From positions 186,001 to 250,000 of the forward strand of contig PNKZ01000005.1 in assembly GCA_013822735.1 (NCBI GenBank): a stretch of 64,000 nt of DNA, read 5' to 3'. Every line of letters starts with the position of its first letter. Within the stretch, counting starts at the first letter, position 1. A program made the translations under genes and the position numbers. Under the pieces are notes generated by a model. The model saw only the letters and a list, made by a program, of their open reading frames with translations. It ran no database searches and was not told where the DNA came from. Source of the stretch: Pirellula sp. (GTDB taxonomy: Bacteria > Planctomycetota > Planctomycetia > Pirellulales > PNKZ01). Below, in pieces: positions 1 through 64,000 of this stretch.

Positions 1-1017
1 TTGCAGCCCTCCCTTGAGCGCACCGGGGGTGATCGAAGTGATGTTGTCGACGAAGCGTTGCGTTTCGACTTCGGTGAGCTTCGCCGAACGGTCGCGGCTC
101 ACGCTGATGAGGTGCGTGCCGTCGGCGCTGAACACGGTGTCGAGGGCCCAATCGTTGTGGCCCCCCATGAACAAGGTCTGCTTGCCGGTGGCCGCTTCGA
201 TCACACGGACGCTGTTGTCGCCGCAGCCGAAGGAGACGAACTTCCCGTCCGGAGACCAAGCGGCGCCGTACACGGTGTCGAAGGTCGACGAGTGGGAAAG
301 GAGCAACTTCTTCGAAGCGACGTCCCAGATCTGCACTTCGCCGAGTCGCGCGGGCAAGCCGCCGGCAACGGCGAGTTGCTTGCCGTCGGGAGAGAACTTC
401 ACCGACTCGATCCGCTCGGCCATGCCGACTAGTCGGGCGACGATGCCCGAGCCGTCGGCCTTCATGATCAACACTTCGTGATAGCCGGCCACGGCCAGCA
501 GCTTGCCGTCGGGAGAGTAGTCGAGCGAGGGGACCACCGGAGCCCGGGTATAAACGGGCGGATGGTCGGCGTCGTACTTTTCGACCGTGGCGGCCGGCGT
601 ATCGTCGACGGCCCCTTGGGCGATCCACTGCTTGATGAGGTCGATGTCGGTTTGCGAGAGGGGTTCTTTCCCCTTCGGCATTTCGGCTTTGCCCTTCACG
701 GGCGTGATCAGCTCGACGAGGTAGCTCGCTTCCGGCTTCCCGGCGACGATCGCCGCCGAGCCGCTTTCGCCTCCCTTCAGGAGGCGCGCGAAGTTCGTCA
801 TTTCATAATCGCCGGCTTGCTTCGCCGGCTGATGGCAACCTTGGCACTGCCCCTGCAAGATGGGACGCACTTGCTTATGGAAGCTGACCTTGGCTGCCGG
901 CGCATCGGCGGCGCGCAAGGAGGCAGGCAACGCCGCGGCCAACGCCAAACCGGCGCAAACCGAAAGCATGCGTCGAACGTTCGACAGGTCACCGCGGAGA
1001 ATGGAGCAACTGAGCAT
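1..1017 (-). CDS. Exported c-type cytochrome / WD40-repeat protein (3' part beyond window)
   Basis: The gene reads leftward and leaves the window at base 1, so only the N-terminal 339 residues are seen. A signal peptide (about residues 12-38, ending LRAAD) precedes a cytochrome-c-like domain with one haem motif, CQGCH, at residues 58-62, and then '[15 protein letters not shown]'-type blades typical of WD40 propellers. The last visible residues ([13 protein letters not shown]) match the WD40/cytochrome proteins common in planctomycetes, which are often paired with DUF1549/DUF1501 proteins. The protein is probably periplasmic and its substrate is unknown. The start at 1017 was chosen because a second in-frame ATG at 969 would remove the basic n-region of the signal; either is possible. 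Confidence 0.85.
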
Positions 1018-1661
1018 GAGCGCGAAATCCTCGTATCGTCTACGAAGAGACCGCTCGTGATCGCCGGGAGCGAAAGTGCCCAGGTTCTTTCCGACCGCGC
1101 AGCCCCAACGAAGGACCACCGCGGAGGAATTAGCTAAAGCAACCGTCGCTCAACGCTGCCGGACGTGACGCCGGAGAGACACGTGGACCGGCGCGAGCAA
1201 GAAAGAGCTTGCCGCAAACCAGGTCGTGCGCGTCCGCCAACTTCACGTCAGCAAGCCGGGATCCGAGAGGCCTCGAAACCGACTCCAATGGACAGCGCCG
1301 GTCCGCCATTCTTCCGCACCGTGGCGACTCGCGTCGGGACAAGCCCGCGAACGGATCGATCGATCGGGAGAATAGGGTAGCCGAGTCTTGGGAACTCAGC
1401 AGGCAGGGACACGGAGCACCTGCGTGCGCCGTGTCGGTACTGTAATACCGTAACCTACTCTATCGGCACTGAGAACCGAACACAAGACAATTCTATACAA
1501 TGGCCCTGACAGAGCGGAGATGCGTGAAAGCGGACGGATTCGGAGACGGCTCGCGCCCCCGGCCGGGGGAGAAATACCGGAGGCAATCGGCCGGGTGATG
1601 CAGCGCAAATCCGTCACTCCGGCACCCTTCGGACTCCGACCTTTCCGGCTGGAGCAGCCGT
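1018..1661. other. Intergenic stretch, no gene recognised
   Basis: About 640 bases between the end of the DUF155-like gene and the start of the WD40/cytochrome gene, both of which read leftward. The short open frames here overlap on both strands, have no ribosome site and no family resemblance. The stretch must contain the promoter for the cytochrome gene, but no convincing -10/-35 pair is visible. I see nothing else in it. Confidence 0.5.
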
Positions 1662-2768
1662 CTAGTGCCCGACCAGCGTCAGAATAATCTCCCCCGCGAT
1701 CAGCAAGATCACGATCATTTCCATCAGCTCGATCCGGCCGGCCGAGGCTTGGTCGGAAAGAATCTGGTAGACGTCCTGCACCGATTCGAGCGAGCCTTTG
1801 ATGCTCGACGACCACTCGTCGAGATGGAAGCGCGTCGAGGTCAGGTGATAGACCCGCGCCAGGTATTGATCGCCGACGAGTTTCAATACTCCGGCCGTGC
1901 GCTCGAAGAGCGCCTCGGTTTCCATTCGAATATCCCCCAGCACGCGCAACGGCCGGTCTTGCGAACGCCCGAAGAAGAGCAACCGGCGCTTGGCGAGCGA
2001 ATGGATCAAGCCGTAGGCCTGGCCGAGCGCGTCGTCGAGCCGGCGATCGATAAGGCGAAACTCCAGCAACTGCAAGTTGGCAAACTCCAACGTGCGCAAA
2101 GTTTCAACGCAATCGCGATCGACCACCACCGCCGCGCCCCAATCGACCAAGACCAAGTCGCCGGGCGAATACGAGATGCGGCGCCCGAGCGCATCGGCAA
2201 TCTGTTCCGCCGCCAACGGCCCGGCCTCTAAGCGCAGCAAACCGGCGAGCCAAGCTCCTTCGTCCGTCGGCAGGCGTTCGACGTCGGTCCACCCGTCCGG
2301 GTCCAAGCGAAACACCAGATACTCTTCGACGAGTTCGCTCCAAGCCGGCGACTTCAGTGCGGGAAGCAATTGTTGGTAGAGCGGTTCGGCCGCGCTGCGG
2401 GCCGTGCGAAGAATCCCTTGCAGCCACACCGGGTCGCCGGCTAAGGCGCGAAGTTCCGCACGGGTATGATCGAGCGCGATTTCGATCCGCAAATTCACGC
2501 CGCCGAAATCAAACACGGCCGCTTCGGCGCAGGCCGGCGCGTTGAGGCGGCCCGGCAAATCGACGATTAGGTCCGGCAGCGGAAACCGGAGCGGCGCGGG
2601 ACGGTAGCCGATCGACGTCGGTGTGCGCGGGCGTCGATCTAAGTCTTGTTCCTGCGCCGGAGCCAGCCGTACGGCGTGGCGCAGATCGATCTCGTCCCCC
2701 CAATCGAAGGCGATGTTGATATAGAGCGCGCCGCGCACCGGCGTCGTTTCATCGAATGTCGGCGGCAT
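1662..2768 (-). CDS. RMND1/YagE (DUF155)-like membrane-anchored protein
   Basis: A 368-aa protein whose C-terminus (LDEWSSSIKGSLESVQDVY..., then RIELMEMIVILLIAGEIIL) follows the pattern of the DUF155 / RMND1 / Sif2-Sif3 family: a helical stretch followed by one C-terminal membrane segment (about residues 345-366). The middle part (VFDFGGVNLRIEI) fits the soluble domain of that family. Family members are inner-membrane anchored; mitochondrial RMND1 supports translation, but the bacterial role is not established. An upstream in-frame ATG at 2816 would add 16 residues with no function; 2768 is preferred. Confidence 0.7.
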   Translation of the reverse strand: MPPTFDETTPVRGALYINIAFDWGDEIDLRHAVRLAPAQEQDLDRRPRTPTSIGYRPAPLRFPLPDLIVDLPGRLNAPACAEAAVFDFGGVNLRIEIALDHTRAELRALAGDPVWLQGILRTARSAAEPLYQQLLPALKSPAWSELVEEYLVFRLDPDGWTDVERLPTDEGAWLAGLLRLEAGPLAAEQIADALGRRISYSPGDLVLVDWGAAVVVDRDCVETLRTLEFANLQLLEFRLIDRRLDDALGQAYGLIHSLAKRRLLFFGRSQDRPLRVLGDIRMETEALFERTAGVLKLVGDQYLARVYHLTSTRFHLDEWSSSIKGSLESVQDVYQILSDQASAGRIELMEMIVILLIAGEIILTLVGH

Positions 2769-3012
2769 GGAATTCAGCGCGGGAGCAAAGGGAGACCGGC
2801 AGTGCGAGCGGCGCACATTCTACAATCGTGCCGCGCCGCACACCAACGAGCCGATTCCGCTCGCCCGCACGGTCCGCGCGCCGCCCTGCAACGGGCTCTC
2901 TGCTCGTGAAGCAACGTGAATCGCGGCTCCTCGATGTGTTCGTTACGATCGGCACGAATTGTGCCTTGCTTACCGACGAACGAACACACGTCTTTGCGAA
3001 GGAGACCCCGCC

Positions 3013-3477
3013 ATGACGCAAGTCGCCAACCAACAAATGCATGAAGACCATCTCCGTTGGAGAGCCGAGAACGATTTCTGGCGCGACGAAATTGCCGTGT
3101 GGCAAGCCGAAGCCGCCGGAATGGTGAAGGACCTTCAAGGGATTGAAACCGCGCTGCGCCACCACGAAGCGAAACTATCCGTCCACGCCGGATCGGTCCG
3201 CCTTTATCAGCAAGATTTCGGGAAGCATGAGCACGCAATCGCGGCCGTGGAAGGAAGCGATAATCCGCCTCCTTATCCCGTCGTGCCGCGCGTGCACGAC
3301 GACGAGCGCGAGGCGCAAGCCCGACTACGTGAATCGCATGATCAACTCAAGCACAAACACCAAACGCTGCTGGCGCATTGGGCGAGCTTCATGGAGAAGC
3401 TGCCGCGTCAGGCCTTCCTGACGAAGCCTGCGAAGCCGAGCTGTTGCGGCAATTGTCACGAAGAGAAGCGCGGCTAA
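3013..3477 (+). CDS. Small coiled-coil protein with a Cys-rich C-terminus, unknown
   Basis: 154 aa, starting at an ATG preceded by AAGGAGA. The protein is almost entirely charged helix (residues 1-130, rich in E, H, Q, W), predicted coiled coil, with a short proline-rich break near residue 85 and a C-terminal CCGNCHEE motif that could bind metal or form a disulfide. No signal peptide or membrane segment. I do not recognise the family. The gene sits alone between two leftward genes and converges on the LarA-like gene with a 9-base gap. Confidence 0.7.
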   Translation: MTQVANQQMHEDHLRWRAENDFWRDEIAVWQAEAAGMVKDLQGIETALRHHEAKLSVHAGSVRLYQQDFGKHEHAIAAVEGSDNPPPYPVVPRVHDDEREAQARLRESHDQLKHKHQTLLAHWASFMEKLPRQAFLTKPAKPSCCGNCHEEKRG

Positions 3478-3486
3478 CGGTGTAGG

Positions 3487-4761
3487 TTAGCGCCACCCCT
3501 TCACGGAGTCGGGCAAGTTGCCTTGCGCGTCAAAAGGCAACGGGCGCGGCTCCGTGAGTATTTCTAAATGCTGCTTCTCGCGGGCCTCGGCGAAGTACGC
3601 CTCGCTGCATTCCACCTCGCCGACGTCGAGCGTGTTGTGGATCCAAAGCAACTTCGCATGCGGCGGGTCGGCCAAGCCGATGGTCGGTAGCGCGGTGTCG
3701 AGGATTTCACGGTCGGTCGGGTAGTCGAACGGAATCATTCCCGCCGCCACATGGCCCCCGGTCAGGCAGTTGATGCGCGTCTTGCGCACGTCGATCTGCT
3801 CGAGCACGCGCGACCGGCAGAACTCGGCCATGCCCAGACCGGTGGCATTGCCGTGCGTTTCTTCGGTCAGCGACCGGACGGCGATCACCTTCACCTTCGG
3901 AAACTCGTCTTCCACGGCTTTATGGTCGTTGTACTTGCGGCCGACGACGTTGGTGTCCATGCCCGTGCCGCTGATGTTCTTGCCGATCTGATCGACCAAT
4001 AGCATGTGGGCCCGATCAAACGGCAGTCGCGGAATCCATTGTTTGGCGAGGATCAGCAATTCCTTCTCGCGCGCTTCAAGCTCCTCGGGCAAGACCGCGG
4101 CCAGCCGCGCCGTTTCCTCCGCCTCGTTCTCCACGATGCCGAGCCCGGCGACGATGCGACACTTGGAAATTACCTCGGCCGCGACGCTCCGCACAATTTG
4201 CGGAAAGCTGTAGTCCTGAATCGCGCGATGGTACACCAGCGCGCCGGCGTGTTTGCCCAGCCCGATGAGCATCATCTTCATCAGGCCGCTTTCAATATCG
4301 CCGACGAAGCCGGTGTGCGGCTTCACGCGGCCGACGACCAACACATGGTCGGCCTGCGACGCATGTTTGTCGAAGTGCACGGGGAACCCTTCGGCAGTTT
4401 GGCAAACGATGATCGTTTCCATGCTCGCGCGAATCGGGCAGCCGCAATACTCTTCCGTGATGCCGTAGCCGTGCAGAATCTCAACTTGCCCTTCGGCCGT
4501 GCCGCCGCCGTGGCTCCCCATGGCCGGCACGATGAACGGCTTGGCCCCGATTGATTGCAAATGTTCGACGGTCGCCTTGATGATCTTCGCAATATTCGCG
4601 ATGCCCCGGCTGCCGGCAGTGACGGCAACGCTCGCGCCCGGCTTAATCCGCGCTTTCAGCGGAAGCTTGCCGAGCTGCAGGCGCGTTTCGGCCATAACGT
4701 CGGCCACGGTCGGCCCGGTGAAATGTTGGCGAACGCGAAAAATGCGGGGATAGCTCGACAC
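3487..4761 (-). CDS. LarA-like (DUF2088) lactate-racemase-domain protein
   Basis: 424 aa. The N-terminal half carries features of the LarA N-terminal (DUF2088) fold: 'AVTAGSRGIANI' near residue 50, 'MGSHGGGTAEGQ' near 83-94, and 'GRVKPHTGFVGDIESGLMK' near 143-161, where LarA has its cofactor histidines. LarA itself uses a nickel-pincer nucleotide to racemise lactate. This protein is of similar length, but its C-terminal half is divergent and no larB/larC/larE partners lie nearby. It is probably a LarA homologue acting on another 2-hydroxyacid, or a non-racemase relative. Cytoplasmic; no signal peptide. Confidence 0.7.
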   Translation of the reverse strand: MSSYPRIFRVRQHFTGPTVADVMAETRLQLGKLPLKARIKPGASVAVTAGSRGIANIAKIIKATVEHLQSIGAKPFIVPAMGSHGGGTAEGQVEILHGYGITEEYCGCPIRASMETIIVCQTAEGFPVHFDKHASQADHVLVVGRVKPHTGFVGDIESGLMKMMLIGLGKHAGALVYHRAIQDYSFPQIVRSVAAEVISKCRIVAGLGIVENEAEETARLAAVLPEELEAREKELLILAKQWIPRLPFDRAHMLLVDQIGKNISGTGMDTNVVGRKYNDHKAVEDEFPKVKVIAVRSLTEETHGNATGLGMAEFCRSRVLEQIDVRKTRINCLTGGHVAAGMIPFDYPTDREILDTALPTIGLADPPHAKLLWIHNTLDVGEVECSEAYFAEAREKQHLEILTEPRPLPFDAQGNLPDSVKGWR

Positions 4762-4923
4762 GGGCAGGCTCCGTTGCGGGGGAATGCGTCAAATAGATTT
4801 TAGAACGTTTGCGCGGAGCTTGCCATGCCGACCCGCGGCGCACGTTCGTCTAGCTGCAAACGATGGAGAAGCCTATTATTCCGGCCCTTTTCTGCCGCTC
4901 GGCATCTCTCTCGAGTATGTGTC

Positions 4924-7900
4924 ATGGCTTCGCGTATTCCACGCTCCGCTTCCGACGATCCGATCTCGGCCGCCACGTTTGACATGGCCGCTAAGCCGCC
5001 GCACGGCAAACTCGTGAGACGTTTGTTGGTCGCCCTATTTGCGCTCGTCGTCATCGCGGCGGCGGCGCCGCAGATCATTAGTCGCACACCGCTCTTGGGG
5101 CAGCTCGTCGGCTGGGCCGCGAGCGACGTCCAGGGAACGGTGAAAATCGGCGAGGCATCGCTCAATTGGTTCACCGCGCCGCATGCCGAGCAAATCGAAA
5201 TCACAGGCGCCGACGGCGCTCTCGTGGCGCGCGCCGATTGCGTGCACACCGAACGCACGCTGTGGAATCTCGCCACGCGACCGATGCAACTCGGCCGGCT
5301 CCGCATCGAGCGGCCCTTCTTAAACGTCGTCGTCCGTGCCGACGGCACGACCAACCTGGAAGAAGTCCTCGCGAAGTTTTTGAACGCGGCGCAATCGCCG
5401 GCGGGCACGCCCGGCGTCGATTTTGCCGTGGAAGTCGTCGAGGGCGCCATCGAGGTGCGCGACGAGCGGAGCCACCGGAAATGGCAACTCGTCCAACTCG
5501 GCGGAGTCGTCATCATGCCGGCGACGAACGCGTTGCCGCTGTCGATCGATTTGCAAGGCGCCATCGCCTTCGCCGACGGACCCCGGCCGTTTAGCATCAA
5601 GTGCGACTATCGCGACGGCGCGCCTCCCGGCGCCCCGACCGCGCCGCAAGGCAGCGCCGCGCTCGATCTCGGAGCGTTGCCGCTAGACTTGGTCGGTGCG
5701 TTGGCACGCCGCCTCATGCCGGATGTGCAAATCGCGGGAATCGCCTCGGGCAAGCTGCAAACCACGTTTGATTGGACCGCCACGCTGCCGACCATGGCGG
5801 TCGAAGGGCGACTGAGCCTAGCCCGGCCTGTGATCGGCGGGTCGCTGCTCGCGGGCGACGAGTTGAGCATGGCCGAGATCGATTTGCCGATTCAAGCCTC
5901 CCTTACCGGCAAACGATTGCAGATCGGAAATCTCGGGGTGAAATGCGACCTCGTCACGGCCCAAGCCCAAATCGTCGTCGATGACTACACGAAGCTTCTC
6001 AATGCGGCTGGCGCGCGAGGTTTTCTCGATCTGGTGACGCAATGCGACGGCAAAGCATCGGCACAGATCAGTCTGGCGAAGATTGCGCAAGCGATGCCGC
6101 ACGTTATGCGTTTACGCGACGACGTGCAAATCACCGGCGGCGAACTCTCGCTGAATCTCGAAAGCCGGCGCGATGGGGCCGGCGCGCGACAATGGCAGGC
6201 AAATCTCACGGGCGGCAGCCTCACGGCGATCGCCCGCGGACAAGCGGTCACCTGGGACGAACCGCTCAACGCCTCGCTCACGGCTCGTGATACGCCGACC
6301 GGTCCCGTCGTCGAACGGCTCGACTGCCGGTCGGTGTTTCTCGTCGTCGAGGGAGTCAATTCGCCGAGCAACTTCCAAATCCGTGCGCAATACTCGTTGG
6401 ACCGACTCACGGAACGATTGGATCAATTCATCGATCTGGTCGGCTTGCAATGTCGGGGTGAGGGAACGGCGGAGATTGCTTGGACGCGCGAAGCAGGAGA
6501 TCGCTTCCGTGTGGAAGGAACCGCTTCGATCAACGACTTCCAACTGCTCGCGCCGGGCTACCCCAACTGGACCGAACGGCAACTTGTCGTCGGCGTGCGC
6601 GCACTCGGCCGGGCCTCGGGCCTGAACATCGCGGCGCTCGAAGAAGCGACGCTCGGACTCGAATCGGCCGGCGATCAGCTGACGGCCCGACTCACCGCGC
6701 CGGTGACCGACTTTGCGAACGCGCACGCCGTGTTGCCGCTGGCCGTCGAAGGGCGCGGGCAGCTCACGACTTGGCTCGCGCGGCTCCGGCCGTTTGTGGG
6801 CATTCCGCCGCTCGTGTCGGCGGAAGGACAAGTCGAGCTCTCGGCCGTCGGCGAGATTCACCTGCCGGAAGAGATCACGATCGCCCAATCGAAGCTCACC
6901 GCACAACCGTTCCGCGTAGCGATGCCCGGCTTCGCGCTGGATGAGCCTTCGGCCGAGTTGACGCTCGTCGGACGCTACCATCCGCTGCGGACCGACGTCG
7001 CCGAAGCGACCTTCAATAGCGTCGGCACGCAAGCCGCGCTGCGCAACTTTGCGTACGTGGCCGGCACCGGACAAGCGCCGGAGCTGCACGGCGAGCTCGG
7101 TTTACGGGGCGACTTGGCGAAGCTGTTTGTCCCGAGCACGCCTTTGGCGGGAGCCGCAGGCGCGCAACCGGTTCGCTTCGGCGGACTGATCGAGGCGACC
7201 AGCAAGCTGGAACGGACCGGCGCCGTAACGGCCGTGGCGCTGGATGCCGTGGTCAAGAACCTCACTGTGCAACAAGGGACCGCGCAACTTTGGAACGAGC
7301 CGCAAGTACGGCTGGTCGGCAGCGGCGTGTACGAGCCGCGTCGCGATGCGCTGGCGATCGACCGGTTGGAGATCGTCGCCGATGCTTTGCGGCTGATGCT
7401 CACCGGCAAGCTCGATCAGATCAGCACGGCTCGCGTGCTCGATTGCCGCGGCGAGGCGACGTACGACTTGGCGAAGCTCACGCCGCTGGCGCAAACGTAT
7501 CTCGGCAACGGCGTCTCCTTCACGGGACGCGAGACACAGCAATTTCAACTTGCCGGGCCGATGATCGACCTGAAGCGGCCCGACGCCGTCGCTTGGCATC
7601 AACTACAAGGGGCGGCCAAGCTCGGCTGGGAACAGCTCAACCTCTACGGCTTCCCCGTGCCGCGCAACACGTTAGACGCCACGCTCAATCAAGGCTACGC
7701 CCGCACCTCGGCGCTGGAAGTGCCCGTCGGCGGCGGACGTGTGCGCATCGCGCCGACGGTGCGCGTCGGGCCCGAGCCGATGGAAGTGCGGCTCGATCCG
7801 GGCGTGCTGGCCGACCATGTGACGATCACTCCGGAGATGGCGAACCAGCGTTTGCAATACGTGATGCCGATCCTGGCCGGCACCACGCAAGTCGGCGGCT

Positions 7901-8613
7901 CCTTCTCCGTTCAACTGGAAGAGTTTCGCATGCCGATCGACAACCCGGCGGCCGGCGCGATCAGCGGCAAGCTGACGGTGCACGACGTCGAAATTGGGCC
8001 CGGCTATCTGACGCAGGAAATTGCGGCGCTACTAAACCTGCCGGCGGCCGCGAAGCTGACGCGGGAATCGGTCGTCGACTTCAAAATGATCGAAGGGCGG
8101 ATCTATCACCAGAACCTGGAATTTGCGTTTCCGAACGTCGTCGTGAAGACGATGGGCTCGGTCGGCGTCGCCGATCAATCGCTCGCGCTCATGGCCGAGG
8201 TGCCGATCCCATCGAGCATCTTGGCGGGGACGCCGATCGCGCAATCGGCCTTGGCCGGGCAGGTGATTCGCGTGCCGATCACGGGCACGTTGCAAAAGCC
8301 GACGCTCGACCGCGAGGCGTTCCGACTGGCGACCGCGCAGTTCCTGCAAACGGCGGCACAAGCGGCTGCACAGGGGGCGCTGCAACAAGCGCTCGGCGGC
8401 GGACCCAATTCGGTACCGACTGCCGTATCGCAAGGACAGAACGCGGCGCAAAGCGTGATTTCGCGCGGCCAAACCGCGGCTCAAAGCGCACTGGATAAAA
8501 GCAGCAGCGCGGCACAAAACGCGCTCAACCGCGGCCAAGACGCTCTGAACCGCGGACTGAACAAACTCCTGGGCCCGGGCGCCGCGGCGCCGACGACGAC
8601 CGAGAATCGGTAG
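4924..8613 (+). CDS. Giant AsmA/TamB-like exported protein
   Basis: 1229 aa. One N-terminal transmembrane/signal-anchor segment (after KLVRRLLVALFALVVIAAAA) is followed by a long beta-rich periplasmic body with the AsmA-type pattern: 'VKIGEASLNWFTAPHAEQIEITG' at the start, repeated 'LPLAVEGRGQL' and 'RLEIVADALRLMLTGKL' blocks, and an 'IPITGTLQKPTLD'-type ending. AsmA/TamB-family proteins are thought to bridge the envelope in lipid traffic or outer-membrane assembly. The C-terminal ~65 residues are low-complexity, with 11-residue repeats. Starts at 4825 and 4984 are also in frame; 4924 was chosen because it keeps a short basic leader before the anchor. Confidence 0.75.
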   Translation: MASRIPRSASDDPISAATFDMAAKPPHGKLVRRLLVALFALVVIAAAAPQIISRTPLLGQLVGWAASDVQGTVKIGEASLNWFTAPHAEQIEITGADGALVARADCVHTERTLWNLATRPMQLGRLRIERPFLNVVVRADGTTNLEEVLAKFLNAAQSPAGTPGVDFAVEVVEGAIEVRDERSHRKWQLVQLGGVVIMPATNALPLSIDLQGAIAFADGPRPFSIKCDYRDGAPPGAPTAPQGSAALDLGALPLDLVGALARRLMPDVQIAGIASGKLQTTFDWTATLPTMAVEGRLSLARPVIGGSLLAGDELSMAEIDLPIQASLTGKRLQIGNLGVKCDLVTAQAQIVVDDYTKLLNAAGARGFLDLVTQCDGKASAQISLAKIAQAMPHVMRLRDDVQITGGELSLNLESRRDGAGARQWQANLTGGSLTAIARGQAVTWDEPLNASLTARDTPTGPVVERLDCRSVFLVVEGVNSPSNFQIRAQYSLDRLTERLDQFIDLVGLQCRGEGTAEIAWTREAGDRFRVEGTASINDFQLLAPGYPNWTERQLVVGVRALGRASGLNIAALEEATLGLESAGDQLTARLTAPVTDFANAHAVLPLAVEGRGQLTTWLARLRPFVGIPPLVSAEGQVELSAVGEIHLPEEITIAQSKLTAQPFRVAMPGFALDEPSAELTLVGRYHPLRTDVAEATFNSVGTQAALRNFAYVAGTGQAPELHGELGLRGDLAKLFVPSTPLAGAAGAQPVRFGGLIEATSKLERTGAVTAVALDAVVKNLTVQQGTAQLWNEPQVRLVGSGVYEPRRDALAIDRLEIVADALRLMLTGKLDQISTARVLDCRGEATYDLAKLTPLAQTYLGNGVSFTGRETQQFQLAGPMIDLKRPDAVAWHQLQGAAKLGWEQLNLYGFPVPRNTLDATLNQGYARTSALEVPVGGGRVRIAPTVRVGPEPMEVRLDPGVLADHVTITPEMANQRLQYVMPILAGTTQVGGSFSVQLEEFRMPIDNPAAGAISGKLTVHDVEIGPGYLTQEIAALLNLPAAAKLTRESVVDFKMIEGRIYHQNLEFAFPNVVVKTMGSVGVADQSLALMAEVPIPSSILAGTPIAQSALAGQVIRVPITGTLQKPTLDREAFRLATAQFLQTAAQAAAQGALQQALGGGPNSVPTAVSQGQNAAQSVISRGQTAAQSALDKSSSAAQNALNRGQDALNRGLNKLLGPGAAAPTTTENR
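8431..8568 (+). repeat. 11-residue tandem repeats at the AsmA-like C-terminus
   Basis: Codons for successive 11-residue units of the form NAAQSVISRGQ, TAAQSALDKSS, SAAQNALNRGQ and DALNRGLNKLL. The repeat is visible in both DNA and protein and suggests an 11/3 amphipathic helix. Confidence 0.7.
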
Positions 8614-8625
8614 CCTTTGAGGTGT

Positions 8626-8728
8626 TGATTGCAAATTGCAAATCGAAAAGTGCAAATTGCAAATTGGCACAAGTGAGACACGCCGCGTCCGTAAATTTGC
8701 AAGTTGCAATTCTCAATTTGCAATCCGA
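8626..8728. repeat. AT-rich inverted GCAAATT repeat cluster
   Basis: Two arms rich in the unit TTGCAAATTGCAAAT (8626-8676 and 8692-8728) face each other in inverted orientation. Base composition is much more AT-rich than its surroundings. It sits between the AsmA-like gene and the MBL-fold gene, and the fold-back could serve as a terminator or a REP-like element. Confidence 0.65.
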
Positions 8729-8803
8729 ACGTACTTCGGCAAGCAGCTTCCAATTGCCGGAAAAGCACTTCGTCTCGTAGTGCGATCGCCGATCGCCGCG
8801 TGC

Positions 8804-8809
8804 TATAAT
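8804..8809 (+). promoter_or_regulatory. -10 box TATAAT for a leaderless transcript
   Basis: A perfect TATAAT ends 7 bases before the ATG at 8817, which places the expected transcription start at or next to the start codon. No Shine-Dalgarno sequence can fit between them. No good -35 box is seen. Confidence 0.5.
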
Positions 8810-8816
8810 CGCAAGC

Positions 8817-9560
8817 ATGAAGCTCGTCATGCTCGGCACCACCGGCTATCACCCCAACGACCTGCGCGACACGGCCTGTTACATGTTGCCGGAAGTCGGC
8901 GTCGTGCTCGATGCGGGCACCGGGATGCAGCGCCTTCGCCGACACTTGGCGACCGACGAGCTCGACATCTTTCTCTCCCACGCACATTTGGACCACGTCG
9001 TCGGGCTGACGTTTCTGCTCGGCGCGCTGTACGACAAATCGATGCGCCGCGTGACGGTGCACGGCGAAGCGGAGAAGCTGGCCGCCGTGCGCGAGCACTT
9101 GTTCCACCCGACGCTCTTTCCCGTGGCGCCCGAGTTTGAGATGCGTCCGCTCACGGGGCCGGTCACGATCGCCGGCGGGGGCAAGGTGACGTACTTTCCG
9201 GTCGAACATCCCGGCGGCGGCGTCGGTTACCGGATCGATTGGCCGGAGCGATCGCTGGCATACGTCACCGACACCACGGCGGGGCCCGACGCCCGCTATG
9301 TCGAGCAGATCCGCGGCGTGGATTTGTTGCTGCACGAGTGCAACTTCAGCGACGACGTGCCGAGCGACTTCGTCCAGAAGACCGGGCACAGTCAAACGAC
9401 GCCGGTTGCAACGTTGGCCCGCGCGGCCGGCGTGAAGCGATTAGTGCTCACGCACCTCGACTCGGCGATCAACGAAGTGGACCCGGTGGGGCTGGCCACA
9501 GCCCAACGCATTTTCCCCAACACGGAACTCGCCGACGACGGGAAGACGATCGAGTTCTGA
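8817..9560 (+). CDS. MBL-fold metal-dependent hydrolase (RNase Z-like)
   Basis: 247 aa, full-length metallo-beta-lactamase-fold protein. The metal-binding motif SHAHLDH lies at residues 54-60; further ligands are likely in 'FPVEHPGGGVGYRI' (H ~127), 'YVTDTTAG' (D ~145), 'LLHECNF' and 'LVLTHLDS'. This order resembles RNase Z/ElaC and phosphodiesterase relatives, but the long flexible arm of true RNase Z is not obvious, so the substrate cannot be named. Cytoplasmic. A TATAAT box 8 bases upstream suggests a leaderless mRNA. Confidence 0.85.
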   Translation: MKLVMLGTTGYHPNDLRDTACYMLPEVGVVLDAGTGMQRLRRHLATDELDIFLSHAHLDHVVGLTFLLGALYDKSMRRVTVHGEAEKLAAVREHLFHPTLFPVAPEFEMRPLTGPVTIAGGGKVTYFPVEHPGGGVGYRIDWPERSLAYVTDTTAGPDARYVEQIRGVDLLLHECNFSDDVPSDFVQKTGHSQTTPVATLARAAGVKRLVLTHLDSAINEVDPVGLATAQRIFPNTELADDGKTIEF

Positions 9561-9580
9561 AGTCTGGGATTTTCTTACCA

Positions 9581-11320
9581 CTACGGTTTTAAGACGACCA
9601 TTCCGTAGGGTGGAACGAACACTGAATCCGCAATCGGCGCGACGGTTTCGTTGCGGCGCTCCCACGTCTTTGCTTTGCCGTCGCTAAAGAAAATCGGACG
9701 GGCGCTGCGAAATTGCGGCAGCCAGTTGTTGTGGAACTTGTAGTCGCGGCCCGCATCAGTCGTGTTGATCAGAATCAGCAGCGATTTTCCTCCGTGAGTG
9801 CGTTCAAACACCATCCAATCGCCCGAATCATTGAAGACGTTCGAGATTTCGCCGTCGACTAATTCCGGATAGTCGGTGCGCAGGTTCGTCAGTCCGCGGA
9901 TCAGCGCGAGCATGTCCTTCGCCGTGTTCTCTTCTTCGACGCTGATTCCATCGTTCGGACGATCAAACTTGGGAAGCATAAAGCCCTTGTTCTGCCATTG
10001 GGCGTCCGGCGCGGCCGCGCTCGACTTCGTCCATGGAAACGGCTCGCGAAGTGTTTCGTCGTAGATGCCGGAGCCGTCGCCGGGCGACATAGGGTCGGAC
10101 GGAGGATTGCCGTTCCACTTCCAGCCGATCTGTTTCACTTCGTCCCCTTGGTAGAGGATCGTCCGTTCGCCGAGCGTAAGCATGAGGCACGCCGCCATAC
10201 GATACGCTTCGTCGGGAGAATGCGTCATTCCGTGCGCCGCCTTATCTTCTAGTTGTGAGGCGAGTCGCGGATTGGCGTCGTGGCTTGCGAGATAAAGAAA
10301 GGAACGAAACGGGATTTTCGGAATCGTCGGGCGCGCGGCATCGTTTTCCGAAAGCTTGTTCACCGCGCGGGCGCCGTCGAGATAGTTCTTTTGATTCCCG
10401 AGAAAGCCCGGCTTGGGAAAGGCCGCTTGATCGCGCGCGGACCATTGAAACGGTTCGTCGACGAGGCCGTCGAGTCCCCAGGCGTGGCGCGTCAACGTGC
10501 CGGGATCTCCCAGCACTTCTCCGATCAGAACGGCGTCGGGATTCTTCCCGTACACGAATTCCGAGAACTCTCGCCACCATTCGTTGTTCTGTAAGATGGA
10601 ATCTTCATCGAGTTTTCCTTCGTAACTCTCGTAAATATGCTTCGCTGCATCCAGGCGAAATCCGTCGACCTCTTTGTCGAGCCAGAAGCCTGCGATGTCT
10701 TTCAATTCTTTCCGCACCTGCGGCGTATAGAAATTGAAGTCGGGCATTGTAGGGCTAAACAACCCTCGATACGAAAACTGAGGAGCACCGGGCACGGAGT
10801 GAAATATTCCGCCGGCGCTGCGTTTGTCGATGTGATAGAAATCGCGAAACGGTGCGCCCGGGGCGCTGATGGCGCTGAGAAACCAAGGGTGCTTATTTGA
10901 GGAGTGATTAAGCGGCAAATCGAGAATGATCCGCATGCCGCGATGGTGGGCTTTCTTGACCAGGTCTTCAAACTCCGTCATCGTCCCGTAGTCGGGACTT
11001 ACGTTCTTGAAGTCTTCGATGTCGTAACCGTGGTAATCGGTCGCGGGGAAGATCGGCATCAACCAGATAATGTCGACTTCGAGATCGCCGGATGTATCCG
11101 GATCCCCGTCGTTCAGATAATCGAGCTTGTCGATGATTCCCTGAAAGTCGCCGACTCGATTCGTGTCGGATCCGTCGGCGAAAGAGCGGACGAAGATTTC
11201 GTAGACGACGCCGGATTTCTTAGGCGGTGCCGCGACGGCCGATGTTGCGAGCATGGCCATTGCAAGAATCGCGAGAGCCGTGCCGAGGCGGATTCGCACG
11301 AATGAAAACTTACGGCCCAT
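9581..11320 (-). CDS. Exported GH13 alpha-amylase family enzyme
   Basis: 579 aa with a signal peptide (residues 1-30, ending AVA-AP). The four GH13 regions are present: DLPLNH (134-139), GFRLDAAKH with nucleophile D224, LIGEVLG with acid/base E268, and FLYLASHDAN with H347/D348 (SHD where NHD is usual). Likely an alpha-glucan hydrolase or transglycosylase acting outside the cytoplasm. The start at 11320 follows a good AGAGGGG ribosome site; the frame extends further upstream without one. Its exact specificity (amylase, pullulanase, oligo-1,6-glucosidase) cannot be set from the motifs. Confidence 0.9.
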   Translation of the reverse strand: MGRKFSFVRIRLGTALAILAMAMLATSAVAAPPKKSGVVYEIFVRSFADGSDTNRVGDFQGIIDKLDYLNDGDPDTSGDLEVDIIWLMPIFPATDYHGYDIEDFKNVSPDYGTMTEFEDLVKKAHHRGMRIILDLPLNHSSNKHPWFLSAISAPGAPFRDFYHIDKRSAGGIFHSVPGAPQFSYRGLFSPTMPDFNFYTPQVRKELKDIAGFWLDKEVDGFRLDAAKHIYESYEGKLDEDSILQNNEWWREFSEFVYGKNPDAVLIGEVLGDPGTLTRHAWGLDGLVDEPFQWSARDQAAFPKPGFLGNQKNYLDGARAVNKLSENDAARPTIPKIPFRSFLYLASHDANPRLASQLEDKAAHGMTHSPDEAYRMAACLMLTLGERTILYQGDEVKQIGWKWNGNPPSDPMSPGDGSGIYDETLREPFPWTKSSAAAPDAQWQNKGFMLPKFDRPNDGISVEEENTAKDMLALIRGLTNLRTDYPELVDGEISNVFNDSGDWMVFERTHGGKSLLILINTTDAGRDYKFHNNWLPQFRSARPIFFSDGKAKTWERRNETVAPIADSVFVPPYGMVVLKP

Positions 11321-11440
11321 AGCAATACCCCTCTGGAGAGCTGTAGTTCTTTCGAAGGGAAGCCTACCGCCTGCCGTTTTGCGAAGCCGGCTGTCAGCGA
11401 GTAATGTTGAAATCACCTCATTTTCGCAGTGGGGCGCAAT

Positions 11441-11477
11441 AAAAAAGCCGGCCGCGGATGGGAGGTCCGCGGCCGGC
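11441..11477 (-). terminator. Intrinsic terminator after the DUF1501 gene
   Basis: Read on the minus strand, a perfect 12-bp GC stem (GCCGGCCGCGGA in inverted copies, 7-base loop) is followed by a run of six T. It lies 64 bases past the DUF1501 stop codon. Confidence 0.85.
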
Positions 11478-11506
11478 GCTAGATCACGGTATCAGCAAAC
11501 TTCGCC

Positions 11507-11527
11507 CCTCTCCCGCAAAGGGAGAGG
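11507..11527. repeat. CCTCTCCC-GCAAA-GGGAGAGG hairpin (C-rich REP family)
   Basis: A perfect 8-bp stem with a 5-base loop. The same core (CTCTCCCGCAAGGGGAGAG) recurs in longer elements near 20.1, 35.0, 40.0 and 52.4 kb, so this is a short member of a dispersed family. Confidence 0.7.
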
Positions 11528-11540
11528 AAGCAAACACCGA

Positions 11541-12845
11541 CTAGGCGAACAGTTCCTTGATGACCTTGCCGCTGTTGGCAATCTTCATCGGGCGGTTGTT
11601 CTTGCTGGTGTAGGTGGTTTCCAGCGAGATGCCGAGGCCCTTGAGGACCGACGCCATCAAGTCTTCCGACTTGATCGGGTCGACGCCGTCGGCGACGGCC
11701 GTGCCGTCTTCATTCGTGGCACCGACCGCTTGTCCGCCCTTCATGCCGCCGCCTGCGACGACGGTCGACCAGCAACGGGCCCAGTGATCGCGACCGGCAC
11801 GAGCGTTGATACGCGGCGTACGGCCGAAATCGCCCATCCACACCACGGCGGTGTCTTCGAGCATGCCCCGTTGGCTGAGGTCTTCGATGAGAGCGCTCAT
11901 GCCCTGATCAAGCACCGGCAGGAGCGTGTCCTTCAAGGTCGTGTGGGTGTTCTGGTGCAAGTCCCAGCCGCCCATTTCGACTTCGACGAACGGCACGCCG
12001 CGCTCGACCAAACGGCGAGCGATCAAGCAGCTGCGGCCGAACGTCGTGTTGCGACGCATCATGCCTGCACCCGCGGCGGCGGCGCCCGGAACGGCAACGC
12101 CGTAGCGTTCCTTCACGGCGGCGTCTTCGTCGTCGATCTTGAACGCCTTCATTTGATCGCTCGTCATGAGGGCGACCGTGCGATCGATCACCTTCTTGTG
12201 TTCGATCGGGGCTTCCCCGCGAGCCTGACCGGCGAAGCTGCCTTCGATCTCGCCGAGCAAGCGAAGCCGTTGCGCCAGGCGCGGGGCTTCCATGTTCATG
12301 TTCAGGTTGCGGACGTCGCCGTTGGCGTCGACCACGAACGGAGCGTAGCTCATGCCCAAGAAGCCCGGGCCGTAGCTGGCGCCGCCGACCGAGACGAACG
12401 GCGGGATGTCGACTTCCGGGTTACCGCATTCCTTGGCGATGACGGCACCGTAGCTCGGGTGCTCGACGCTCGGGTTCGGCACATAGCCGGTGTGCATGTA
12501 GTAGCGGCCGCGATTGTGATCGGCTTCGCGGGTGCTCATCGAGCGAAGAATCGCCGTGTGATGCATTTGCTTGGCCATCAACGGCATGTGCTCGCTGATC
12601 TGCACGCCCGAGGCCGAGGTGTCGATCGGCTTGAAGGGGCCGCCCGTCGGGGCGCCCGGCTTGAGGTCCCAGATGTCGATCGTAGGAGGCCCGGCGTTCA
12701 TGAACAACATGATGCAGGCCTTCTTGCGCTTCTGCATATCCTTGGCGTTGGCGCGCAAGGCGCTGGTGAACGACGCGGCGACGGGCGCCGTGAGCGCGGC
12801 CGAGGCGGCCAGGTGCGACATGAAGTGACGACGATTCATGGACAT
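11541..12845 (-). CDS. DUF1501 protein with Tat-like signal
   Basis: 434 aa. The N-terminus MNRRHFMSHLAASAALTAP is a twin-arginine-type signal. The body shows the DUF1501 pattern: 'CIMLFMNAGPPTIDIWDLKPG' near residue 50, 'VEMGGWDLHQNTH' near 285, and 'MGDFGRTPRINARAGRDHW' near 335. DUF1501 is distantly related to the alkaline phosphatase/sulfatase fold and in planctomycetes nearly always follows a DUF1549/DUF1553 gene, as here (153 bases downstream, same strand). The role is not established. The start at 12845 has GGGAG 11 bases upstream. Confidence 0.9.
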   Translation of the reverse strand: MSMNRRHFMSHLAASAALTAPVAASFTSALRANAKDMQKRKKACIMLFMNAGPPTIDIWDLKPGAPTGGPFKPIDTSASGVQISEHMPLMAKQMHHTAILRSMSTREADHNRGRYYMHTGYVPNPSVEHPSYGAVIAKECGNPEVDIPPFVSVGGASYGPGFLGMSYAPFVVDANGDVRNLNMNMEAPRLAQRLRLLGEIEGSFAGQARGEAPIEHKKVIDRTVALMTSDQMKAFKIDDEDAAVKERYGVAVPGAAAAGAGMMRRNTTFGRSCLIARRLVERGVPFVEVEMGGWDLHQNTHTTLKDTLLPVLDQGMSALIEDLSQRGMLEDTAVVWMGDFGRTPRINARAGRDHWARCWSTVVAGGGMKGGQAVGATNEDGTAVADGVDPIKSEDLMASVLKGLGISLETTYTSKNNRPMKIANSGKVIKELFA

Positions 12846-12998
12846 TTCAAAATTCTCCCAGAACAAATAGCGACCGTGATCTAACCGTGATTCGTAACCG
12901 ATTCCGACACCCCTTCGAGCCTTCCCAAGACCCGTCGGGTTGGCGGCCGGGCGAGGAACAAGCCTCGGCCCCGGTCCGCCGCAAACGCGTAACTCAGA

Positions 12999-14750
12999 CT
13001 AGTGATTAAAAATGAACTCGTTCGAATTCAAGAGCGCCCAGAACACGTCTTGCAGGACGTCTTGAGCGTTCTTGCCTTGCGAGGCCATGGCCAGCGCCAA
13101 TTCGCGACTGGTCGGCTTGCGCGAGAGGGTTGCTTGGTAGAGGTAGCTGATCTTGTCCGGCATCGCGAGATTACCGGCCGTGAGCTGCGACATGAAGTTG
13201 CTCGTCAGAGCGGTCTTCGTGAGGTCGCCGTTCATCAGCATGAGCACTTGCGGAATCGTGCCGTCGAACGTCGTGGCCTCGTCCCCTTCGTCGTTGCCGA
13301 AGGTGACGGTGAACTGTTGGAGCCACATGCTCTTCTTGGCGGCTTGCTCGTCCGGATCGCCTTCGGCGGCCTTCGTGGCGGCCAACAGCGATTCGTACAA
13401 CTCTTCGGCCTGCATTTGGCGAATGTAGAAGTGCGAGAACAACGGCTTCTCGCCCAGCGAAGGATCGTCCTTCTTATTACGCGGGGTGCTCTTGCTCGAG
13501 AGCGAGTAGGCTTCGCTCAGCGTGATCCACTTGATCATGTCTTTCACGTTGTGACCGCGGGCCGCGAACTCTTGACCCAGGCGATCAAGCAATTCCGGGT
13601 GCGTCACGGGGTTGTGCGGGCCCATGTCGTCGACCGGCTTCGTAAAGCCGTAGCCGAGGAAGTGGCCCCACATCCGGTTGGCGAACGCCTTGCCGAAGTT
13701 TTCGTGCTTCACGATCATCTTCGCCAACTCGGAACGGCGATCGACTTCGTTCACGTAACCGCTGGAGTTGATTTTCGTGCCGTCGACGAATGTCGGGTAG
13801 GCGACGCGGAGTTCGCCGTTGCGGAGTTCGAAGTAGATTTCGGCTTCCTTCGGGTTCGAACCTTCGCCGGCGAAATCTTCGTTGTCGAGCGTCACGTATT
13901 CGACGTTCTGACCGTTGCGATTCTGCACCGACTTCGTTTGACGGAAGAAGGCGTTCAGGCCCCAAAATTGGTCCTGCTTCCAATCGTTAAACGGATGGTT
14001 GTGGCACTGCGTGCATTGCACCTGGATGCCGAGGAAGTACTTGGCGGTCTTCGCCGTGGCTTCCGAGGCGTTTTCGGCGAGCTTGTTCACAAGGAAGTTC
14101 GTCGCCCCGTTGAATTCCGGGGAGCCCGGCGAGGTCGTGCCCGTGGCGCTGACGATTTCTTCGACGATCTTGTCCCACGGCTTGTTGCGGAGGAACGAAC
14201 CGCGGAGGTAGGCCTGCATGCCGTCGCGGTTGACGAGTTCGCGATTCGCACGTTGAGCCGGCGGACGGCCGACGAACAGAATCGAGTACTTGCTCGCCCA
14301 GTGGCGGGCGTATTCTTCCAGATACTTGTCGGCGGCGGCCTGTTCCTTCGGATTGCTCGTGATCGCTTCGCCCGTGAGCATCGAGACGAGCTTCAGGCGC
14401 TTGTCGGGACCGCCCGACTTCAGGTAGGCGTCGAGTTCTTCGACGGTCGGCAATCGGCCGATGACGTCGAGATAGACGCGGCGACACCATTCGTTGTCGG
14501 TCGCGGGCGGCGAAGGGTTGATGGCGGCTTCTTGCCAACCTTTGCGAATTTGTTCGTTGATGTACTTAACGATGTCTTGATCGTTGACGTTGCCCGACGC
14601 GCTGCGCGGTAGTTCGCGCGTCGCGGGCGACGCATCGGTCGCGGCCGCAATCTCTGCGGCGGTCGACGAAGCGTGAGGTTGCAAGAGCGCGATGGCGCAA
14701 GCGCCCGCGCCGACAAACGTGCAACAGATTCCTTGAAACCACTTGGTCAT
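12999..14750 (-). CDS. DUF1549/DUF1553 protein with one haem-binding motif
   Basis: 583 aa, exported (signal segment about residues 8-33). DUF1549 (about 55-260) carries 'RRVYLDVIGRLPT' and ends in CTQCH at 246-250, a possible c-type haem site followed by NHPFNDW. DUF1553 (about 310-580) contains 'FANRMWGHFLGYGF' and 'NSNEFIFNH', the usual family ending. First gene of a two-gene unit with the DUF1501 protein. Such pairs are expanded in planctomycetes and are often linked to carbohydrate use, without biochemical proof. Start 14750 has AAGG upstream and gives a clean signal peptide. Confidence 0.9.
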   Translation of the reverse strand: MTKWFQGICCTFVGAGACAIALLQPHASSTAAEIAAATDASPATRELPRSASGNVNDQDIVKYINEQIRKGWQEAAINPSPPATDNEWCRRVYLDVIGRLPTVEELDAYLKSGGPDKRLKLVSMLTGEAITSNPKEQAAADKYLEEYARHWASKYSILFVGRPPAQRANRELVNRDGMQAYLRGSFLRNKPWDKIVEEIVSATGTTSPGSPEFNGATNFLVNKLAENASEATAKTAKYFLGIQVQCTQCHNHPFNDWKQDQFWGLNAFFRQTKSVQNRNGQNVEYVTLDNEDFAGEGSNPKEAEIYFELRNGELRVAYPTFVDGTKINSSGYVNEVDRRSELAKMIVKHENFGKAFANRMWGHFLGYGFTKPVDDMGPHNPVTHPELLDRLGQEFAARGHNVKDMIKWITLSEAYSLSSKSTPRNKKDDPSLGEKPLFSHFYIRQMQAEELYESLLAATKAAEGDPDEQAAKKSMWLQQFTVTFGNDEGDEATTFDGTIPQVLMLMNGDLTKTALTSNFMSQLTAGNLAMPDKISYLYQATLSRKPTSRELALAMASQGKNAQDVLQDVFWALLNSNEFIFNH

Positions 14751-15396
14751 ACTGACCGTGCCTTTCCGAAGACGACCTAACGACGACGACCTAATGAAGA
14801 CGATGCGAGAACCTACCGACGGCAACCGATGCGATTCACAGCGACCACATTTCCAATGCTCGGGCCCAAGGCTTGGGACCAAATGCTTTGGAATCGGAGA
14901 ACTCACTTCGACAAACTACGTAAAGCAGGGTGTCGCACGCGAGCTCCAAAATCCCCTCTAAAGAACCAGCTGCAAAAACGCCAATCGTTCATGGTAGAAA
15001 TTGGCGGGCTGAAGTCAACAAAAACGTTTGATTTCAACGACTTTCGCACACTTCCCACAATCCCGACCTACCGCCAAAATTCACGCGATCCGAACCTTCC
15101 TATCGGCGGCCCCGAGCGGGTCGGGCCACCCCTTTATGTTGCATTGTGATACAGGTGTATCGTTTTGCAACGTTGCGTTTTGCAACGGGAGGGTCGAAAG
15201 CTCGTGCCTCTTACAAGCCTCCGACCCACCCCGGTGCCCCTTGCTTCCGGCAAAACCACTCGGCGGCTCACTGCGGAGAGCTTCGCCGAAACGAGCCATT
15301 TTGCCGGAAACCAGCCGCTTTTGAATCGTCTCTGGCAAGACGACCCGCGGGCGACCGGTGCCTCTGAGCAACCACCCCGATCGTGAAATCGAGGGT

Positions 15397-15426
15397 GCCA
15401 CCGTCCTCTGTTCCGGGGACGGTGGC
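15397..15426. repeat. GCCACCGTCC hairpin
   Basis: A perfect 10-bp inverted repeat (GCCACCGTCC / GGACGGTGGC) with a 10-base loop that itself contains CCGG. No T-run follows on either strand, so it looks more like a REP-type element than a terminator. Confidence 0.6.
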
Positions 15427-15506
15427 GACTCTATATAGGCAAGCGACGTGCCAAAGTGAGAAATCGGTCTTACAATCCAAAGTGTCCTGGCGAATCCCGC
15501 CCGGAT

Positions 15507-15540
15507 CACTAAGCCCCGGAGCTCGTCTCCGAGAGCAATC
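15507..15540 (+). repeat. CATTTAGCCC-family dispersed hairpin, copy 1
   Basis: Reads CACTAAGCCCCGGAGCTCGT then CTCCGAGAGCAATC. Similar elements lie at 27440, 38889 and 48577. The core forms a CCGGAG...CTCCGG stem; this copy has one stem mismatch. Confidence 0.65.
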
Positions 15541-15635
15541 GACTTTGCCAAGTGCAATCGATCCCGTCATGGACGACGGGGCTAAGCCGGCAAGCGGCGA
15601 CGTTTGACGATTCGGCTGCCGATACGGAATCGCTT

Positions 15636-16049
15636 CTACAACCCCAGCGAGCCGGCGCGAACTTCCACGCTCGTCGTTTGGCCGTCGCGGTAGGAAACCG
15701 TCACGATCCAGCGGCGGGAAATGAGCAGCGTCTCCGCGTCGGTGCGCGTGCAGCGCAAGTAGTCCTGGTTCGCGGCTGCGTTGTAGCCGAACGAGCAGTC
15801 GAACCCTTCGGCCGTCAGGCGCGATTCCGCTTGGGCGAGTGAGGTGCCCGGGGGAACTAACGTCGTGACGGCCGTGCGCATCGCCGCCACGTCGGTGATG
15901 CCGGCCGTCATGTTGGCCGTGCCGACCGCCGCAGGAGACGCCGCGGCCAAGCTCGTGGCCTTCGGAAGACGCCAGGCGCCGGAACAACCTAAAGCGCAAA
16001 CGGCCACAGGTAGCCCGAGGGCTAAGATCAACAATCGCAAACTCCGCAT
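15636..16049 (-). CDS. Small putative lipoprotein, unknown function
   Basis: 137 aa. A hydrophobic N-terminus (LRLLILALGLPVAVCA) ends in ALGC-SG, an acceptable lipobox with C22 as the lipidated residue. The remaining domain (about 60-137, 'LAQAESRLTAEGFDCSFGYN...WIVTVSYRDG') resembles small periplasmic beta folds that use a 'leading-helix then strand' pattern, but I do not recognise the family. Lies 26 bases upstream of the ABC exporter stop codon, on the same strand. Confidence 0.65.
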   Translation of the reverse strand: MRSLRLLILALGLPVAVCALGCSGAWRLPKATSLAAASPAAVGTANMTAGITDVAAMRTAVTTLVPPGTSLAQAESRLTAEGFDCSFGYNAAANQDYLRCTRTDAETLLISRRWIVTVSYRDGQTTSVEVRAGSLGL

Positions 16050-16096
16050 CCTGCCAACCTCTCACACCGCACTCGCCTAACGCCCGACCGCGGCGC

Positions 16097-18070
16097 TTAC
16101 GCCGCGGCCTCACTGAATTGAATCTCGTGGAGTCGGCGATAGAAATCGCAACGGCCCAAGAGTTCTGCGTGCGTGCCGACGTCGAGAACCCGCCCGGCGT
16201 TCATCACGACGATCCGATCCGCCAGCGCGAGCGTCGACAGTCGGTGCGTAATGATAATGGCCGTGCGGTCGCGCACGAATTGTTCGAGCACGCGATGGAT
16301 CACCTGCTCGCTTTCGAGATCGACTTGGCTCGTGGCCTCGTCAAGAATCAGAATTGCCGGATCGCGCAGGATGGCCCGCGCCAGCGCGATGCGTTGGCGT
16401 TGGCCTCCGGAAAGCTTGCTGCCGCGCTGTCCGACCACGGTCTCGTACCCGTGCTCGAGCTTTTCTTCGATGAAGCGATGGGCATGCGCTTGCTGGGCGG
16501 CGGCGACCACTTGCTCGCGCGTGGCGTGCGGAGAGCCGTACTTGATGTTGTTGTAGACCGTGTCGTCGAAGAGGAGCGTCTCTTGGGTGACGATGCCGAT
16601 CTGAGCGCGTAGTTCGCGCAGCCGGCCGTCGCGAATATCAACACCGTCGAGCAGCACGCGCCCCGCAACGGGGTCGGAGAAGCGCGGAATCAAGTTCACC
16701 AACGTACTCTTGCCGCAGCCGTTGGGGCCGACGATCGCGATGGTCTCGCCGGCGCGGATGACGAGCGAAACTCCGTCGAGCACCGGCTGGTCGGGCGTGT
16801 AGTGGAACGCGATGTTCTCGAACACCAAGTCGCGTGCGTGTCGCGGCAGCGGCACCGGCTGGCGCGGGTTCACCACGGTCGGCCGGCGATCCATGAGCTG
16901 ATAAATACGATCGGCCGCGGCCGCGCCGCGCTGCAACCGGCTGAACACTTCCGAAAGTTTTCGCGCCGGATCGGTCGTCCCGGCGAGCATGCCGTAAAAC
17001 ACGAACATCATGCTGAGCGTAATCGGCTCGTTCGACAGGCGAATAAACCAGATGTGCGTCGCTTGGTTGAGCACCATGTACGCGCCGGCCAACAGCGCCA
17101 CGCAGATCGTGCCGATGCCGAGCACTTCGGTGAGCGGACGGGTCAGCGCATCGTACCGGCCGATGCGCATCGATTTCTTGTAGAACTCTTTGTTGCTTTT
17201 ATGGAAGCGGCGGCGTTCGTGACGTTCCATCGTGAACGCCTTCACCACCTTCACCCCCTGGAACGTTTCGTCGAGAATCTCATACATCTCCGACATTTCT
17301 TCCATGAGCTTCCGATTCGAACGCTTCAGCGCTTTGGCGAGCCAGCGAATCATCAGCGCCGCCGGCGGCGTGAGGATCAGCGAGAAGAGCAACAACCGCC
17401 AACTCACGACTGCTGCGCCTGCGAGGCACGCGAACATCTTCAGCGGCTCGCGCACGAGCTTGCCGAAAAATTCGCTATGTGCGGCGAGTAAGTTTTCCAT
17501 GTCGTACGTAAACCGGCTCATGAGTTCGCCGGTGCCGTCGGCCGTAAATCGCCCCAAGTCGCAGCGGAGCGAGCGACGGAAGAACTCTTTGCGCAAGTCC
17601 ATCACGGCGAGCTGTGCCAGCCTCGTGACCAGAATCTGGTTGAATACCAGAAAGACGCTCTTGATCATGGTGCCGACGATCAGCGCCCCGATCACGAACA
17701 CCAGCGTGCCGAACGGCGAATAGTTCAGATACGGCACGACGACGTGGGCGTCGAGCCACTCGAACGTGCTGAGCAGCGAGGCCTGCGCCGAGCGATGCGC
17801 GGCGAGCGTGCGACGTGCCGAGTCGTCGGCCTGCGGCCCGAGCGCGGCGAGCTCGGCGTCGCCTTGGGCCACTTTCTCGCGGTAGTACGTCACCTGCTTG
17901 GCCGACCAATCGCGCAAGGTTTCTCCCTTGAGCGATACCTCGACCAACGGATAGACGGCTCCGATATTGCCGCCCCACAGCACGGCGACGGCCAACGCGC
18001 AGAGCACCGACCCGATCATGGTCCAGCGATAGCGTAAGGCAAGCTTTAGCGATCGTACGAAGTTGTGCAT
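16097..18070 (-). CDS. ABC exporter, fused membrane and ATPase domains (MsbA-like)
   Basis: 657 aa. The N-terminal transmembrane domain (about 1-390; six segments expected, four clear) includes the coupling stretch 'RKLMEEMSEMYEILDETFQGVKVVKAF'. The ATPase domain (about 410-650) has Walker A GPNGCGKST, signature LSGGQRQRIALARA, Walker B AILILDEATSQVD and switch ITHRLS. All catalytic residues are intact, so it should be a functional half-transporter working as a homodimer. A charged ~80-residue insertion (YYREKVAQGDAELAALG...) after the first membrane segment is unusual for MsbA and probably periplasmic. Substrate unknown; lipid or lipid-linked glycan is plausible. Confidence 0.9.
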   Translation of the reverse strand: MHNFVRSLKLALRYRWTMIGSVLCALAVAVLWGGNIGAVYPLVEVSLKGETLRDWSAKQVTYYREKVAQGDAELAALGPQADDSARRTLAAHRSAQASLLSTFEWLDAHVVVPYLNYSPFGTLVFVIGALIVGTMIKSVFLVFNQILVTRLAQLAVMDLRKEFFRRSLRCDLGRFTADGTGELMSRFTYDMENLLAAHSEFFGKLVREPLKMFACLAGAAVVSWRLLLFSLILTPPAALMIRWLAKALKRSNRKLMEEMSEMYEILDETFQGVKVVKAFTMERHERRRFHKSNKEFYKKSMRIGRYDALTRPLTEVLGIGTICVALLAGAYMVLNQATHIWFIRLSNEPITLSMMFVFYGMLAGTTDPARKLSEVFSRLQRGAAAADRIYQLMDRRPTVVNPRQPVPLPRHARDLVFENIAFHYTPDQPVLDGVSLVIRAGETIAIVGPNGCGKSTLVNLIPRFSDPVAGRVLLDGVDIRDGRLRELRAQIGIVTQETLLFDDTVYNNIKYGSPHATREQVVAAAQQAHAHRFIEEKLEHGYETVVGQRGSKLSGGQRQRIALARAILRDPAILILDEATSQVDLESEQVIHRVLEQFVRDRTAIIITHRLSTLALADRIVVMNAGRVLDVGTHAELLGRCDFYRRLHEIQFSEAAA

Positions 18071-18281
18071 CCGTGACGACTTCCCGACTGCGGTGGCTCT
18101 CATCCTGAGAGCGAAACGTTCTAACTCTCGCCGGCCCAGGGCGGGCGCGAGGCCGGGGTTTGTAGCAAAACGTCGACCAAGGTCCAACCCCGAAGAAGCC
18201 GGCAGCCGGCATTGCCGGCGACGGCGCTACGTCTTTCGCATGCCGAAACTACTCGGCGCGCGCCGGACGTCGGTCGTCGGT

Positions 18282-19718
18282 TTACCACCATTGGGTAGGT
18301 TCGAAGTCGGGGTTCGTCGTCGGAAGTTTTGCGCCCGTGGCCTTCCACCAAGCGTCGAGTGCCGACCGCAAATGAGCCGTCTTCCGCGGACGCTCCGCCG
18401 CCAGATTGTGACGCTCCCCTTCGTCGTCGCGCAAGTTGTAGAGTTCGGTGCGGGCGCCCGGCACCAACTTTCCGTAGGGCTTGTCGTCGGGCGTGAAGCC
18501 TTGCGTATCGAGGTAGTCGCCGAACCAATGGATCAGCTTCCAATCTCCTTCGCGAACGACGGCGCACGGCGTTCGACCGAAGTTCGTCGTGTAGGTCGGC
18601 ATGTGCCAGTAAAGCGCCGGGCGCTCGAGGAGCCCGGTTTGCTCGAGCAAAGGTACGAGGCTTTCGCCGTCAAACGTTCTGTCCGACGGCAGCGTCGCTC
18701 CGGCGACGGCCGCGAACGTCGGATAGAAGTCCACGGTATGAACGGGCGCCGCGCATTCGCTGCCGGCCCGCACGTGGCCGGGCCAGCGGACGATGAGCGG
18801 TACGCGGATGCCCCCTTCGTACGGCGCGCCTTTTCCTTCGCGCAGCGGCGCGTTGTTCGTCACGCGCGACAGGCCGCCGTTGTCGCTCGTAAAAATCACC
18901 AGGGTGTCTTCGGCAAGGCGACGTTCTTCCAAGCGCGCGAGCAAGCGGCCGAGTTCCGCGTCGAAGTGCGCCAGCATCGCCAGATACTCGGCGCAGGGAC
19001 GCTCGGAGGAAAGCCCTTCGCGCGTCGTCGCGCGCTTGTAACCGCGCGCGGCTTGCGCGTCGACGAGCGCTTGGGGGGCCTCGAGCGGTGAGTGCGGGCT
19101 GAAATGCGCCGCAAACGCGAACCACGGCTTTCCTCGGCTTTGCTCGATAAAGCCGAGGATCTCGTCGGTGATGGCGGTGACCGTCTTGTCCTCGTGATGC
19201 TGCGCACCGTTGGCTTCGCCGGCAAAATCGAAGCCGTAGCGATCGAAGTATCGCCCCTCGTCGCGACTTCTTAGCGGCGCGACCGCAGGATTATTGGCGA
19301 TATGCCACTTGCCGCTGATGCCGGTGATATATCCGGCCCCGCGCAGCATCGTCGCAAGCGTGGCGACGTCCGGAGTCAACGCTGTGTTAGCCTCGGCCGA
19401 TCGGAGTAGCGCTCTGGAGGGCTCTATTTCGTTCAGTACCTTGAAGACTCCCGTACGCGCGCCGTATTGCCCGGAAAAGAGCGCGGCGCGGGTGGGAGAA
19501 CATTGCGAATCCGCGTAGGCCTGAGTGAATCGCATGCCTTGTGCCGCTAAGCGATCGAGATGCGGAGTGGCGATGTCGCGATTCCCGTAGCAACTCGGCG
19601 CGTTCCAGCCCATGTCGTCGGCGACGATCAAGAGAATGTTGGGAGGCGCCCCCTTGGCCGACCAAGACGTCTCGAACACCGACCACCACACGAGCAATGC
19701 GAGTACGAGGCGCTTCAT
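18282..19718 (-). CDS. Exported sulfatase
   Basis: 478 aa, signal peptide 1-23. Sulfatase family S1: metal site 'IVADDMGWN' (D34, D35) and the formylglycine motif C-S-P-T-R at 73-77 within 'CSPTRAALFSGQYGARTG'; later 'FTSDNGG' supplies further metal ligands. C73 should be converted to formylglycine by FGE for activity. Planctomycetes use many such enzymes on sulfated polysaccharides. A SUMF1-domain gene lies 2.6 kb away but lacks the FGE catalytic cysteines. Substrate cannot be read from the sequence. The start at 19718 gives the signal peptide directly. Confidence 0.9.
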   Translation of the reverse strand: MKRLVLALLVWWSVFETSWSAKGAPPNILLIVADDMGWNAPSCYGNRDIATPHLDRLAAQGMRFTQAYADSQCSPTRAALFSGQYGARTGVFKVLNEIEPSRALLRSAEANTALTPDVATLATMLRGAGYITGISGKWHIANNPAVAPLRSRDEGRYFDRYGFDFAGEANGAQHHEDKTVTAITDEILGFIEQSRGKPWFAFAAHFSPHSPLEAPQALVDAQAARGYKRATTREGLSSERPCAEYLAMLAHFDAELGRLLARLEERRLAEDTLVIFTSDNGGLSRVTNNAPLREGKGAPYEGGIRVPLIVRWPGHVRAGSECAAPVHTVDFYPTFAAVAGATLPSDRTFDGESLVPLLEQTGLLERPALYWHMPTYTTNFGRTPCAVVREGDWKLIHWFGDYLDTQGFTPDDKPYGKLVPGARTELYNLRDDEGERHNLAAERPRKTAHLRSALDAWWKATGAKLPTTNPDFEPTQWW

Positions 19719-20062
19719 GACGAGTCGGCCCTGCGATGTCGGAAAACTGCACGCAGTTATCATATTAGTTCCCGCGCAACGAAGAAACCGCGGGGATGTT
19801 GCGAGAAGTCGGAAGTCGGATGGATTGCGCTGAACGACGGACACGCCTTTTATTCGCCGCGTCCGACGAAGCTCCTTTCCAACATCTCCATCCCTCCGCG
19901 TCTCTGAGGTGAAGAAAATCGCGAGTGGCCCAAAAGCTCCCTGGATTTCGGGCCGGCCTTTCGGGGAAAATGCGGCGTGATTCTCTGGGAGATCTTGTGC
20001 TGGGGGGAAATTGCAATGAACCGAACGGCCGAGCGTTCGACGTGCGTGGGGCAGGCAGTCGA

Positions 20063-20110
20063 CCCCTCATCCGCCCCTGCGGGGCACCTTCTCCCGCAAG
20101 GGGAGAAGGG
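20063..20110. repeat. C-rich REP element (two hairpins)
   Basis: CCCCTCATCC followed by a GCCCC-TGC-GGGGC hairpin and a CTTCTCCC-GCAA-GGGGAGAAG hairpin. Same family as the elements at 34910, 34984, 39968, 52290 and 52414. Confidence 0.75.
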
Positions 20111-20228
20111 AGTTGCGGCGCGTGACATCGGACGTGACTCGAATCGACGTAAGTGCCGCGCACTAAGTCGACGGAATGCGCACAACCGGGCCCTCGGAGT
20201 GCGCATCGAAGCGCTTACCAACAAGGGA

Positions 20229-20255
20229 GCGCACTACGGGTTCGCCGTAGTGCGC
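20229..20255. repeat. Perfect 11-bp inverted repeat
   Basis: GCGCACTACGG, 5-base spacer GTTCG, CCGTAGTGCGC. No T-run follows. Likely a REP-type or protein-binding fold-back. Confidence 0.65.
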
Positions 20256-20490
20256 ACGGGGCATGTAGCTCTTGAGATACTTACGTCGATGTGGATGGCG
20301 ACGATGGAGAACATTTGCCGCCTGCGGCGCGACGCGGGCGAAACGGGACGCTGCGATGTGCGCAAACACTCTGCAGTTGCGCACAACACGGAAAACCAAA
20401 CCGGGCGCCATGCGCACGAAAATGTCGGTGCGGCGCAAGGAAATGCGAGCCGCGCGCATGAACCGCGCAGTAAACCGCGAAAGTTCTGTC

Positions 20491-20544
20491 ATTTCGCCCC
20501 CGGTCGGCGACCGGGGGCGCCCGCCGTCGCCGACGGCGGGATAA
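20491..20544. repeat. Twin-hairpin repeat, left copy
   Basis: Begins ATTTCGCCCCCGGTCGGCGA. Contains a perfect 11-bp stem (CGCCCCCGGTC / GACCGGGGGCG, loop GGC) followed by a 9-bp stem (CCGCCGTCG / CGACGGCGG, 1-base centre). A direct copy lies at 22411-22464, on the other side of the two genes in between. Confidence 0.8.
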
Positions 20545-20579
20545 ATAGAAATCGAGAAAGCGAAGCGATCATCCGCTCG

Positions 20580-21455
20580 CTATGTATCCAACCGCTTCAA
20601 GCATTGCACCGCTTGGGCGTGCGTCAGCTCGCGGTCGGTCGGCAGCAGGGCGACGTAGGCCTGATCGCTGCAGCAGTCGATAATGATTTGGCGATCGTTG
20701 GGGATGCGATAGCCCATCGGGCACGGCTCATGCCCGTGGATCAAACATTTCGCGTTGACCGCCTTGGCGAACGCCGCGGCGTTCTGCGAACGGAAGTCGC
20801 GACCCCAGACGGTGCGAAACACCGCGCCGCCGTCGCACAGATCGCGCTTCGTATAAGGTCGAGCCAAGACCCCGGCATCGATGCAATCGGCGTCGGAGCG
20901 TTCGGGACAACTATGCGACACGAACACCGTTTGCCCGATGCGCGCCGCCAGCGGGCAGCTGGCGATGAATTCCATCGCCGCGGCGCGCACGGCGTCGGCT
21001 TGTTCGCCGTAGGCGGCTTTCATGCCGAGGCGAAACATCACGTTGAGCATCTTCCGCGACTTCATGATCGGAAAGTCGGTGAGCTCGGACAGTTCGTGGT
21101 TCGAGAGCAGAAAATGAAACCGCTCGGGATAGCGCACCTTCAACTTGGCGACGTCTTCCAACATGCGGTGCGACATGCAACCGCCGTCGGGGTACGTCGG
21201 TCCGCCGTGGCAAACCTCTTGCATGATGAGGTGTCGGCGCGGCTGCCGATCGAGATCGGCCAGCGCGAGGATGGCGTCGAAGTTGCGCCGATTGCCGTGC
21301 AAGTCGGCGCTCACCAGCACGTCGGCGGCATTGTCGGCCGTCAACGTGATCACATTGCCGATTCGGACGGGCGTCGCGCGATTCAACTCGGTCGCCTGCT
21401 GAAAAGCGGCGACTGCGACGGAAGCATCGAGCGAGATGTCGGCGGCAGAGCTCAT
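20580..21455 (-). CDS. Calcineurin-type metallophosphoesterase
   Basis: 291 aa. The metal-site motifs occur in order: 'VSADLHGN' (GDxHG-like, near residue 50), 'LLSNHELSE' (GNHE-like with S for G, near 115), 'FVSHSC' near 180 and 'LIHGHEPC' near 242. The histidines and aspartates needed for a dinuclear centre are therefore present. Likely a cytoplasmic protein phosphatase or phosphodiesterase of the PPP/ApaH superfamily; the substrate is unknown. No signal peptide. The gene and its neighbour (SUMF1-domain) are enclosed by direct copies of a 54-base twin-hairpin repeat. Confidence 0.8.
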   Translation of the reverse strand: MSSAADISLDASVAVAAFQQATELNRATPVRIGNVITLTADNAADVLVSADLHGNRRNFDAILALADLDRQPRRHLIMQEVCHGGPTYPDGGCMSHRMLEDVAKLKVRYPERFHFLLSNHELSELTDFPIMKSRKMLNVMFRLGMKAAYGEQADAVRAAAMEFIASCPLAARIGQTVFVSHSCPERSDADCIDAGVLARPYTKRDLCDGGAVFRTVWGRDFRSQNAAAFAKAVNAKCLIHGHEPCPMGYRIPNDRQIIIDCCSDQAYVALLPTDRELTHAQAVQCLKRLDT

Positions 21456-21557
21456 ATCGGCCAAATTAACAGCGGGCGAACCAAGGGACAAGACAGGAGA
21501 CGGGAGACACGAGACTGGAGCAGAGAGACCGGAGATTTGGGCTCCAGTCTCCAGTTT

Positions 21558-22367
21558 CTAGTCTCCGGTCTTCCCCAGCACGCAGCGCAACCCGACGGCG
21601 TCGTCGCGGAGTGTCGCATCCGCACGGCGTCGGGACCCGCTGGCGAGTTGCTCGGCCTTGTCTTTCCAACTGCCGCTGCGCAAAACCCCATCCTTCTGAG
21701 CCCCGTCGGTAGACGGACTGGGCGACGTCTTGTCGCTCGCGTCGCGTCGGTAGGGTCGGCCGTCGGGCGGGAGCTTCGCGAGATCGGCTTGCCAATCGTC
21801 GGCACACCATTCCCAAAGGTAGCCGTGCATATCGTAGAGCCCCCACGGATTAGGAGCCTTCGCGCCGACGGGCGGATCGTTGCCGGCGGCGTTGCCCGTA
21901 TGCCAACCGTGCTTGTCGAGCAAAGCGACGTCGTCGCCGAAGGAGTAGAGCGTCGTGGTGCCGGCTCGCGCGCAATATTCCCATTCCGCTTCGCTCGGCA
22001 GGCGCACGACTTGGTCGGCGTCGATCAGCTTCGCCGCGCGCAGCTTCGTCGTGACGCGCTTGCAGAACTCTTCAGCCTCGGCGCGCGAGAGCATCTCGAC
22101 GCTATTGCGCGGACCTTGCCAACGGCTGGGGTTGGCGCCCATCACCGCTTCCCAAAGGTTCTGCGTCACTTCGTATTTGGCCATGGCGAAGGGGCGCGCG
22201 AGTTTTACGCGGAGCGCTCCGAGCGTCGCTTCGGCGGGAAACTTTCCAGTGCCGGGCGTGATGGCGACGAACTCGTCGCGAAACGTTTTGAGCAGTTCGT
22301 TTTGGTGCGACACCGAAAGCGGCTGCTCGGCGCCGAGCAGCGCGAGCGTGACGAGGAGTGCGTTCAT
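21558..22367 (-). CDS. SUMF1 (FGE-like) domain protein, exported, lacks catalytic cysteines
   Basis: 269 aa with a short signal peptide (MNALLVTLALLGAEQ). The SUMF1 fold is recognisable: 'ARPFAMAKYEVTQNLWEAVMG', 'RLPSEAEWEYCARAG', 'NPWGLYDMHGYLWEWCADDW' and 'GVLRSGSWKD...GLRCVLG'. In true formylglycine-generating enzymes the segment after the RxGSW motif carries the two active-site cysteines; here it reads KDKAEQLASGSRRRADATL and has none. It is therefore more likely a binding or scaffold SUMF1-domain protein than the sulfatase activator. Upstream of the phosphoesterase on the same strand, about 100 bases apart. Confidence 0.85.
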   Translation of the reverse strand: MNALLVTLALLGAEQPLSVSHQNELLKTFRDEFVAITPGTGKFPAEATLGALRVKLARPFAMAKYEVTQNLWEAVMGANPSRWQGPRNSVEMLSRAEAEEFCKRVTTKLRAAKLIDADQVVRLPSEAEWEYCARAGTTTLYSFGDDVALLDKHGWHTGNAAGNDPPVGAKAPNPWGLYDMHGYLWEWCADDWQADLAKLPPDGRPYRRDASDKTSPSPSTDGAQKDGVLRSGSWKDKAEQLASGSRRRADATLRDDAVGLRCVLGKTGD

Positions 22368-22996
22368 GGTGGTGCTTGCGGAGAAGAAGAAACTTCGGAG
22401 ATCAATGGATATTTCGCCCCCGTTCGGCGACCGAGGGCGCCCGCCGTCGCCGACGGCGGGCTAACTAACAAACGAACGTGCGGACATGCCGGCAGCGACC
22501 GTTGCTAGTACATCGTAGCGAATCCGGCGCGTTAAGCTGCCGTCGCCGGCGGGGAATTTGACGGTTGTGCAGGCTCTGCGGGCGTCGACGGGCTCCAAGA
22601 TTTTCTTGAATGATTTTGCCATTTTCTAAACCATTTGTGGGCTATGTTTTAGATGGGTCACATTTCGTCCGTGTGAATCTGTACGGTTTGCACGCCGACG
22701 TGGGATTTCGCACATTGCGATTGGGCACTCTGCAACGCTCCTCGTTTCAGATGGTCCGACGCCTCTCACAGGGACCCGAGAGGCGGAGGTTCGGGAGTAG
22801 GAGTAAGTCGCTTGGTGAGCGCCGGCAACGAAGCCGCGCGAACGGAGCGCTTTCGACTCGCGTATTTCTATCTACGGCACGGACGCTTGCGAATGCGCAG
22901 CAGTACCGTCGCTACAAAACCGGCGCGGTCGCGGCACGCGGTTCGCTGAAGGTCGCCGTTATCCACATCGATCCGTTGTGTTGAGGTCTCGCCGTT
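22368..22996. other. Intergenic, repeat then AT-richer promoter region
   Basis: Holds the right copy of the twin-hairpin repeat, then a distinctly AT-richer stretch (about 22595-22680) that probably carries promoter elements for the YTV gene. No gene is supported; the short rightward frame at 22610-22984 has no ribosome site and no family resemblance. Confidence 0.5.
22411..22464. repeat. Twin-hairpin repeat, right copy
   Basis: Direct copy of 20491-20544 with three substitutions; two of them weaken the first stem (CGCCCCCGTTC / GACCGAGGGCG) while the second 9-bp stem is unchanged. Confidence 0.8.
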
Positions 22997-24400
22997 ATGA
23001 AATTCGCCTACTCGTTCGTGGCCGTGCTCGCCGCAAGCGGCACCGCGCTGGGTCAGCAGCCTTGTTCGTCGTGCGCACCGGCCGTTACGGCCGCCGTGCC
23101 GACGCAGGTCTATCGTCTCGATTATCAAACCGTGTACGACGATCGCCCCTTCACGGCGTATCGCCTCGAAAACGAAACAGTGTACGAAGAGCGCGAGGTG
23201 ACGAGTTATCGTCCGGTCTGGGAAACCCAGATGCGCGAAAAGCGGTACACGGTCGCCAAGCCGATCTACGAAACTTCGGAACGCGAAGAGCGCTACACGG
23301 TCGAACGCCCCGTGTATGAAACGCAGATTCGCGACGAGAGCTACGACGTCGTGCGCCAGATTCCGGAAACCTCGGAGCGCGAAGAACGCTTCACGGTGCA
23401 ACGCCCGGTTTGGGAACAGTCGATGAAGGAAGAGCGCTACACGGTGCGCCGCCCGATCTACGAAACCAGCGAACGGGAAGAAGCCTACACGGTGATGGAA
23501 CAAGTCACGTCGTACCGACCGGTGCAGATCGAACAAGGTCAGTATGTGACGAACTACGCCATGCAGCCCGGCGCCGTGCGGACGCGGCTCGCTTGGAACC
23601 AACCCGGCTATCAGATCGACCCGCTGACGGGCGCCGCCGTGTATCAACGGGGCGGCCTGCATTGGACGCCGATGCAAGCTCCGGCGACCGTCGTGCCGCA
23701 GACGACCTTCCAATCGAACATCGTGACGGCCCAAGTGCCGCAAACGTCGATGGTGCCGCGTACCGAAGTTCGTAAGGTGCCGGTGCAAACCGTGCGTTAC
23801 GTCGACGAAGAACTCGTTCGCCAAGTGCCGGTGCAAACTTGCCGCATGATCGCGGAAGAACAAGTGCGCAAGGTGCCGGTGACGACCTACAAGCAAGTGG
23901 TCGAACGCGTCGAGAAGAAGACCGAAGTCCAGGTCTGCAAGATGGTGCAGGAAGAAGTCGTGAAGAAGGTCCCGGTCACTTCGATGAAGTGGGCTTACGA
24001 AGAACGGGTCGAGCAAGAGCCGGTCCGAGTTTGCAAGCAAGAAGCGGTCGTCGAGAAGGTGCGCGTGCCGCACGTCGTCGAAAAGCGCGTGGCCGTGAAC
24101 TACATTCAACGGACGCCGCGGATCGTTTGCTATAAGGTCCCGCTCGACGCTTGCGGCAACCCGATCACGGTTTCGGAAGCACCGAGCATCTCAAGCGGCG
24201 AAGTCCGCAAGGAACCGACCCCGGCTCCGACGCCTGCCGCTCCGCCGTCGACCTACGGCAGCGGCTCGACCTCGACGAAGTCGTCGACGGCACCGGCCTT
24301 GCCGATGGACACCGTCGTCCCGTCGCCGATCAACGAATCGGAAGCTCGGAAGCCGGTCGTCGAAGGGGCTCCGAAAGACGTCGCCGCTCCGGCGAAGTAA
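22997..24400 (+). CDS. YTV-motif planctomycete surface protein
   Basis: 467 aa with signal peptide (residues 1-19, ending ALG-QQ) and an early CSSC pair. Two repeat regions follow. Region one (about 38-175) has tandem ~20-residue units ending in YTV or a variant (RYTVAKPIYETSEREE, RYTVERPVYETQ, RFTVQRPVWEQ, RYTVRRP, AYTVMEQ). Region two (about 255-375) has KVPVxT/CxxVxEE units with regular cysteines (QTCRM, QVCKM, RVCKQ). The C-terminus is Pro/Ser/Thr rich. YTV-type proteins are known as unusual cell-wall proteins in Rhodopirellula; this is a fairly small one. It ends in a strong intrinsic terminator and is monocistronic. Confidence 0.9.
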   Translation: MKFAYSFVAVLAASGTALGQQPCSSCAPAVTAAVPTQVYRLDYQTVYDDRPFTAYRLENETVYEEREVTSYRPVWETQMREKRYTVAKPIYETSEREERYTVERPVYETQIRDESYDVVRQIPETSEREERFTVQRPVWEQSMKEERYTVRRPIYETSEREEAYTVMEQVTSYRPVQIEQGQYVTNYAMQPGAVRTRLAWNQPGYQIDPLTGAAVYQRGGLHWTPMQAPATVVPQTTFQSNIVTAQVPQTSMVPRTEVRKVPVQTVRYVDEELVRQVPVQTCRMIAEEQVRKVPVTTYKQVVERVEKKTEVQVCKMVQEEVVKKVPVTSMKWAYEERVEQEPVRVCKQEAVVEKVRVPHVVEKRVAVNYIQRTPRIVCYKVPLDACGNPITVSEAPSISSGEVRKEPTPAPTPAAPPSTYGSGSTSTKSSTAPALPMDTVVPSPINESEARKPVVEGAPKDVAAPAK

Positions 24401-24435
24401 CTCGGACCGGCTTCGCGAATCTGATAACGACACAG

Positions 24436-24470
24436 AGCCCAGGGACACCCGTCCCTGGGCTTTATTATTT
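24436..24470 (+). terminator. Intrinsic terminator after the YTV gene
   Basis: A perfect 11-bp stem (AGCCCAGGGAC / GTCCCTGGGCT, loop ACCC) followed by TTATTATTT, 36 bases past the stop codon. Confidence 0.95.
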
Positions 24471-24573
24471 GATACATTGCGTGGCTCAATCGGCCGATTG
24501 ACACCTGCCGGCCGCGCCGGGACACTGAGCTGCTCCCGTCTCCGATCTCTCGTCTCCAATCTGCCGAAGCCCC

Positions 24574-25800
24574 ATGTCTTCCGCTTCCGACGATCGCGCC
24601 TCGCCGCAATGGTCGGGCCTGCGCGCCACGATCGTCGGCAAGCTGGCCGGCATGACGAAGCGCGAGACACGGAAACAGCTCACGGCGCGCGGCACCGAGT
24701 TGACGAACGAACTCACGGCCGACGTCGGGCTCGTGATCGTCGGTGAGCAAGACTTGCCCCCGCCCGACTTGGCGGAGCGGCTGGCCGCGCTGGGGGCCGA
24801 AGCCGAGGCGATCCGCGTCGTCTCTGAAACGCAGCTTTGGCAGATGCTCGGGCTCGTCGAGGCGGCCCAGCAGATCCATCAGCTTTACACTCCCGCCATG
24901 CTTGCCGACTTGCTCGGCGTACCGGCGGCCGCGGTACGAGGTTGGCATCGTCGGGGCCTCATTCGGGCGGCGCGCGAAGTTCACAGATTGCCGTACTTCG
25001 ACTTTCGCGAAGTGCAAACTGCGCGGCGACTGGCCGAGCTGTTGGCCGGCGGCGCCTCGCCGGAGTCGATCGCGAAGCAGCTCTCCGACCTGCGGCGGCT
25101 GCTGCCGTCGGTCGAGCGGCCGCTCGAGCAACTTTCGGTAATTGTCGACGGCGGCGAACTCCTCTTGCGCCAAGGGAGCGGGCTGGTCGAAGCCGGCGGA
25201 CAATTTCGCTTGAACTTCGATGATGCGGAACCGGCGGACGGCGAAGCGCCGTCGTCCGCGGTTACAGAAGTTGCCCCGCTGCCCGACGCCGCCGACGGGC
25301 TCGCCCCGCCCCGTAGCGCTGCGGCGCTCCTCGAACTGGCCGCCGGTTGCGAAGAGTCGGGCCGGCTGGCAGACGCGGCCGATCTGTATCGCGCCGCCTT
25401 GGCGACTTCCGGTCCCGATGCGGTGACGTGCTTCCTGTTGGCCGACGTCTTGTATCGGCTTGGCGACTTGGGAGCCGCGCGCGAGCGATATTTCATGGCG
25501 ATCGAGTTGAACGAGGACTATGTCGAGGCGCGGGCGAATCTGGGTTGCTTACTTGCGGAGGAAGGTCGCCCCGACTTGGCGATTGCCTCGTTTGAGGGGG
25601 CGCTTGATTACCATGACGATTACGCGGACGTACACTATCACTTAGCGCGCACGCTCGACGAAGTGGCCCGCGGCACGGAAGCGGAACGCCATTGGCAGGC
25701 CTTTCTCGATCTGGCGCCCGATAGCCCTTGGGCCGCGGGAGCCCGCCGTCGTTTGGGGCTTGATGCGGCGGTTGTATTGCCGGCGGCGATGGACGATTAG
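24574..25800 (+). CDS. BRCT - MerR-type HTH - TPR fusion protein
   Basis: 408 aa. Residues 13-95 (WSGLRATIVGKLAGMTKRE...GLVIVGEQDL) resemble a BRCT domain, as at the end of NAD-dependent DNA ligases. Residues 104-170 (LYTPAMLADLLGVPAAAVRGW HRRGLI... in two parts) form a MerR-type winged helix, usually DNA binding. An acidic linker (about 215-255) leads to TPR repeats (about 265-400, 'YVEARANLGCLLAEEGRPDLAIASFEGAL'). There is no membrane segment. A regulator or scaffold that links DNA binding to protein interaction is inferred; the function is unknown. Confidence 0.8.
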   Translation: MSSASDDRASPQWSGLRATIVGKLAGMTKRETRKQLTARGTELTNELTADVGLVIVGEQDLPPPDLAERLAALGAEAEAIRVVSETQLWQMLGLVEAAQQIHQLYTPAMLADLLGVPAAAVRGWHRRGLIRAAREVHRLPYFDFREVQTARRLAELLAGGASPESIAKQLSDLRRLLPSVERPLEQLSVIVDGGELLLRQGSGLVEAGGQFRLNFDDAEPADGEAPSSAVTEVAPLPDAADGLAPPRSAAALLELAAGCEESGRLADAADLYRAALATSGPDAVTCFLLADVLYRLGDLGAARERYFMAIELNEDYVEARANLGCLLAEEGRPDLAIASFEGALDYHDDYADVHYHLARTLDEVARGTEAERHWQAFLDLAPDSPWAAGARRRLGLDAAVVLPAAMDD

Positions 25801-25827
25801 TTCGGGGCGGCTCGGGCAGAACAAGGT

Positions 25828-25868
25828 GATGCCCCAGTGCTTACGGATATCTGTGAGCCTGGGGCATC
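25828..25868. terminator. GATGCCCCAG hairpin downstream of the TPR gene
   Basis: A 10-bp inverted repeat (GATGCCCCAG / CTGGGGCATC) with a 21-base interior, 27 bases past the stop codon. There is no T-run, so it may be a Rho-dependent or REP-type element rather than an intrinsic terminator. Confidence 0.45.
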
Positions 25869-26072
25869 GCTTACGATCTGCCGCGGCCACCGACCGTCGC
25901 CACACGAAAGCCCGCAAACTTCCCGCGATCGGTCCCATCGCGCCGGGATCGCAAAATTTGCCGGGTGAAACCCGTAAACGGCCCAACCTCGTATTGCATT
26001 AATACGTAGTTTCAATAGGTTTACGGTGTTCCCCACGTTGCGAGGGGGCCCAGAGTTTGCTCCCGCGGCATC

Positions 26073-27431
26073 ATGGACCAGGTCCTTTACGATTACGAGC
26101 TGAACGCCACGACGTGGGTCTACCTAGCGTCGCTGCTCAGCATCGCGGTGTTCTTTAAGTTCAACCGCGTCTGGAGCGTTCGCAACCTGGATCTGCTCGG
26201 CCTGATTGCCTACGCGCCGGGCCTGCTCATGATCGCGCCGCAATTCCACGACAAGCCGCAGTTGCAGCAGCTCGGCTACGTCTGGCTGTTTACGTGCGGG
26301 GCGCTGTTTCTGATTCGCATTCTTATCGACCCGCTGATGGTGCGGCGTCCGCTCTTAGAACCGAACCTATTGCCGGGCGGCATGGCGTTCTTGGGGATCT
26401 CGCTGCTGCTGTTCCTCATGGTCAACGTGCTCACGTACCGGCCGAGCGAGCGCGATCTGGCAGCCGCGCGGCAAGTGGATATCGTACTTGCCACGGACGA
26501 AAAGGCGCCGAACCATCCTGAAAGCCTTGCCGATCACGCGGCAACGGGAAATCGCCCCGGCTACTTCCTGATGATGTGGCTGCCGAGCGTTTCGACCGCG
26601 GCCATCATGGACGCCAACGCGCAGACGGTCGACGAGGTGAGTCGGCAGCAAAAGCAGATCGCCGCTGCCCGAGCCACGGCGATTCTATCGCACTTGGCGG
26701 TCGTTGTCGGTTTGGTGCTGATCGGCCTGCGGCATTTCGACAACGTCCGTCTCGGGATCTCGGCCGCCACGCTTTATCTCCTGCTCCCCTATACCGCACA
26801 GATGACGGGGCACGTCGACCACGCGCTGCCGGCGGCGCTGCTCGTTTGGGCCGTGTTGGCATATCACGATCCGTTGGTCGCCGGCACGCTCATCGGCTTG
26901 GCTTCGGGCATGATCTACTACCCGCTCTTCCTGCTGCCGCTTTGGTGCGGCTTCTATTGGCAGAAGGGGCTTTATCGTTTCCTCGGCGGCGTCTTCGGCA
27001 CGTGGGCCGTGCTGATCGGAGTCTCTGCGTTTCTGTTGCAAGACACGCCGGCCTTCTTAGAGAGCTTGAAGTCGATGTTCGGCTGGTCGAACCTCATTGC
27101 TTCGACGACCGATCGCGGCTTCTGGGCCTTCAGCGATCAGACGCGGCCGTACCGCATTCCGGTGATGGTCGGGTTCCTCGTCATGTCGACCGGCTTTGCC
27201 ATTTGGCCGGCTCAGAAGAATCTCGGCACGCTCATTAGCTGCTCGGCCGCTGTGATGTTGGCCACGCAGTTTTGGCACCTGGACGCCGGCGGCACCTACA
27301 TGGCGTGGTACTTGCCGCTGATGCTGCTGACGATCTTCCGACCGAACTTGGAAGACCGCGTAGCGATGAGCGCGCTGGACGAAGGCTGGTTCTCCAAACG
27401 GCGCTGGCAACTAAGAACCCGGGCGGCGTAA
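26073..27431 (+). CDS. Polytopic integral membrane protein, unknown
   Basis: 452 aa with about ten predicted membrane segments (for example TWVYLASLLSIAVFF, GMAFLGISLLLFLMVNVL, AILSHLAVVVGLVLIGL, GTLISCSAAVMLATQFW). The arrangement, with a large external loop after segment four and the 'HVDHALPAALLVWAVLAYHDPLVAGTLIGLASGMIYYPLFLLPLW' region (several segments), recalls GT87/GT39-type polyprenyl-linked glycosyltransferases, but the catalytic acidic motif of those families is not clear. I would call it an unknown membrane protein. No strong ribosome site before the ATG. Confidence 0.75.
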   Translation: MDQVLYDYELNATTWVYLASLLSIAVFFKFNRVWSVRNLDLLGLIAYAPGLLMIAPQFHDKPQLQQLGYVWLFTCGALFLIRILIDPLMVRRPLLEPNLLPGGMAFLGISLLLFLMVNVLTYRPSERDLAAARQVDIVLATDEKAPNHPESLADHAATGNRPGYFLMMWLPSVSTAAIMDANAQTVDEVSRQQKQIAAARATAILSHLAVVVGLVLIGLRHFDNVRLGISAATLYLLLPYTAQMTGHVDHALPAALLVWAVLAYHDPLVAGTLIGLASGMIYYPLFLLPLWCGFYWQKGLYRFLGGVFGTWAVLIGVSAFLLQDTPAFLESLKSMFGWSNLIASTTDRGFWAFSDQTRPYRIPVMVGFLVMSTGFAIWPAQKNLGTLISCSAAVMLATQFWHLDAGGTYMAWYLPLMLLTIFRPNLEDRVAMSALDEGWFSKRRWQLRTRAA

Positions 27432-27439
27432 TTGACGGC

Positions 27440-27469
27440 CATTTAGCCCGGAGCTCGTCTCCGGGAGTC
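27440..27469 (+). repeat. CATTTAGCCC-family dispersed hairpin, copy 2
   Basis: CATTTAGCCCGGAGCTCGTC then TCCGGGAGTC. Perfect CCCGGAG...CTCCGGG stem. Sits in the short gap between convergent genes and may act as a bidirectional terminator. Confidence 0.7.
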
Positions 27470-27479
27470 CGGCGATCGC

Positions 27480-28550
27480 TTACGGTCGCAACACCGTCAG
27501 TGGATCCGGCCGTTTCTCCGTGCGGATCTCCAGCACCGGCTTCCAATCGGCGAGCGAGAACTTCACGATCGTGTCATCGGCCTGCGCCGAGGCGAAGCCG
27601 AATTCTCCCGCCGGGTCGATGGTGAGCCCTTCCACACGGTTGCCGATCCGCAAGCGTCGACCGAGCGTTTGGGTGCGCGTGTCGATTTCGGCAACCTCGC
27701 CCGACTCAATCAGCGTGGTAAGCAGTTTGCCGCCGTCGCGCGTGAGGGCCGTGCGAACCGGCTGGCCGGTCACTTCGATGATCCGCGTCAACTTGCGCGA
27801 CTCCGTGTCGATGACCGCGATGCCGTTGGTCGTGCGCGTCGTGGCCCAGAGCGTGCGACCGTCGGGCGCGAGCGACATCCCCATCGGCACGCCGCCGACG
27901 GCAACGCGGCCCACTTCCCGTTTGCTCTCCAGATCGACTACGGCAATGTCGGCGGTGCCGCAATTGGCCACGTAGGCGACCTGCTCTTCATGCGACACGG
28001 CAACCATGTGGCACAGCGACTTCGGGTTCGTCAGTTCGATGGCTTCGACGACGCTCGAAGTTTCTGGATCGAGCACGAGTAAGGCCGCCGGTAGATCGCA
28101 GGTAACGTACAACCGGCCCGACTTGGGGCCGATTTCAATACCGTGCGGTCGGCGATATTTGCCGAGATCGATTTCGCCGACCTTCGTTCGCGACGGAATA
28201 TCGACGACGGCGACTGAACGCCCCCCTTCGACCGTTTCCGTGTAGAGGTCGATGCCGTAGAGCGTGAAGTAGGCGCGGCGACCGTCGTGCGAAAGGGCCA
28301 ACTCATGCGGACGGCGTCCGACCTGCACCGAAGTCTCCAGCTTGCCGGTCGCGGCATCGTAGAAGCCGGCGCTATCCGACCATTTGTGACCGACGAGCAG
28401 GACCGGCTTTCCGGCAGAACGCGCTTGCGCGACGGGCGCCGGTTCGGCGGCGGCAGCGCTGTGTTCGATCGCCCAACTGCTCAAGTTTTCCGCAATACAC
28501 GCGAGCGCTACGACCAATCCACTGCGGCAGATGCGAATTCGGGAAAGCAT
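27480..28550 (-). CDS. Exported YncE-like beta-propeller protein
   Basis: 356 aa, signal-like segment 8-28. The body is a run of ~42-residue blades of the YVTN/YncE type (VAVVDIPSRTKVGEIDLG; IAVVDLESKREVGRVAVGG; IAVIDTESRKLTRIIEVTG; VAEIDTRTQTLGRRLRIGN), about seven in all, so a seven-bladed propeller. Such proteins are exported and often accompany periplasmic dehydrogenases; here a PQQ-type sugar dehydrogenase is transcribed divergently. The start at 28550 was chosen because the frame further upstream would run into the divergent gene and lacks a signal peptide. Confidence 0.85.
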   Translation of the reverse strand: MLSRIRICRSGLVVALACIAENLSSWAIEHSAAAAEPAPVAQARSAGKPVLLVGHKWSDSAGFYDAATGKLETSVQVGRRPHELALSHDGRRAYFTLYGIDLYTETVEGGRSVAVVDIPSRTKVGEIDLGKYRRPHGIEIGPKSGRLYVTCDLPAALLVLDPETSSVVEAIELTNPKSLCHMVAVSHEEQVAYVANCGTADIAVVDLESKREVGRVAVGGVPMGMSLAPDGRTLWATTRTTNGIAVIDTESRKLTRIIEVTGQPVRTALTRDGGKLLTTLIESGEVAEIDTRTQTLGRRLRIGNRVEGLTIDPAGEFGFASAQADDTIVKFSLADWKPVLEIRTEKRPDPLTVLRP

Positions 28551-28713
28551 GGCAAGCAATCGAAGCAGGTGTGAGCGAACTCGAATCGAAACGGCATTGT
28601 TTCTCGTTTCGTCGGCGTAAACAAGAGTCGGCGGCATGATGTTTGCTTTCACGTGTTGGTCCGCGCTTGTCGTTCGGAATTCACTTGGTGCATTCGCCGC
28701 GTCGCGTTCGAGG

Positions 28714-31014
28714 ATGTTTGTGAAGTTCATGGCCTTATCGTCGGCTCCACTGCTGATCGCGCTGGCGTCGTTGTTAAGTTTGCGCGGTTCACCCACGGAG
28801 CAACCGAGCGAGATCGCGGCGGGGGGATTGCCAAGCCACTTTGTCGCGGTGGATACATCGCGGCTGCTCGGCTCGCCTGATCCGCTCCCGTTGGAAGCCG
28901 TGCGCGTGTTTCCGCACCTGAAGTTCGAGAAGCCTGTCGAACTCACGCACGCCGGCGACGGGCGCGGTCGTCTCTTCGTTGTGGAGAAGGAAGGGCTCAT
29001 TCGCGTTTTTGCCAACGACCAAGCGACGACCGACGCTCCCACGTTTCTCGACTTGCGCGACCTCGTCTACAGCGAGCCGTACGAAGCCGGGCTCTTGGGT
29101 TTGGCGTTCCATCCGAAGTTTGCCGAGAACGGCAAGTTCTACGTTTCTTACGTCACGAAGCCGTTGGCGTCGGTCGTGAGTTGCTTTCGCGTCTCTGCCG
29201 CCGACCCGAACAAGGCCGATCGGGCGAGCGAAGAGCGGATTCTCGTCATTCCGCAACCGTTCGACGATCACAACGGCGGCAGCATTCAGTTTGGGCCCGA
29301 CGGCATGCTCTACCTCGGCCTCGGCGACGGCGGCAAGCGCGACGACCCATCCGGCAACGGCCAGAACCTCGGTGCGCTGCTGGGAAAAATTTTGCGGGTC
29401 GACGTCGATCGACGCGACGCGCCATTGCCTTACGGCATTCCGCCGGACAACCCCTTTGTCGGCAAGGCCGGTGCGCGCGGCGAAGTTTGGTCGTACGGAC
29501 ATCGCAACGTTTGGCGTCTCGGCTTCGATCGTAAGACCGGCGACCTCTGGGCCGGCGATGTCGGCCAAGATCGCTATGAAGAAGTGAATCTCATCGAGCG
29601 CGGCGGCAACTACGGCTGGAACCTCCGCGAGGGAGCTCACGATTTGTATCCCGACACGCCGGGCAAAGATCCCGATCTGATCGATCCCGTGGCCGAATAC
29701 TACCACGGCGAAGGACAATCGGTGACCGGCGGTACGGTCTATCGCGGCGTCGAACTAGTCGGCTACGACGGCGCATACTTCTACGGCGATTGGGCCAGCG
29801 GCAACATCTGGACGATTCGCCTCGACGAGCGGAAGCGCGTGCGCGAGAAGAGGCTCGTGGCGCGGACCGACCTCAGCATCGTCGCCTTCGGCACTGACGC
29901 GGCCGGCGAAATGTACGTTTGCGCGCTTGAAGGAGGCATCTATCGATTGCGTCCGCGGGCAGAGGACCTCGCTGCCGAAGCGGCGGCGTTTCCCAAACGC
30001 CTTTCCGATACCGGCCTTTTCGCATCGGTATCGCACAACTTGCCGGCGGCGGGCGTGCTGCCCTACGAGCTGAACGTGCCGTTCTGGTCGGACTTCGCGG
30101 TGAAAGATCGCTATGTGGCGCTGCCGCGCGCAACGAGTGTGAAGTTCGATAACGACGGGCAATGGAAGTTTCCGGTCGGCACCGTCTTCGTCAAAACATT
30201 TTGGATGCATCGCGACCGCGCCGCATGGCGCGATTTGCATCGTGTGGAAACTCGCCTCCTGGTGCATGCGCCCGACGGTTGGCAGGGCTATACGTATGCC
30301 TACGATGAAGCCGAAGAGGAAGCGTATCTCGTGACCGACGCCGGGGCTCGACGAAAGCTGACTGTGAAAGACGTCGACGGGGACGTCGAAGAGCAGGCCT
30401 ATCATCTGCCGTCGCGCGCCGATTGCCGCGCCTGCCACACGAAGGAAGCTGGCTTCGTCTTGGGCCTCAACACGCGGCAAATGCATCGCGACCTCGCCTA
30501 CCGCGGCGCGACGGAGCCGCAGCTCGCGCTTTGGGACCGGCTCGGAATGTTTACGGAGCGACTCGGCGAGAAACCGGCGGCGGCGTTTCCCGAGTGGGGC
30601 TTCGGAAACCTGGATCGTAGCGGCACGGCCCCTTTTCATGAAAGCGCCGCGGATGCGACGACATCGAATTCCGCTCCGCGCGAGCCTGCCGGCGACGCGG
30701 CCCAACTGGCCCGGGCCTGGCTCGATGTCAATTGCGCGATGTGCCACCGTCCGCAAGGCATTGGGCCGGATCGTCGCGACTTGCGCTATGAGACGGCTAC
30801 GGCAAAGACAAACTTCGTCAATCAGCCGCCCAGTGAAAAGCGTCGCCGGATCAAAGGAACGGCCCTCATCAAACCGGGCGAACCGGAACGCTCCGAACTC
30901 ATCACGCGGATGACCTCGCGCGGCGAGCGCCAAATGCCGCCGCTGGGAACGCATTTGATCGATCCGCGCGGCACCGACGTCGTGCGCCGCTGGATTAAGG
31001 AAATGCAAGAGTGA
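28714..31014 (+). CDS. PQQ-type sugar dehydrogenase fused to c-type cytochrome domains
   Basis: About 766 aa, signal-like segment near the start. The N-terminal ~400 residues form a soluble glucose-dehydrogenase/HHIP-type propeller: 'EAGLLGLAFHPKF', 'NGGSIQFGPDGMLYLGLGDGG', 'NLGALLGKILRVDV', 'GHRNVWRLGFD', 'GGNYGWNLREG'. The C-terminal ~340 residues carry two haem motifs, CRACH and CAMCH, within a planctomycete cytochrome-type domain ('QMPPLGTHLIDPRGTDVVRRW'). Oxidation of a sugar or polyol with electron transfer to the attached haems is likely, in the periplasm. In-frame starts at 28636 and 28729 are possible; 28714 has GAGG just upstream. Confidence 0.85.
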   Translation: MFVKFMALSSAPLLIALASLLSLRGSPTEQPSEIAAGGLPSHFVAVDTSRLLGSPDPLPLEAVRVFPHLKFEKPVELTHAGDGRGRLFVVEKEGLIRVFANDQATTDAPTFLDLRDLVYSEPYEAGLLGLAFHPKFAENGKFYVSYVTKPLASVVSCFRVSAADPNKADRASEERILVIPQPFDDHNGGSIQFGPDGMLYLGLGDGGKRDDPSGNGQNLGALLGKILRVDVDRRDAPLPYGIPPDNPFVGKAGARGEVWSYGHRNVWRLGFDRKTGDLWAGDVGQDRYEEVNLIERGGNYGWNLREGAHDLYPDTPGKDPDLIDPVAEYYHGEGQSVTGGTVYRGVELVGYDGAYFYGDWASGNIWTIRLDERKRVREKRLVARTDLSIVAFGTDAAGEMYVCALEGGIYRLRPRAEDLAAEAAAFPKRLSDTGLFASVSHNLPAAGVLPYELNVPFWSDFAVKDRYVALPRATSVKFDNDGQWKFPVGTVFVKTFWMHRDRAAWRDLHRVETRLLVHAPDGWQGYTYAYDEAEEEAYLVTDAGARRKLTVKDVDGDVEEQAYHLPSRADCRACHTKEAGFVLGLNTRQMHRDLAYRGATEPQLALWDRLGMFTERLGEKPAAAFPEWGFGNLDRSGTAPFHESAADATTSNSAPREPAGDAAQLARAWLDVNCAMCHRPQGIGPDRRDLRYETATAKTNFVNQPPSEKRRRIKGTALIKPGEPERSELITRMTSRGERQMPPLGTHLIDPRGTDVVRRWIKEMQE

Positions 31015-31104
31015 CGGGAACACCGGCGGGTGTGTGAGACTGCGTTGACTCGGTTCGACGGCAAGACTAGCTTGAGGATCGTCGCTCGAAGTCGAGGTGC
31101 GCTG

Positions 31105-31533
31105 TTGTCGAACCTGCGAATCACTACCACGCTCACGTTGCTCGGCATTCTTTTGGTGCCGCCGCATTGGTGCTGCTTCGTCGCCTGGGGGGGCGAAGGA
31201 GGGCCGGAATGTTGCCGAACACATTCTCAAGCCCCGCTCTTGGCCGCAGTTGGTCGCTCGTCGGGATGCTGCCAAGCTGAGCCTGCGGCGGAGTTGGAAC
31301 TTACGCTCGCGCTCCGTCTCCCGGCGTCCGGACAGTTGCCCTGCGCCTGTTGCACGCAAATCCGCGAAGCCGTGTCGAAGCAATCGGTCGTGTGGGACGG
31401 TTCGATCGCGTTCGTGCCGTTCGCGGTGCACGTCGCGCCCGAAGCTGTTCGCGGCTTAATTGCTACGGCCTATCTCACGCCCCCGCATTGCGGCAGATCG
31501 CTGCAAACGATTCTTTGTCGTTGGTTGTGTTGA
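31105..31533 (+). CDS. Small Cys-rich exported protein, unknown
   Basis: Read from a TTG at 31105 this gives 142 aa with a hydrophobic leader (TLTLLGILLVPPHW) then CC, ECC, GCC, CACC and further cysteines, 12 in total. An earlier in-frame GTG at 31030 would add 25 residues. No recognised family. It lies between a dehydrogenase/cytochrome and a Csp-like Cys-rich protein, which makes metal binding a fair guess. Evidence is limited to an open frame, a plausible leader and the cysteine pattern. Confidence 0.5.
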   Translation: MSNLRITTTLTLLGILLVPPHWCCFVAWGGEGGPECCRTHSQAPLLAAVGRSSGCCQAEPAAELELTLALRLPASGQLPCACCTQIREAVSKQSVVWDGSIAFVPFAVHVAPEAVRGLIATAYLTPPHCGRSLQTILCRWLC

Positions 31534-31646
31534 GGCTGCGCTAAGCGTGCGCCGTCAACATTCGCGCGACCGGTAATGGTCGCCCGCCGTGGTCGCGTGT
31601 GCGAGCCGCGGCACAACTAGCCTATTTCAAAACAAGGAATGATTTT

Positions 31647-32060
31647 ATGAACTCTCTCCGAACGAATCGTCGTCGTTACCTGGGTTTAGCGTTGGGTCTT
31701 GCGGCCCTTGGGTTGAGCATCGGCTCGTGGAGTCGGGCCGCCGAGGAAAAGGCGAAGGTGTCGACCGCCTGCGTTGAGAAGTGTCGCGCCTGTGCCGTCG
31801 TCTGTAAAAATTGCTCCGATTGCTGCAAAGGGGAAAACGAAGCCTGCTCGAAGCAGTGCGACGCTTGCCATCACCTTTGCTTGGCCTGCGCCGCGTCGGT
31901 CGAGCAAGGCTCGCCGTTGGCGGCCGACGTCTGCGCGCTCTGCGAGAAGATGTGCACCGAGTGCGCCGCTATGTGCGCCAAGAGCGAAAAGGAATGCTGC
32001 AAGATGTGCTTAGAGTCTTGCAAAGCCTGTGCTGCGACTTGCAAAGCGGCGCGCGGCTAG
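31647..32060 (+). CDS. Csp-like four-helix copper-binding protein, exported
   Basis: 137 aa, start preceded by AAGGA. A Tat-like or Sec signal (NRRRYLGLALGLAALGLSIG) is followed by a ~95-residue helix bundle with 20 or so cysteines spaced C-x2-C, C-x3-C (CVEKCRACAVVCKNC, CSKQCDACHHLCLAC, CALCEKMCTECAAMC, CCKMCLESCKACAATC). This matches the Csp/DUF326 copper-storage proteins, which line a four-helix bundle with Cys and hold many Cu(I) ions. The N-terminal signal implies periplasmic storage, as in Csp1. Confidence 0.9.
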   Translation: MNSLRTNRRRYLGLALGLAALGLSIGSWSRAAEEKAKVSTACVEKCRACAVVCKNCSDCCKGENEACSKQCDACHHLCLACAASVEQGSPLAADVCALCEKMCTECAAMCAKSEKECCKMCLESCKACAATCKAARG

Positions 32061-32078
32061 TCACTGGTGGTAAACGAC

Positions 32079-32117
32079 AAGAGGGCGAGGCTCACGCGAG
32101 CTTCGCCCTCTTTCATT
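32079..32117 (+). terminator. Intrinsic terminator, likely bidirectional
   Basis: A 13-bp stem (GAGGGCGAGGCTC against GAGCTTCGCCCTC, one G-T wobble), loop ACGC, then TTTCATTTT. It sits between the Csp-like gene and the convergent TIGR03009 gene and has A-rich sequence on the other side. Confidence 0.9.
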
Positions 32118-32142
32118 TTGTGATCGGCCGCGAAGCGTATGC

Positions 32143-33060
32143 TTAGCGAGGCACGGTCGGTTGCGGATTTTGCGCCGCCGGTTGCGGATCGACGCCCGTG
32201 GGCGCTTCCACCACTTGGTGTTGCCAGCCGAACGGTGTGCCCGGGCGGACAAATAGGCGGAAGAAGTCCTGCAGATTAGCGAGCACCGAGTTCGTCTGCA
32301 TGTTGGTGAACTGATAAACCGTGCGATCCTTACCATTTGGCAGATGCATGTTCAGTGCAAACGGTTCGAGCTTCGTCACCGTGCCGTTCTGGTGGGCGAA
32401 CGAAAGCACGACGTCGATCTTGGCGAAGTTGGCCGCGTCCTTCGCATAGCGCGGGAAGACTTCGAGCCAAACCTGATCGGCTTGCTTATCGAGCGGGGTA
32501 ATGATGCGGAGCCAATAGCGAGCCTTCATTTTGGCCGCTTCCACGCCGAACACGAACGGCATCGGGCCGTCGGCAATCGCCTTGCCGCGCAGCTCCGGCG
32601 GCAGCGGATGTTCGCGCACCTGTTTCAGATCGGCGCGGAATTCGAAGACCGCGTCGCCCGTACAGATCCACTTCTCAGTTTGGTCGCCCAGTTCGTAGAG
32701 ACCTTTGTCCGGCGCGGCATACTTCAGAGTGCCGTTGACCACGCGCTTCGGCGTCGGCGCTTCGCCGGGAGCTTGCACACCGAACACGCCGTCGTAATCC
32801 CAGCGGGTAAAGCCGGCTTCGAAGGTTTTGACGTTCGAGCTCATTTGCTGCCAATCGGTAAGCACCCGATCGAGTACCGCTTCTTCTTGCGGCGTCAGCG
32901 TAAAGGGCGCGCTCGGCAACGGTTGGGGCTGCGTGAGCTGGGCAACCGTTTGTTGTGCGCCGTCCGGCGGCAACGTTTGTTGCGCGGTGGCGACGACGGC
33001 CCAAAAGATGACAAGCAACATCACCGAAAGGGCGACGAGCGGAGCGGTGCGCGACGACAT
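32143..33060 (-). CDS. TIGR03009 planctomycete exported protein
   Basis: 305 aa with signal peptide (residues 1-26, ending ATA-QQ). The region 60-270 ('EAVLDRVLTDWQQMSSNVKTFEAGFTRWDYD', 'GTLKYAAPDKGLYEL', 'WICTGDAVFEFRADLKQVREHPLP', 'FVFGVEAAKMKARYWLRII') matches TIGR03009, a planctomycete-specific family whose fold resembles LolA/LppX lipid-binding half-barrels. Function unknown; probably periplasmic lipoprotein or lipid handling by analogy. The C-terminal tail is proline/glutamine rich. Confidence 0.9.
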   Translation of the reverse strand: MSSRTAPLVALSVMLLVIFWAVVATAQQTLPPDGAQQTVAQLTQPQPLPSAPFTLTPQEEAVLDRVLTDWQQMSSNVKTFEAGFTRWDYDGVFGVQAPGEAPTPKRVVNGTLKYAAPDKGLYELGDQTEKWICTGDAVFEFRADLKQVREHPLPPELRGKAIADGPMPFVFGVEAAKMKARYWLRIITPLDKQADQVWLEVFPRYAKDAANFAKIDVVLSFAHQNGTVTKLEPFALNMHLPNGKDRTVYQFTNMQTNSVLANLQDFFRLFVRPGTPFGWQHQVVEAPTGVDPQPAAQNPQPTVPR

Positions 33061-33176
33061 GCGAGCGCCTCGACGATAGCGGGGTGCGCGAAGGGGGACG
33101 GAGAAATGCGGGCGGGATCATAGCAACGTGCCGATGCCGGCCCTAGACCGATTCACGGCCTAGTGCTTCCTGGCTG

Positions 33177-33791
33177 CTAGCACTTCCCGTAACCCATCCA
33201 TTGGAGGAGGTCGCCCACTTCCGAGAAGCACGCGAAGTGAAAATCGGCCAGCTCATGACCGGCACAAGCGTGCGGTGCGGCGCCTGCCGTATAGAGCGCC
33301 GTTCGCGAACCGGCGCGCCGGCCGGCTTCCATGTCGAACACGTAGTCGCCGATCACCAGGATTTCGCCGTGCGGCAAATCCCAAGCTCGGGCCAGTTCGA
33401 TCAGTGCCGCAGGGTCGGGCTTCGCCGGAGCGTCGTCGCGCGCCAGCACGGTTTCAAACTCCAGGCCTGTGCGACGCAGCGTGGCCAGCGCCACGGCCCG
33501 ACTATTGCGTGTCCAGACGGCACGCCGCACGCCGAGTTCGTCGAGCGCGCGTAGAAACTCGACGGCGCCGCGCATGACCACGGCCCGTTCCGCGCCGCCG
33601 TGCTCGTGCCGATGGAGAATCTCGCGACACCGCTCCGCTTCGTGTTCCACCAACGACGCGATGGTCTCTAAAATCGGCAGCTCGGCCGGCAGCCCCATCT
33701 CGGCCCGCATGGCATCGAAGTCGAGTGCGGAGTCTACGAGCGTGCCGTCCATATCGAACACGACGCCGCGGATCCTAGAAACGTCAGACAT
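33177..33791 (-). CDS. HAD-superfamily phosphatase
   Basis: 204 aa. Motif I DMDGTLVDS (D13, D15), motif II WTRNS (T94), motif III lysine in 'APAKPDP' (K124), motif IV 'VIGDYVFDMEAG' (D147, D151). The cap is small and helical (about 20-75). All catalytic residues are present. It resembles phosphoglycolate-phosphatase-like and beta-phosphoglucomutase-like HADs; substrate not determinable. The promoter region is shared with the divergent dehydrogenase 98 bases away. Confidence 0.9.
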   Translation of the reverse strand: MSDVSRIRGVVFDMDGTLVDSALDFDAMRAEMGLPAELPILETIASLVEHEAERCREILHRHEHGGAERAVVMRGAVEFLRALDELGVRRAVWTRNSRAVALATLRRTGLEFETVLARDDAPAKPDPAALIELARAWDLPHGEILVIGDYVFDMEAGRRAGSRTALYTAGAAPHACAGHELADFHFACFSEVGDLLQWMGYGKC

Positions 33792-33888
33792 GTGTTAGGC
33801 ACAGATTTCGGTTCGTGTTGCCGGTAGCCGAGACATTATAACCAGTGTCGCCGAATCGTCGGCTGAGTTTCCTTGGAGGGGGTTTGTC

Positions 33889-34887
33889 ATGCGCTGCGCC
33901 GTGTTCAATACGAAGCGATACGATCGGGAGTTTCTCACGGCGGAAGCGGCGCGCGCCGGCGGCGGGCACGAACTCGTATTCCTGGAGCCGCTGCTGACGG
34001 CCGAAACGGCGCGACTGGCCGACGGGTTCACCGCCGTCTGCGCCTTTGTGAACGACCGGCTCGACGCGCCGGTGCTCGAAGCGCTCGCCGCCGGCGGTAC
34101 GCAGTTCATCGCTTTGCGCTGCGCAGGGTTTAACAACGTCGATCTCCCCACCGCGGCTCGGCTCGGGATCAAACTTGCGCGCGTGCCGGCCTATTCGCCG
34201 TATGCGGTGGCCGAACATACGGTCGGCCTGATGCTCGCGCTCAATCGCAAGCTTTACAAAGCGTACAACCGCGTGCGCGAGGGGAACTTCGCGCTCGACG
34301 GACTGCTCGGCTTCGACATGCACGGCCGCACGGTCGGCATCGTCGGCACCGGCAAGATCGGCGAATGCACGGCCCGCATTTTGGCAGGCTTCGGCTGCAA
34401 GCTGTTGGCGTTCGACCCGTATGAGAACGCCGCCCTGCGCGAACTCGGGGCGCAATACGTCTCACTAGATGAACTACTGACCGCGGCCGATATCGTCACC
34501 TTGCACTGCCCCCTCTCGTCGGCGACGCATCACCTCATCAACGCCGAACGGCTCAAGCACATGAAAACCGGCGCGATGTTGATCAACACGGGCCGCGGCG
34601 CACTTTTGGATACTCCGGCCGTCGTTGCCGCTCTGAAACGAGGTAAGCTCGGAGCGCTCGGGATCGACGTCTATGAAGAAGAGGGGGATCTCTTCTTCGT
34701 CGATCACTCCGGCGACACCATTCTCGACGATGTCTTCTCGCGATTGCTGACGTTTCCCAACGTCCTCGTCACGGGTCACCAAGCGTTCTTCACGCGTGAG
34801 GCGCTCGAAGCCATCGCCCGGCAAACGCTGGCCAACCTCGATCAATTCGCCCGCGGCGAGAAGCTGACGAACGAAGTGAAGGGGTAG
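33889..34887 (+). CDS. D-2-hydroxyacid dehydrogenase (D-lactate dehydrogenase-like)
   Basis: 332 aa, start preceded by TTGGAGGGGG. NAD-binding motif GTGKIG (153-158) followed by D176 in 'LAFDPY' (NAD over NADP). The catalytic triad of the family is present: R236 in '[10 protein letters not shown]', E264 in 'GIDVYEEE', H297 in 'VTGHQAFFT'. The 'GHQAFFT' and '[13 protein letters not shown]' segments are typical of fermentative D-lactate dehydrogenase (LdhA). Cytoplasmic; would interconvert pyruvate and D-lactate or a related 2-hydroxyacid. Confidence 0.9.
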
Positions 34888-34909
34888 TGAGTTTCAAGCC
34901 GCAAACGGC

Positions 34910-34955
34910 TCCTCCCCTCGTCCCTTGCGGGGGAGGGGCCGGGGGTGAGGGGTGA
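34910..34955 (-). repeat. C-rich REP element, inverted partner
   Basis: On the minus strand it begins TCACCCCTCACCCCCGGCCC and contains the CCCGCAAGGG core. It faces the copy at 34984-35043, forming a pair of inverted elements between convergent genes. Confidence 0.75.
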
Positions 34956-34983
34956 GAATCGCCGTCGTCGAACCAAAAGATTA

Positions 34984-35043
34984 CCCCTCACCCGTCTCGC
35001 CCTATTCGGGCGAGCCACCCTCTCCCGCAAGGGGAGAGGGGAG
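34984..35043 (+). repeat. C-rich REP element (two hairpins)
   Basis: CCCCTCACCC, then a CTCGCCC-TATTC-GGGCGAG hairpin and a CCCTCTCCC-GCAAG-GGGAGAGGG hairpin. The best-conserved member of the family in this window. Confidence 0.8.
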
Positions 35044-35070
35044 AGTTGCTTGCTACTCCAGCAACTCCTT

Positions 35071-36006
35071 CTACTCCAGCAACTTCAGCTTCCGCAAAAA
35101 CGCTTCGGTGCGTTGCATCGTGTCGTCATACTTCGCGGCGTCACGCATCAGATAGCCGTGCAGGCCTCCTTCGTCGACGACGAGCTCGCACGGCGTGCCG
35201 ACTTTCTTACACTCCGCCAAGTACGCTTCGGCTCCGGCGAACGGCGTCACCGTATCGCCGGTGCCGAAGAAAATGAGCGTCGGCGGCAAGCTTGCCCGCA
35301 CGTGATGCACGGGCGAAATCTTCTCCCAGTCGGGCCCGCACTTCGCGTTGCCGTATCCCTTGGATGAAGTGTCGATCACGGGAAACAGCGGCACTAGCGC
35401 TGCGGGCGTCGGCGAAACACTCAGGTCGTCCGTCGGGTCGTCGATGCCGTCAAAGAGCGCAGTCGCCATCGCTACATGCCCGCCTGCCGAGCCGCCGCTG
35501 ACGATGATCTTGGCCGGATCGATGCCTAGTTCTTTCGCGTGAGCCTTTAAATAGCGCAGGGCAGAACGTCCGTCGCGCACGCAATCCAGCGGTGTGACGC
35601 TCGAGCCTTTCGTGACTAACCGATACTGTAGGCTAATGCCGACCATGCCGAGATCGGCGAAATGCTTGGCGAAGGGATACATCCGCGCCGGCGTGCCTCC
35701 GGTCCAACCTCCGCCGTGAATCGTGACGAAGCAGGACCTCGCGTCGCCGGCCTTCCAACCTTTCGGTTCGAAAACATGCATCTCGAGCTTGCGATCGCCG
35801 ACCGTTTTATAGACGACGATCTGATCCGGCTTTAGCTTCGCGGCTAGCGCGTTCACGTGGTCGTTGGCCGTGAGCGGCGACGCGGCCGGTTCTTTGGCGG
35901 TCTTTTTGGCCGGCGCCGGTTTCGTATCGGCGGCCGATGCACTACCGAAGCTGCTCATGCAGACGGCGACGATCCCGATAAGACGCAGATATCCTCTGGA
36001 TTTCAT
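35071..36006 (-). CDS. Exported alpha/beta-hydrolase (esterase), copy A
   Basis: 311 aa with signal peptide (1-26, SASA-AD) and an Ala/Lys/Pro linker. Hormone-sensitive-lipase-like layout: oxyanion motif HGGGW (97-101), nucleophile S173 in GGSAGG, D251 in 'GTGDTVTP' and H283 in 'GLHGY'. The triad is complete. Probably removes acyl groups (acetyl or feruloyl) from polysaccharides in the periplasm. Lies 52 bases downstream of a related gene in the same direction, so a co-transcribed pair of distinct esterases. Confidence 0.9.
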   Translation of the reverse strand: MKSRGYLRLIGIVAVCMSSFGSASAADTKPAPAKKTAKEPAASPLTANDHVNALAAKLKPDQIVVYKTVGDRKLEMHVFEPKGWKAGDARSCFVTIHGGGWTGGTPARMYPFAKHFADLGMVGISLQYRLVTKGSSVTPLDCVRDGRSALRYLKAHAKELGIDPAKIIVSGGSAGGHVAMATALFDGIDDPTDDLSVSPTPAALVPLFPVIDTSSKGYGNAKCGPDWEKISPVHHVRASLPPTLIFFGTGDTVTPFAGAEAYLAECKKVGTPCELVVDEGGLHGYLMRDAAKYDDTMQRTEAFLRKLKLLE

Positions 36007-36058
36007 CTCGATCCTCGTTGGTTCAAAAGAAATTTCTAGTACGCGCCGGTGTCAGCTT

Positions 36059-37072
<1,014 letters not shown>

Positions 37073-37370
37073 GACACGCAGCTCAAGCGAAGAGTGAAAA
37101 ACGGCGGCAATTTGCCTAGCATCGCAGGTTGCTCGGCCGCCGCAAGCAGGCGGGCCGTCGACATCTTCCGGCGCCGCGTTGTATCAAATTCGGCGCATGT
37201 TTCCCGGCGTCCGAAAAAGCCGGCGTTACTGTAGCGCGTTGCGTATACTAAACGCCCCGCCCGAAGTTGCATCGCGATCATGGAGCACGACCGTAAACGG
37301 TCGCGCCAAGCACGATCGCGGCCCCGCTCGAAATTCCTTCCGCCATCCATAGTTTGCAGGAGCCTCCGCC
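37073..37370. promoter_or_regulatory. Divergent promoter region, esterases / oxidoreductase
   Basis: About 300 bases between divergent transcription units. A GGAG ribosome site lies just before the oxidoreductase ATG. A palindromic pair GACCGTAAACGGTC occurs at 37288-37301, a possible operator for the rightward unit. No clear -10/-35 boxes. Confidence 0.45.
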
Positions 37371-38849
37371 ATGGCCCGTTCTTCCCGTACTCCGTCCTCC
37401 GGCACACCGCGTCGCGAGTTTTTGAAAACGGCCGCAGCCGCCACGTTCGGCGCGTCGTTCGTCATCAGCGGCACGAAGTCGTCGGGCCGAGTGATCGGCG
37501 CCAACGATCGCGTGCGCATCGCGATCGCCGGGTTGAACGGTCGCGGCCATGCTCACTCGGGCGCTTACCTCGGTATGGACGACGTCGAGATCGCCTACCT
37601 CGTTGATCCTGATACGCGCACCTACGCGAAGCACCTGTCGAAGATCGACGAGAAGAAGCGGACCGACAAGGCGGAACAAGTCCAAGACATTCGCAAGGCT
37701 CTCGACGACAAGAACGTTGATGCCGTTTCGATCGCCACGCCGAACCACTGGCACTCGCTGATGACCATTTGGTCGTGCCAAGCCGGCAAAGACGTGTACG
37801 TCGAGAAGCCGTGCAGCCACAACGTGCACGAAGGTCGCATCGCCGTCGAGGCCGCGCGGAAGTACGGTCGCGTCGTGCAGCACGGCACGCAAAGCCGGTC
37901 GTCGAAGGACTGGACGAAACTCGCCGCCGCGATCGAAGCCGGCCAGTTCGGCAAGCTCGTCATTTCACGAGGACTCTGCTACAAGCCGCGCAAGAGCATC
38001 GGCGAGAAGCCGAACTCGCCTGCCCCGGCCGAACTCGATTTCAACCTCTGGCTCGGCCCGGCCCCGCAACAAGCGCACAACGGCAACCTCGTGCCGTACA
38101 ACTGGCACTGGTTCTGGGATTTCGGCAACGGCGACGTCGGCAACCAAGGCGTGCATCAAATGGACGTCGCCCGTTGGATGATCCCGGGCGCTACCCTGCC
38201 GAAGAGCGTCGCCAGCGTCGGCGGTCGCGTCGGCTACGTCGATCAAGGACAAACGCCGAACACCCAAGTCGCTCTCTTCGACTACGGCGACACGAAGCTC
38301 ATCTTCGAAGTGCGCGGGCTCAACACGGGCGACTACTACGGCCAGAAGGTCGGGAACACGCTCCACTTTGAAGACGGCACCACGATCGCCGGCAATAAGC
38401 TCTACAAGAAGGGAAGCACTACGCCGGAAGCGCTGCCCGAACTCAAGGGAGAGGTGAAGGTCCCGCGCAGCAAGGATATCTTCCGCAACTTCGTCGATAC
38501 GGTCCGCTCCCGCGACACGAAGAACCAGTACGCCGACATTCTGGAAGGTCACTACTCCAGCGCTCTGTGCCACCTCGGCAACATTTCGTACCGACTCGGT
38601 TCGGAAGCTCCGTTCGACGCGCAGGCCAAGGCCTTCGGCGACGACAAGGATGCGTACGAATCGCTGGCGCGGATGCAGGAGCACCTCTCGCAAGGCAACG
38701 GCCTGAAGCTCGAAGGCGAAAAGTTCCACGTCGGCATGAAGCTCGAGTTCGATCCGCAAACCGAGAAGTTCGTCGGCAATGCGGATGCCGACGCCCTGCT
38801 GACGCGCAACTACCGCGCCGAGTTCGAAGTGCCGAACTCGATTGCGTAA
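37371..38849 (+). CDS. Gfo/Idh/MocA oxidoreductase with Tat signal
   Basis: 492 aa. The N-terminus has a twin-arginine signal (PRREFLKTAAAATFGASFV, RR at 14-15). The Rossmann part starts at 'VRIAIAGLNGRGHAH' and has the family EKP motif at 145-147; 'NHWH' at 125-128 and 'GVHQMDVARWM' are typical of the planctomycete/Bacteroidetes Tat-exported subfamily. These enzymes use NAD(P) that they are thought to bind before export. Likely a sugar oxidation/reduction step, possibly 3-keto-glycoside chemistry with the DUF1080 protein encoded 27 bases downstream. Confidence 0.92.
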   Translation: MARSSRTPSSGTPRREFLKTAAAATFGASFVISGTKSSGRVIGANDRVRIAIAGLNGRGHAHSGAYLGMDDVEIAYLVDPDTRTYAKHLSKIDEKKRTDKAEQVQDIRKALDDKNVDAVSIATPNHWHSLMTIWSCQAGKDVYVEKPCSHNVHEGRIAVEAARKYGRVVQHGTQSRSSKDWTKLAAAIEAGQFGKLVISRGLCYKPRKSIGEKPNSPAPAELDFNLWLGPAPQQAHNGNLVPYNWHWFWDFGNGDVGNQGVHQMDVARWMIPGATLPKSVASVGGRVGYVDQGQTPNTQVALFDYGDTKLIFEVRGLNTGDYYGQKVGNTLHFEDGTTIAGNKLYKKGSTTPEALPELKGEVKVPRSKDIFRNFVDTVRSRDTKNQYADILEGHYSSALCHLGNISYRLGSEAPFDAQAKAFGDDKDAYESLARMQEHLSQGNGLKLEGEKFHVGMKLEFDPQTEKFVGNADADALLTRNYRAEFEVPNSIA

Positions 38850-38876
38850 CGCAACGAGAGTTATGAGTTATGACTC

Positions 38877-39926
38877 ATGAAACGAACTCATTTAGCCCCG
38901 GTGCTTGTCACCGGGTGCTGCGCGTTCTTGCTGTTGACCGTTATCCATCCCGCGCGTGCGTGTCCCGAAGAGATAGCCCGCGGGCACCGGCTCGGCATTC
39001 ACACGCAACCAAGCGATGCGAAGCCGACCTTCGGGCATGCGCTCGACGACGACCTCGCCCAGCGCGGTTGGCTGGCACTCTTCGACGGTGAAACCACGTT
39101 CGGCTGGAGCGGCGCGACCGTCGCCGACGGCGCGCTTTCCGGCGGTCGCTCGACCACGGCGTGGCCGGGCCGCATCGAGATTCGGGCGGACGTCACCAAG
39201 CCCGGCCGATTGGTTTGCGGCCAAAGTTCGCTGACTTTGCCTGTCGGCAAGTATTCCGGTGCGGTTCAAACCGACGGCGTCGAAGCCTTTGAACTGGTCG
39301 ACGGTCTGAGAATCTCCGCACTGGCGATCCTGCCCGAAGTGCGGGGGCTGGACGAAGCGACCTGGCGCGTGATCAAACATCCGCGCAATCCGAAAGCCGT
39401 GCCGACCCAGTGGACCTTCGCCGACGGGAGCATTCGAGCCGTCGGCGGCCCCGGCTGTGTCGAACTACAGGCCGACGGCAAGGCTCGGGAACTCGGCGAC
39501 TTCGTATTGCAAGCGGAAGTCACGACGCATCGACCGCTCACGAACGGCGGCATCTTCTTTCGCGCCATCGCCGGCGACTTCATGAACGGCTACGAAGCGC
39601 AAGTCTTCAACGGCTGCCTGAAAGAAGATCCGGCGCAACCCTCGACCTGGAGCACCGGCGCGATCGACGACCGGATGAACGCACGCCGCCTCGTGAGCCG
39701 CGACGGCACGCCGTTCTCCTACACGATCCACGCCTCGGGCCGGCACATCGCCGTCTGGATCAACGGCTTCCAACAAGTCGATTGGACCGACGACCGCCCG
39801 GAAGACGACAACGCGAGAAAGGGTCGCCGCACCAAGTCGGGCGCCCTGCAACTACAAGCCCACGATCCGGAGACGGACGTGGAGTTTGCGAACATACGAG
39901 TTCAATCGCTTGACGCGGCGCGTTAG
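38877..39926 (+). CDS. DUF1080 (3-keto-disaccharide hydrolase-like) exported protein
   Basis: 349 aa. The N-terminal signal is encoded by codons that overlap a dispersed repeat. The DUF1080 core is clear in two blocks: 'GWLALFDGETTFGWSG' near residue 60 and 'NGGIFFRAIAGDFMNGYEAQVFNG', 'PFSYTIHASGRHIAVWINGFQQVDWTDDRPEDDNA', '...TKSGALQLQAHDPETDVEFANIRVQSL' (separate stretches of 235-345). DUF1080 is a jelly-roll lyase/hydrolase domain now linked to 3-keto-glycoside cleavage. The preceding gene is an Gfo/Idh-type oxidoreductase, the usual partner that makes the 3-keto sugar. Confidence 0.88.
   Translation: MKRTHLAPVLVTGCCAFLLLTVIHPARACPEEIARGHRLGIHTQPSDAKPTFGHALDDDLAQRGWLALFDGETTFGWSGATVADGALSGGRSTTAWPGRIEIRADVTKPGRLVCGQSSLTLPVGKYSGAVQTDGVEAFELVDGLRISALAILPEVRGLDEATWRVIKHPRNPKAVPTQWTFADGSIRAVGGPGCVELQADGKARELGDFVLQAEVTTHRPLTNGGIFFRAIAGDFMNGYEAQVFNGCLKEDPAQPSTWSTGAIDDRMNARRLVSRDGTPFSYTIHASGRHIAVWINGFQQVDWTDDRPEDDNARKGRRTKSGALQLQAHDPETDVEFANIRVQSLDAAR
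38889..38919 (+). repeat. CATTTAGCCC-family hairpin inside the DUF1080 coding start, copy 3
   Basis: CATTTAGCCCCGGTGCTTGT then CACCGGGTGCT, at codons 5-15 of the gene. The stem bases differ from the other copies (GGTG...CACC instead of GGAG...CTCC), yet still pair, so the structure is retained. Confidence 0.7.
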
Positions 39927-39967
39927 TCAGTAGTGCCTTCGTTGCGAATGCTTCGTAGTCGATAGCG

Positions 39968-40021
39968 CACCCCTCGCCCCTTGCGGGAGAGGGTGCCGCC
40001 GCAGGCGGCGGGTGAGGGGTC
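39968..40021 (-). repeat. C-rich REP element
   Basis: CACCCCTCGCCCCTTGCGGG ... then GCCGCC-GCA-GGCGGC and GGTGAGGGGT. Inverted relative to 34984. Located between convergent genes. Confidence 0.75.
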
Positions 40022-40044
40022 GCGCCGGCATTGGCGCAACATGC

Positions 40045-41541
40045 TCAAACCAACATGTCGTCCAGCGGCGGGTGCCAGAGCGGCAGCCGCGGGAAGAGAG
40101 TTGCGGCGGCTTCGAGCGTCGGGCGGGTCGAAAACCGCACTCGGCCGGCGTCCGCCGCTTCAACGAGGTCAAGGTGACCGAGCAGCATGCGCGTGAAGTC
40201 GGCCTTGCTCAGATGGATCCAACTCCGACCGGGCGCTCCGCGCGCGGCCTTCACGCTCCGTTGCGAAATGCTCAAGCGGAGCCTGTGTTCGCCGACGACG
40301 ATGCCGAGCTCCAATGGCCGGCGAAAGGATCCGGCTTGGTGCGCCGCCGCGGCTCGGTCTTGGAGCTTCGGGAGCAAACGAAGCAGGAAGCCCTCGGGGT
40401 CGAGGAGCTTCACCATCGTCACCTCCCCTTGGCTTGCTTCGCTCCGATGGAGCTCCCCTTCGGCCCCTTCGACGATGCGCCACAACGGATCGTTCGGCGC
40501 CAAATGCAACCGCACCACGTGATGATCGCGCTCGATCGATTCGCCGCACGCGCGGGCCAGCAGGCGTTCGGCCGTGCCGGGATGCTTGGCCGAGGCGACG
40601 AGTTCGACGATCCGATCGTCGCGTTGCACGACGTAGCCGACGATCGAGTCGTCGTGAAAATCGAAATCAAACCGCTTCGGGCCGGCCAGCGCCACGAAGA
40701 TGTTCTCCGCCGCTTGGCGACCGACGAGCCAACGCCAATAGGCTTCGGTGCGTTCATAAGGTCCGCAGGCGGCGGCGGTTTCTTCGGCGTACAAACGGAC
40801 GAGGGACGGGAGTTCGACATGCCGCCAAGGTCGGATATTGATCGTGTCGTCGGAATCGTGCGGCGCGAAGCCGCGCGCCGAGAGCTGCGCCAGCAGATCG
40901 CGCGCGCCGACCACGGCGTGGCTGTGGCGCATGCAAACGACCCAATCTTTGCGACGGAAGAAATGCGGCGCCTTGGTCGAGAGCAAACCCAGCACGGAGC
41001 CTTCCGCCTTCATCGCGGCATCGACTTGCGAGAGCAAGCGCAGCCCGTAGCCGCGATTGCGAAACTCCGGCAAGACGGCGAGGCGATGCAAGGCCGACAC
41101 CGGCAGCGATTCCCCGAGAAAACGCATCGCGCGCTGCGCCACGTGCACATGGCCGAGCAACTGCGGACCGCGCTTCAGCACAATGCGATCGCACGGTTCG
41201 TAGAGCGGGTCTTCGAGCGAAGCCGAAAACTCTTCACGCGAAGGCGCATGAAAGATGGCGGACAAGAGTTGCTGGATCGCCGGATGATCGCCCGCCGACG
41301 CGGGAGCGACTTCACAAGAATCGCGCGCTACACTTGCGCCGCGTGAATACTTGCTTGCCGGTTCCGGCGGAACTCCGGCCACGACTCCGAGCGGCCAGAC
41401 GTAATCGTCGGGCGCAGCTTCGGGGACGGCAGCTGCCGGAGAGACGGGCTTCGCAGGAGCGAGATTATCGGTGGATAACCTGTCGGCAAGCGACGCCGCG
41501 GAGTTAGGAAACGAGGGGCCAACCGAGCTACCGGGACGCAT
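40045..41541 (-). CDS. GNAT acetyltransferase with C-terminal SCP2-like domain (Eis-like)
   Basis: 498 aa. After a ~75-residue low-complexity leader, a GNAT domain (about 75-210) shows 'VSALHRLAVLPEFRNRGYGLRLLSQVDAAM', with acetyl-CoA loop R-N-R-G-Y-G. A second GNAT-like half (about 235-390) is followed by a domain ending in 'TRMLLGHLDLVEAADAGRVR', matching the SCP2-like end of Eis-type acetyltransferases. Eis enzymes acetylate aminoglycosides or lysines; the natural substrate here is unknown. Cytoplasmic. Monocistronic, followed by a REP element. Confidence 0.8.
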   Translation of the reverse strand: MRPGSSVGPSFPNSAASLADRLSTDNLAPAKPVSPAAAVPEAAPDDYVWPLGVVAGVPPEPASKYSRGASVARDSCEVAPASAGDHPAIQQLLSAIFHAPSREEFSASLEDPLYEPCDRIVLKRGPQLLGHVHVAQRAMRFLGESLPVSALHRLAVLPEFRNRGYGLRLLSQVDAAMKAEGSVLGLLSTKAPHFFRRKDWVVCMRHSHAVVGARDLLAQLSARGFAPHDSDDTINIRPWRHVELPSLVRLYAEETAAACGPYERTEAYWRWLVGRQAAENIFVALAGPKRFDFDFHDDSIVGYVVQRDDRIVELVASAKHPGTAERLLARACGESIERDHHVVRLHLAPNDPLWRIVEGAEGELHRSEASQGEVTMVKLLDPEGFLLRLLPKLQDRAAAAHQAGSFRRPLELGIVVGEHRLRLSISQRSVKAARGAPGRSWIHLSKADFTRMLLGHLDLVEAADAGRVRFSTRPTLEAAATLFPRLPLWHPPLDDMLV

Positions 41542-41589
41542 CGTCAGAATCCCTTCTGTTTGTCAAGACCGATCCGTTCGTTCGGTAAC

Positions 41590-43275
41590 TTAACCCTCTC
41601 GCGCCGCAATCGCTAGTAAAAATCCCCGCAAATCAATTTCTGGAAACAAAAATGCGCTGAACTCGCGCGAGCCTAGAAGCTCATCAGCCCGCGCGTGATC
41701 TCGACTCGCCGACTGGATGTTTGTCCAACGCGCGCGCTCGGCGGCGAGGAAAGGTTGTAGCGCTTCGTTGGCCGAGCGGATCGCATGGCAGCGGATTCGC
41801 GCGGTTTCTTGCGTCGGTTCGGTCGCCAACCAACGAACCTTCTCGGCCACGGCGGCCGTGGCCGCAGCGCGAGACGTTTCATCGCGCAACGCGGCGACGT
41901 CGACAAAGCGCTCCGGATGATGCCGGAGTTCCCACAAGTGGTGCCGCGCGGCATGTTCATCTACCTGCGCGGCTTCGGCGTGCGGCTTTCGGTCGGCCTC
42001 TTTAGGGGACGCGGCAACCGCAATCGGCAACCTGCGCGTGGCCGTCACCACGGCGAATTCCGGAGGATCGACGCCAAAATACCGCCGCACGATCGCATCG
42101 GTGAGTTCGTCGTACTTACCGCCGCCGATGCCGTGCAGAAACAGGTCGCCTAGTACCACGCGGGCATACATCGTGGTGAGCAGGGCCCGGCTGCGGAGGC
42201 GAATCCCGCGCCGGGACGCGTCCTCCAGGGCGGCAGCGAAGTCGTCGTATCGGTCGTCGGCGAGCGGCAACCGGAGCGTGGTGCCGCGTCGATCGGTCAA
42301 TTCGATCTCGCCCCCGATGCGGCGGACAAAGACATGGCGGCGTCGCGGCTCGTCGGCCGTCCAAAGCCAAAGGGGGGCTTCGAGCCAGTCACCTTCCTGA
42401 GCCAACTCCGGCACTGGATGGTTGGCGCTGCGAATGTTCTCCCGGCGACGGTAACCGTGCAACTCGTCGTTGTGGGCCGCCATGAAGCGGGGCAGATTCC
42501 GCAGCAAATGTCCGGCGAACCGGCGGAAATGCGCGGTGTCGCACATCCGGCTTTGCGGCAATTCGAGCGTGCGCAGGCCCCAAGCACCTTCGAGCTTATG
42601 ACGGGCCCGAGCTACGGCGGCGCCGATCGTGCCGGTCTCTCGCGCTTGCCGCACAACCTCGGGCCAGAACGATTCCAGCAGCGGTCCGGTCAACAGCGGC
42701 CGGAGCGTTTCCACGGCCCGAGCGCCGAAACTCTCGAACATCCCGACATCGGCGACGCGCCGTTCCTCATACGGGATCTCCTCATGCGCAGCATCAAACG
42801 GCACGCTTTCCACGCGCGGTTCGTCGACCGTACCGGTCGGCACGCGCAATGACGCGGCCTTGAGCGTATCGCCGTCGATCACCAAGTTGACGGCCGCGGC
42901 ACCCGTCGCCGCGGCCAAGCCGGACAGCGCAAAGTTCTTGGCCCAAACACCGGGGTGAAACATTTCCGGCTGGTGACCCGCGAGAAGCAAGGGGGACGCT
43001 GTTGTCGGCTCCGCTACATCGCGATAAGCACGGGTATACGCCAGCGCCTCGGCGACAAACTCCGCGCGGGCCGACGCCGCAAACGCCGCGACGGATTCTC
43101 CGGCCGCATCGAACGACCAATCGTTGCGCCCTGCGATGTTGCGGGCCACCACACCCGGCAACTTAGCCCGAGCGGGATCGATGAGCATGCCGCCGTCGGC
43201 GCGCGGGGCTCGCAGCTTGCGATGGCGGCCAGTAGCGAAATCGGCCGCGCTCAAGTCACGGCCTGCGCGCGTCAT
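41590..43275 (-). CDS. BshC-like protein, possible thiol-biosynthesis ligase
   Basis: 561 aa. 'LLAGHQPEMFHPGVWAKNFAL' (near residue 95) and 'SRALLTTMYARVVLGDLFLHG IGGGKYDE' (near 365, two stretches) parallel the GQQxGLFGGP and RPLxQDxLLPxxAYIGGPGE motifs of bacillithiol ligase BshC, and 'NLVIDGDT' parallels its WxxxEDHD region. The resemblance is distant. The ATG overlaps the stop codon of the upstream glycosyltransferase (ATGA at 43272-43275), so the two proteins are translationally coupled. BshA and BshB are glycosyltransferase and deacetylase, but the partner here is family 2, not BshA. I cannot name the product with confidence. Confidence 0.6.
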   Translation of the reverse strand: MTRAGRDLSAADFATGRHRKLRAPRADGGMLIDPARAKLPGVVARNIAGRNDWSFDAAGESVAAFAASARAEFVAEALAYTRAYRDVAEPTTASPLLLAGHQPEMFHPGVWAKNFALSGLAAATGAAAVNLVIDGDTLKAASLRVPTGTVDEPRVESVPFDAAHEEIPYEERRVADVGMFESFGARAVETLRPLLTGPLLESFWPEVVRQARETGTIGAAVARARHKLEGAWGLRTLELPQSRMCDTAHFRRFAGHLLRNLPRFMAAHNDELHGYRRRENIRSANHPVPELAQEGDWLEAPLWLWTADEPRRRHVFVRRIGGEIELTDRRGTTLRLPLADDRYDDFAAALEDASRRGIRLRSRALLTTMYARVVLGDLFLHGIGGGKYDELTDAIVRRYFGVDPPEFAVVTATRRLPIAVAASPKEADRKPHAEAAQVDEHAARHHLWELRHHPERFVDVAALRDETSRAAATAAVAEKVRWLATEPTQETARIRCHAIRSANEALQPFLAAERARWTNIQSASRDHARADELLGSREFSAFLFPEIDLRGFLLAIAAREG

Positions 43276-44033
43276 CCCGCACATTCCTCGCAGTGGGCGA
43301 GCGTGCCGGTCCAAAGTTCGCCCCCGCTACTCCCTTGCCCCAGTCGCGCAAAGCTGCGATCGAGAACCAAGTGGTAATACTCCAGCCGCGTCCAACCGTT
43401 GTCGAGCGCGCCGCCGAACGAGCGCTTCTCGTCCAGGTAAATCCGCGGCACCGGAAGTTCGCGAATTCGCAGCTTCGCGTGGGCCGCCTGCACCCACAGT
43501 TCCAGGGGCATCGCGTAGCCTGCTTCGTATACATGCAGATGCTGCAGCGCTTCCACTCGGTAGGCCTTGAAGCCGCAGAAGGCATCGGTGAGCGAAAGCC
43601 CTAAGCGGCGATTGATTTCCGCGGTGAGTTGTTGGTTGATCCGTTTGCGTTCCGGCGGAGCTTCACTGTCGCCTGGGTAGTTCTTCAGGTATCGGCTGCC
43701 GGAAACGATGTCCCAACCGGCTTCGCACGCGTCGACGAAGCGCGGAATCCGTTGCGGCTCGTGTTGCCCGTCGCAATCGATGGTCACCAGGTATTCGTAG
43801 TTGTGCCGCTGAGCGTACTCGAACGCCGTTTTCAGCGCCGCGCCGTAGCCGCGATTCTTCGCGTGCCGCACGAGATGGATATTCTCCAGCGAGTCGAGCA
43901 CTTCGCTCGTGCCGTCGCTGGAGCCGTCGTCGACAAGCAGAATCTCCGGGCTGTAGCGACGTACTTCGTCGACCACGCCGCGTACGTGCTTGGCTTCGTT
44001 GTAGACGGGCAAGGCGGTGAGAAAGCGCGTCAT
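43272..44033 (-). CDS. Family 2 glycosyltransferase (DPM1/polyprenyl-phosphate-like)
   Basis: 253 aa. GT-A fold: 'TALPVYNEAKHVRGVVDEV' at the start, 'LLVDDGSSDGT' near 38-48, the DxD-like 'DCDGQHEP' near 90 and 'GSRYLKN' near 115, 'DAFCGFKAYR' near 155. There is no membrane segment, so it resembles the short soluble dolichol-phosphate-mannose-synthase-like enzymes. The start at 44033 places the first strand at the N-terminus. Overlaps the next gene by 4 bases; the pair forms an operon. Confidence 0.9.
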   Translation of the reverse strand: MTRFLTALPVYNEAKHVRGVVDEVRRYSPEILLVDDGSSDGTSEVLDSLENIHLVRHAKNRGYGAALKTAFEYAQRHNYEYLVTIDCDGQHEPQRIPRFVDACEAGWDIVSGSRYLKNYPGDSEAPPERKRINQQLTAEINRRLGLSLTDAFCGFKAYRVEALQHLHVYEAGYAMPLELWVQAAHAKLRIRELPVPRIYLDEKRSFGGALDNGWTRLEYYHLVLDRSFARLGQGSSGGELWTGTLAHCEECAG

Positions 44034-44286
44034 GGGTACGACCTCGGCTCGGGGAGCGAATGGCAGGTGACGTTGCCGCAAACGGAGAATGAGCAAAACC
44101 GAGGCCAATCGCCCCGCAACCCATTCTAGGTGGCCGGTTTCGAGCGTCAACGCGACGCTACTACGCGGGCAACCGCTACAAATAGGCAGATTGCAGCGCC
44201 CACGCACACGCTCGGCCCTTTGGATGCCGAGCGCCGAAGCCGGTTACTAGTACTTACCGGCCGGCGTGGCGGACCTTACAAAGAAA

Positions 44287-46407
44287 TTAGTGCACCCGTT
44301 GTCCCGGCTTCGCTCCGCTGTCGGGAGAGAGCAGGAATATTTCCTTCCCGTCCGGTCCGCCGCCGCCGGCAGCCGTGACCATTCCTTCGCTCAGGCCGAA
44401 TTTCATCTGCCGCGGCTGCAGATTGGCCACGCAGATGATGAGCCGGCCGACCAGCTCTTCCGGCTTATACGCGCTCTTGATCCCCGCGAAGACGTTTCGC
44501 TTTTCCTCGCCGCCGAGGCTCAGCGTCAGCCGCAGCAGCTTCTTCGCCTCGGGCACATGCTCGGCCGCCACGATGCGCGCCACGCGCAGGTCGACCTTTG
44601 TGAAGTCGTCGATCGTGCACACGGCCGCGAGCGGTTCGGCGGCCAACGCTTCCGGTCCGTCCGACCATTGCGACGGTGCGGCTCCTGCTTCGGCGGCACC
44701 TGCAGGCAGCGTTCCGGCGACCGGAGTCTCGGCGGTTGGAGCGGCTTGCGTCGTCGGCTTGGCGGCCAAGTCTTCGCGGCTTTCTTCAATCATGGCGGTG
44801 ATCCGTTTCCTGTCTACGCGGTTCATTAAGTGTTCGAATTTGGCGATCTTCGTGCCGACCAGCGGCTGTTGCGATTGTTCCCAGCTCGTGATCGGGTCGT
44901 TCAGCAAAGCGCCCGCCTCGGCCGCCAGCTTCGGCAACACCGGCGCGAGGTACGTCACCAGCTGCCGAAACACGTTCAGGGCCACGGTGCAAATGTCTTG
45001 CACCCGTCCGGCGTTGGCAGGGTCTTTGTTGAGCTTCCACGGCTCCGCGTCGGCCACGAACTTATTCGCCCGATCGCCGAGCAGCATGATCGTCCGCATG
45101 GCCCGATTGAAGTCGCAAACCTGATATGCGTCAGCCAGTTCGCGCCCTGCGGCGGCCGTGTCGGCAAAAAGGCCGCCGTCCTCGGGGTATTTGGCCGAAA
45201 GCCCGCTCTGCTCGACAAACCGTGCGGTCCGGCTCGCCAAGTTCACGATCTTCCCCACGAGGTCGCCGTCGATCTTCTCGGCAAACTCGTCGAGATTCAA
45301 ATCCAAGTTGTCGAGCTTCGGCGTGAGCTTCGTCGCGTAGTAGTAGCGCAGCCACTGCGGATCGAGGTGCTTCAAATAGGTCGAAGCCCGCACGAACGTT
45401 CCCTTGCTCTTCGACATCTTCTCGCCGTCGACGGTGAGGAAGCCGTGAATATGCACCTTCGTCGGCAGCGTGTAGCCGGCCGCCTTGAGCATCACCGGCC
45501 AGAAGAGCGTGTGGAAGCGCGTGATGTCTTTGCCGATGAAGTGGTGAATCTCCACGTCCGGATTCTGCCACCAATCGGCGAGCTGTTCGTTGTTGGCCTT
45601 GCACCATTGATGCGTGCTGGCGATGTACCCGATCGGCGCATCGAACCAGACGTACCAGTAGTTCCCCGGCGCGTCGGGGATTTCAAAACCAAAGTACTTA
45701 GCCGGCCGTGAGACGTCCCAATCGTGCAATTCGTCGACCAAAAACGCCGACGCCAACCAGTTGGCGACGTCCGAATGCAAATGATCGCCGGTCTGCGTCC
45801 ACTGCTCAATAAACGCGTGTTCGTCTTCCGTGCGAATAAACCAGTGCATCGCCGGGCGCAGTTCCGGCTTCGTGCCGCTGAACACGCTGTACGGGTCGAT
45901 GAGATCCGTTGCATTGTATGTCGAGAAGCACTTCTCGCAGTTGTCGCCGTATTGATCCGGCGTCCCGCACTTGGGGCACTTCCCTTTCACAAACCGGTCG
46001 GCGAGGAACGTCTTTTCCACGGGGTCGTACAGTTGTTCAACTTCGCGCTCGCTTACGAGCCCGGCCTTGCGGATGGCCCCCCAGAATTCTCCGCAGAGCG
46101 CGCGGTTCTCGTCGCAGTGGGTGCTGCCGTAGTTGTCGAACTCGATCCCGAAGCCGGCGAAATCGTCCACGTGCGCCTGCCGCATATCGGCGATCAGCGC
46201 CGTTTCGCTCCGCTTCTCTTGCCGCGCTCGCAGCATGATCGCCGTGCCGTGCGTATCGTCGGCACATACAAACACGCACCGGTTCCCGGCCAGTTTCTGG
46301 TACCGGACCCAAATGTCGGTTTGGATATATTCGACCAAGTGGCCGATGTGGATATGGCCGTTGGCATACGGCAGGGCGGCGGTAACGAGAATGCGACGCT
46401 GGGTCAT
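44287..46407 (-). CDS. metG: Methionyl-tRNA synthetase
   Basis: 706 aa, cytoplasmic. Charges tRNA-Met with methionine. HIGH motif H20-H23, zinc knuckle CPKC (144-147) with C157 and C160, KMSKS at 330-334, all intact. Residues ~590-706 form a tRNA-binding (Trbp111/EMAP) appendage: '[22 protein letters not shown]', '[21 protein letters not shown]'. Length fits the E. coli-type enzyme with this extension. Linker residues 545-590 are Ala/Pro-rich. It is divergent from the sigma-54 activator; the region between holds a palindrome. Confidence 0.97.
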
Positions 46408-46566
46408 AAGGTCGGCACAATTCAGACGTGGAGACGGGTCAGACGCGGGAAAAGGTGGGATTGTAACCGTTTACGCACGATCCCGCTTCAAGGACAGCGT
46501 TCCCCCGCCGAAGGTCGAACCCTTGCCTCCCGGAATCCGTATGATACACTTACGTGTAGTCAATAA

Positions 46567-46584
46567 GACTGTTTTATAACAGTC
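46567..46584 (+). promoter_or_regulatory. Palindromic operator overlapping a possible -10 box
   Basis: GACTGTTTTATAACAGTC: perfect 7-bp arms with a 4-base centre. TATAAC inside it would be the -10 of the rightward sigma-54-activator gene, so a bound repressor would block transcription. Confidence 0.5.
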
Positions 46585-46612
46585 GCGAAGTCTAAGAGAG
46601 TCAGGTGAGTCG

Positions 46613-48538
46613 ATGGCCGTTTCGAAAGAGTCGGCAGTTGCGAGCCAATTGTCGCAAGATTTACTCCGTTCGGCCGTCGAACACGCCGATTCGACGGCAA
46701 GTTTCCTCAATGTGGCCCTGTCGCGTTTGGCGTCGGCCACCGGGGCCGACTACGTCGCCGTGGTCCGCAATGTCGACGGCCGCTGGTCGGTTGTAGGAGC
46801 CTGGGGCACCTCGGCCGCCTCGAATAGCTCGGCCCTTCCCACGGCCCACCTCGCCGACGTGCTCGACCGCGAAACGGCCGCCGCCTCGGGGGGCTGGCTC
46901 GCGCTTCCCATCGATCGCCGCACCGCGCCCGGCGAGCTCCTCGCCCTCCACACGCCCGACGCCGCCGCGCTGGTGCGCATGCAAGAGGCCGTGGAGTTGG
47001 TCCGCGCCCACTTCGCGCAGGGTCTCGCCTCGGTCCGCGCAGGCGAAAAGCAGCGCCGCAGCAACGAGCGCCTCGCGGCGCTCTTGGAAATCTCCGGCCG
47101 TTGGAACCAAACGCAAGAGATGGAGCCGCTGTTGGTGCAGATGGCCGAAGCCGCCACCAAGATGCTCACCGCCGATCGGGCCAGCATCTTCCTCTGGGAT
47201 CGACCGAACCATCAGCTCATCGGCCGGCCGGCGCTCGGCGTCGAAGGAAACGAACTCCGCATCCCCGACGATCTCGGCCTCGTCGGCAAAACGCTCCGCA
47301 CGCGCACGCCGCAACGTGTCGACGCGCGTTACGGTCAGGAAGAGATCGCCCGCGAGATCGATCAAAAGCTCGGCTACCGCACGCGCACCCTGCTCTGCGT
47401 GCCGCTCGTCTCGCGCCGCGGCGAAATGCTCGGCGTCTTCGAAGTGCTCAACAAGCGCGAAGGAGACTTTACCGACGACGACGAACAAGGGCTCGTCGAA
47501 CTCGCCGCGCATGCCGCCACCGCTCTGGAGAATACGCAAGAGCGCGAACGGCTCTTGCAATCGCGCCGCCAACTCACGGAGGAAGCCGCCTCGGGCGTGC
47601 GGCTGATCGGCGATTCGCCGGCGATCGAAGCGCTCCGTTCGACCACGCGCCGCGTCGCCGACACGGATCTCGCCGTCTTGATCCTCGGCGAAAACGGCAC
47701 CGGCAAGGAAGTCGTGGCCCGCACCATTCATTACCTCAGCGCCCGTCGCGATCAACCGTTCATCGCGGTGAACTGCGCCGCGCTCACGGAAACGCTCTTA
47801 GAAAGCGAACTCTTCGGCCACGAGAAAGGGGCGTTCACCGATGCCCACGAATCGCGGCCCGGCAAGTTCGAGCTCGCCTCCGGCGGCACGCTCTTTCTCG
47901 ACGAGATCGGCGACCTGAGTCTCGGCGGGCAGGCGAAGTTGTTGCGCGTGCTCGAAGAAAAGGTGGTCGTTCGGGTCGGCGGTTCCAAAACCATCCACAC
48001 CGATGCCCGCGTGATCGCCGCCACGAATCAAAGCTTGGCCGACATGGTGCGCGAGAAGCGCTTCCGCCAAGATTTGTTCTTCCGCTTGAACGTGGTGTCG
48101 ATCCACTTGCCGCCGCTCCGCGATCGGCCCGGCGATATCACTTTGCTGGCCGAGCATTTCTTGAGCGACTTTGCCCGTAAGGCGCGTCGCAAAGTGCCGG
48201 CGCTCGCGCCGGCCGCGCGCAAGCGCTTGGAAACGCACGCTTGGCCCGGCAACATTCGCGAACTGCGCAACGCGATGGAACGCCTCGCGTACCTCTGCCC
48301 CGGCGACAAGATCGAGGCCGAAGACCTGACGTTCATCCTCGCCAGCGGCACGGAAGCGCCGGCCGCGGTGCCGGATAACTTGCCGCTGGCCGAAGCGACC
48401 GACGAGTTTCAAAAGGCGTACATCCTCCGCGCCATCCAACGCTCCGGCGACAACATGAGCGAAGCCGCCGAACGCTTGGGCCTCCACCGCTCGAACTTGT
48501 ATCGCAAGATGCGCCAGCTCGGCATGCCGACGAGTTAG
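46613..48538 (+). CDS. Sigma-54-dependent transcriptional activator with two GAF domains
   Basis: 641 aa. Two GAF-like sensor domains (about 25-135 and 160-305), then an AAA+ domain with Walker A GENGTGKE (359-366), the sigma-54 contact loop GAFTDA (406-411), Walker B LFLDE (427-431), and the arginine-finger region '[22 protein letters not shown]'. The C-terminus is a Fis-type helix-turn-helix ('[18 protein letters not shown]'). All catalytic residues are intact; it should activate RpoN-dependent promoters in response to a small ligand or redox cue through GAF. No receiver domain. The target genes are not evident nearby. Confidence 0.93.
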
Positions 48539-48576
48539 GAAGGGGTGAGGGGCAAGGGGTCAGGGGTGAGCAGCCT

Positions 48577-48609
48577 CATTTAGACCCGGAGCTTGCCTCC
48601 GGGAGCAAT
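48577..48609 (+). repeat. CATTTAGCCC-family dispersed hairpin, copy 4
   Basis: CATTTAGACCCGGAGCTTGC then CTCCGGGAGCAAT. Stem CCCGGAG / CTCCGGG perfect. Preceded by a run of GGGGTGAGGGG units (48541-48570) from the C-rich family. Confidence 0.7.
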
Positions 48610-48629
48610 CTCGCGCGCCGATCTTCTCC

Positions 48630-48680
48630 AAAGATGAAAGGGAGATAAGGGGGATGAGAAGGGGATATGGAGATTGGGGG
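48630..48680 (-). repeat. Pyrimidine-rich repeat, partial inverted copy
   Basis: On the minus strand it reads CCCCTTCTCATCCCCCTTAT then CTCCCTTTCATCTT, the same as the 5' part of the copy at 50850. Confidence 0.65.
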
Positions 48681-48753
48681 ACGGACGGATGGAATAACTC
48701 TTGCGCCATACCACGATTACTCGTGAGAACGAATTCGAGCGCGGAGCGATTCC

Positions 48754-49452
48754 ATGTCGACTTCCGACGACCAAGTCATAAAGCTTTCAGCAACGGAGCC
48801 GTGGACAACGGCGTCTCGTCGTATTCTCTTCATTCTCTTTCTATCGATCGCGATCGTCGGAATCTATGTCGCCTGGCAGTGCTATCGGTGTACGGCGCTC
48901 TACACCGCGAATCGAGTCGTCGCTTTGCACGGCTATGTTAGCTTTCCCTCGCCGTGCTCGTGTAGTTTAGTGCCCGGCTATGGTCCCCAAAGTTCGTGGT
49001 GGGAAGCGTACCGCCTTTCGCGCTATCCCGTTGCGCGGGTCGACTTCTCACAATCCGGTCCGCTAGTTGACGACGAAACACTGCCCGATCTGGCGCGCTT
49101 GGGCTCCGTGAATTACATCGATCTCCGCGGCACGCGGATCACAGGCCGCAGTTTGGCACGCGTGGCAACTGTGCCGGACCTCACCATGTTGGACGTTCCG
49201 CAAACGCCGTTGTGCGACGGCGATCTCATTTACTTGCACGCGGCGACAAAACTCCAAGTGCTCGAGATCGACGACACGGCGATCGCGGACGGGGCCGTCG
49301 CGCACCTAGCGGCGATTCCCAACCTGCAAGCCATAACTTGCTGCAACACCCGTCTGACAGAGGCGGGAGTCAAGGAACTCAAGCGGCTCCGTCCCGACAT
49401 CGCAGTCATACACGAGAGCACAAGCTCGACGGCGGAAGACGCTGATCGCTAA
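48754..49452 (+). CDS. Membrane-anchored leucine-rich-repeat-like protein, unknown
   Basis: 232 aa. One membrane segment near the N-terminus (RILFILFLSIAIVGIYVAW, 23-41) puts the remaining ~190 residues outside the cytoplasm. The part from about 105 on has five LRR-like units ('LPDLARLGSVNYIDLRGTRIT', 'LARVATVPDLTMLDVPQT', 'LIYLHAATKLQVLEIDDTAI', 'VAHLAAIPNLQAITCCNTRLT'), the planctomycete style of LRR. No enzymatic motif; likely a protein-interaction surface. The start follows no strong ribosome site. Confidence 0.75.
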   Translation: MSTSDDQVIKLSATEPWTTASRRILFILFLSIAIVGIYVAWQCYRCTALYTANRVVALHGYVSFPSPCSCSLVPGYGPQSSWWEAYRLSRYPVARVDFSQSGPLVDDETLPDLARLGSVNYIDLRGTRITGRSLARVATVPDLTMLDVPQTPLCDGDLIYLHAATKLQVLEIDDTAIADGAVAHLAAIPNLQAITCCNTRLTEAGVKELKRLRPDIAVIHESTSSTAEDADR

Positions 49453-49527
49453 CGGGCGGAATGTTCTAGGCCCCCTCCGCGTGCTGTTAGTCGGAGCTAG
49501 TGGGTGATAGCAAATCCCTTTTGTATT

Positions 49528-49635
49528 TCATCCCCGATATCTCCTCCGTATCTCCCTCATCTCCCTTTCTGCGTCTCTGCGTCTTGGCGCGAACTCTGTT
49601 TCTCAGGAACGCTCTGCTGCGCAACGCGGCTAACG
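49528..49635 (+). repeat. Pyrimidine-rich dispersed repeat, copy
   Basis: Starts TCATCCCCGATATCTCC, includes CTGCGTCTCTGCGTCTTGGC and GCGAACTCTGT, ends GCGCAACGCGGCTAACG. About 85% identical over most of its length to 50850-50972. Confidence 0.7.
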
Positions 49636-49659
49636 GACTTCGATTGCAGAAATCTGTCG

Positions 49660-50640
49660 TTACGGCTTCGGGAAGCCGTTTTGGAGCACTGTTTCCAGCG
49701 GCGGCGCTTTCGCTTCTTCTTTATTTTCGTAGCCGGCCCCTGCTCCGCCGCCGGCTTCGCGGTACTTCTTCGTCACGTCGGGCCCGAACAAGAGCCGCGT
49801 GATCTTCAGATCGACGATCTGGTCTTCGATCCGGACGCCGACCTGCGATTGGTAGATCGCGCAGTCTTGAATCGTGACCTTGGCTCCGCCGCGTGAGCCC
49901 GGGCCGCGGACGCGCAGCGCATTCTCGCAATCGCGGAACACGCAGCGCTCGACCACGGCGTCGACCTGTTCTTTGATGTTCAGCGCGGCGACGTTGTCGA
50001 TTTGCGCCGGTTGATTCCAGCCGTGGAAGTAGCAATCCCGAATGGTCAGGCGGCAGCGGTCGCCGTCGGGCATGGTCTTCGTGTCGACCGCGTTCTCGCC
50101 GGGGCGTTCTCCGCGGCGAAAGCCGGCGGCATCGGCAGGGAGCGGCGCCGTCCAAAATGTGCAACGCTCAATCGTCACCGCGCCGCGCGAGCGACGGTCG
50201 GGATCGAATTGCACGGAATCGCCGGAGGTGTAACCGATGTCGCAATTGCGAATCGTCACGTCTCCCCAGCGGCCGGCGATGCCGTGTGCATCTTTTTGCT
50301 CGGCGAAGGAACCGGCGAGCATGTGATGGATGCGGCAGTTCTCGATGAGCACACGCGTGCCGAAAACGCCGACGGCGTTGAGCGTGCCGCCGAAGATCTC
50401 GCAATTGCGGAGCGTGACGTCGTCGGCCGTGATCTTGACGAGGTTGCCGCCTTGACCGCCGCCGTCGAGGCGGTAGTTTTCGTAAACGCCCGGCGCGGAG
50501 ATTTCGAGCCGGTCGACCTGGCGCGGATTCGCCAGGCAGCCGACGTGACCCGAGGCGCCGATTGCCGTGGGCTCCGCGGCAGAAGCAATGCCGGTGACGG
50601 AGAGCAACGAACATGCAAACCAGACGACGAGGCGATTCAT
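49660..50640 (-). CDS. Exported right-handed beta-helix protein
   Basis: 326 aa with signal peptide (1-22, ASA-AE). The body repeats ~22-residue coils of the pectate-lyase-like parallel beta-helix: 'VKITADDVTLRNCEIFGG', 'VLIENCRIHHMLAGSF', 'VTIRNCDIGYTSGDSVQF', 'VTIERCTFWTAP', 'LTIRDCYFHGWNQ', 'AVVERCVFRDCENALRV', 'VTIQDCAIYQSQVGVRI'. No catalytic motif of a named lyase family is clear; may bind or cleave polysaccharide outside the cell. The start at 50640 gives the signal directly; an earlier in-frame ATG at 50694 would spoil it. Confidence 0.85.
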   Translation of the reverse strand: MNRLVVWFACSLLSVTGIASAAEPTAIGASGHVGCLANPRQVDRLEISAPGVYENYRLDGGGQGGNLVKITADDVTLRNCEIFGGTLNAVGVFGTRVLIENCRIHHMLAGSFAEQKDAHGIAGRWGDVTIRNCDIGYTSGDSVQFDPDRRSRGAVTIERCTFWTAPLPADAAGFRRGERPGENAVDTKTMPDGDRCRLTIRDCYFHGWNQPAQIDNVAALNIKEQVDAVVERCVFRDCENALRVRGPGSRGGAKVTIQDCAIYQSQVGVRIEDQIVDLKITRLLFGPDVTKKYREAGGGAGAGYENKEEAKAPPLETVLQNGFPKP

Positions 50641-50709
50641 GGGCGTGGATCTCCTTGGAATGCCGTTCAACGGACACGAGCCGCGCTCTCGCAAGCGAGG
50701 GGACCTCGG

Positions 50710-50846
50710 AATGTAGTAGGCACACTCCGTGTGCCGTCGGGCGATCCATCAAGAACGGTTTCGGCTATTCTTGTCGACGCCGAACAGAGTAGCAAAAGCC
50801 GACGAGCCGCGACGGGCGACGGCACACGGAGTGTGCCGACTACATT
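50710..50846. mobile_element. MITE-like element with 30-bp terminal inverted repeats
   Basis: Left arm begins AATGTAGTAGGCACACTCCG, right arm is its reverse complement with one difference over 30 bases (50710-50739 and 50817-50846). Each arm also contains its own palindrome (GGCACAC...GTGTGCC). The 77-base interior has no coding capacity. No obvious target-site duplication. Confidence 0.65.
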
Positions 50847-50849
50847 ATT

Positions 50850-50972
50850 TCATCTCCCCAATCCCCTTCTCATCCCCCTTATCTCCCTTTCTTCATCTGC
50901 GTTCTTGGCGTCTCTGCGTCTTGGCGCGAACTCTGTGTCAGCAGCGCGCTCTGCTGCGCATCGCGGCTAACG
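50850..50972 (+). repeat. Pyrimidine-rich dispersed repeat, longer copy
   Basis: Starts TCATCTCCCCAATCCCC and shares TCTGCGTCTTGGCGCGAACT and CTCTGCTGCGCA-CGCGGCTAACG with the copy at 49528. Begins 4 bases after the MITE-like element. Confidence 0.75.
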
Positions 50973-51024
50973 AATGTCGCACACCGAACGAAGATCGCGT
51001 AAAACAAATGAGCGTCGCCGGCGG

Positions 51025-51462
51025 CTATTCGTCGCGGATTTCGACTTCTTCGCCGTCGGGACCGAGCAAGTAGGCGATCGGTCGTGCTCCGGCCACGGGG
51101 GGCGTGAAGAGGCCCGGGTGCGAAGGGTGAAACTGCGCCCCGCTTGCGAGCGCGTGTTGGAGGAACTCTGCTAAGTTCGGCACGCGCAGCGCTAAATGCA
51201 CGGGGCCGCTCGTGAAGTCGGACCATTCGGCAAGCGCTTCGCCGTCGCGCGCGCTGAACAATTCCAGCTTGATCTCCCCGAGCCGGAGCCACGCCATTTG
51301 GCGGCGCTTGAAAGGTCGGCGCTCCAACAATTCGGCGCCGAGGATGCGCGTGTAAAAATCGACGGCCGCGTCGAAGTTCGCCGTCTGCAAAGCAATGTGA
51401 TCGATGACCGGACGAACCGGCGGAGGATTCTGTTCGTCGTTCACGTTATCTCTCGATTGCAC
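51025..51462 (-). CDS. VOC-family (glyoxalase-type) protein
   Basis: 145 aa, one full VOC module of two beta-alpha-beta-beta-beta halves: 'VIDHIALQTANFDAAVDFYTRILG' (metal H ~22), 'GEIKLELFSARDG' (E/L), 'PVHLALRVPNLAEFLQHAL' (H ~90) and 'IAYLLGPDGEEVEIRDE' (E ~140). The metal ligands H, E, H, E are in the expected places, so likely a metal-dependent lyase, isomerase or dioxygenase of glyoxalase type. Substrate unknown. Cytoplasmic. About 75 bases downstream of rsmG on the same strand. Confidence 0.85.
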   Translation of the reverse strand: MQSRDNVNDEQNPPPVRPVIDHIALQTANFDAAVDFYTRILGAELLERRPFKRRQMAWLRLGEIKLELFSARDGEALAEWSDFTSGPVHLALRVPNLAEFLQHALASGAQFHPSHPGLFTPPVAGARPIAYLLGPDGEEVEIRDE

Positions 51463-51538
51463 ATGTAGGGCCGATGTGCGATGGCGCCGTCTAAGGACTC
51501 CGGTCGCTCACGCTCCCGGCTCGCCTTCCCGTGTTGCC

Positions 51539-52258
51539 TTACACGTGCCGCTTCAGTTCCAACAGTACGCTTTGGCTCTCTGTGCCGGGGAGCGGCCATT
51601 CGTCGAGTTTGCGAAGTTGCCACTTCTTCAGCACGCGCTTTTGCGCCGCTTCGTGGCGCTCTTCGATCCAGCCCGGCCCTTTGATGACGAGCAGTCGGTC
51701 GAACGCGTGTTGCAACGGCGCGAACCAAGTGCAGAGCTTGTCGAGCGGCGCGACGGCCCGACAGACGAGCGTCTCGGCCTTGCGCGTGGAGAGCATGTCT
51801 TCGGCCCGACCGTGATGCACCTTGGCCTTCAGCGGAATGCGCTGGACGATATCTTCGACGGCGCGGGCCTTCTTGCCGACGGTGTCGGTGAGGATCATGT
51901 CCAAGTCGGGCCGAATGATTTTGAGAATGACGCCCGGCACGCCGCCGCCGGTGCCGACGTCGATCACGCGATCGCCGAAGCCGATGAACGGTTGCAGGGC
52001 TTGGGCGTCGACGACGTCGCGGGCCACGAACTTTTCGAACGTCGTGTGCCGCGTGAGGTTCATCTTCTCGTTCCACTCCCACAAGAGCGCGCAGTAGGAG
52101 GCTAGCTCCGTGAACTGCTCCGGCGGCAGTTCGATCTGATGACGCGCGAGCGCGGCGGCCAGCGTATCGCCGGGATAGGGATCGGGCGCGGCGGCGGCAG
52201 TTTCAGGTGCCGGTGCGTCTACGGCTTCCGCGGGAGTGGTTTCTTCGTCCGAGGTCAT
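51539..52258 (-). CDS. rsmG: 16S rRNA (guanine-527-N7)-methyltransferase
   Basis: 239 aa, cytoplasmic; methylates G527 in 16S rRNA using S-adenosylmethionine. The AdoMet site 'VIDVGTGGGVPGVIL' (near residue 100), 'DMILTDTVGKKARAVEDIV' and 'CRAVAPLDKLC' are GidB/RsmG hallmarks. The N-terminal ~35 residues are an Ala/Pro/Glu-rich extension not usual in the family. The usual gidA/parA neighbours are absent. The start at 52258 is chosen because the extension up to 52279 adds no conserved sequence. Confidence 0.9.
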   Translation of the reverse strand: MTSDEETTPAEAVDAPAPETAAAAPDPYPGDTLAAALARHQIELPPEQFTELASYCALLWEWNEKMNLTRHTTFEKFVARDVVDAQALQPFIGFGDRVIDVGTGGGVPGVILKIIRPDLDMILTDTVGKKARAVEDIVQRIPLKAKVHHGRAEDMLSTRKAETLVCRAVAPLDKLCTWFAPLQHAFDRLLVIKGPGWIEERHEAAQKRVLKKWQLRKLDEWPLPGTESQSVLLELKRHV

Positions 52259-52289
52259 GCAGAGTCTTTTTTCGAGCAAGGTGACAAAA

Positions 52290-52372
52290 CCCTTCTCCCA
52301 CTGGGAGCCGAGTTCATTTTCTTCTCCCTGCGGGAGAAGGTGGCCGTAAGGCCGGATGAGGGTGACATAGCG
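52290..52372 (+). repeat. C-rich REP element
   Basis: CCCTTCTCCCACTGGGAG and a second CTTCTCCCTGCGGGAGAAGG hairpin, then GGCCGGATGAGGGTGA. Lies between rsmG and pgpA, with a second member at 52414. Confidence 0.7.
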
Positions 52373-52413
52373 CTACGCTGGACCTGCCACCAACATCAAA
52401 CGGAGGGCAGCGC

Positions 52414-52489
52414 GACCCTCACCCGCCGCTTGCGCGGCACCCTCTCCCAGTGGGCGAGGGCTCCCAGTGGGCGTTGGATGCGGGCGAGG
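52414..52489 (+). repeat. C-rich REP element
   Basis: GACCCTCACCCGCCGCTTGC, GCGGC palindrome, then CCTCTCCCAGTGGGCGAGGG and a partial duplication of CTCCCAGTGGGCG. Same family as the neighbour at 52290. Confidence 0.7.
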
Positions 52490-52491
52490 GC

Positions 52492-53001
52492 TTACAGAGA
52501 GGGAACCAACCAGAGTAGCGCACGCAGGGCGAGATGGGAATAGACCGCCGCGGCCCAATCGTCGGCCATGACCCCCAAACCGCCCGGAAGTCGCTCGAGT
52601 TGTCGGGCCGGGGGAAGTTTGGAAATGTCGAAGAAGCGGAACAGTGCGAAGCCGGCCAAAACGACGAGCCAGTTCGTCATCGGCAGCAGGAAAAACGTGA
52701 TCGGGAGCGCCGCGATTTCGTCCCATACGACGCAGCCGGGATCTTTGCCGCGGCCGAGGTGCGGCAAGGCGGCGTTGATAAGGGGAATGCCGACGATGCA
52801 CAGGCCCAGCACCACGGCCGCCTGGAGCCCTCCCTGCGGGATCGAGCCCACTTGCGGGATTTGGGCGACGAGCCAAGCCACGCCGACGCCGACGAGCGAC
52901 CCAAATGTCCCGGGGGCTTTGGGGGCCCAGCCGCTGCCGAAGCCGACGGCGAGCCACACGGCCAGGCGCTGGAGCGGGTTGGGGGGGCGGTTTTCAGGCA
53001 T
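52492..53001 (-). CDS. pgpA: Phosphatidylglycerophosphatase A
   Basis: 169 aa, inner membrane. Dephosphorylates phosphatidylglycerophosphate to phosphatidylglycerol. PgpA motifs are in order: 'GSGWAPKAPGTFGSL', 'DPGCVVWDEIAALPI', 'FALFRFFDISKLPP' and 'GGLGVMADDWAAAVYS', with three to four membrane segments. All conserved acidic residues are present. Divergent from the sulfite reductase gene; the region between holds a 9-bp inverted repeat. Confidence 0.93.
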   Translation of the reverse strand: MPENRPPNPLQRLAVWLAVGFGSGWAPKAPGTFGSLVGVGVAWLVAQIPQVGSIPQGGLQAAVVLGLCIVGIPLINAALPHLGRGKDPGCVVWDEIAALPITFFLLPMTNWLVVLAGFALFRFFDISKLPPARQLERLPGGLGVMADDWAAAVYSHLALRALLWLVPSL

Positions 53002-53109
53002 TTAGGCGACGGTAGCACGAGAGGGCGCGGCGTGCGAAAGCCCGCAAGCGAGGAAAGCTATGGCGACTTTGCCGCACGGATGGGTATACTCAGTTGACGC
53101 ACGCCTATA

Positions 53110-53143
53110 AATGACGACAATAACGGTAAACATAGTCGTCATT
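53110..53143 (+). promoter_or_regulatory. 9-bp inverted repeat, candidate operator for sulfite reductase
   Basis: AATGACGAC and GTCGTCATT with a 16-base spacer, perfect arms. Lies 113 bases before the sulfite reductase ATG and 109 bases before the divergent pgpA start. Centre-to-centre spacing of 25 bases would fit two half-sites of a dimeric or tetrameric regulator. Confidence 0.5.
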
Positions 53144-53255
53144 AATTGCAGTCGTTACTCTGCGCGCTGATTTCGCTCCTGACGGCGACGCTCGATTGTC
53201 GTACGTTCCCTTCCTGCGCCCGATCTCCCGACACTTTTTTTCGCACGCCCAAGCC

Positions 53256-55073
53256 ATGGCCACCACCGACGAAAACGTAAAGCTCAATCCGGTCGAAGAA
53301 GCAAAGGTCACGAGCCGCTATTTGCGCGGCACGATTGGCGAAGAACTCGCCGACGGCAACGACCATTTCGGCAAGGCCAGCGAAGCGCTGCTGAAGACGC
53401 ACGGCACGTACCAGCAAGACGATCGCGATGCGCGGGCCGCGGCCCGCGCCGCGGGAGGGGGCGGCAAAGCGGAGAAGTCGTTCATCTTCATGGTGCGCAC
53501 GCGCGTGCCCGGCGGCAAGATGACGAGCGAGCAGATGCTCGCCGAACTCGCCATTTGCGACGAGCTCGGCAACGCCACGCTGCGCATCACCACGCGGCAA
53601 GGGTTGCAGCACCACGGCATTCCGAAGACGACGCTGAAGGAATGCATCCGCCGGATCAACGACATTAAGCTCACGACGCTCGCGGCCTGCGGCGACGTGA
53701 ACCGCAACGTGATGTGCTGCCCGGCGCCGCACCACTTTGACCCGGTGCATGAGCAACTGCAGAAGATGGCGGACGACCTGGCCGAGCACTTCAAGCCGAA
53801 GACCAAGGCCTACTACGAAATCTGGCTGAAGGATACGTGCAGCGGCGAACAAACCTGCCTGCAAGGGGACGACGCCGAAACGGACACGACCTATAAGGCG
53901 CCGACCGCCGCGCTTGCCGAACACAACGGCGACGGCGTCGAGCCGATCTACGGCAGCACCTACTTGCCGCGCAAGTTTAAGATGGCGATCGGCCTGCCGG
54001 GCGATAATTGCGTCGACATGTACGCCAACGACTTGAGCTTGATGGCGATCTGCGAGAACTTCAACGTCGTCGGGTACAACGTGCTCGTCGGCGGCGGCTT
54101 CGGCGTGACGCCGAGCGCCAAGAAGACGTTTCCAGCCGTGGCGAAGCGGCTCTGCTACGTACGGGCCGATCAAGCGATCGGCGTGGCGGAAGCGGTGGTG
54201 AAGGTGCAGCGTGATTTCGGCAATCGCGAAGACCGCAAGCGAGCGCGCCTCAAGTACCTGCTGCACGACCGGGGCTTGGCGTGGTTCAAAGCTAAGGTGG
54301 AAGAATACTACGGCGAAGCGCTCCCCGAGCCGCATGCCGACGACGTGTGGGGCTTCGACGACCACCTCGGCTGGCACGAGCAAGGAGACGGCCGCTGGTT
54401 CTACGGCTTGAACGTCGAGAACGGCCGGATCAAAGACGAAGGCGACTTCCGTTTGAAGTCGGCCCTGTACAAGATTTGCCGCGAACTGAAGCCGAGCCTG
54501 CGCCTGACGGCGCACCAAAGCATTTTGTTTTGCGATCTCTCGCCCGACGACCGGGGCACGCTCGAGCAAATTCTGCGCGAGCACGGCATCAAGCTCTCGC
54601 ACGAAATCTCCACGGTGCGCCGCTGGAGCATGGCGTGCGTCGCTTGGCCGACGTGCGGACTATCGATCACCGAAGCGGAACGGGCCTTGCCGGGCGTGAT
54701 CGATCAGCTGGAACAGGAACTCGCCAAGATCGGCCTGGCGCGCGAAGCGTTCACCGTGCGCATGACCGGTTGCCCCAACGGCTGCGCTCGCCCCTACAAC
54801 AGCGACATCGGCTTGGTCGGCAAATCGGCAGGCAAGTACACGGTGTTTGTCGGCGGCCGGCTGCTCGGCGACCGCTTGAACTTCATCTTCAAAGATTCGG
54901 TGCCGGAAGAAGTCTTGGTGCCGACGCTGATGCCGCTCTTCCACTACTTCAAGCACGAACGGGCCGCCGACGAGACCTTCGGCGACTTCTGCTTGCGCAA
55001 AGGTGCGGAAGATCTCGTAGCCTGGGCCGATAAATTTGCAGCGGCGGCGGGCGAGTCGAACGGCGCTAACTAA
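53256..55073 (+). CDS. sir: Assimilatory sulfite reductase, sirohaem/[4Fe-4S] subunit
   Basis: 605 aa, cytoplasmic; reduces sulfite to sulfide with six electrons. The two ferredoxin-like and two sirohaem halves are recognisable ('FIFMVRTRVPGGKMTSEQML', 'LRITTRQGLQHHGI', 'DVNRNVMCCPAP'). The cluster cysteines are CVAWPTCG (C-x5-C) and TGCPNGCARPY (C-x3-C). 'PTCGLSITEAERALPG' is the sulfite-reductase form; nitrite reductases have a different sequence there. No flavoprotein partner is adjacent, so ferredoxin or an unlinked CysJ is the donor. The start at 53256 begins the conserved domain. Confidence 0.92.
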   Translation: MATTDENVKLNPVEEAKVTSRYLRGTIGEELADGNDHFGKASEALLKTHGTYQQDDRDARAAARAAGGGGKAEKSFIFMVRTRVPGGKMTSEQMLAELAICDELGNATLRITTRQGLQHHGIPKTTLKECIRRINDIKLTTLAACGDVNRNVMCCPAPHHFDPVHEQLQKMADDLAEHFKPKTKAYYEIWLKDTCSGEQTCLQGDDAETDTTYKAPTAALAEHNGDGVEPIYGSTYLPRKFKMAIGLPGDNCVDMYANDLSLMAICENFNVVGYNVLVGGGFGVTPSAKKTFPAVAKRLCYVRADQAIGVAEAVVKVQRDFGNREDRKRARLKYLLHDRGLAWFKAKVEEYYGEALPEPHADDVWGFDDHLGWHEQGDGRWFYGLNVENGRIKDEGDFRLKSALYKICRELKPSLRLTAHQSILFCDLSPDDRGTLEQILREHGIKLSHEISTVRRWSMACVAWPTCGLSITEAERALPGVIDQLEQELAKIGLAREAFTVRMTGCPNGCARPYNSDIGLVGKSAGKYTVFVGGRLLGDRLNFIFKDSVPEEVLVPTLMPLFHYFKHERAADETFGDFCLRKGAEDLVAWADKFAAAAGESNGAN

Positions 55074-55087
55074 GCGTTGCGCGACGA

Positions 55088-56818
55088 CTATTCCTTCGAC
55101 TGCTTGTCTTTCGATTTGTCGTCGGGCTTCTTGTCGTCGTCCGGAGTTTGCACCTCGCGCCACGGCTCGCGCTTCTCGTAGCTGGCCAGCTCCTTGCGGA
55201 GATGGTCTTTCTGGGCGTCGTCGTCTTCGGCGAGGTCGAGCGCCTTGAGGAGCCATTTCTTCGCGCCGTCGAAGTCGCCGGCTTCGGCGTAAGCGGCTCC
55301 GAGCGTGCTCAGGATGTGCGGCAACTTATATTGCGTGGCTTCGCAGGCGCGTTCGGCGAGCTCGCGCGCTCGCTTCGCGTCGCGAAGTTCGTCGTCGGGC
55401 GAAGTCGCCAGCACCCAAGCGAGATTGTTGAGCAGGCCGGAGTCTTTCGGCTCGACCTTCAGCGCGGCGTCGTAATCCTTAATCGCCGAAGCTTGATTCC
55501 CTTGGCTCAAGTAGGCGTCGCCGCGAAGTCGCAACGCGCGCCAATTCGCGGGATCGGTCTTTAAGAGTTTGTCGGTGATGGCGATCGTTTCGGCGTGGTT
55601 CTTCTGGCTGTGATGCACCACGGCCATTTGCAACGCGATATTGGTATCCGCCGGTTCGAGCTCTTGCAAACGTTCCAAGTCGCGCAAGGCGTCCGCCGCG
55701 CGATCGTCGTCGATGAGATAGGCGATGCGAGCGCGCAAGGCCATCGGCGCCTTGGGGAAGCGTTCGAGCAGCAAGTCGACGTCGTCCAGTGCTCCGCGCT
55801 TGTCGCCGGTGAGCTGCCGCGCTTGGCTGCGGAGCAGCAAACCTTCGGGCATTTCGGGGTGAAGCTTGAGGGCCGTTTCGGCGTCGGCCAGGGCCGCCTT
55901 CGCATCGCCCGCCAAGAGATTGACGCGTCCCCGTTGCAACACGGCGGCCGGCGAACGCGGCACGAGCGCCGCGGCCTTCGAGAGGCTTTGCTTGGCTTCG
56001 TCCCACTTCTTCTGCGCCGCGAGCGCCAGGCCGCGGGCTTCGTGCGTGGCGGCGTGGTCGGGCTCCAGCTTCAAGGCCGCATCGAAATCGGCGACCGCTT
56101 CGGCAGGCTTGTCCATGCCGAGCTTCGTCGCCGCGCGCAGGCGCAGCGGCTGCGGATCGCCCGGGTCGAGCTGCACCGCCTCGTCGAGGTCTTTCAGTCG
56201 GTCTTCCGGCTTGGTGCGAAAGGCGCTGTGCATGAGCAACGCATTGGCCCGGGTCGGCGGATCGACGTTCTTGAGCGTGAGCGCCTTCTCGAGCATGGTG
56301 CGGGCCTGTTTGACGTCGCCCCCCGGCAAAACTTGCAGCCGCGCGATGAGGACGTAGGCTTCCGCAATATCCGGATCGGCGGCGAGCGCTTCGCTCAAAT
56401 CGCCGACGGCACTATCGCGCAGCTGGGCCGCTTGCATGTTCGGACCTTGCGGCTCAAGCACTTGCTTGGCCAGCGCTTCGCCGCGCTGGTAATGCGTCGA
56501 GGCCTGCAGCTTCTTGGCGAACTTCGTGTTTTCTTCGTCGAGCCCCTTGTCGAGCGCGGCGCGGCACAGCTTAAGAATTTCGTCGAGATCGCCAATCGTC
56601 TTGGCGTCGATACGAGCTTCCAGCGCGCGATCGAGATCCGCTTGGCCGGCGTTTTTATCCGCCGACTTTTTCTCGTCGGTCGTAGGCTTCGCTTCTTCAG
56701 CGCCCGCCGCGCGCGGAAGGCCCCGCGGGGCGACGTCGACGAGCGAACAGCTCACCGCGAGCAGCATGCCGGCGAGAACGCGCCGAGCGGTTTGAGAAGG
56801 CAACGCAACTAACATCAT
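55088..56818 (-). CDS. Exported TPR-repeat protein
   Basis: 576 aa. A signal peptide (SQTARRVLAGMLLAVSCSLVDVAP) is followed by a charged linker and at least ten TPR units ('LLVKIAADYVL...' style helices; clear examples are 'AVADFDAALKLEPDHAATHEARGLAL', 'AIKDYDAALKVEPKDSGLLNNLAWVLA', and 'LGAAYAEAGDFDGAKKWLLKALDLA'). A charged tail of D/K/S ends the protein. Likely a periplasmic scaffold. The start at 56818 follows GGAAGGAG. Downstream of a lipoprotein gene by 49 bases, so likely one unit. Confidence 0.85.
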   Translation of the reverse strand: MMLVALPSQTARRVLAGMLLAVSCSLVDVAPRGLPRAAGAEEAKPTTDEKKSADKNAGQADLDRALEARIDAKTIGDLDEILKLCRAALDKGLDEENTKFAKKLQASTHYQRGEALAKQVLEPQGPNMQAAQLRDSAVGDLSEALAADPDIAEAYVLIARLQVLPGGDVKQARTMLEKALTLKNVDPPTRANALLMHSAFRTKPEDRLKDLDEAVQLDPGDPQPLRLRAATKLGMDKPAEAVADFDAALKLEPDHAATHEARGLALAAQKKWDEAKQSLSKAAALVPRSPAAVLQRGRVNLLAGDAKAALADAETALKLHPEMPEGLLLRSQARQLTGDKRGALDDVDLLLERFPKAPMALRARIAYLIDDDRAADALRDLERLQELEPADTNIALQMAVVHHSQKNHAETIAITDKLLKTDPANWRALRLRGDAYLSQGNQASAIKDYDAALKVEPKDSGLLNNLAWVLATSPDDELRDAKRARELAERACEATQYKLPHILSTLGAAYAEAGDFDGAKKWLLKALDLAEDDDAQKDHLRKELASYEKREPWREVQTPDDDKKPDDKSKDKQSKE

Positions 56819-56867
56819 CAAGCTCCTTCCGTGGAGCGGGACCGCAACCTGTGCGGCGCCGCGTCCG

Positions 56868-57728
56868 TTACGAGGCGGTCGCCGTCGCCGCCGGGGCAAC
56901 CACCGGTTTGCCCGCGACGACCGTAAGAGTACCGGCGGCCGAGTCCGTCGAGTCCATAAACTTTTGATATTCCAGGGCCAGCTGCGGCACGCGCCAGCCG
57001 AGAAAAATTTGGTGTCCGAGCGTTTCGTACGCCAGCAGGCGGAACGTGCCGGCCGTCGTACTGGCGGCGTTTCCGCGAACTTCGAACAGCTGCTGGCAGG
57101 TGACGTCCAATTGCTTGAACGTTCGCTTAGGCGCGCCGGGCGCCGGCGACGTCACTTGGACATCGACCCAAGCGCTGCTATTGGCGATTTCCGCCATCAC
57201 CTTGGCCGTGAGGTCCGCCTTGAGTTTGGTGAGCAGCGCGTCGCGCGTCGCTTTCGCCGTCGCGGCGTCGGCCCGTTCGATGCCCGCATAGAAGTAGCAG
57301 GTTCGCAGGCCGACGGTCGACGGAGCCGGCGCCTCGACGCAAACCTGAAAACCGGGAATGGTCGGCAACGGCCCGGGAGGCATCAAGCGCTCGATCGGCA
57401 TCTGTTCGTCGGCCTTTTCCGGTTTGGCGGCCCCTTCCTCGATCAGAAGCGGCTGGGCGTTGCCGTTCCGTCCGATCATTTTCGGCAAGCGAATCGTCGC
57501 GACCACGCCGACGGTCGACGTTTGGCTGTTCAGCGGCGTCGCTTCCGGGAGCAAATTCACGAACCGGTTCTCTAACGCGAGATTCTTGATTGTCTCGTCC
57601 ATCCGTGTTTCGTATTCGCTCACGCCGCATCCGGCGACAAAACTGCTCAAACCGGCGGCCGCCAACGACGCCAAAGCGCCCCGTCGCGAGAGAGGTTCGG
57701 AGCCAAGTCGGGTGAGGTCGCGCATCAT
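56868..57728 (-). CDS. Lipoprotein with Tat-like signal, unknown function
   Basis: 286 aa. The leader 'SRRGALASLAAAGLSSFVAGC' combines a twin-arginine start (RR at 15-16) with a lipobox SFVAGC (C34), so a Tat-exported lipoprotein. The mature part has no recognised domain: 'VVATIRLPKMIGRNG', 'FYAGIERADAATAKATRD ALLTKLKADL' and 'VTCQQLFEVRGN' can be read but not assigned. Probably forms a unit with the TPR gene downstream (49 bases). Confidence 0.75.
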   Translation of the reverse strand: MMRDLTRLGSEPLSRRGALASLAAAGLSSFVAGCGVSEYETRMDETIKNLALENRFVNLLPEATPLNSQTSTVGVVATIRLPKMIGRNGNAQPLLIEEGAAKPEKADEQMPIERLMPPGPLPTIPGFQVCVEAPAPSTVGLRTCYFYAGIERADAATAKATRDALLTKLKADLTAKVMAEIANSSAWVDVQVTSPAPGAPKRTFKQLDVTCQQLFEVRGNAASTTAGTFRLLAYETLGHQIFLGWRVPQLALEYQKFMDSTDSAAGTLTVVAGKPVVAPAATATAS

Positions 57729-57884
57729 AAATGCCGGAAGCGAGAGAAACTGGGAAGACGTTCAACAGCTCGATTGTGAAACCAGGCCGGCCGAGTGTCA
57801 AGGAAAGACCGGCAAACGAGGCCGGATGGCGAATGATTAATTGCCCGCAGGGTGCCGGCGTTTCTATCGCCGTCGCTCGTCGAC

Positions 57885-59261
57885 CTAAGAACCGTTCGCA
57901 GCCTCCGCACGGCGGGGATCGGTCGCGTTGAGCCACTCTTCGAGGTTGGTGTAGCCGTCGCCGTCGGCATCGAGCGCTTGGTCCGCGGCATCGCTCGCGT
58001 TCAATCCATGCTCCGCTTCCCACGCATCGGGCAGACCGTCGGAGTCGGCGTCCGCAGGCACTTCCGTCGCGGTGAAGCTCGGCAGGCCGCCAACGTCTTT
58101 CGGCGAATTGATCACCTTACCGCCGCCGCTCCGCACCTCGCCGACGATGCGCAAGTCGATCGCATCGCGCCGTGGTCGCGTCGCGCCTCCCCCCGCCAAC
58201 ACTCGATCGCGCGCCTGTTCGGCCGAGTCCGTCGTCACGGGCGCGGAGGCCAACGCCTCGGAAAGTTTACTGGCACGCTCGGCGTGCTCGATCCAGTCCC
58301 AATCGTCGGGCCCGCGCAGTTTTGCGTAGTCCAGCTTGTTGCCGGCGGCGAACATCTGCGTCGCCGCGCCGCCGATGTCAAACATGTAAACGCGGTCCGT
58401 CGTCGACGGGCCCGGCTTCAAGTAGTTCCCCACGTAGTTGATCCGCGCCGGGTCTTCGGCCGAGTAACCGGCCGGGCTAATCCAGTCGTAGACGACGTTG
58501 TTGCGAAAGTCCAAGAGCAAGCCCGGCGGCTTGCCGTAGGTGCCGGGCCGCGGGCAGCGCGTCCGATGGTGCGCATAAAGGTTGTGATGGTAGGTCACGC
58601 CGCCGTCGGTCCGAATGAGCGAACCGTAGCCGTGTGTTCCCTTGGCGTGCACGCTTTGGTCCAGGCTTTCCGTGATGAAGCACCACTGCACGGTCACGTC
58701 GCCGCATCCTTCTCCGGTGACCGACAGCGTTTCATCGATGCTCCAAGAGGCCGAGCAGTGATCGAGAATCACATGGCGACATTGATACACGGCCAGCGCG
58801 TCCATTTCCTTGCCGACGGAATCTCCCGGCCGGAAGCGCACGTGCCGCACCACCACGTCGTCGGCTTCGATTTGCGTGCCGAAGTTGGTAATGCAAATGC
58901 CGTCCCCCGGCGCCGTTTGGCCGGCGATGGTCACGCGCGGTTCCGCGATCTTTAGCGGGGCCAGCAGTTCGATCACGCCCGACGTGCGAAAGACGATCGT
59001 CCGCGGGCCGGCGAGCGACAGCCCATGCCGCAAGCTGCCTTCGATCGGCGTGTTCTTCTTCGCCTTCGGGTTGTAGTCGGCGAGCGTCGTGACGAAGTAC
59101 ACCTTGCCGCCGCGCCCGCCGAGACTGTGGCGACCGAATCCTTCCGCGCCGGGAAAGGCGAGCATCGCACGCGCGGACTCGGAGTTCTCCGCGGCAGGCG
59201 CGAAGGAAATCAGAAGTCCGAAGAAACAGATCACTCTCGCAATCAAGTTTAAGATCGGCAT
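57885..59261 (-). CDS. Exported pectate-lyase-like (PL1-type) protein with C-terminal Ca-binding repeats
   Basis: 458 aa. Signal peptide 1-23. The beta-helix body is in the PL1/planctomycete pectate-lyase style: 'FPGAEGFGRHSLGGRGGKVYFVTTLADYN', 'EGSLRHGL', 'GRTIVFRTSGVIEL' and 'DHCSASWSIDETLSVT'; 'HHNLYAHHRTRCPRPG' holds the likely catalytic arginine region. The end carries two EF-hand-like loops (DADSDGLPDAW, DADGDGYTNLEEW) found in many exported planctomycete hydrolases. Probably cuts a uronic-acid polymer. The start gives the signal peptide directly. Confidence 0.85.
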   Translation of the reverse strand: MPILNLIARVICFFGLLISFAPAAENSESARAMLAFPGAEGFGRHSLGGRGGKVYFVTTLADYNPKAKKNTPIEGSLRHGLSLAGPRTIVFRTSGVIELLAPLKIAEPRVTIAGQTAPGDGICITNFGTQIEADDVVVRHVRFRPGDSVGKEMDALAVYQCRHVILDHCSASWSIDETLSVTGEGCGDVTVQWCFITESLDQSVHAKGTHGYGSLIRTDGGVTYHHNLYAHHRTRCPRPGTYGKPPGLLLDFRNNVVYDWISPAGYSAEDPARINYVGNYLKPGPSTTDRVYMFDIGGAATQMFAAGNKLDYAKLRGPDDWDWIEHAERASKLSEALASAPVTTDSAEQARDRVLAGGGATRPRRDAIDLRIVGEVRSGGGKVINSPKDVGGLPSFTATEVPADADSDGLPDAWEAEHGLNASDAADQALDADGDGYTNLEEWLNATDPRRAEAANGS

Positions 59262-59306
59262 GACGCTTTCCTATCGGAGTGAGTACAAAAGTTGGCGAGC
59301 TGCGGG

Positions 59307-59360
59307 GTTTATCCCCGCCGTCCGGATTGTTGCGACGATCGACAGACGGCGGGGATAAAC
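59307..59360. repeat. 16-bp perfect inverted repeat
   Basis: GTTTATCCCCGCCGTC and its exact reverse complement GACGGCGGGGATAAAC, 22 bases apart. Placed between the pectate-lyase promoter and the recombinase. A very strong fold-back without T-run; REP-like or a boundary of the inserted element. Confidence 0.75.
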
Positions 59361-59489
59361 TTCGCCGCGCGCTCATCCGCAACCCGCGACAATTACCGCA
59401 CTTCGAGCGTTAAGCCCCGCCGTGACCAGCCTTTCGGATCGCGGCGGAGCGATCACCTGAGCTCAGGAATGTTCAGCGATTATCAGTCC

Positions 59490-59510
59490 GATTGACGCAC
59501 TGCGTCAATC
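59490..59510. promoter_or_regulatory. 9-bp palindrome upstream of the recombinase, possible operator or att-site
   Basis: GATTGACGC ACT GCGTCAATC, perfect arms. It lies 40 bases before the recombinase start. Large serine recombinases recognise imperfect inverted repeats of 40-50 bases around a 2-base core; this could be half of one, or an autoregulatory operator. Confidence 0.4.
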
Positions 59511-59528
59511 GCTTGCCGTCTTGGCGTT

Positions 59529-59542
59529 ACCTCCTCGGAGGT
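59529..59542 (+). promoter_or_regulatory. Self-complementary ribosome-binding site (ACCTCCTCGGAGGT)
   Basis: The Shine-Dalgarno GGAGG at 59537-59541 is preceded by its complement CCTCC. In RNA the 5-6-bp hairpin would hide the site, suggesting that translation of the recombinase is kept low. Confidence 0.55.
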
Positions 59543-59549
59543 AATGTTC

Positions 59550-61544
59550 ATGTCTCGTGTTTCCGATCGTAATGTTTCGCCGCGCAACGGCCATACCCTC
59601 ATGGCCGGGCTCGGCGCCCGGATCAGTGGCTGCGCTAGTCAGAAAGAAGAGAGCCTCGAAGATCAGACGGACCACAATAAAGAAGTCGTCACGGAGATGT
59701 ATTCGGCCGGTCCGATCGAATACCTGATCATTGCCACGAAAGGGAAAGGGGAACGCCTGGACCGGCCGGAATTGACGGACATCGAGGCGGAATTCCGAAA
59801 ACGGTACCTCGACGTCTTCGTGTGGGAAGATCTGGGCCGGCTGGTGCGCGGCGTCGAAGCTGTGCGGCTGCTGGGCATCGCCGTCGATCACGGCACGCGC
59901 GTGATCGTGCCGAACGACAACATCGACACGGCGAACGAAACGTGGGAAGCCGATGCCATCAAGGCCTGCGCGGACCACGTAGCCCATCAGGAGCACACTT
60001 CCCGAAGGCTCAAACACAAGCTGGCGAACCGCTTCGTGAAGCACGGCGGGGCGATGTCGCGGCCGATTGCCGGATACGTCGTTCCCCAAGGAGTGAAGTC
60101 GTTCAACGACTGGCTCAAAGACCCGCGGTTCGACGTCCGCTCGAACCCGCAAGCGGACCCGTGGATCTACGACGGTGCCAAGCTCCTCCGCGAAACGCAG
60201 AACTGCACGGCGGTCGCCGACATGCTGAACGCTCGCGGCGTCGCCGTCGGTCCGTACTGCCGGCGGAAAACCTGGGACGGGGCGATGGTGCGCCGATTCT
60301 ACGGCAACCCGTTGCTCAAAGGTCAAGCGGTACGTAAACGGCGGCATTCCGTCAAGTTTCACGAATCGGGAGTGCGGAAGTCGGTGCTCAATCCGAAAGG
60401 TCCCCTGAACTACGCCTGCCCGCACTTGGCCTACTTCGACGCGGACGAGCACGACGACTTGCAGCAACTGCTCAAGGACCGGAACTACCGATACAAGCGA
60501 GCTTCCGTCCACGGCGTGGACCCGCTCACGCGCGTACCGCGGAAGCGAACTCGCTTTCCGGGGCAACACGGTCGCTGCTGGTACTGCGGCTACCATCACG
60601 TGTGGGGCGGCAATGGCGTGACGGAGAATCTGATGTGCAGCAATGCGCGGCACTGGCAGTGCTGGAACTCGGTCGGTTACGACGGGGCCTTGTTCACCGG
60701 TCGCTTGGTCGACGTCATTAAAGCGGAACTCTACGGTCTCGACGGTTTCGATAGTCAATACCGCGAGTTGATCGAGCAGTCCGGCAGTAGCGACCGGGGC
60801 GAGGTCGCCCGGCGATGGGAACGGCTCCAACAGGACGAACTCGAACTCGCCAAACGTCGCGAGCGGTTCGTCGAAGCGATCGATAAGTTCGGCGTACAAC
60901 CGATGTTCGAGGCTAAGCTGCAGGAGATCGACGCGGACGAGCGGAAGGTCCGGCTCCAACGGCGGGCGCTGGAACGCCTCGGGCAAGAGCGGCTCCAGGT
61001 TCCGGAGTCGACCATTGTGCTGCGTCAGATGCTCGAAGAAGAATTCGTCGGTGCCGCCCACGATTCGCCGGAGTTCGGCGATTTGCTGCGCAAGTTGTGC
61101 CCTGACGTCTTCGTCTACTTAGTGCGGTTGTGCGACGGCGGCGGCTTGCTGCCGCGGGCGTACGTCCGACTGACGCTCGACGGAATCGTCCCCGATGCGC
61201 GGCTCGTGCCGGGGCTGGACGGTTTGTTGCGGCGTGAAGCGACGTTCGACCTGTTCGATGCTCCGCAGCGGGAACGCATCCGCACGGATGCCGTGCGGTG
61301 GCAGGCGTCCGAACTGGCGCCGAAGGCGATCGCCGCTAGGATCGCCGCAACCACCATCGAGCGTCCGACGGCGACCGCCGTGCAAAACGCGTTGAACCTG
61401 CAGGAGCGGATGACCGACTTGGGGCTCTCGTCGCCGTGGGTCACGGTGCTGGAGCCGCCGACCGACCTGCCGAAACTCCGGCGGCACCGGAACGCCAAGT
61501 ACCGCTTCACGCCGCTCGACGGCTATGCACGACCGCCGGTTTAG
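59550..61544 (+). CDS. Large serine recombinase
   Basis: 664 aa. The resolvase-type N-terminal domain (about 18-160) has 'LGARISGCASQKEESLEDQ', where R24 and catalytic S26 match the RxS and S...Q..SL..Q pattern; 'VWEDLGRLVRGVEAVR' is the usual DxxRLxR helix. The middle 'recombinase' domain is followed by a zinc ribbon CWYCG ... LMC ... WQC (about 345-372) and a coiled-coil region ('LQQDELELAKRRERFVEAIDK'). This is the layout of integrases of the phiC31/TnpX type. The start at 59550 has GGAGG at 8 bases; an ATG at 59544 is too close. Likely moves the linked cassette. Confidence 0.9.
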   Translation: MSRVSDRNVSPRNGHTLMAGLGARISGCASQKEESLEDQTDHNKEVVTEMYSAGPIEYLIIATKGKGERLDRPELTDIEAEFRKRYLDVFVWEDLGRLVRGVEAVRLLGIAVDHGTRVIVPNDNIDTANETWEADAIKACADHVAHQEHTSRRLKHKLANRFVKHGGAMSRPIAGYVVPQGVKSFNDWLKDPRFDVRSNPQADPWIYDGAKLLRETQNCTAVADMLNARGVAVGPYCRRKTWDGAMVRRFYGNPLLKGQAVRKRRHSVKFHESGVRKSVLNPKGPLNYACPHLAYFDADEHDDLQQLLKDRNYRYKRASVHGVDPLTRVPRKRTRFPGQHGRCWYCGYHHVWGGNGVTENLMCSNARHWQCWNSVGYDGALFTGRLVDVIKAELYGLDGFDSQYRELIEQSGSSDRGEVARRWERLQQDELELAKRRERFVEAIDKFGVQPMFEAKLQEIDADERKVRLQRRALERLGQERLQVPESTIVLRQMLEEEFVGAAHDSPEFGDLLRKLCPDVFVYLVRLCDGGGLLPRAYVRLTLDGIVPDARLVPGLDGLLRREATFDLFDAPQRERIRTDAVRWQASELAPKAIAARIAATTIERPTATAVQNALNLQERMTDLGLSSPWVTVLEPPTDLPKLRRHRNAKYRFTPLDGYARPPV

Positions 61545-61580
61545 GCGCGTCTTGATCTACGTTTCTTCATTACCTTTATG

Positions 61581-61610
61581 AGCCCCGGCCCGTCGCCGGG
61601 GTTCTTTTTT
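61581..61610 (+). terminator. Intrinsic terminator after the recombinase
   Basis: A GCCCCGGC ... GCCGGGGT stem (8 bp, 5-base loop) followed by TCTTTTTT, 37 bases past the stop codon. Confidence 0.9.
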
Positions 61611-61645
61611 GCGCCGACGTCAAGCGTTCGGCCACGTGTTAACCC

Positions 61646-61819
61646 ATGTCTTCGAGAAAAACTCCACCAATCCCGCCGACGGAGCGAGCCGGGCCGATTC
61701 GCCCCGGTTCTACGCTCCATCGCGTTCTCTTGCTCGTTGCCGCGCGCGTCGCCGACAAGCTACGGCGCCCCGTCGGTTCGCCCGAGTCGTTGGGAGCCGA
61801 GAAAGAATCTGCGTCGTAG
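61646..61819 (+). CDS. Possible 57-aa basic peptide in the cassette leader
   Basis: ATG at 61646 opens 57 codons to TAG at 61819. The middle (LHRVLLLVAARVADKLRRPV) would be an amphipathic helix, the ends are polar, and Arg/Lys content is high. Ribosome-site evidence is weak. The frame sits between two intrinsic terminators, after the recombinase and before the ubiquitin-like genes, so it could be a small protein or a leader peptide. No family recognised. Confidence 0.4.
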   Translation: MSSRKTPPIPPTERAGPIRPGSTLHRVLLLVAARVADKLRRPVGSPESLGAEKESAS

Positions 61820-61951
61820 CACGGCCGATCACACTCGCCTCTTGCGAACCCATTCGCAAGTACCCGCACCGGATCTCTTTTCGCATCCGCGGATTATCGC
61901 CGCTCTGCCGATCGCCGTTAGTTCTCGCGCGATTTTTCCGGCGCCGGTCAT

Positions 61952-61981
61952 GCCGCCGACATTCGCGGCGGCCCCTTTTTT
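61952..61981 (+). terminator. Terminator-like hairpin immediately before the cassette
   Basis: GCCGCCG ... CGGCGGC (7 bp, 7-base loop) then CCCTTTTTT. It ends 19 bases before the ATG at 62000 and 9 bases before the GAGGAGG ribosome site, so it must be bypassed for any read-through from the recombinase side. Could be an attenuator. Confidence 0.7.
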
Positions 61982-61999
61982 CATCCTGAGGAGGATTCT

Positions 62000-62731
62000 A
62001 TGACTGCAACTCTGTGCGCATTCCGCGCGTGCAAATCGGATACGAACGCTGCGAACTCCCAGATCTCCGCGACGCTCCAACGCTGGCGGCGGCAGGTCGC
62101 CGGTCGGACGGACCTGGCGGAACGTCGGGGCGTGCGGCCTTTCGCTTTAGTGGGCCACCGCATCTCCGGCAACGTTCGCGGTTCGCTGGTTCCGCTCGAC
62201 AAGCTGTCGTTCGTAGCCCTGTTTGACGAACGGGACGAGGAGGACCGCCTAGCCACGCGGCTCGTCGGCTGCCGAGCCCGCTTAAATGCCGAGCACCTGC
62301 TAATCGGCGGCGCGGAATCGAGCCTGTTCGACAAGAACGTGCGTTTGGCCCCCGCCGGCGCATGCGGCGGGCGGCTCGACCCGCGCGACGGGCCGCTCTG
62401 TGAATTGGCTCTGAGCTGGGAGCAACATCTCGAGCGTGTGAATCGCCATCCGCACTTTCCCCGTCGCAATCTCCTGCGCTGGCCGCAGTGGTGGTGCCGC
62501 GTGAACACGCCGGCGGCGGACGTGCCGACGCACGACGTCGACGGGCAGCGCCTCGTACGTTTGGAAACCGCGGTGGCCGGCCGGCTGCCGATCGTGGCGG
62601 TGTACGCCGACGTCGCCGGAGTACCTAAACGACAAGTCCTTGCCGGCACCGAACCCCGTCGGTTGCTCTGCGGCGTGCAGGGGGACGTCGTTTTCGATCT
62701 CTATCACAGTCGCTTTCGCCGTGCGGACTGA
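62000..62731 (+). CDS. Unknown protein, first gene of the ubiquitin-like cassette
   Basis: 243 aa, cytoplasmic; ATG has a very strong GAGGAGG ribosome site at 5 bases. No ThiF, JAB, E2 or AAA motif is seen. Readable features are a basic helical N-terminus (ATLQRWRRQVAGRTDLAERRG), a central alpha/beta stretch ('LSFVALFDERDEEDRLATRL') and a His/Trp/Arg-rich middle ('NRHPHFPRRNLLRWPQWWCR'). The three genes run in one direction with 50- and 73-base gaps, which supports a joint function with the beta-grasp protein and the E2-like protein. Function not known. Confidence 0.75.
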   Translation: MTATLCAFRACKSDTNAANSQISATLQRWRRQVAGRTDLAERRGVRPFALVGHRISGNVRGSLVPLDKLSFVALFDERDEEDRLATRLVGCRARLNAEHLLIGGAESSLFDKNVRLAPAGACGGRLDPRDGPLCELALSWEQHLERVNRHPHFPRRNLLRWPQWWCRVNTPAADVPTHDVDGQRLVRLETAVAGRLPIVAVYADVAGVPKRQVLAGTEPRRLLCGVQGDVVFDLYHSRFRRAD

Positions 62732-62781
62732 TCTCCGCCGGTCGCCCGTTTTGATTTCATTCTTATTGGAGAGTAACGCAC

Positions 62782-63009
62782 ATGAAGGTTTTGTTCATCA
62801 ACGCCACCGGCGGCGGCTTTGCCGCGCCGTTGGAGATCGCCGAGGGAACCACCGTCGGCATGCTGTTCCTGGAGCAGGTCGGCGGCGATCCCAAAAACTA
62901 CCTGATCCGCGTCGATCGCTTGCCGACGACGATCCATCAGGTGCTGCACGAAGGGGCGAGAATCTCGATCACGCCGCTGAAAATCGAAGGCGCGCGCGGC
63001 GTGGCGTAG
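62782..63009 (+). CDS. MoaD/ubiquitin-like beta-grasp protein
   Basis: 75 aa, ATG preceded by TTGGAGAGTAA. The order beta-beta-alpha-beta-beta is readable: 'KVLFINATGGGF', 'PLEIAEGTTVGMLF', 'NYLIRVDRLP', 'HQVLHEGARISITPLKIEGA'. This is the MoaD/ThiS form of the ubiquitin fold (VLxEGxRISITPxKIEGA is common in small MoaD-like proteins of such clusters). The C-terminus is ARGVA, so no terminal Gly-Gly is present in the primary product. It is followed 73 bases later by an E2-like gene, which argues for protein conjugation over molybdopterin synthesis. Confidence 0.8.
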   Translation: MKVLFINATGGGFAAPLEIAEGTTVGMLFLEQVGGDPKNYLIRVDRLPTTIHQVLHEGARISITPLKIEGARGVA

Positions 63010-63082
63010 GTATCAGGGCGAGCGGCGCGGCGACCTCGGCGGTCGCCGTTGCCGCCCGCCTGCCTTGCAATCGGAGCCCACC

Positions 63083-64000
63083 ATGCCTTGGAAACCTTTG
63101 CTCTGGCGGACCGCCGTCCGCCTCGAGGCGGCCTACGCCCGGCGCCGAGCGCCCTTGTTCGGCGATCCGCTCCACTGGGACGCTTGGAGCGAACTGGTCG
63201 CGGGAATTCGTCGCCGCGACAAAGCCGCACGTCGCGGCTGGCGGTATGCGCGGATGCGGGAACACGAGACGCTGCAGCGTGAGCTGGAGCACCTGTTGAG
63301 CAATTTGCGGGTTCTGCGCGGAAGCTTCCTGCTGCCGCAAGTCCCTCGCCTCCCCGGAGCCGCCGAACTGTACGCCGAACTCGCAGCGGCGGAAGCGGAG
63401 TTCGGTGCGGTCGTCGAGGAGGACTACGAACTGTTCGTCACGACCGAGCCGATTTCGCTGGAAGGCATTGATCTCGGTCCGTTTGAGATTCGGTTGGATC
63501 TCCGTCGTCTGGAAGAGCCGGAGCCGTATCGTATCGTGGCCGTCGATCCCCGGCCGGCGCACAGTTCCTCGGAAACCGTCCATCCGCACGTCCATGCGCA
63601 GCGGATCTGCCTGGGAGAAGGGAAGCCCGCCGTGGCGGCGGCTCTGGCCGAAGGACGCCTCGGCGACTTGTTTCAGCTCGTCCATCGCGTCCTGCAGACC
63701 TACGGCGAGGGCTCGGCTTACGTACCGCTCGATCGCTGGTGCGGCTCGCCGTGCGCCGATTGCGACGACGCGATCGACGAGGAGGAAGGTTACTCGTGCT
63801 ACGACTGCGACGGAGTCGTCTGCGGCGGCTGCGTGCGGAGTTGTCGCTACTGCGATCGCTCGGCCTGCCATGAGTGCGCGACCGTCTGCTACTCCTGTGA
63901 AGAGACGGTATGCGGACGGTGTCTCGAGCGCTGCGAACAGTGTGGAGAAGATTTCTGTTCCGAATGTTTAACGGAAGGAGTATGTGATGCCTGTCGAGAG
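63083..64000 (+). CDS. E2-like protein fused to a Cys-rich treble-clef/RING-like tail (3' end beyond window)
   Basis: 306 residues visible; no stop before base 64000. Residues 1-85 are a basic helical lead-in. Residues ~110-220 resemble a ubiquitin-conjugating (E2) core: 'GPFEIRLDLRRLEEPEPYRI', then HPHV (167-170) and RICLGEG with candidate catalytic C176, nine residues after H167. In canonical E2s HPN precedes the ICLD cysteine by about ten. Residues 220-304 have 21 cysteines, mainly in 15-residue units C-x2-C-x4-C-x2-C-x3 (starts at 239, 254, 269, 284). These should bind several zinc ions, as RING or treble-clef modules do. Inferred role: conjugating enzyme with built-in E3-type part for the beta-grasp protein upstream. 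Confidence 0.75.
   Translation, partial: MPWKPLLWRTAVRLEAAYARRRAPLFGDPLHWDAWSELVAGIRRRDKAARRGWRYARMREHETLQRELEHLLSNLRVLRGSFLLPQVPRLPGAAELYAELAAAEAEFGAVVEEDYELFVTTEPISLEGIDLGPFEIRLDLRRLEEPEPYRIVAVDPRPAHSSSETVHPHVHAQRICLGEGKPAVAAALAEGRLGDLFQLVHRVLQTYGEGSAYVPLDRWCGSPCADCDDAIDEEEGYSCYDCDGVVCGGCVRSCRYCDRSACHECATVCYSCEETVCGRCLERCEQCGEDFCSECLTEGVCDACRE

Follow-up and report, generated by a model that had tools for sequence, protein, structure and literature searches.

The window analysed here is the whole stretch of 64,000 nucleotides from Pirellula sp. Near its end lies a group of genes that, with the genome continued past base 64000, runs in the order recombinase, X243, ubiquitin-like protein (Ubl), E2-like protein with a zinc array, JAB, E1 and two small genes, all on the forward strand. 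An earlier note on this DNA had described four of these genes, and all four were found where it had placed them: a large serine recombinase of 666 aa (59544-61544), the 243-aa protein X243 (62000-62731), a 75-aa ThiS/MoaD-like beta-grasp modifier, the Ubl (62782-63009), and an E2-like protein starting at 63083 or 63065. The last of these, an E2-like/Cys-rich ORF as claimed, overruns the window end at 64000 and is complete at 355 aa, its end corresponding to window-equivalent position 64150. The note had also suggested looking for E1 and JAB genes beyond base 64000, and the continuation holds both of them rather than unrelated genes. The JAB/JAMM isopeptidase occupies window-equivalent positions 63984-64796 (L004:6985-7797), of which 63984-64000 lie in the window, and its ORF starts before the E2 ORF ends, giving an overlap of the two. 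Next, outside the window, come the ThiF-type E1 (window-equivalent 64636-65307), then a 64-aa ORF (65419-65613) and lastly a 57-aa membrane protein (65693-65866).

These genes are more than chance. X243, which only the window-type subclade of the cassette carries, is conserved in related loci (L006, L008-L011) and has 56-62% identity in four further loci, while Ubl and E2 are present together in all 34 planctomycete loci examined. Comparison of the gene order around the homologues in other planctomycetes, as the earlier note had advised, recovered Ubl-E2-JAB-E1 in identical order and strand in 31 of the 31 loci long enough to reveal it.

The C-terminus of the window Ubl reads TPLKIEG followed by ARGVA. 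In its homologues the K-I-E-G motif is almost invariant and precedes a variable tail; the glycine is conserved in all 40 loci and is never the last residue. These homologues match the Pfam family ThiS at 7e-4 to 4e-3, below the cut-off, and the Ubl profile aligned to E. coli ThiS with a score of 28.9, the best of 60 shuffles reaching 13.4. Judging from its sequence, the Ubl is thus a ThiS/MoaD-like beta-grasp protein with a conserved C-terminal glycine. The E1 matches Pfam ThiF at 6.4e-19, and in profile matches its closest solved structures are ThiF (9e-17), Ub-E1 (2e-16) and BubCD (2e-11). Its invariant residues comprise GxGxxG, D54, D56, K77, D116 and C174-T175, the last pair opening the motif C-T-x-x-x-T-I-Y, whose cysteine is the candidate catalytic residue; it is predicted to be an E1 of the ThiF/MoeB type with adenylation motifs. 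In the JAB protein the E/HxHx7Sx2D signature is complete, with E45, H105, H107, S115 and D118 invariant. It matches Prok-JAB at 4.5e-4, below the cut-off, and its closest solved relative is an Rpn11-like protein (E 0.04).

The E2-like protein carries a UBC-like region at about residues 93-222, with the sequence HPHVHAQRIC and a putative active-site cysteine at position 176, and some ten CxxC motifs that form a zinc array at about residues 224-304. Each of the 40 loci keeps the HPH[VI]...C pattern; among distant viral relatives, a few (L090, L117) have no HPH motif. Searches of Pfam, NCBIfam, PADLOC and PHROGs with the E2-like protein, and likewise with X243, returned nothing beyond meaningless weak matches. 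A sequence profile of the E2 domain found no match among PDB sequences up to E 10, and hhalign to human E2s aligned the HPH and the cysteine with a score within that of shuffles. Because profile searches recover no E2 and the alignment to human E2s is no better than shuffles, the E2 assignment is a structural and contextual one, based on the AlphaFold model, the active-site pattern and the gene neighbourhood rather than on sequence profiles. A non-E2 fold in this region would have told against the earlier note; the AlphaFold (AF2) model (pLDDT 81) instead shows a topology that fits an E2, with a helix, a beta-meander, the HPH..Cys and further helices over about residues 93-205. Most of the Foldseek matches outside the zinc array are E2 enzymes, UBE2O among them, at E values of 0.16 to 2, none significant alone, and the zinc array resembles PHD/FYVE fingers. 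VIA-align of the same model gave helical matches to the N-terminal helices only, the E2 part not being covered. The AlphaFold (AF2) model of X243 was poor (pLDDT 52) and unusable.

Fuller versions of the cassette contain further partners. Most planctomycete copies, and likewise the large-phage clade, have an AAA+ ATPase, a DUF3150 protein (X320) and a DUF1257 protein accompanying the block; these form a module common to planctomycete elements and large phages, with DUF2997 as a further partner in these fuller versions. The window copy is without AAA altogether, and no relation between X243 and X320 was detectable. The AAA-DUF3150 pair was ruled out as an exclusive partner of the cassette, as the module was also found without it; its coupling to Ubl conjugation is therefore not obligatory.

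The window recombinase matches Pfam Resolvase (PF00239, 1.1e-8) and Recombinase (PF07508, 1.2e-4), both above cut-off, as well as a PHROG integrase (1.2e-23), and shows a GARIS catalytic-serine region together with recombinase and zinc-ribbon regions. A homologue lies immediately upstream of the block in phage contig L064 (29% identity) and another is near the block in L058. The family was found in 13 of 392 genomes, mostly distant from the cassette, and other cassette copies have tyrosine recombinases or no recombinase. The link between recombinase and cassette drawn by the earlier note thus stands for the window copy, which a serine recombinase does adjoin, but not as a constant partnership: a fixed role in the cassette was ruled out by the mixed recombinase types and the cassette-free occurrences, and the recombinase of the window copy is a marker of mobility. 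The claim of carriage on a mobile element is itself supported. A recombinase lies within 10 kb in 8 of 22 copies, where about 0.2 would be expected; two additional cassette copies occur in the same Pirellula sp. genome; and in the tree, copies of one genome belong to more than one clade, whereas near-identical copies turn up in separate genera, which points to cross-genus transfer. As for insertion sites, a tRNA-Ser was found in only 3 of 30 loci. The block is also carried by phages: about 18 IMG/VR viral contigs contain Ubl-E2-JAB-E1 in this order, a terminase is present in at least 8 viral records bearing the block, and in some contigs of 160-190 kb it is located amid many small phage genes. 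No E2 relative was found by tblastn in reference plasmids and reference phages.

Taken together, the locus probably encodes a self-contained pathway for ubiquitin-like protein conjugation, which a mobile element carries as cargo. The downstream JAB and E1 and the AlphaFold topology of the E2-like protein support this reading of the beta-grasp and E2-type signatures, which the earlier note had already proposed. In such a pathway, the JAB protease would trim the Ubl tail after K-I-E-G and expose the glycine, which the stand-alone ThiF-type E1 would adenylate before loading the Ubl onto its own invariant cysteine. The Ubl might then be passed on to the E2-like protein, whose cysteine (HPH[VI]-x4/5-[I/L]-C) would accept it. 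The target may be chosen by the fused PHD/FYVE/RING-like zinc array, aided by X243 in the window-type subclade; if the zinc array does pick the target, the protein would therefore act as an E2-E3 hybrid. JAB would also remove the Ubl tag, and in fuller versions the AAA+ ATPase, with DUF3150, DUF1257 and DUF2997, probably unfolds or remodels tagged proteins.

Among known systems, the operon types 6a-6e of prokaryotic Ub-like systems described by Iyer, Burroughs and Aravind include type 6d, with a stand-alone Ubl, E2, JAB and E1 (PMC1779556). The cassette is similar to these types, especially 6d, in its stand-alone Ubl with a conserved C-terminal glycine, in the separate E2, JAB and E1 genes of one operon and in its sporadic distribution (PMC1779556). 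The 6d E2s, however, are without the classical active-site histidine and the 6d JAB has an N-terminal domain (PMC1779556), whereas the cassette combines an HPH...C E2 bearing a C-terminal CxxC array with a ThiS/MoaD-like Ubl that has a tail after KIEG, and adds X243 or the AAA/DUF3150/DUF1257/DUF2997 partners. Planctomycetes, AAA and recombinases are unmentioned in that work (PMC1779556). The Ubl/E1/E2/deconjugase logic is also that of Bil (BilABCD), Bub and CBASS type II, and the E1 is related to BubCD and BilD, but the cassette has a single Ubl, an unfused small E1 and a zinc-array E2. Against the Bil models, the E1 matched BilD only (4e-6) and the Ubl, E2 and JAB had no match. CBASS type II and 6A-MBL are recognised by an E1-E2 fusion with a cGAS-like or MBL gene; here E1 and E2 are separate genes and scores fall far below cut-offs. 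PRTRC systems have a ThiF-family E1 with Ubl, E2 and JAB-type partners, as in the cassette; among the PRTRC models only PRTRC_ThiF was matched, by the E1 at 33 bits against a cut-off of 144.75. Judged by curated cut-offs, the cassette belongs neither to PRTRC nor to Bil or CBASS. Eukaryotic E2-E3 hybrids such as UBE2O unite an E2 and a target-selecting module on one chain, but the extra domains are unrelated and UBE2O is without a zinc array. The archaeal Caldiarchaeum operon encodes Ub-E1-E2-RING-Rpn11, with a separate small RING and a clear UBC-type E2 (PMC5654768). It resembles the cassette as a complete small cascade with a zinc-binding E3-like element and a JAMM deconjugase, the cassette JAB being nearest to an Rpn11-like protein at a weak sequence score; in the cassette, by contrast, a divergent E2 and the zinc array share one chain. 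We read the cassette as a new form of Ubl conjugation in prokaryotes, carried by mobile elements and phages, with an E2 for which Pfam, NCBIfam and PADLOC hold no model.

The role of this pathway may lie in conflicts between phages, mobile elements and hosts. It might be an anti-phage defence operon of the Bil, CBASS-II or Bub sort that inactivates phage proteins, the recombinase being merely the mover. Such a role is compatible with the mechanism and agrees with the sporadic, multi-copy and mobile distribution, with the weak E1 matches to the PADLOC E1-E2 and BilD models, and with the third copy in the genome, which adjoins TniQ and a 1579-aa nucleosidase/NTPase-type gene whose build, as far as its sequence tells, is defence-like. 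However, no component attains a curated defence-model cut-off and many carriers are phages, including the 160-190 kb contigs; we hold defence to be plausible at somewhat less than an even chance. Also compatible with the mechanism, and in our judgement a fair way short of probable, is an origin in large phages, which would use the Ubl pathway and the AAA+ module against defences or for remodelling proteins of the host or the virion, planctomycete mobile elements and prophages having captured the system. Phage copies are the most divergent, planctomycete copies being nested among them in a midpoint-rooted tree, AAA, DUF3150 and DUF1257 are close to the block in the large-phage clade, and terminases are found in the contigs; the root of this tree is nevertheless arbitrary, and the bacteria sampled are nearly all Planctomycetota. 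More tentatively, and with some doubt, the cassette could be a viral ubiquitin-proteostasis module, that is, a large-phage Ubl pathway with a zinc-array E2-E3 hybrid and a Cdc48-like AAA+ with DUF3150/DUF1257, captured by planctomycete mobile elements.

Given that the Ubl and E1 are nearest to ThiS/MoaD and ThiF/MoeB, the Ubl, E1 and JAB might instead supply sulfur to a metabolite or tRNA, with the E2-like protein as acceptor enzyme. This is unlikely, since no recognisable sulfur-pathway gene recurs beside the block, the E2-like partner combines an invariant HPH-Cys pattern with a zinc array, and the distribution is that of mobile elements and phages. That the conjugation genes regulate the adjoining serine recombinase as one functional element, as its homologues beside the block in L058 and L064 might suggest, is very improbable and largely refuted by the mostly off-cassette occurrence of the family and the tyrosine-type or missing recombinases of other copies.

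To conclude, bacterial Ubl pathways are a recent addition to anti-phage biology, and the published ones compared here are host-side. As a probable mobile protein-conjugation pathway, the cassette represents a family not yet modelled, set apart by its zinc-array E2; it occurs on mobile elements and in large tailed phages, in repeated proximity to a Cdc48-type ATPase, DUF3150 and DUF1257. It offers a testable partner for several functionally uncharacterised proteins, among them DUF1257 (Ycf35), DUF2997 and DUF3150, as well as a minimal E1-E2-JAB set with which the origin of E2-E3 hybrids can be studied. If the viral module were confirmed, bacterial viruses would have their own equivalent of the ubiquitin-Cdc48 axis.

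The window spans bases 186001-250000 of contig C5 (PNKZ01000005.1), in a genome of 6.9 Mb, and the relatives of this genome in the search were planctomycetes. Downstream of the large serine recombinase (59544-61544), and on its strand, lie a 243-aa ORF (X243), a 75-aa ORF encoding a ThiS/MoaD-like protein (Ubl) and the gene of a 355-aa E2-like protein (E2), which starts in the window and exceeds its end; the contig continues. E2 comprises an N-terminal helical part, the E2-like region and then about ten CxxC motifs. The JAB/JAMM protein and the ThiF-type E1 that the earlier note proposed to look for past base 64000 are indeed both present directly 3' of E2, the JAB gene running from window positions 63984-64000 onwards (L004:6985-7797), and they are followed by a 64-aa ORF and a 57-aa membrane protein. 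E2 and JAB overlap in their reading frames, the conserved JAB residues starting about 94 bases upstream of the E2 stop, and so do JAB and E1. In the clade of window-type cassettes, the JAB ORF shares about 160 bases with each neighbour in other frames, an unusually compact arrangement for a bacterial operon.

The catalytic residues are conserved. E2 carries HPH[VI]-x4/5-C-x-G alongside the CxxC array in all 40 loci, six of them viral. E1 retains the GxGxxG motif, C174-T175 and, in its adenylation site, the acidic residues and lysine, and JAB retains the exact JAMM pattern (E45, H105, H107, S115, D118). The Ubl C-terminal region reads K-I-E-G or a close variant, in every case followed by at least one further residue, and these residues are variable and lack conservation. 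This suggests that JAB would be needed for Ubl maturation. Ubl matches ThiS in Pfam with a sub-threshold score, and its profile scored 28.9 against E. coli ThiS (best of 60 shuffles, 13.4). The E2-type signature proposed earlier agrees with the predicted fold, whereas all sequence-only tests were negative, so that the assignment is likely but not proven. In the AlphaFold model (pLDDT 81), residues 93-107 form a helix, a beta-meander extends to residue 167, and the HPH..C loop leads to two helices (178-190 and 193-205), which is the element order of an E2. Foldseek matched the zinc region foremost to PHD and FYVE fingers, and its other matches were mostly ubiquitin-conjugating enzymes (UbcA1, UBE2O, Pex4, UBE2A, UBE2H, Cdc34 and more), none significant singly since each E value lies between 0.16 and 2. 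The X243 model was too poor for use.

Of 392 planctomycete genomes sampled, 13 gave matches to a profile built from the three E2 proteins of the window's own genome, with up to five matches per genome; the genome with five later gave a sixth locus. Ubl accompanies E2 in 34/34 planctomycete loci, and the order Ubl-E2-JAB-E1 is kept in all 31 with E1 on the fetched DNA. Two main builds were seen. The window build (recombinase, sometimes GP88, X243, Ubl, E2, JAB, E1, s70, membrane protein) has X243 in six loci. The longer build (lipo190, DUF1257, DUF2997, AAA+, X320, s81, s70, Ubl, E2, JAB, E1) includes the DUF3150-related X320, present in 19 loci, and AAA, present in 18; Pfam matched DUF2997 (1.4e-16) and AAA (1e-26), and DUF1257 below cut-off (3.6e-4). 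The genome of the window holds a second window-type copy on contig C26, again behind a serine recombinase, and a third, adjoining TniQ, on C5 at a distance of about 196 kb. Flanking this third copy are the TniQ-type protein and one of 1579 aa that, from its sequence, looks like a nucleosidase-NTPase defence gene (L007:10249-14988 and L007:249-2165).

The cassette is also carried by phages. A first scan of IMG/VR gave six contigs and an E1-profile scan 37, partly overlapping the first six, among which about 18 distinct contigs have Ubl-E2-JAB-E1 in order and an E2 with HPH-Cys. Terminase genes occur in eight of the viral records examined, and two viral contigs also bear portal, major head and tape-measure genes. 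A prophage-like contig (L064) carries, immediately 5' of Ubl, a gene related to the window recombinase. Planctomycete copies are nested within the phage diversity in the midpoint-rooted E2+JAB+E1 tree, which hints, depending on the root, at a phage origin. Three viral loci (L102, L106, L108) encode E1, JAB and an E2-like protein that has HPHV...C but lacks the CxxC array; the model finds no Ubl in them, and they are a possible sister family. In the Bacteroides phage crAss001 (MH675552.1), gp77, annotated with a metalloprotease domain, adjoins gp76 (ThiF), and the preceding gp78 has an HSHV...C stretch; gp78-gp77-gp76 is possibly a distant E2-JAB-E1 version in crAss-like phages.

In the large-phage clade, an AAA+ gene and an X320 recognisable as DUF3150 (5e-19) lie a few kb 3' of E1, with DUF1257 (2.9e-11) further on; of the 27 viral records tested for X320, 13 have it. 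IMG/VR contigs of 53-168 kb from large phages (L084-L092) show AAA+ ATPase, DUF3150 and DUF1257 in this order a few kb downstream of Ubl-E2-JAB-E1, with the conserved small genes V5, V8, V9 and V12 in between. The link between module and cassette is frequent but not obligatory, because the module also stands in planctomycetes without the cassette. Loci L120-L131 have AAA+, X320, s81 and s70 with DUF1257/DUF2997, mostly without the Ubl cassette; a serine recombinase adjoins several times, and in some copies the neighbour C16 resembles a DNA sliding clamp.

Carriage on a mobile element, as first proposed, agrees with the distribution of recombinases and with the tree. The 13 carrier genomes, about 90 Mb together, contain 40 Pfam recombinase domains. 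From this density, about 0.2 of 22 copies would be expected within 10 kb of such a domain; 8 were found, the loci not being independent. Copies of one genome split among different clades, and L045/L047 and L054/L056, each pair from different genomes, are nearly identical. The genomes of L045 and L047 (g8 and g13) belong to different genera, and the almost alike cassettes suggest a recent transfer. The window copy falls inside a fully supported X243-type clade. The recombinase itself is not specific to the cassette, since its relatives, present in 13 genomes, lie mostly distant from it and tyrosine recombinases stand beside other copies.

Three E2 copies and the window Ubl gave no convincing model match in Pfam, NCBIfam or PADLOC, and JAB gave weak matches at best. 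E1 is related to the PRTRC, 6A-MBL and MoeB/ThiF equivalogs, yet far below their curated cut-offs. Among the five types of prokaryotic Ubl operons surveyed in 2006 (PMC1779556), the nearest is 6d, from which the cassette differs in E2 active site and JAB architecture; Bil, Bub and CBASS are described with different gene sets (PMC11354881, PMC13373217). The family may have been mentioned before.

A purely metabolic role, with Ubl as a sulfur carrier, is unlikely, given the presence of E2 and the lack of recurring sulfur-pathway partners beside the cassette. The evidence best supports a complete pathway of reversible Ubl tagging, in which an E2-E3 hybrid would attach Ubl and the tag could be removed again. 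Its presence in phages and mobile elements favours a role in their conflict with the host, as a weapon, a shield or a remodelling tool.

Follow-up and report, generated by a model that had tools for sequence, protein, structure and literature searches.

A divergent, probably active E2-like protein with a zinc tail in a planctomycete operon of a probable ubiquitin-like conjugation system

The window analyzed here is a stretch of 64,000 nucleotides (G000:C5:186001-250000) from a Pirellula sp. genome of 6.9 Mb in 38 contigs. At its far end begins an operon that encodes a small ubiquitin-like protein (Ubl), an E2-like protein with a cysteine-rich tail (E2-Zn), a JAB/JAMM peptidase (JAB) and a ThiF-type E1 (Table 1). 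The window end cuts E2-Zn at residue 305; the protein has 355 aa overall and its stop is found at C5:250150, which corresponds to window coordinate 64150. Two further copies of the operon are present in the same genome, one on contig C26 (60% protein identity) and one at C5:53.6 kb (39%).

Table 1. Genes and features of the operon. Positions are window coordinates except where a locus is named.
Feature	Position	Strand	Basis
Protein X, 243 aa, first operon gene in this genus	62000..62731	+	no Pfam/NCBIfam/PADLOC match
Ubl, 75 aa, ThiS/MoaD-like, ends KIEGARGVA	62782..63009	+	family ThiS matches
E2-Zn protein	63083..64000, on to 64150 beyond the window	+	ORF from ATG at 63083
E2/UBC-like domain, residues 88-222	63344..63748	+	AF2, structure matches, HHalign
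HPHVHAQRICLGEG, residues 167-180	63581..63622	+	translation, conservation
Predicted catalytic Cys176	codon 63608-63610	+	invariance
Ser211, predicted acceptor-site serine (CES/D position)	63713..63715	+	invariant; aligned via HPN-type E2s
Zinc tail, ten CxxC pairs, residues 224-304	63752..63994	+	sequence, alignment
JAB/JAMM peptidase	63987..64796 (beyond the window after 64000)	+	Prok-JAB 4e-4, below Pfam cut-off
ThiF-type E1	from about 64627 to 65307	+	ThiF 6e-19
'sm', 66 aa, after E1 in operon	L004:5414-5611	+	operon order

Relatives of E2-Zn were pooled from genome searches and from a profile scan of the genome_contigs collection, giving an aligned set of 78 proteins. The 64 distinct sequences among them are the proper count, since several genome_contigs loci apparently derive from the same organisms as the loci from the genome searches. 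E2-Zn found a match in 8 of the 57 relatives searched and in 19 of 392 genomes of the phylum, a few of these matches being to the zinc tail only. The profile scan of genome_contigs gave 34 loci, and those with a name were all planctomycete. When the same collection was scanned with the single E2-Zn sequence no match was obtained, and the plasmid and viral collections gave no E2-Zn relatives. Several copies of the operon can occur in a single genome, as seen for G029 with seven and G291 with five.

The order Ubl, E2-Zn, JAB and E1 was observed in essentially every locus that was long enough. In loci of other types than that of the own genus, genes for an AAA ATPase, a 320-aa protein and the small protein sm often lie upstream of this core. 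Only in the own-genus type is protein X found directly upstream of the Ubl gene, where it replaces the pair of AAA ATPase and 320-aa protein. Protein X contains an HPHF sequence and was considered as a second E2, a candidate that was dropped because it has no family match and is confined to own-genus-type loci. The AAA ATPase is of the CDC48/FtsH type and is encoded, together with the conserved 320-aa protein, upstream of many of the operons (L006:3738-5276 and 5539-6501). The sm proteins, of 66-80 aa, share an invariant T-G, an invariant G-F and a nearly invariant D-W (L004:5414-5611; L006:6822-7061); they accompany most operons, lying downstream of the core in this genus and ahead of it in other loci, and are possibly substrates or regulators. 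Within the core, the JAB reading frame overlaps E2-Zn by about 164 nt in the window copy (L004:3988-4151), and in 55 of 64 loci the E2-Zn stop is positioned 7-106 nt past the first conserved JAB residues. This conserved overlap of the two coding sequences suggests translational coupling.

The Ubl belongs to a ThiS-like family, as Pfam ThiS was matched by 10 of 12 sampled members (best 2.6e-5), the window copy itself having no Pfam match. The Ubl profile also hit designed filaments in the PDB, which were set aside as chance matches. The protein always ends in K-[IV]-x-G-A with a variable stretch behind it that ranges from no residues to many. UFM1 is made as a precursor that is trimmed after a single glycine, and given the conserved end with its variable extension we read the Ubl in the same way, as a precursor that is probably trimmed to its single glycine by JAB. 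The residues HxH...S..D of JAB are invariant and the upstream Glu is present in at least 95% of the relatives; in the E1, GxGxxG, the Asp residues and a C-T pair are all invariant, while the predicted E1 cysteine aligned to no known catalytic cysteine. The resemblance of Ubl and E1 to ThiS and ThiF, and the fact that JAB proteins accompany sulfur-carrier proteins as well (CysO/Mec+), would also suit a sulfur-carrier or small-molecule pathway of the ThiS/MoaD/CysO type, in which the Ubl would carry sulfur and the E2-like protein would act as an acyl or sulfur relay and not as a protein ligase. We find such a pathway unlikely, as E2 domains are not known to form part of sulfur-carrier pathways, recurring biosynthetic enzymes were not seen nearby whereas the CDC48/FtsH-type AAA ATPase does recur, and cofactor synthesis would not normally call for several operon copies in one genome.

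A preliminary description of this DNA had pointed out an HPH...ICLG-type motif at residues 167-180 of E2-Zn, and HPHVHAQRICLGEG is indeed encoded there in the frame that opens with the ATG at 63083, with the claimed spacing of nine residues from His167 to Cys176. The exchange of the Asn of the E2 tripeptide HPN for His, claimed in the same description, turned out to be a property of the whole family, as HPH is present in all 78 aligned relatives and HPN in none of them. Conservation of C176 among homologues was checked as well and this cysteine is identical in 78 of 78, as are H167, P168, H169, G178, Y207, S211 and W219 (64 distinct sequences). Residues 171-174, inside the motif, are freely variable in the same alignment. 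Since the eight named positions are invariant while these four vary, the motif is not a chance occurrence. HPH alone would have no force to exclude the protein from the E2/UBC family, being a documented variant in the Ube2W family.

Scanned directly against Pfam, NCBIfam and PADLOC, E2-Zn gave no match. The HPH-type proteins as a group also lie beyond the reach of Pfam E2 models; the lone UQ_con match among 56 is best explained by L050, an HPN-type outlier that makes up one row of the 56 in the domain alignment. A PDB sequence search with the E2 profile returned a single, meaningless match. We therefore turn to structure, where the E2 domain was modelled by itself because realignment of the full-length model was dominated by the N-terminal helices. 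AF2 prediction of residues 88-222 from 56 sequences reached a pLDDT of 92.8 and a pTM of 0.87, with helix, strands, active-site loop and two helices in this order. Among the best 50 Foldseek matches of the domain 49 were E2 chains, including a PHF7-UBE2D2 chimera, with a TM of about 0.5; the first rank was taken by the RWD domain 2ebk, a relative of the E2 fold, and the second by UbcA1 (3WE5). No Foldseek match had an E-value below 0.001, the range being 0.04-0.6. In a structural realignment the top match was Ube2K (Z 7.2, rmsd 3.5, 118 of 135 residues), and 49 of 50 rows were E2/UBC, the E2 matches spanning 118-120 of the 135 domain residues with Z about 6-7. Taken one by one, these Foldseek and Z scores for a predicted model are within the range of chance, and it is the uniformity of the list that is the evidence. 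A check of the fold had been proposed together with the motif, and in the predicted structure domain 88-222 comes out as E2/UBC-like.

This was further supported by HHalign comparison of the HPH-type proteins with HPN-type planctomycete E2s (L050 excluded; E 1.5e-6, score 42.1, where 150 column-shuffled versions scored no higher than 21.5). In the alignment HPHV..C stands opposite HPNI..C, with nine-residue spacing in both, and TYN..S[AP] opposite SYN.KSP. The HPN-type E2s in turn match Pfam UQ_con (2.4e-9) and eukaryotic E2s in the PDB, and the serine of their KSPLN falls on the acceptor-site Ser/Asp, in NIDSPLN of UBE2C and in NIQDPAQ of UBC9. With the HPN-type proteins as a bridge, C176 would be the catalytic Cys, H169 would correspond to the HPN Asn and S211, which is invariant in the HPH-type family and placed through the HPN-type E2s, would be the acceptor-site residue.

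Taken together, the E2-like core suggested by the preliminary description is borne out by the predicted fold, the profile similarity to HPN-type E2s, the invariant C176 and the operon with Ubl, JAB and E1. E2-Zn is probably a divergent and active E2, encoded in a complete planctomycete operon for Ubl conjugation. It is likely that the gene provides the E2 for a ubiquitin-like conjugation system of planctomycetes, and these bacteria would then probably tag proteins with their own ubiquitin-like modifier. This reading is built on sequence, conservation, predicted fold and synteny, from which we infer every step of the chemistry, what the tail does and which proteins are targeted. Counted against it are the misses by Pfam E2 models, the modest Foldseek and Z scores, the unaligned E1 cysteine and the single glycine of the Ubl in place of GG. 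The misses by Pfam, the top Foldseek rank of the RWD domain 2ebk and the missing HPN Asn could also indicate a catalytically dead E2-like adaptor of the UEV/RWD type, which would merely present the Ubl or the E1. Such an adaptor is very unlikely given that none of the 64 distinct sequences departs from His167, His169, Cys176 and Ser211, that the motifs of E1 and JAB are intact, that HPH-bearing E2s of the Ube2W type are active and that the operons show no other E2 gene.

With E2-Zn as an active E2, conjugation would start with cleavage of the Ubl by JAB behind the glycine of K-[IV]-x-G-A. This glycine would be adenylated by the ThiF-type E1, which would move the Ubl onto its own invariant cysteine, and Cys176 of the E2 domain would then receive it as a thioester. 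His169 would replace the HPN Asn in holding the tetrahedral intermediate and Ser211 would position the incoming amine, so that the Ubl would land on a protein target, from which JAB would be able to remove it again. The zinc tail would most likely bind the substrate or the Ubl-loaded E2, and it may replace a separate E3, as the operon showed no further RING-like gene.

Members of the Ube2W family carry HPH and are active, with a suggested role of the second His in stabilising the oxyanion (PMC4630614, PMC11649903). The targets of Ube2W are N-terminal amines, and basic residues are reported to stand at its acceptor site in place of the Asp/Ser (PMC9527308). E2-Zn is like Ube2W and UbcA1, its second Foldseek match, in having HPH for HPN. 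It is unlike Ube2W in the spacing of nine residues (ten in Ube2W), in the invariant S211 where Ube2W has basic residues, and in the zinc tail, which Ube2W does not have. The acceptor serine kept in E2-Zn favours amine targets, and the combination of HPH with this invariant serine leads us to expect amine acceptors, lysine being at least as likely as N-termini.

The ten CxxC pairs of the tail are nearly invariant among the relatives and could hold about five zinc ions. A like cysteine tail is carried by HPN-type E2s (L096:7242-8177, L098:5334-6221). Comparison of the tail profile with the HPN-type tail scored 53.6, while 40 shuffles of the non-Cys columns, with the Cys kept in place, scored at most 37.9; the likeness to the HPN-type proteins thus exceeds cysteine spacing. 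Against PDB profiles the tail gave RING, ZZ and FYVE matches that were weak and cysteine-driven (best 0.007), together with a local FYVE match, and no Pfam RING model matched it. Of the idea that a zinc-binding tail would put E2 and E3-like parts in one chain, the tail was upheld as a sequence feature by its CxxC pairs, and an E3-like role of the tail found no support from RING models. There is about an even chance that the tail serves only in structure, substrate binding or sensing and that E3 activity is absent or encoded elsewhere, which would be compatible with E2-Zn being an E2. This agrees with the lack of a match by RING models, and the HPN-type operons hold a like tail beside separate Prok-RING_1 genes, meaning that an E3 role of the tail is not required. 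In contrast, the HPH-type operons, including those of the own genome, showed no separate RING gene, which leaves room for an E3-like tail, and the weak RING, ZZ and FYVE matches with the local FYVE match would allow a treble-clef fold.

The HPN-type E2s of L096 and L098 are found in clusters with a YukD-Ubl, ThiF, JAB-TM, FHA, Prok-RING_1 and trypsin, which we take to be systems like those that Burroughs, Iyer and Aravind described in 2011. The E2-Zn operon is like these planctomycete systems in the tandem CxxC tail after the E2, the H-to-C spacing of nine, the profile similarity of both the E2 domain and the tail, and the presence of E1 and JAB in the cluster. It differs from them by HPH and by a ThiS-type Ubl, whereas the HPN-type systems have a YukD Ubl, separate RING, FHA and trypsin proteins and a detectable UQ_con.

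Planctomycetota have long been debated over eukaryote-like traits. The ubiquitin-like pathways Bil, Bub and CBASS are recent discoveries, with most work done in a few lineages, and with Bil and Bub as the experimental cases. As in Bil and Bub, Ubl, E1, E2 and JAB are encoded within one operon here; the E1 profile matches BubCD (3e-9), and for the window E1 there is a match to the BilD model (1.4e-5). Unlike Bil and Bub, this operon has a single-domain ThiS-like Ubl, a free-standing short E1 and an E2 with an upstream HPH and a zinc tail. The E2 BilB carries a CEHH motif (PMC11354881), and an invariant His of this type after C176 was not found in our alignment (A1). Bacterial operons with Ubl, E1, E2 and JAB have been predicted since Iyer et al. 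2006, whose operon types 6a-6e are likewise of this composition (PMC1779556). In their type 6d E2s the upstream His is missing and a downstream His is present, a zinc tail is not described in the available parts of that article, and Planctomycetes are not mentioned in it (PMC1779556). The operon architecture was not found described in the accessible parts of the PMC literature, and an earlier mention in subscription papers is possible.

Tentatively, and as less likely than not, the operon could be seen as a stand-alone bacterial ubiquitin-like system which unites E2 and E3 in one polypeptide, combines HPH with the canonical acceptor serine, transfers a single-glycine Ubl to proteins, occurs in several copies per planctomycete genome and is often linked to an AAA ATPase. 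The operon adds a zinc-tailed E2 with an HPH active site that is otherwise described for Ube2W. The compact set of four genes (Ubl, E2-Zn, JAB and E1) is amenable to reconstitution and could be used to ask if one chain can do the work of both E2 and E3 and how HPH affects acceptor chemistry, with the HPN-type relatives and their like tail as a natural comparison.

A gene for a large serine recombinase (Resolvase + Recombinase) is found upstream of the operon, at 59544-61544 in the window and at L005:3413-5482. Among loci whose upstream sequence covers 5 kb or more, such a gene was present in all six of the protein X type and in 16 of the total of 46, and these recombinases are divergent (about 22-45% where comparable). 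Mobility of the operon by way of the upstream recombinase is only a lead. In the C26 copy, a GP88-family gene (PF17338, 1.5e-33) is located between the recombinase and protein X (L005:5813-6478).
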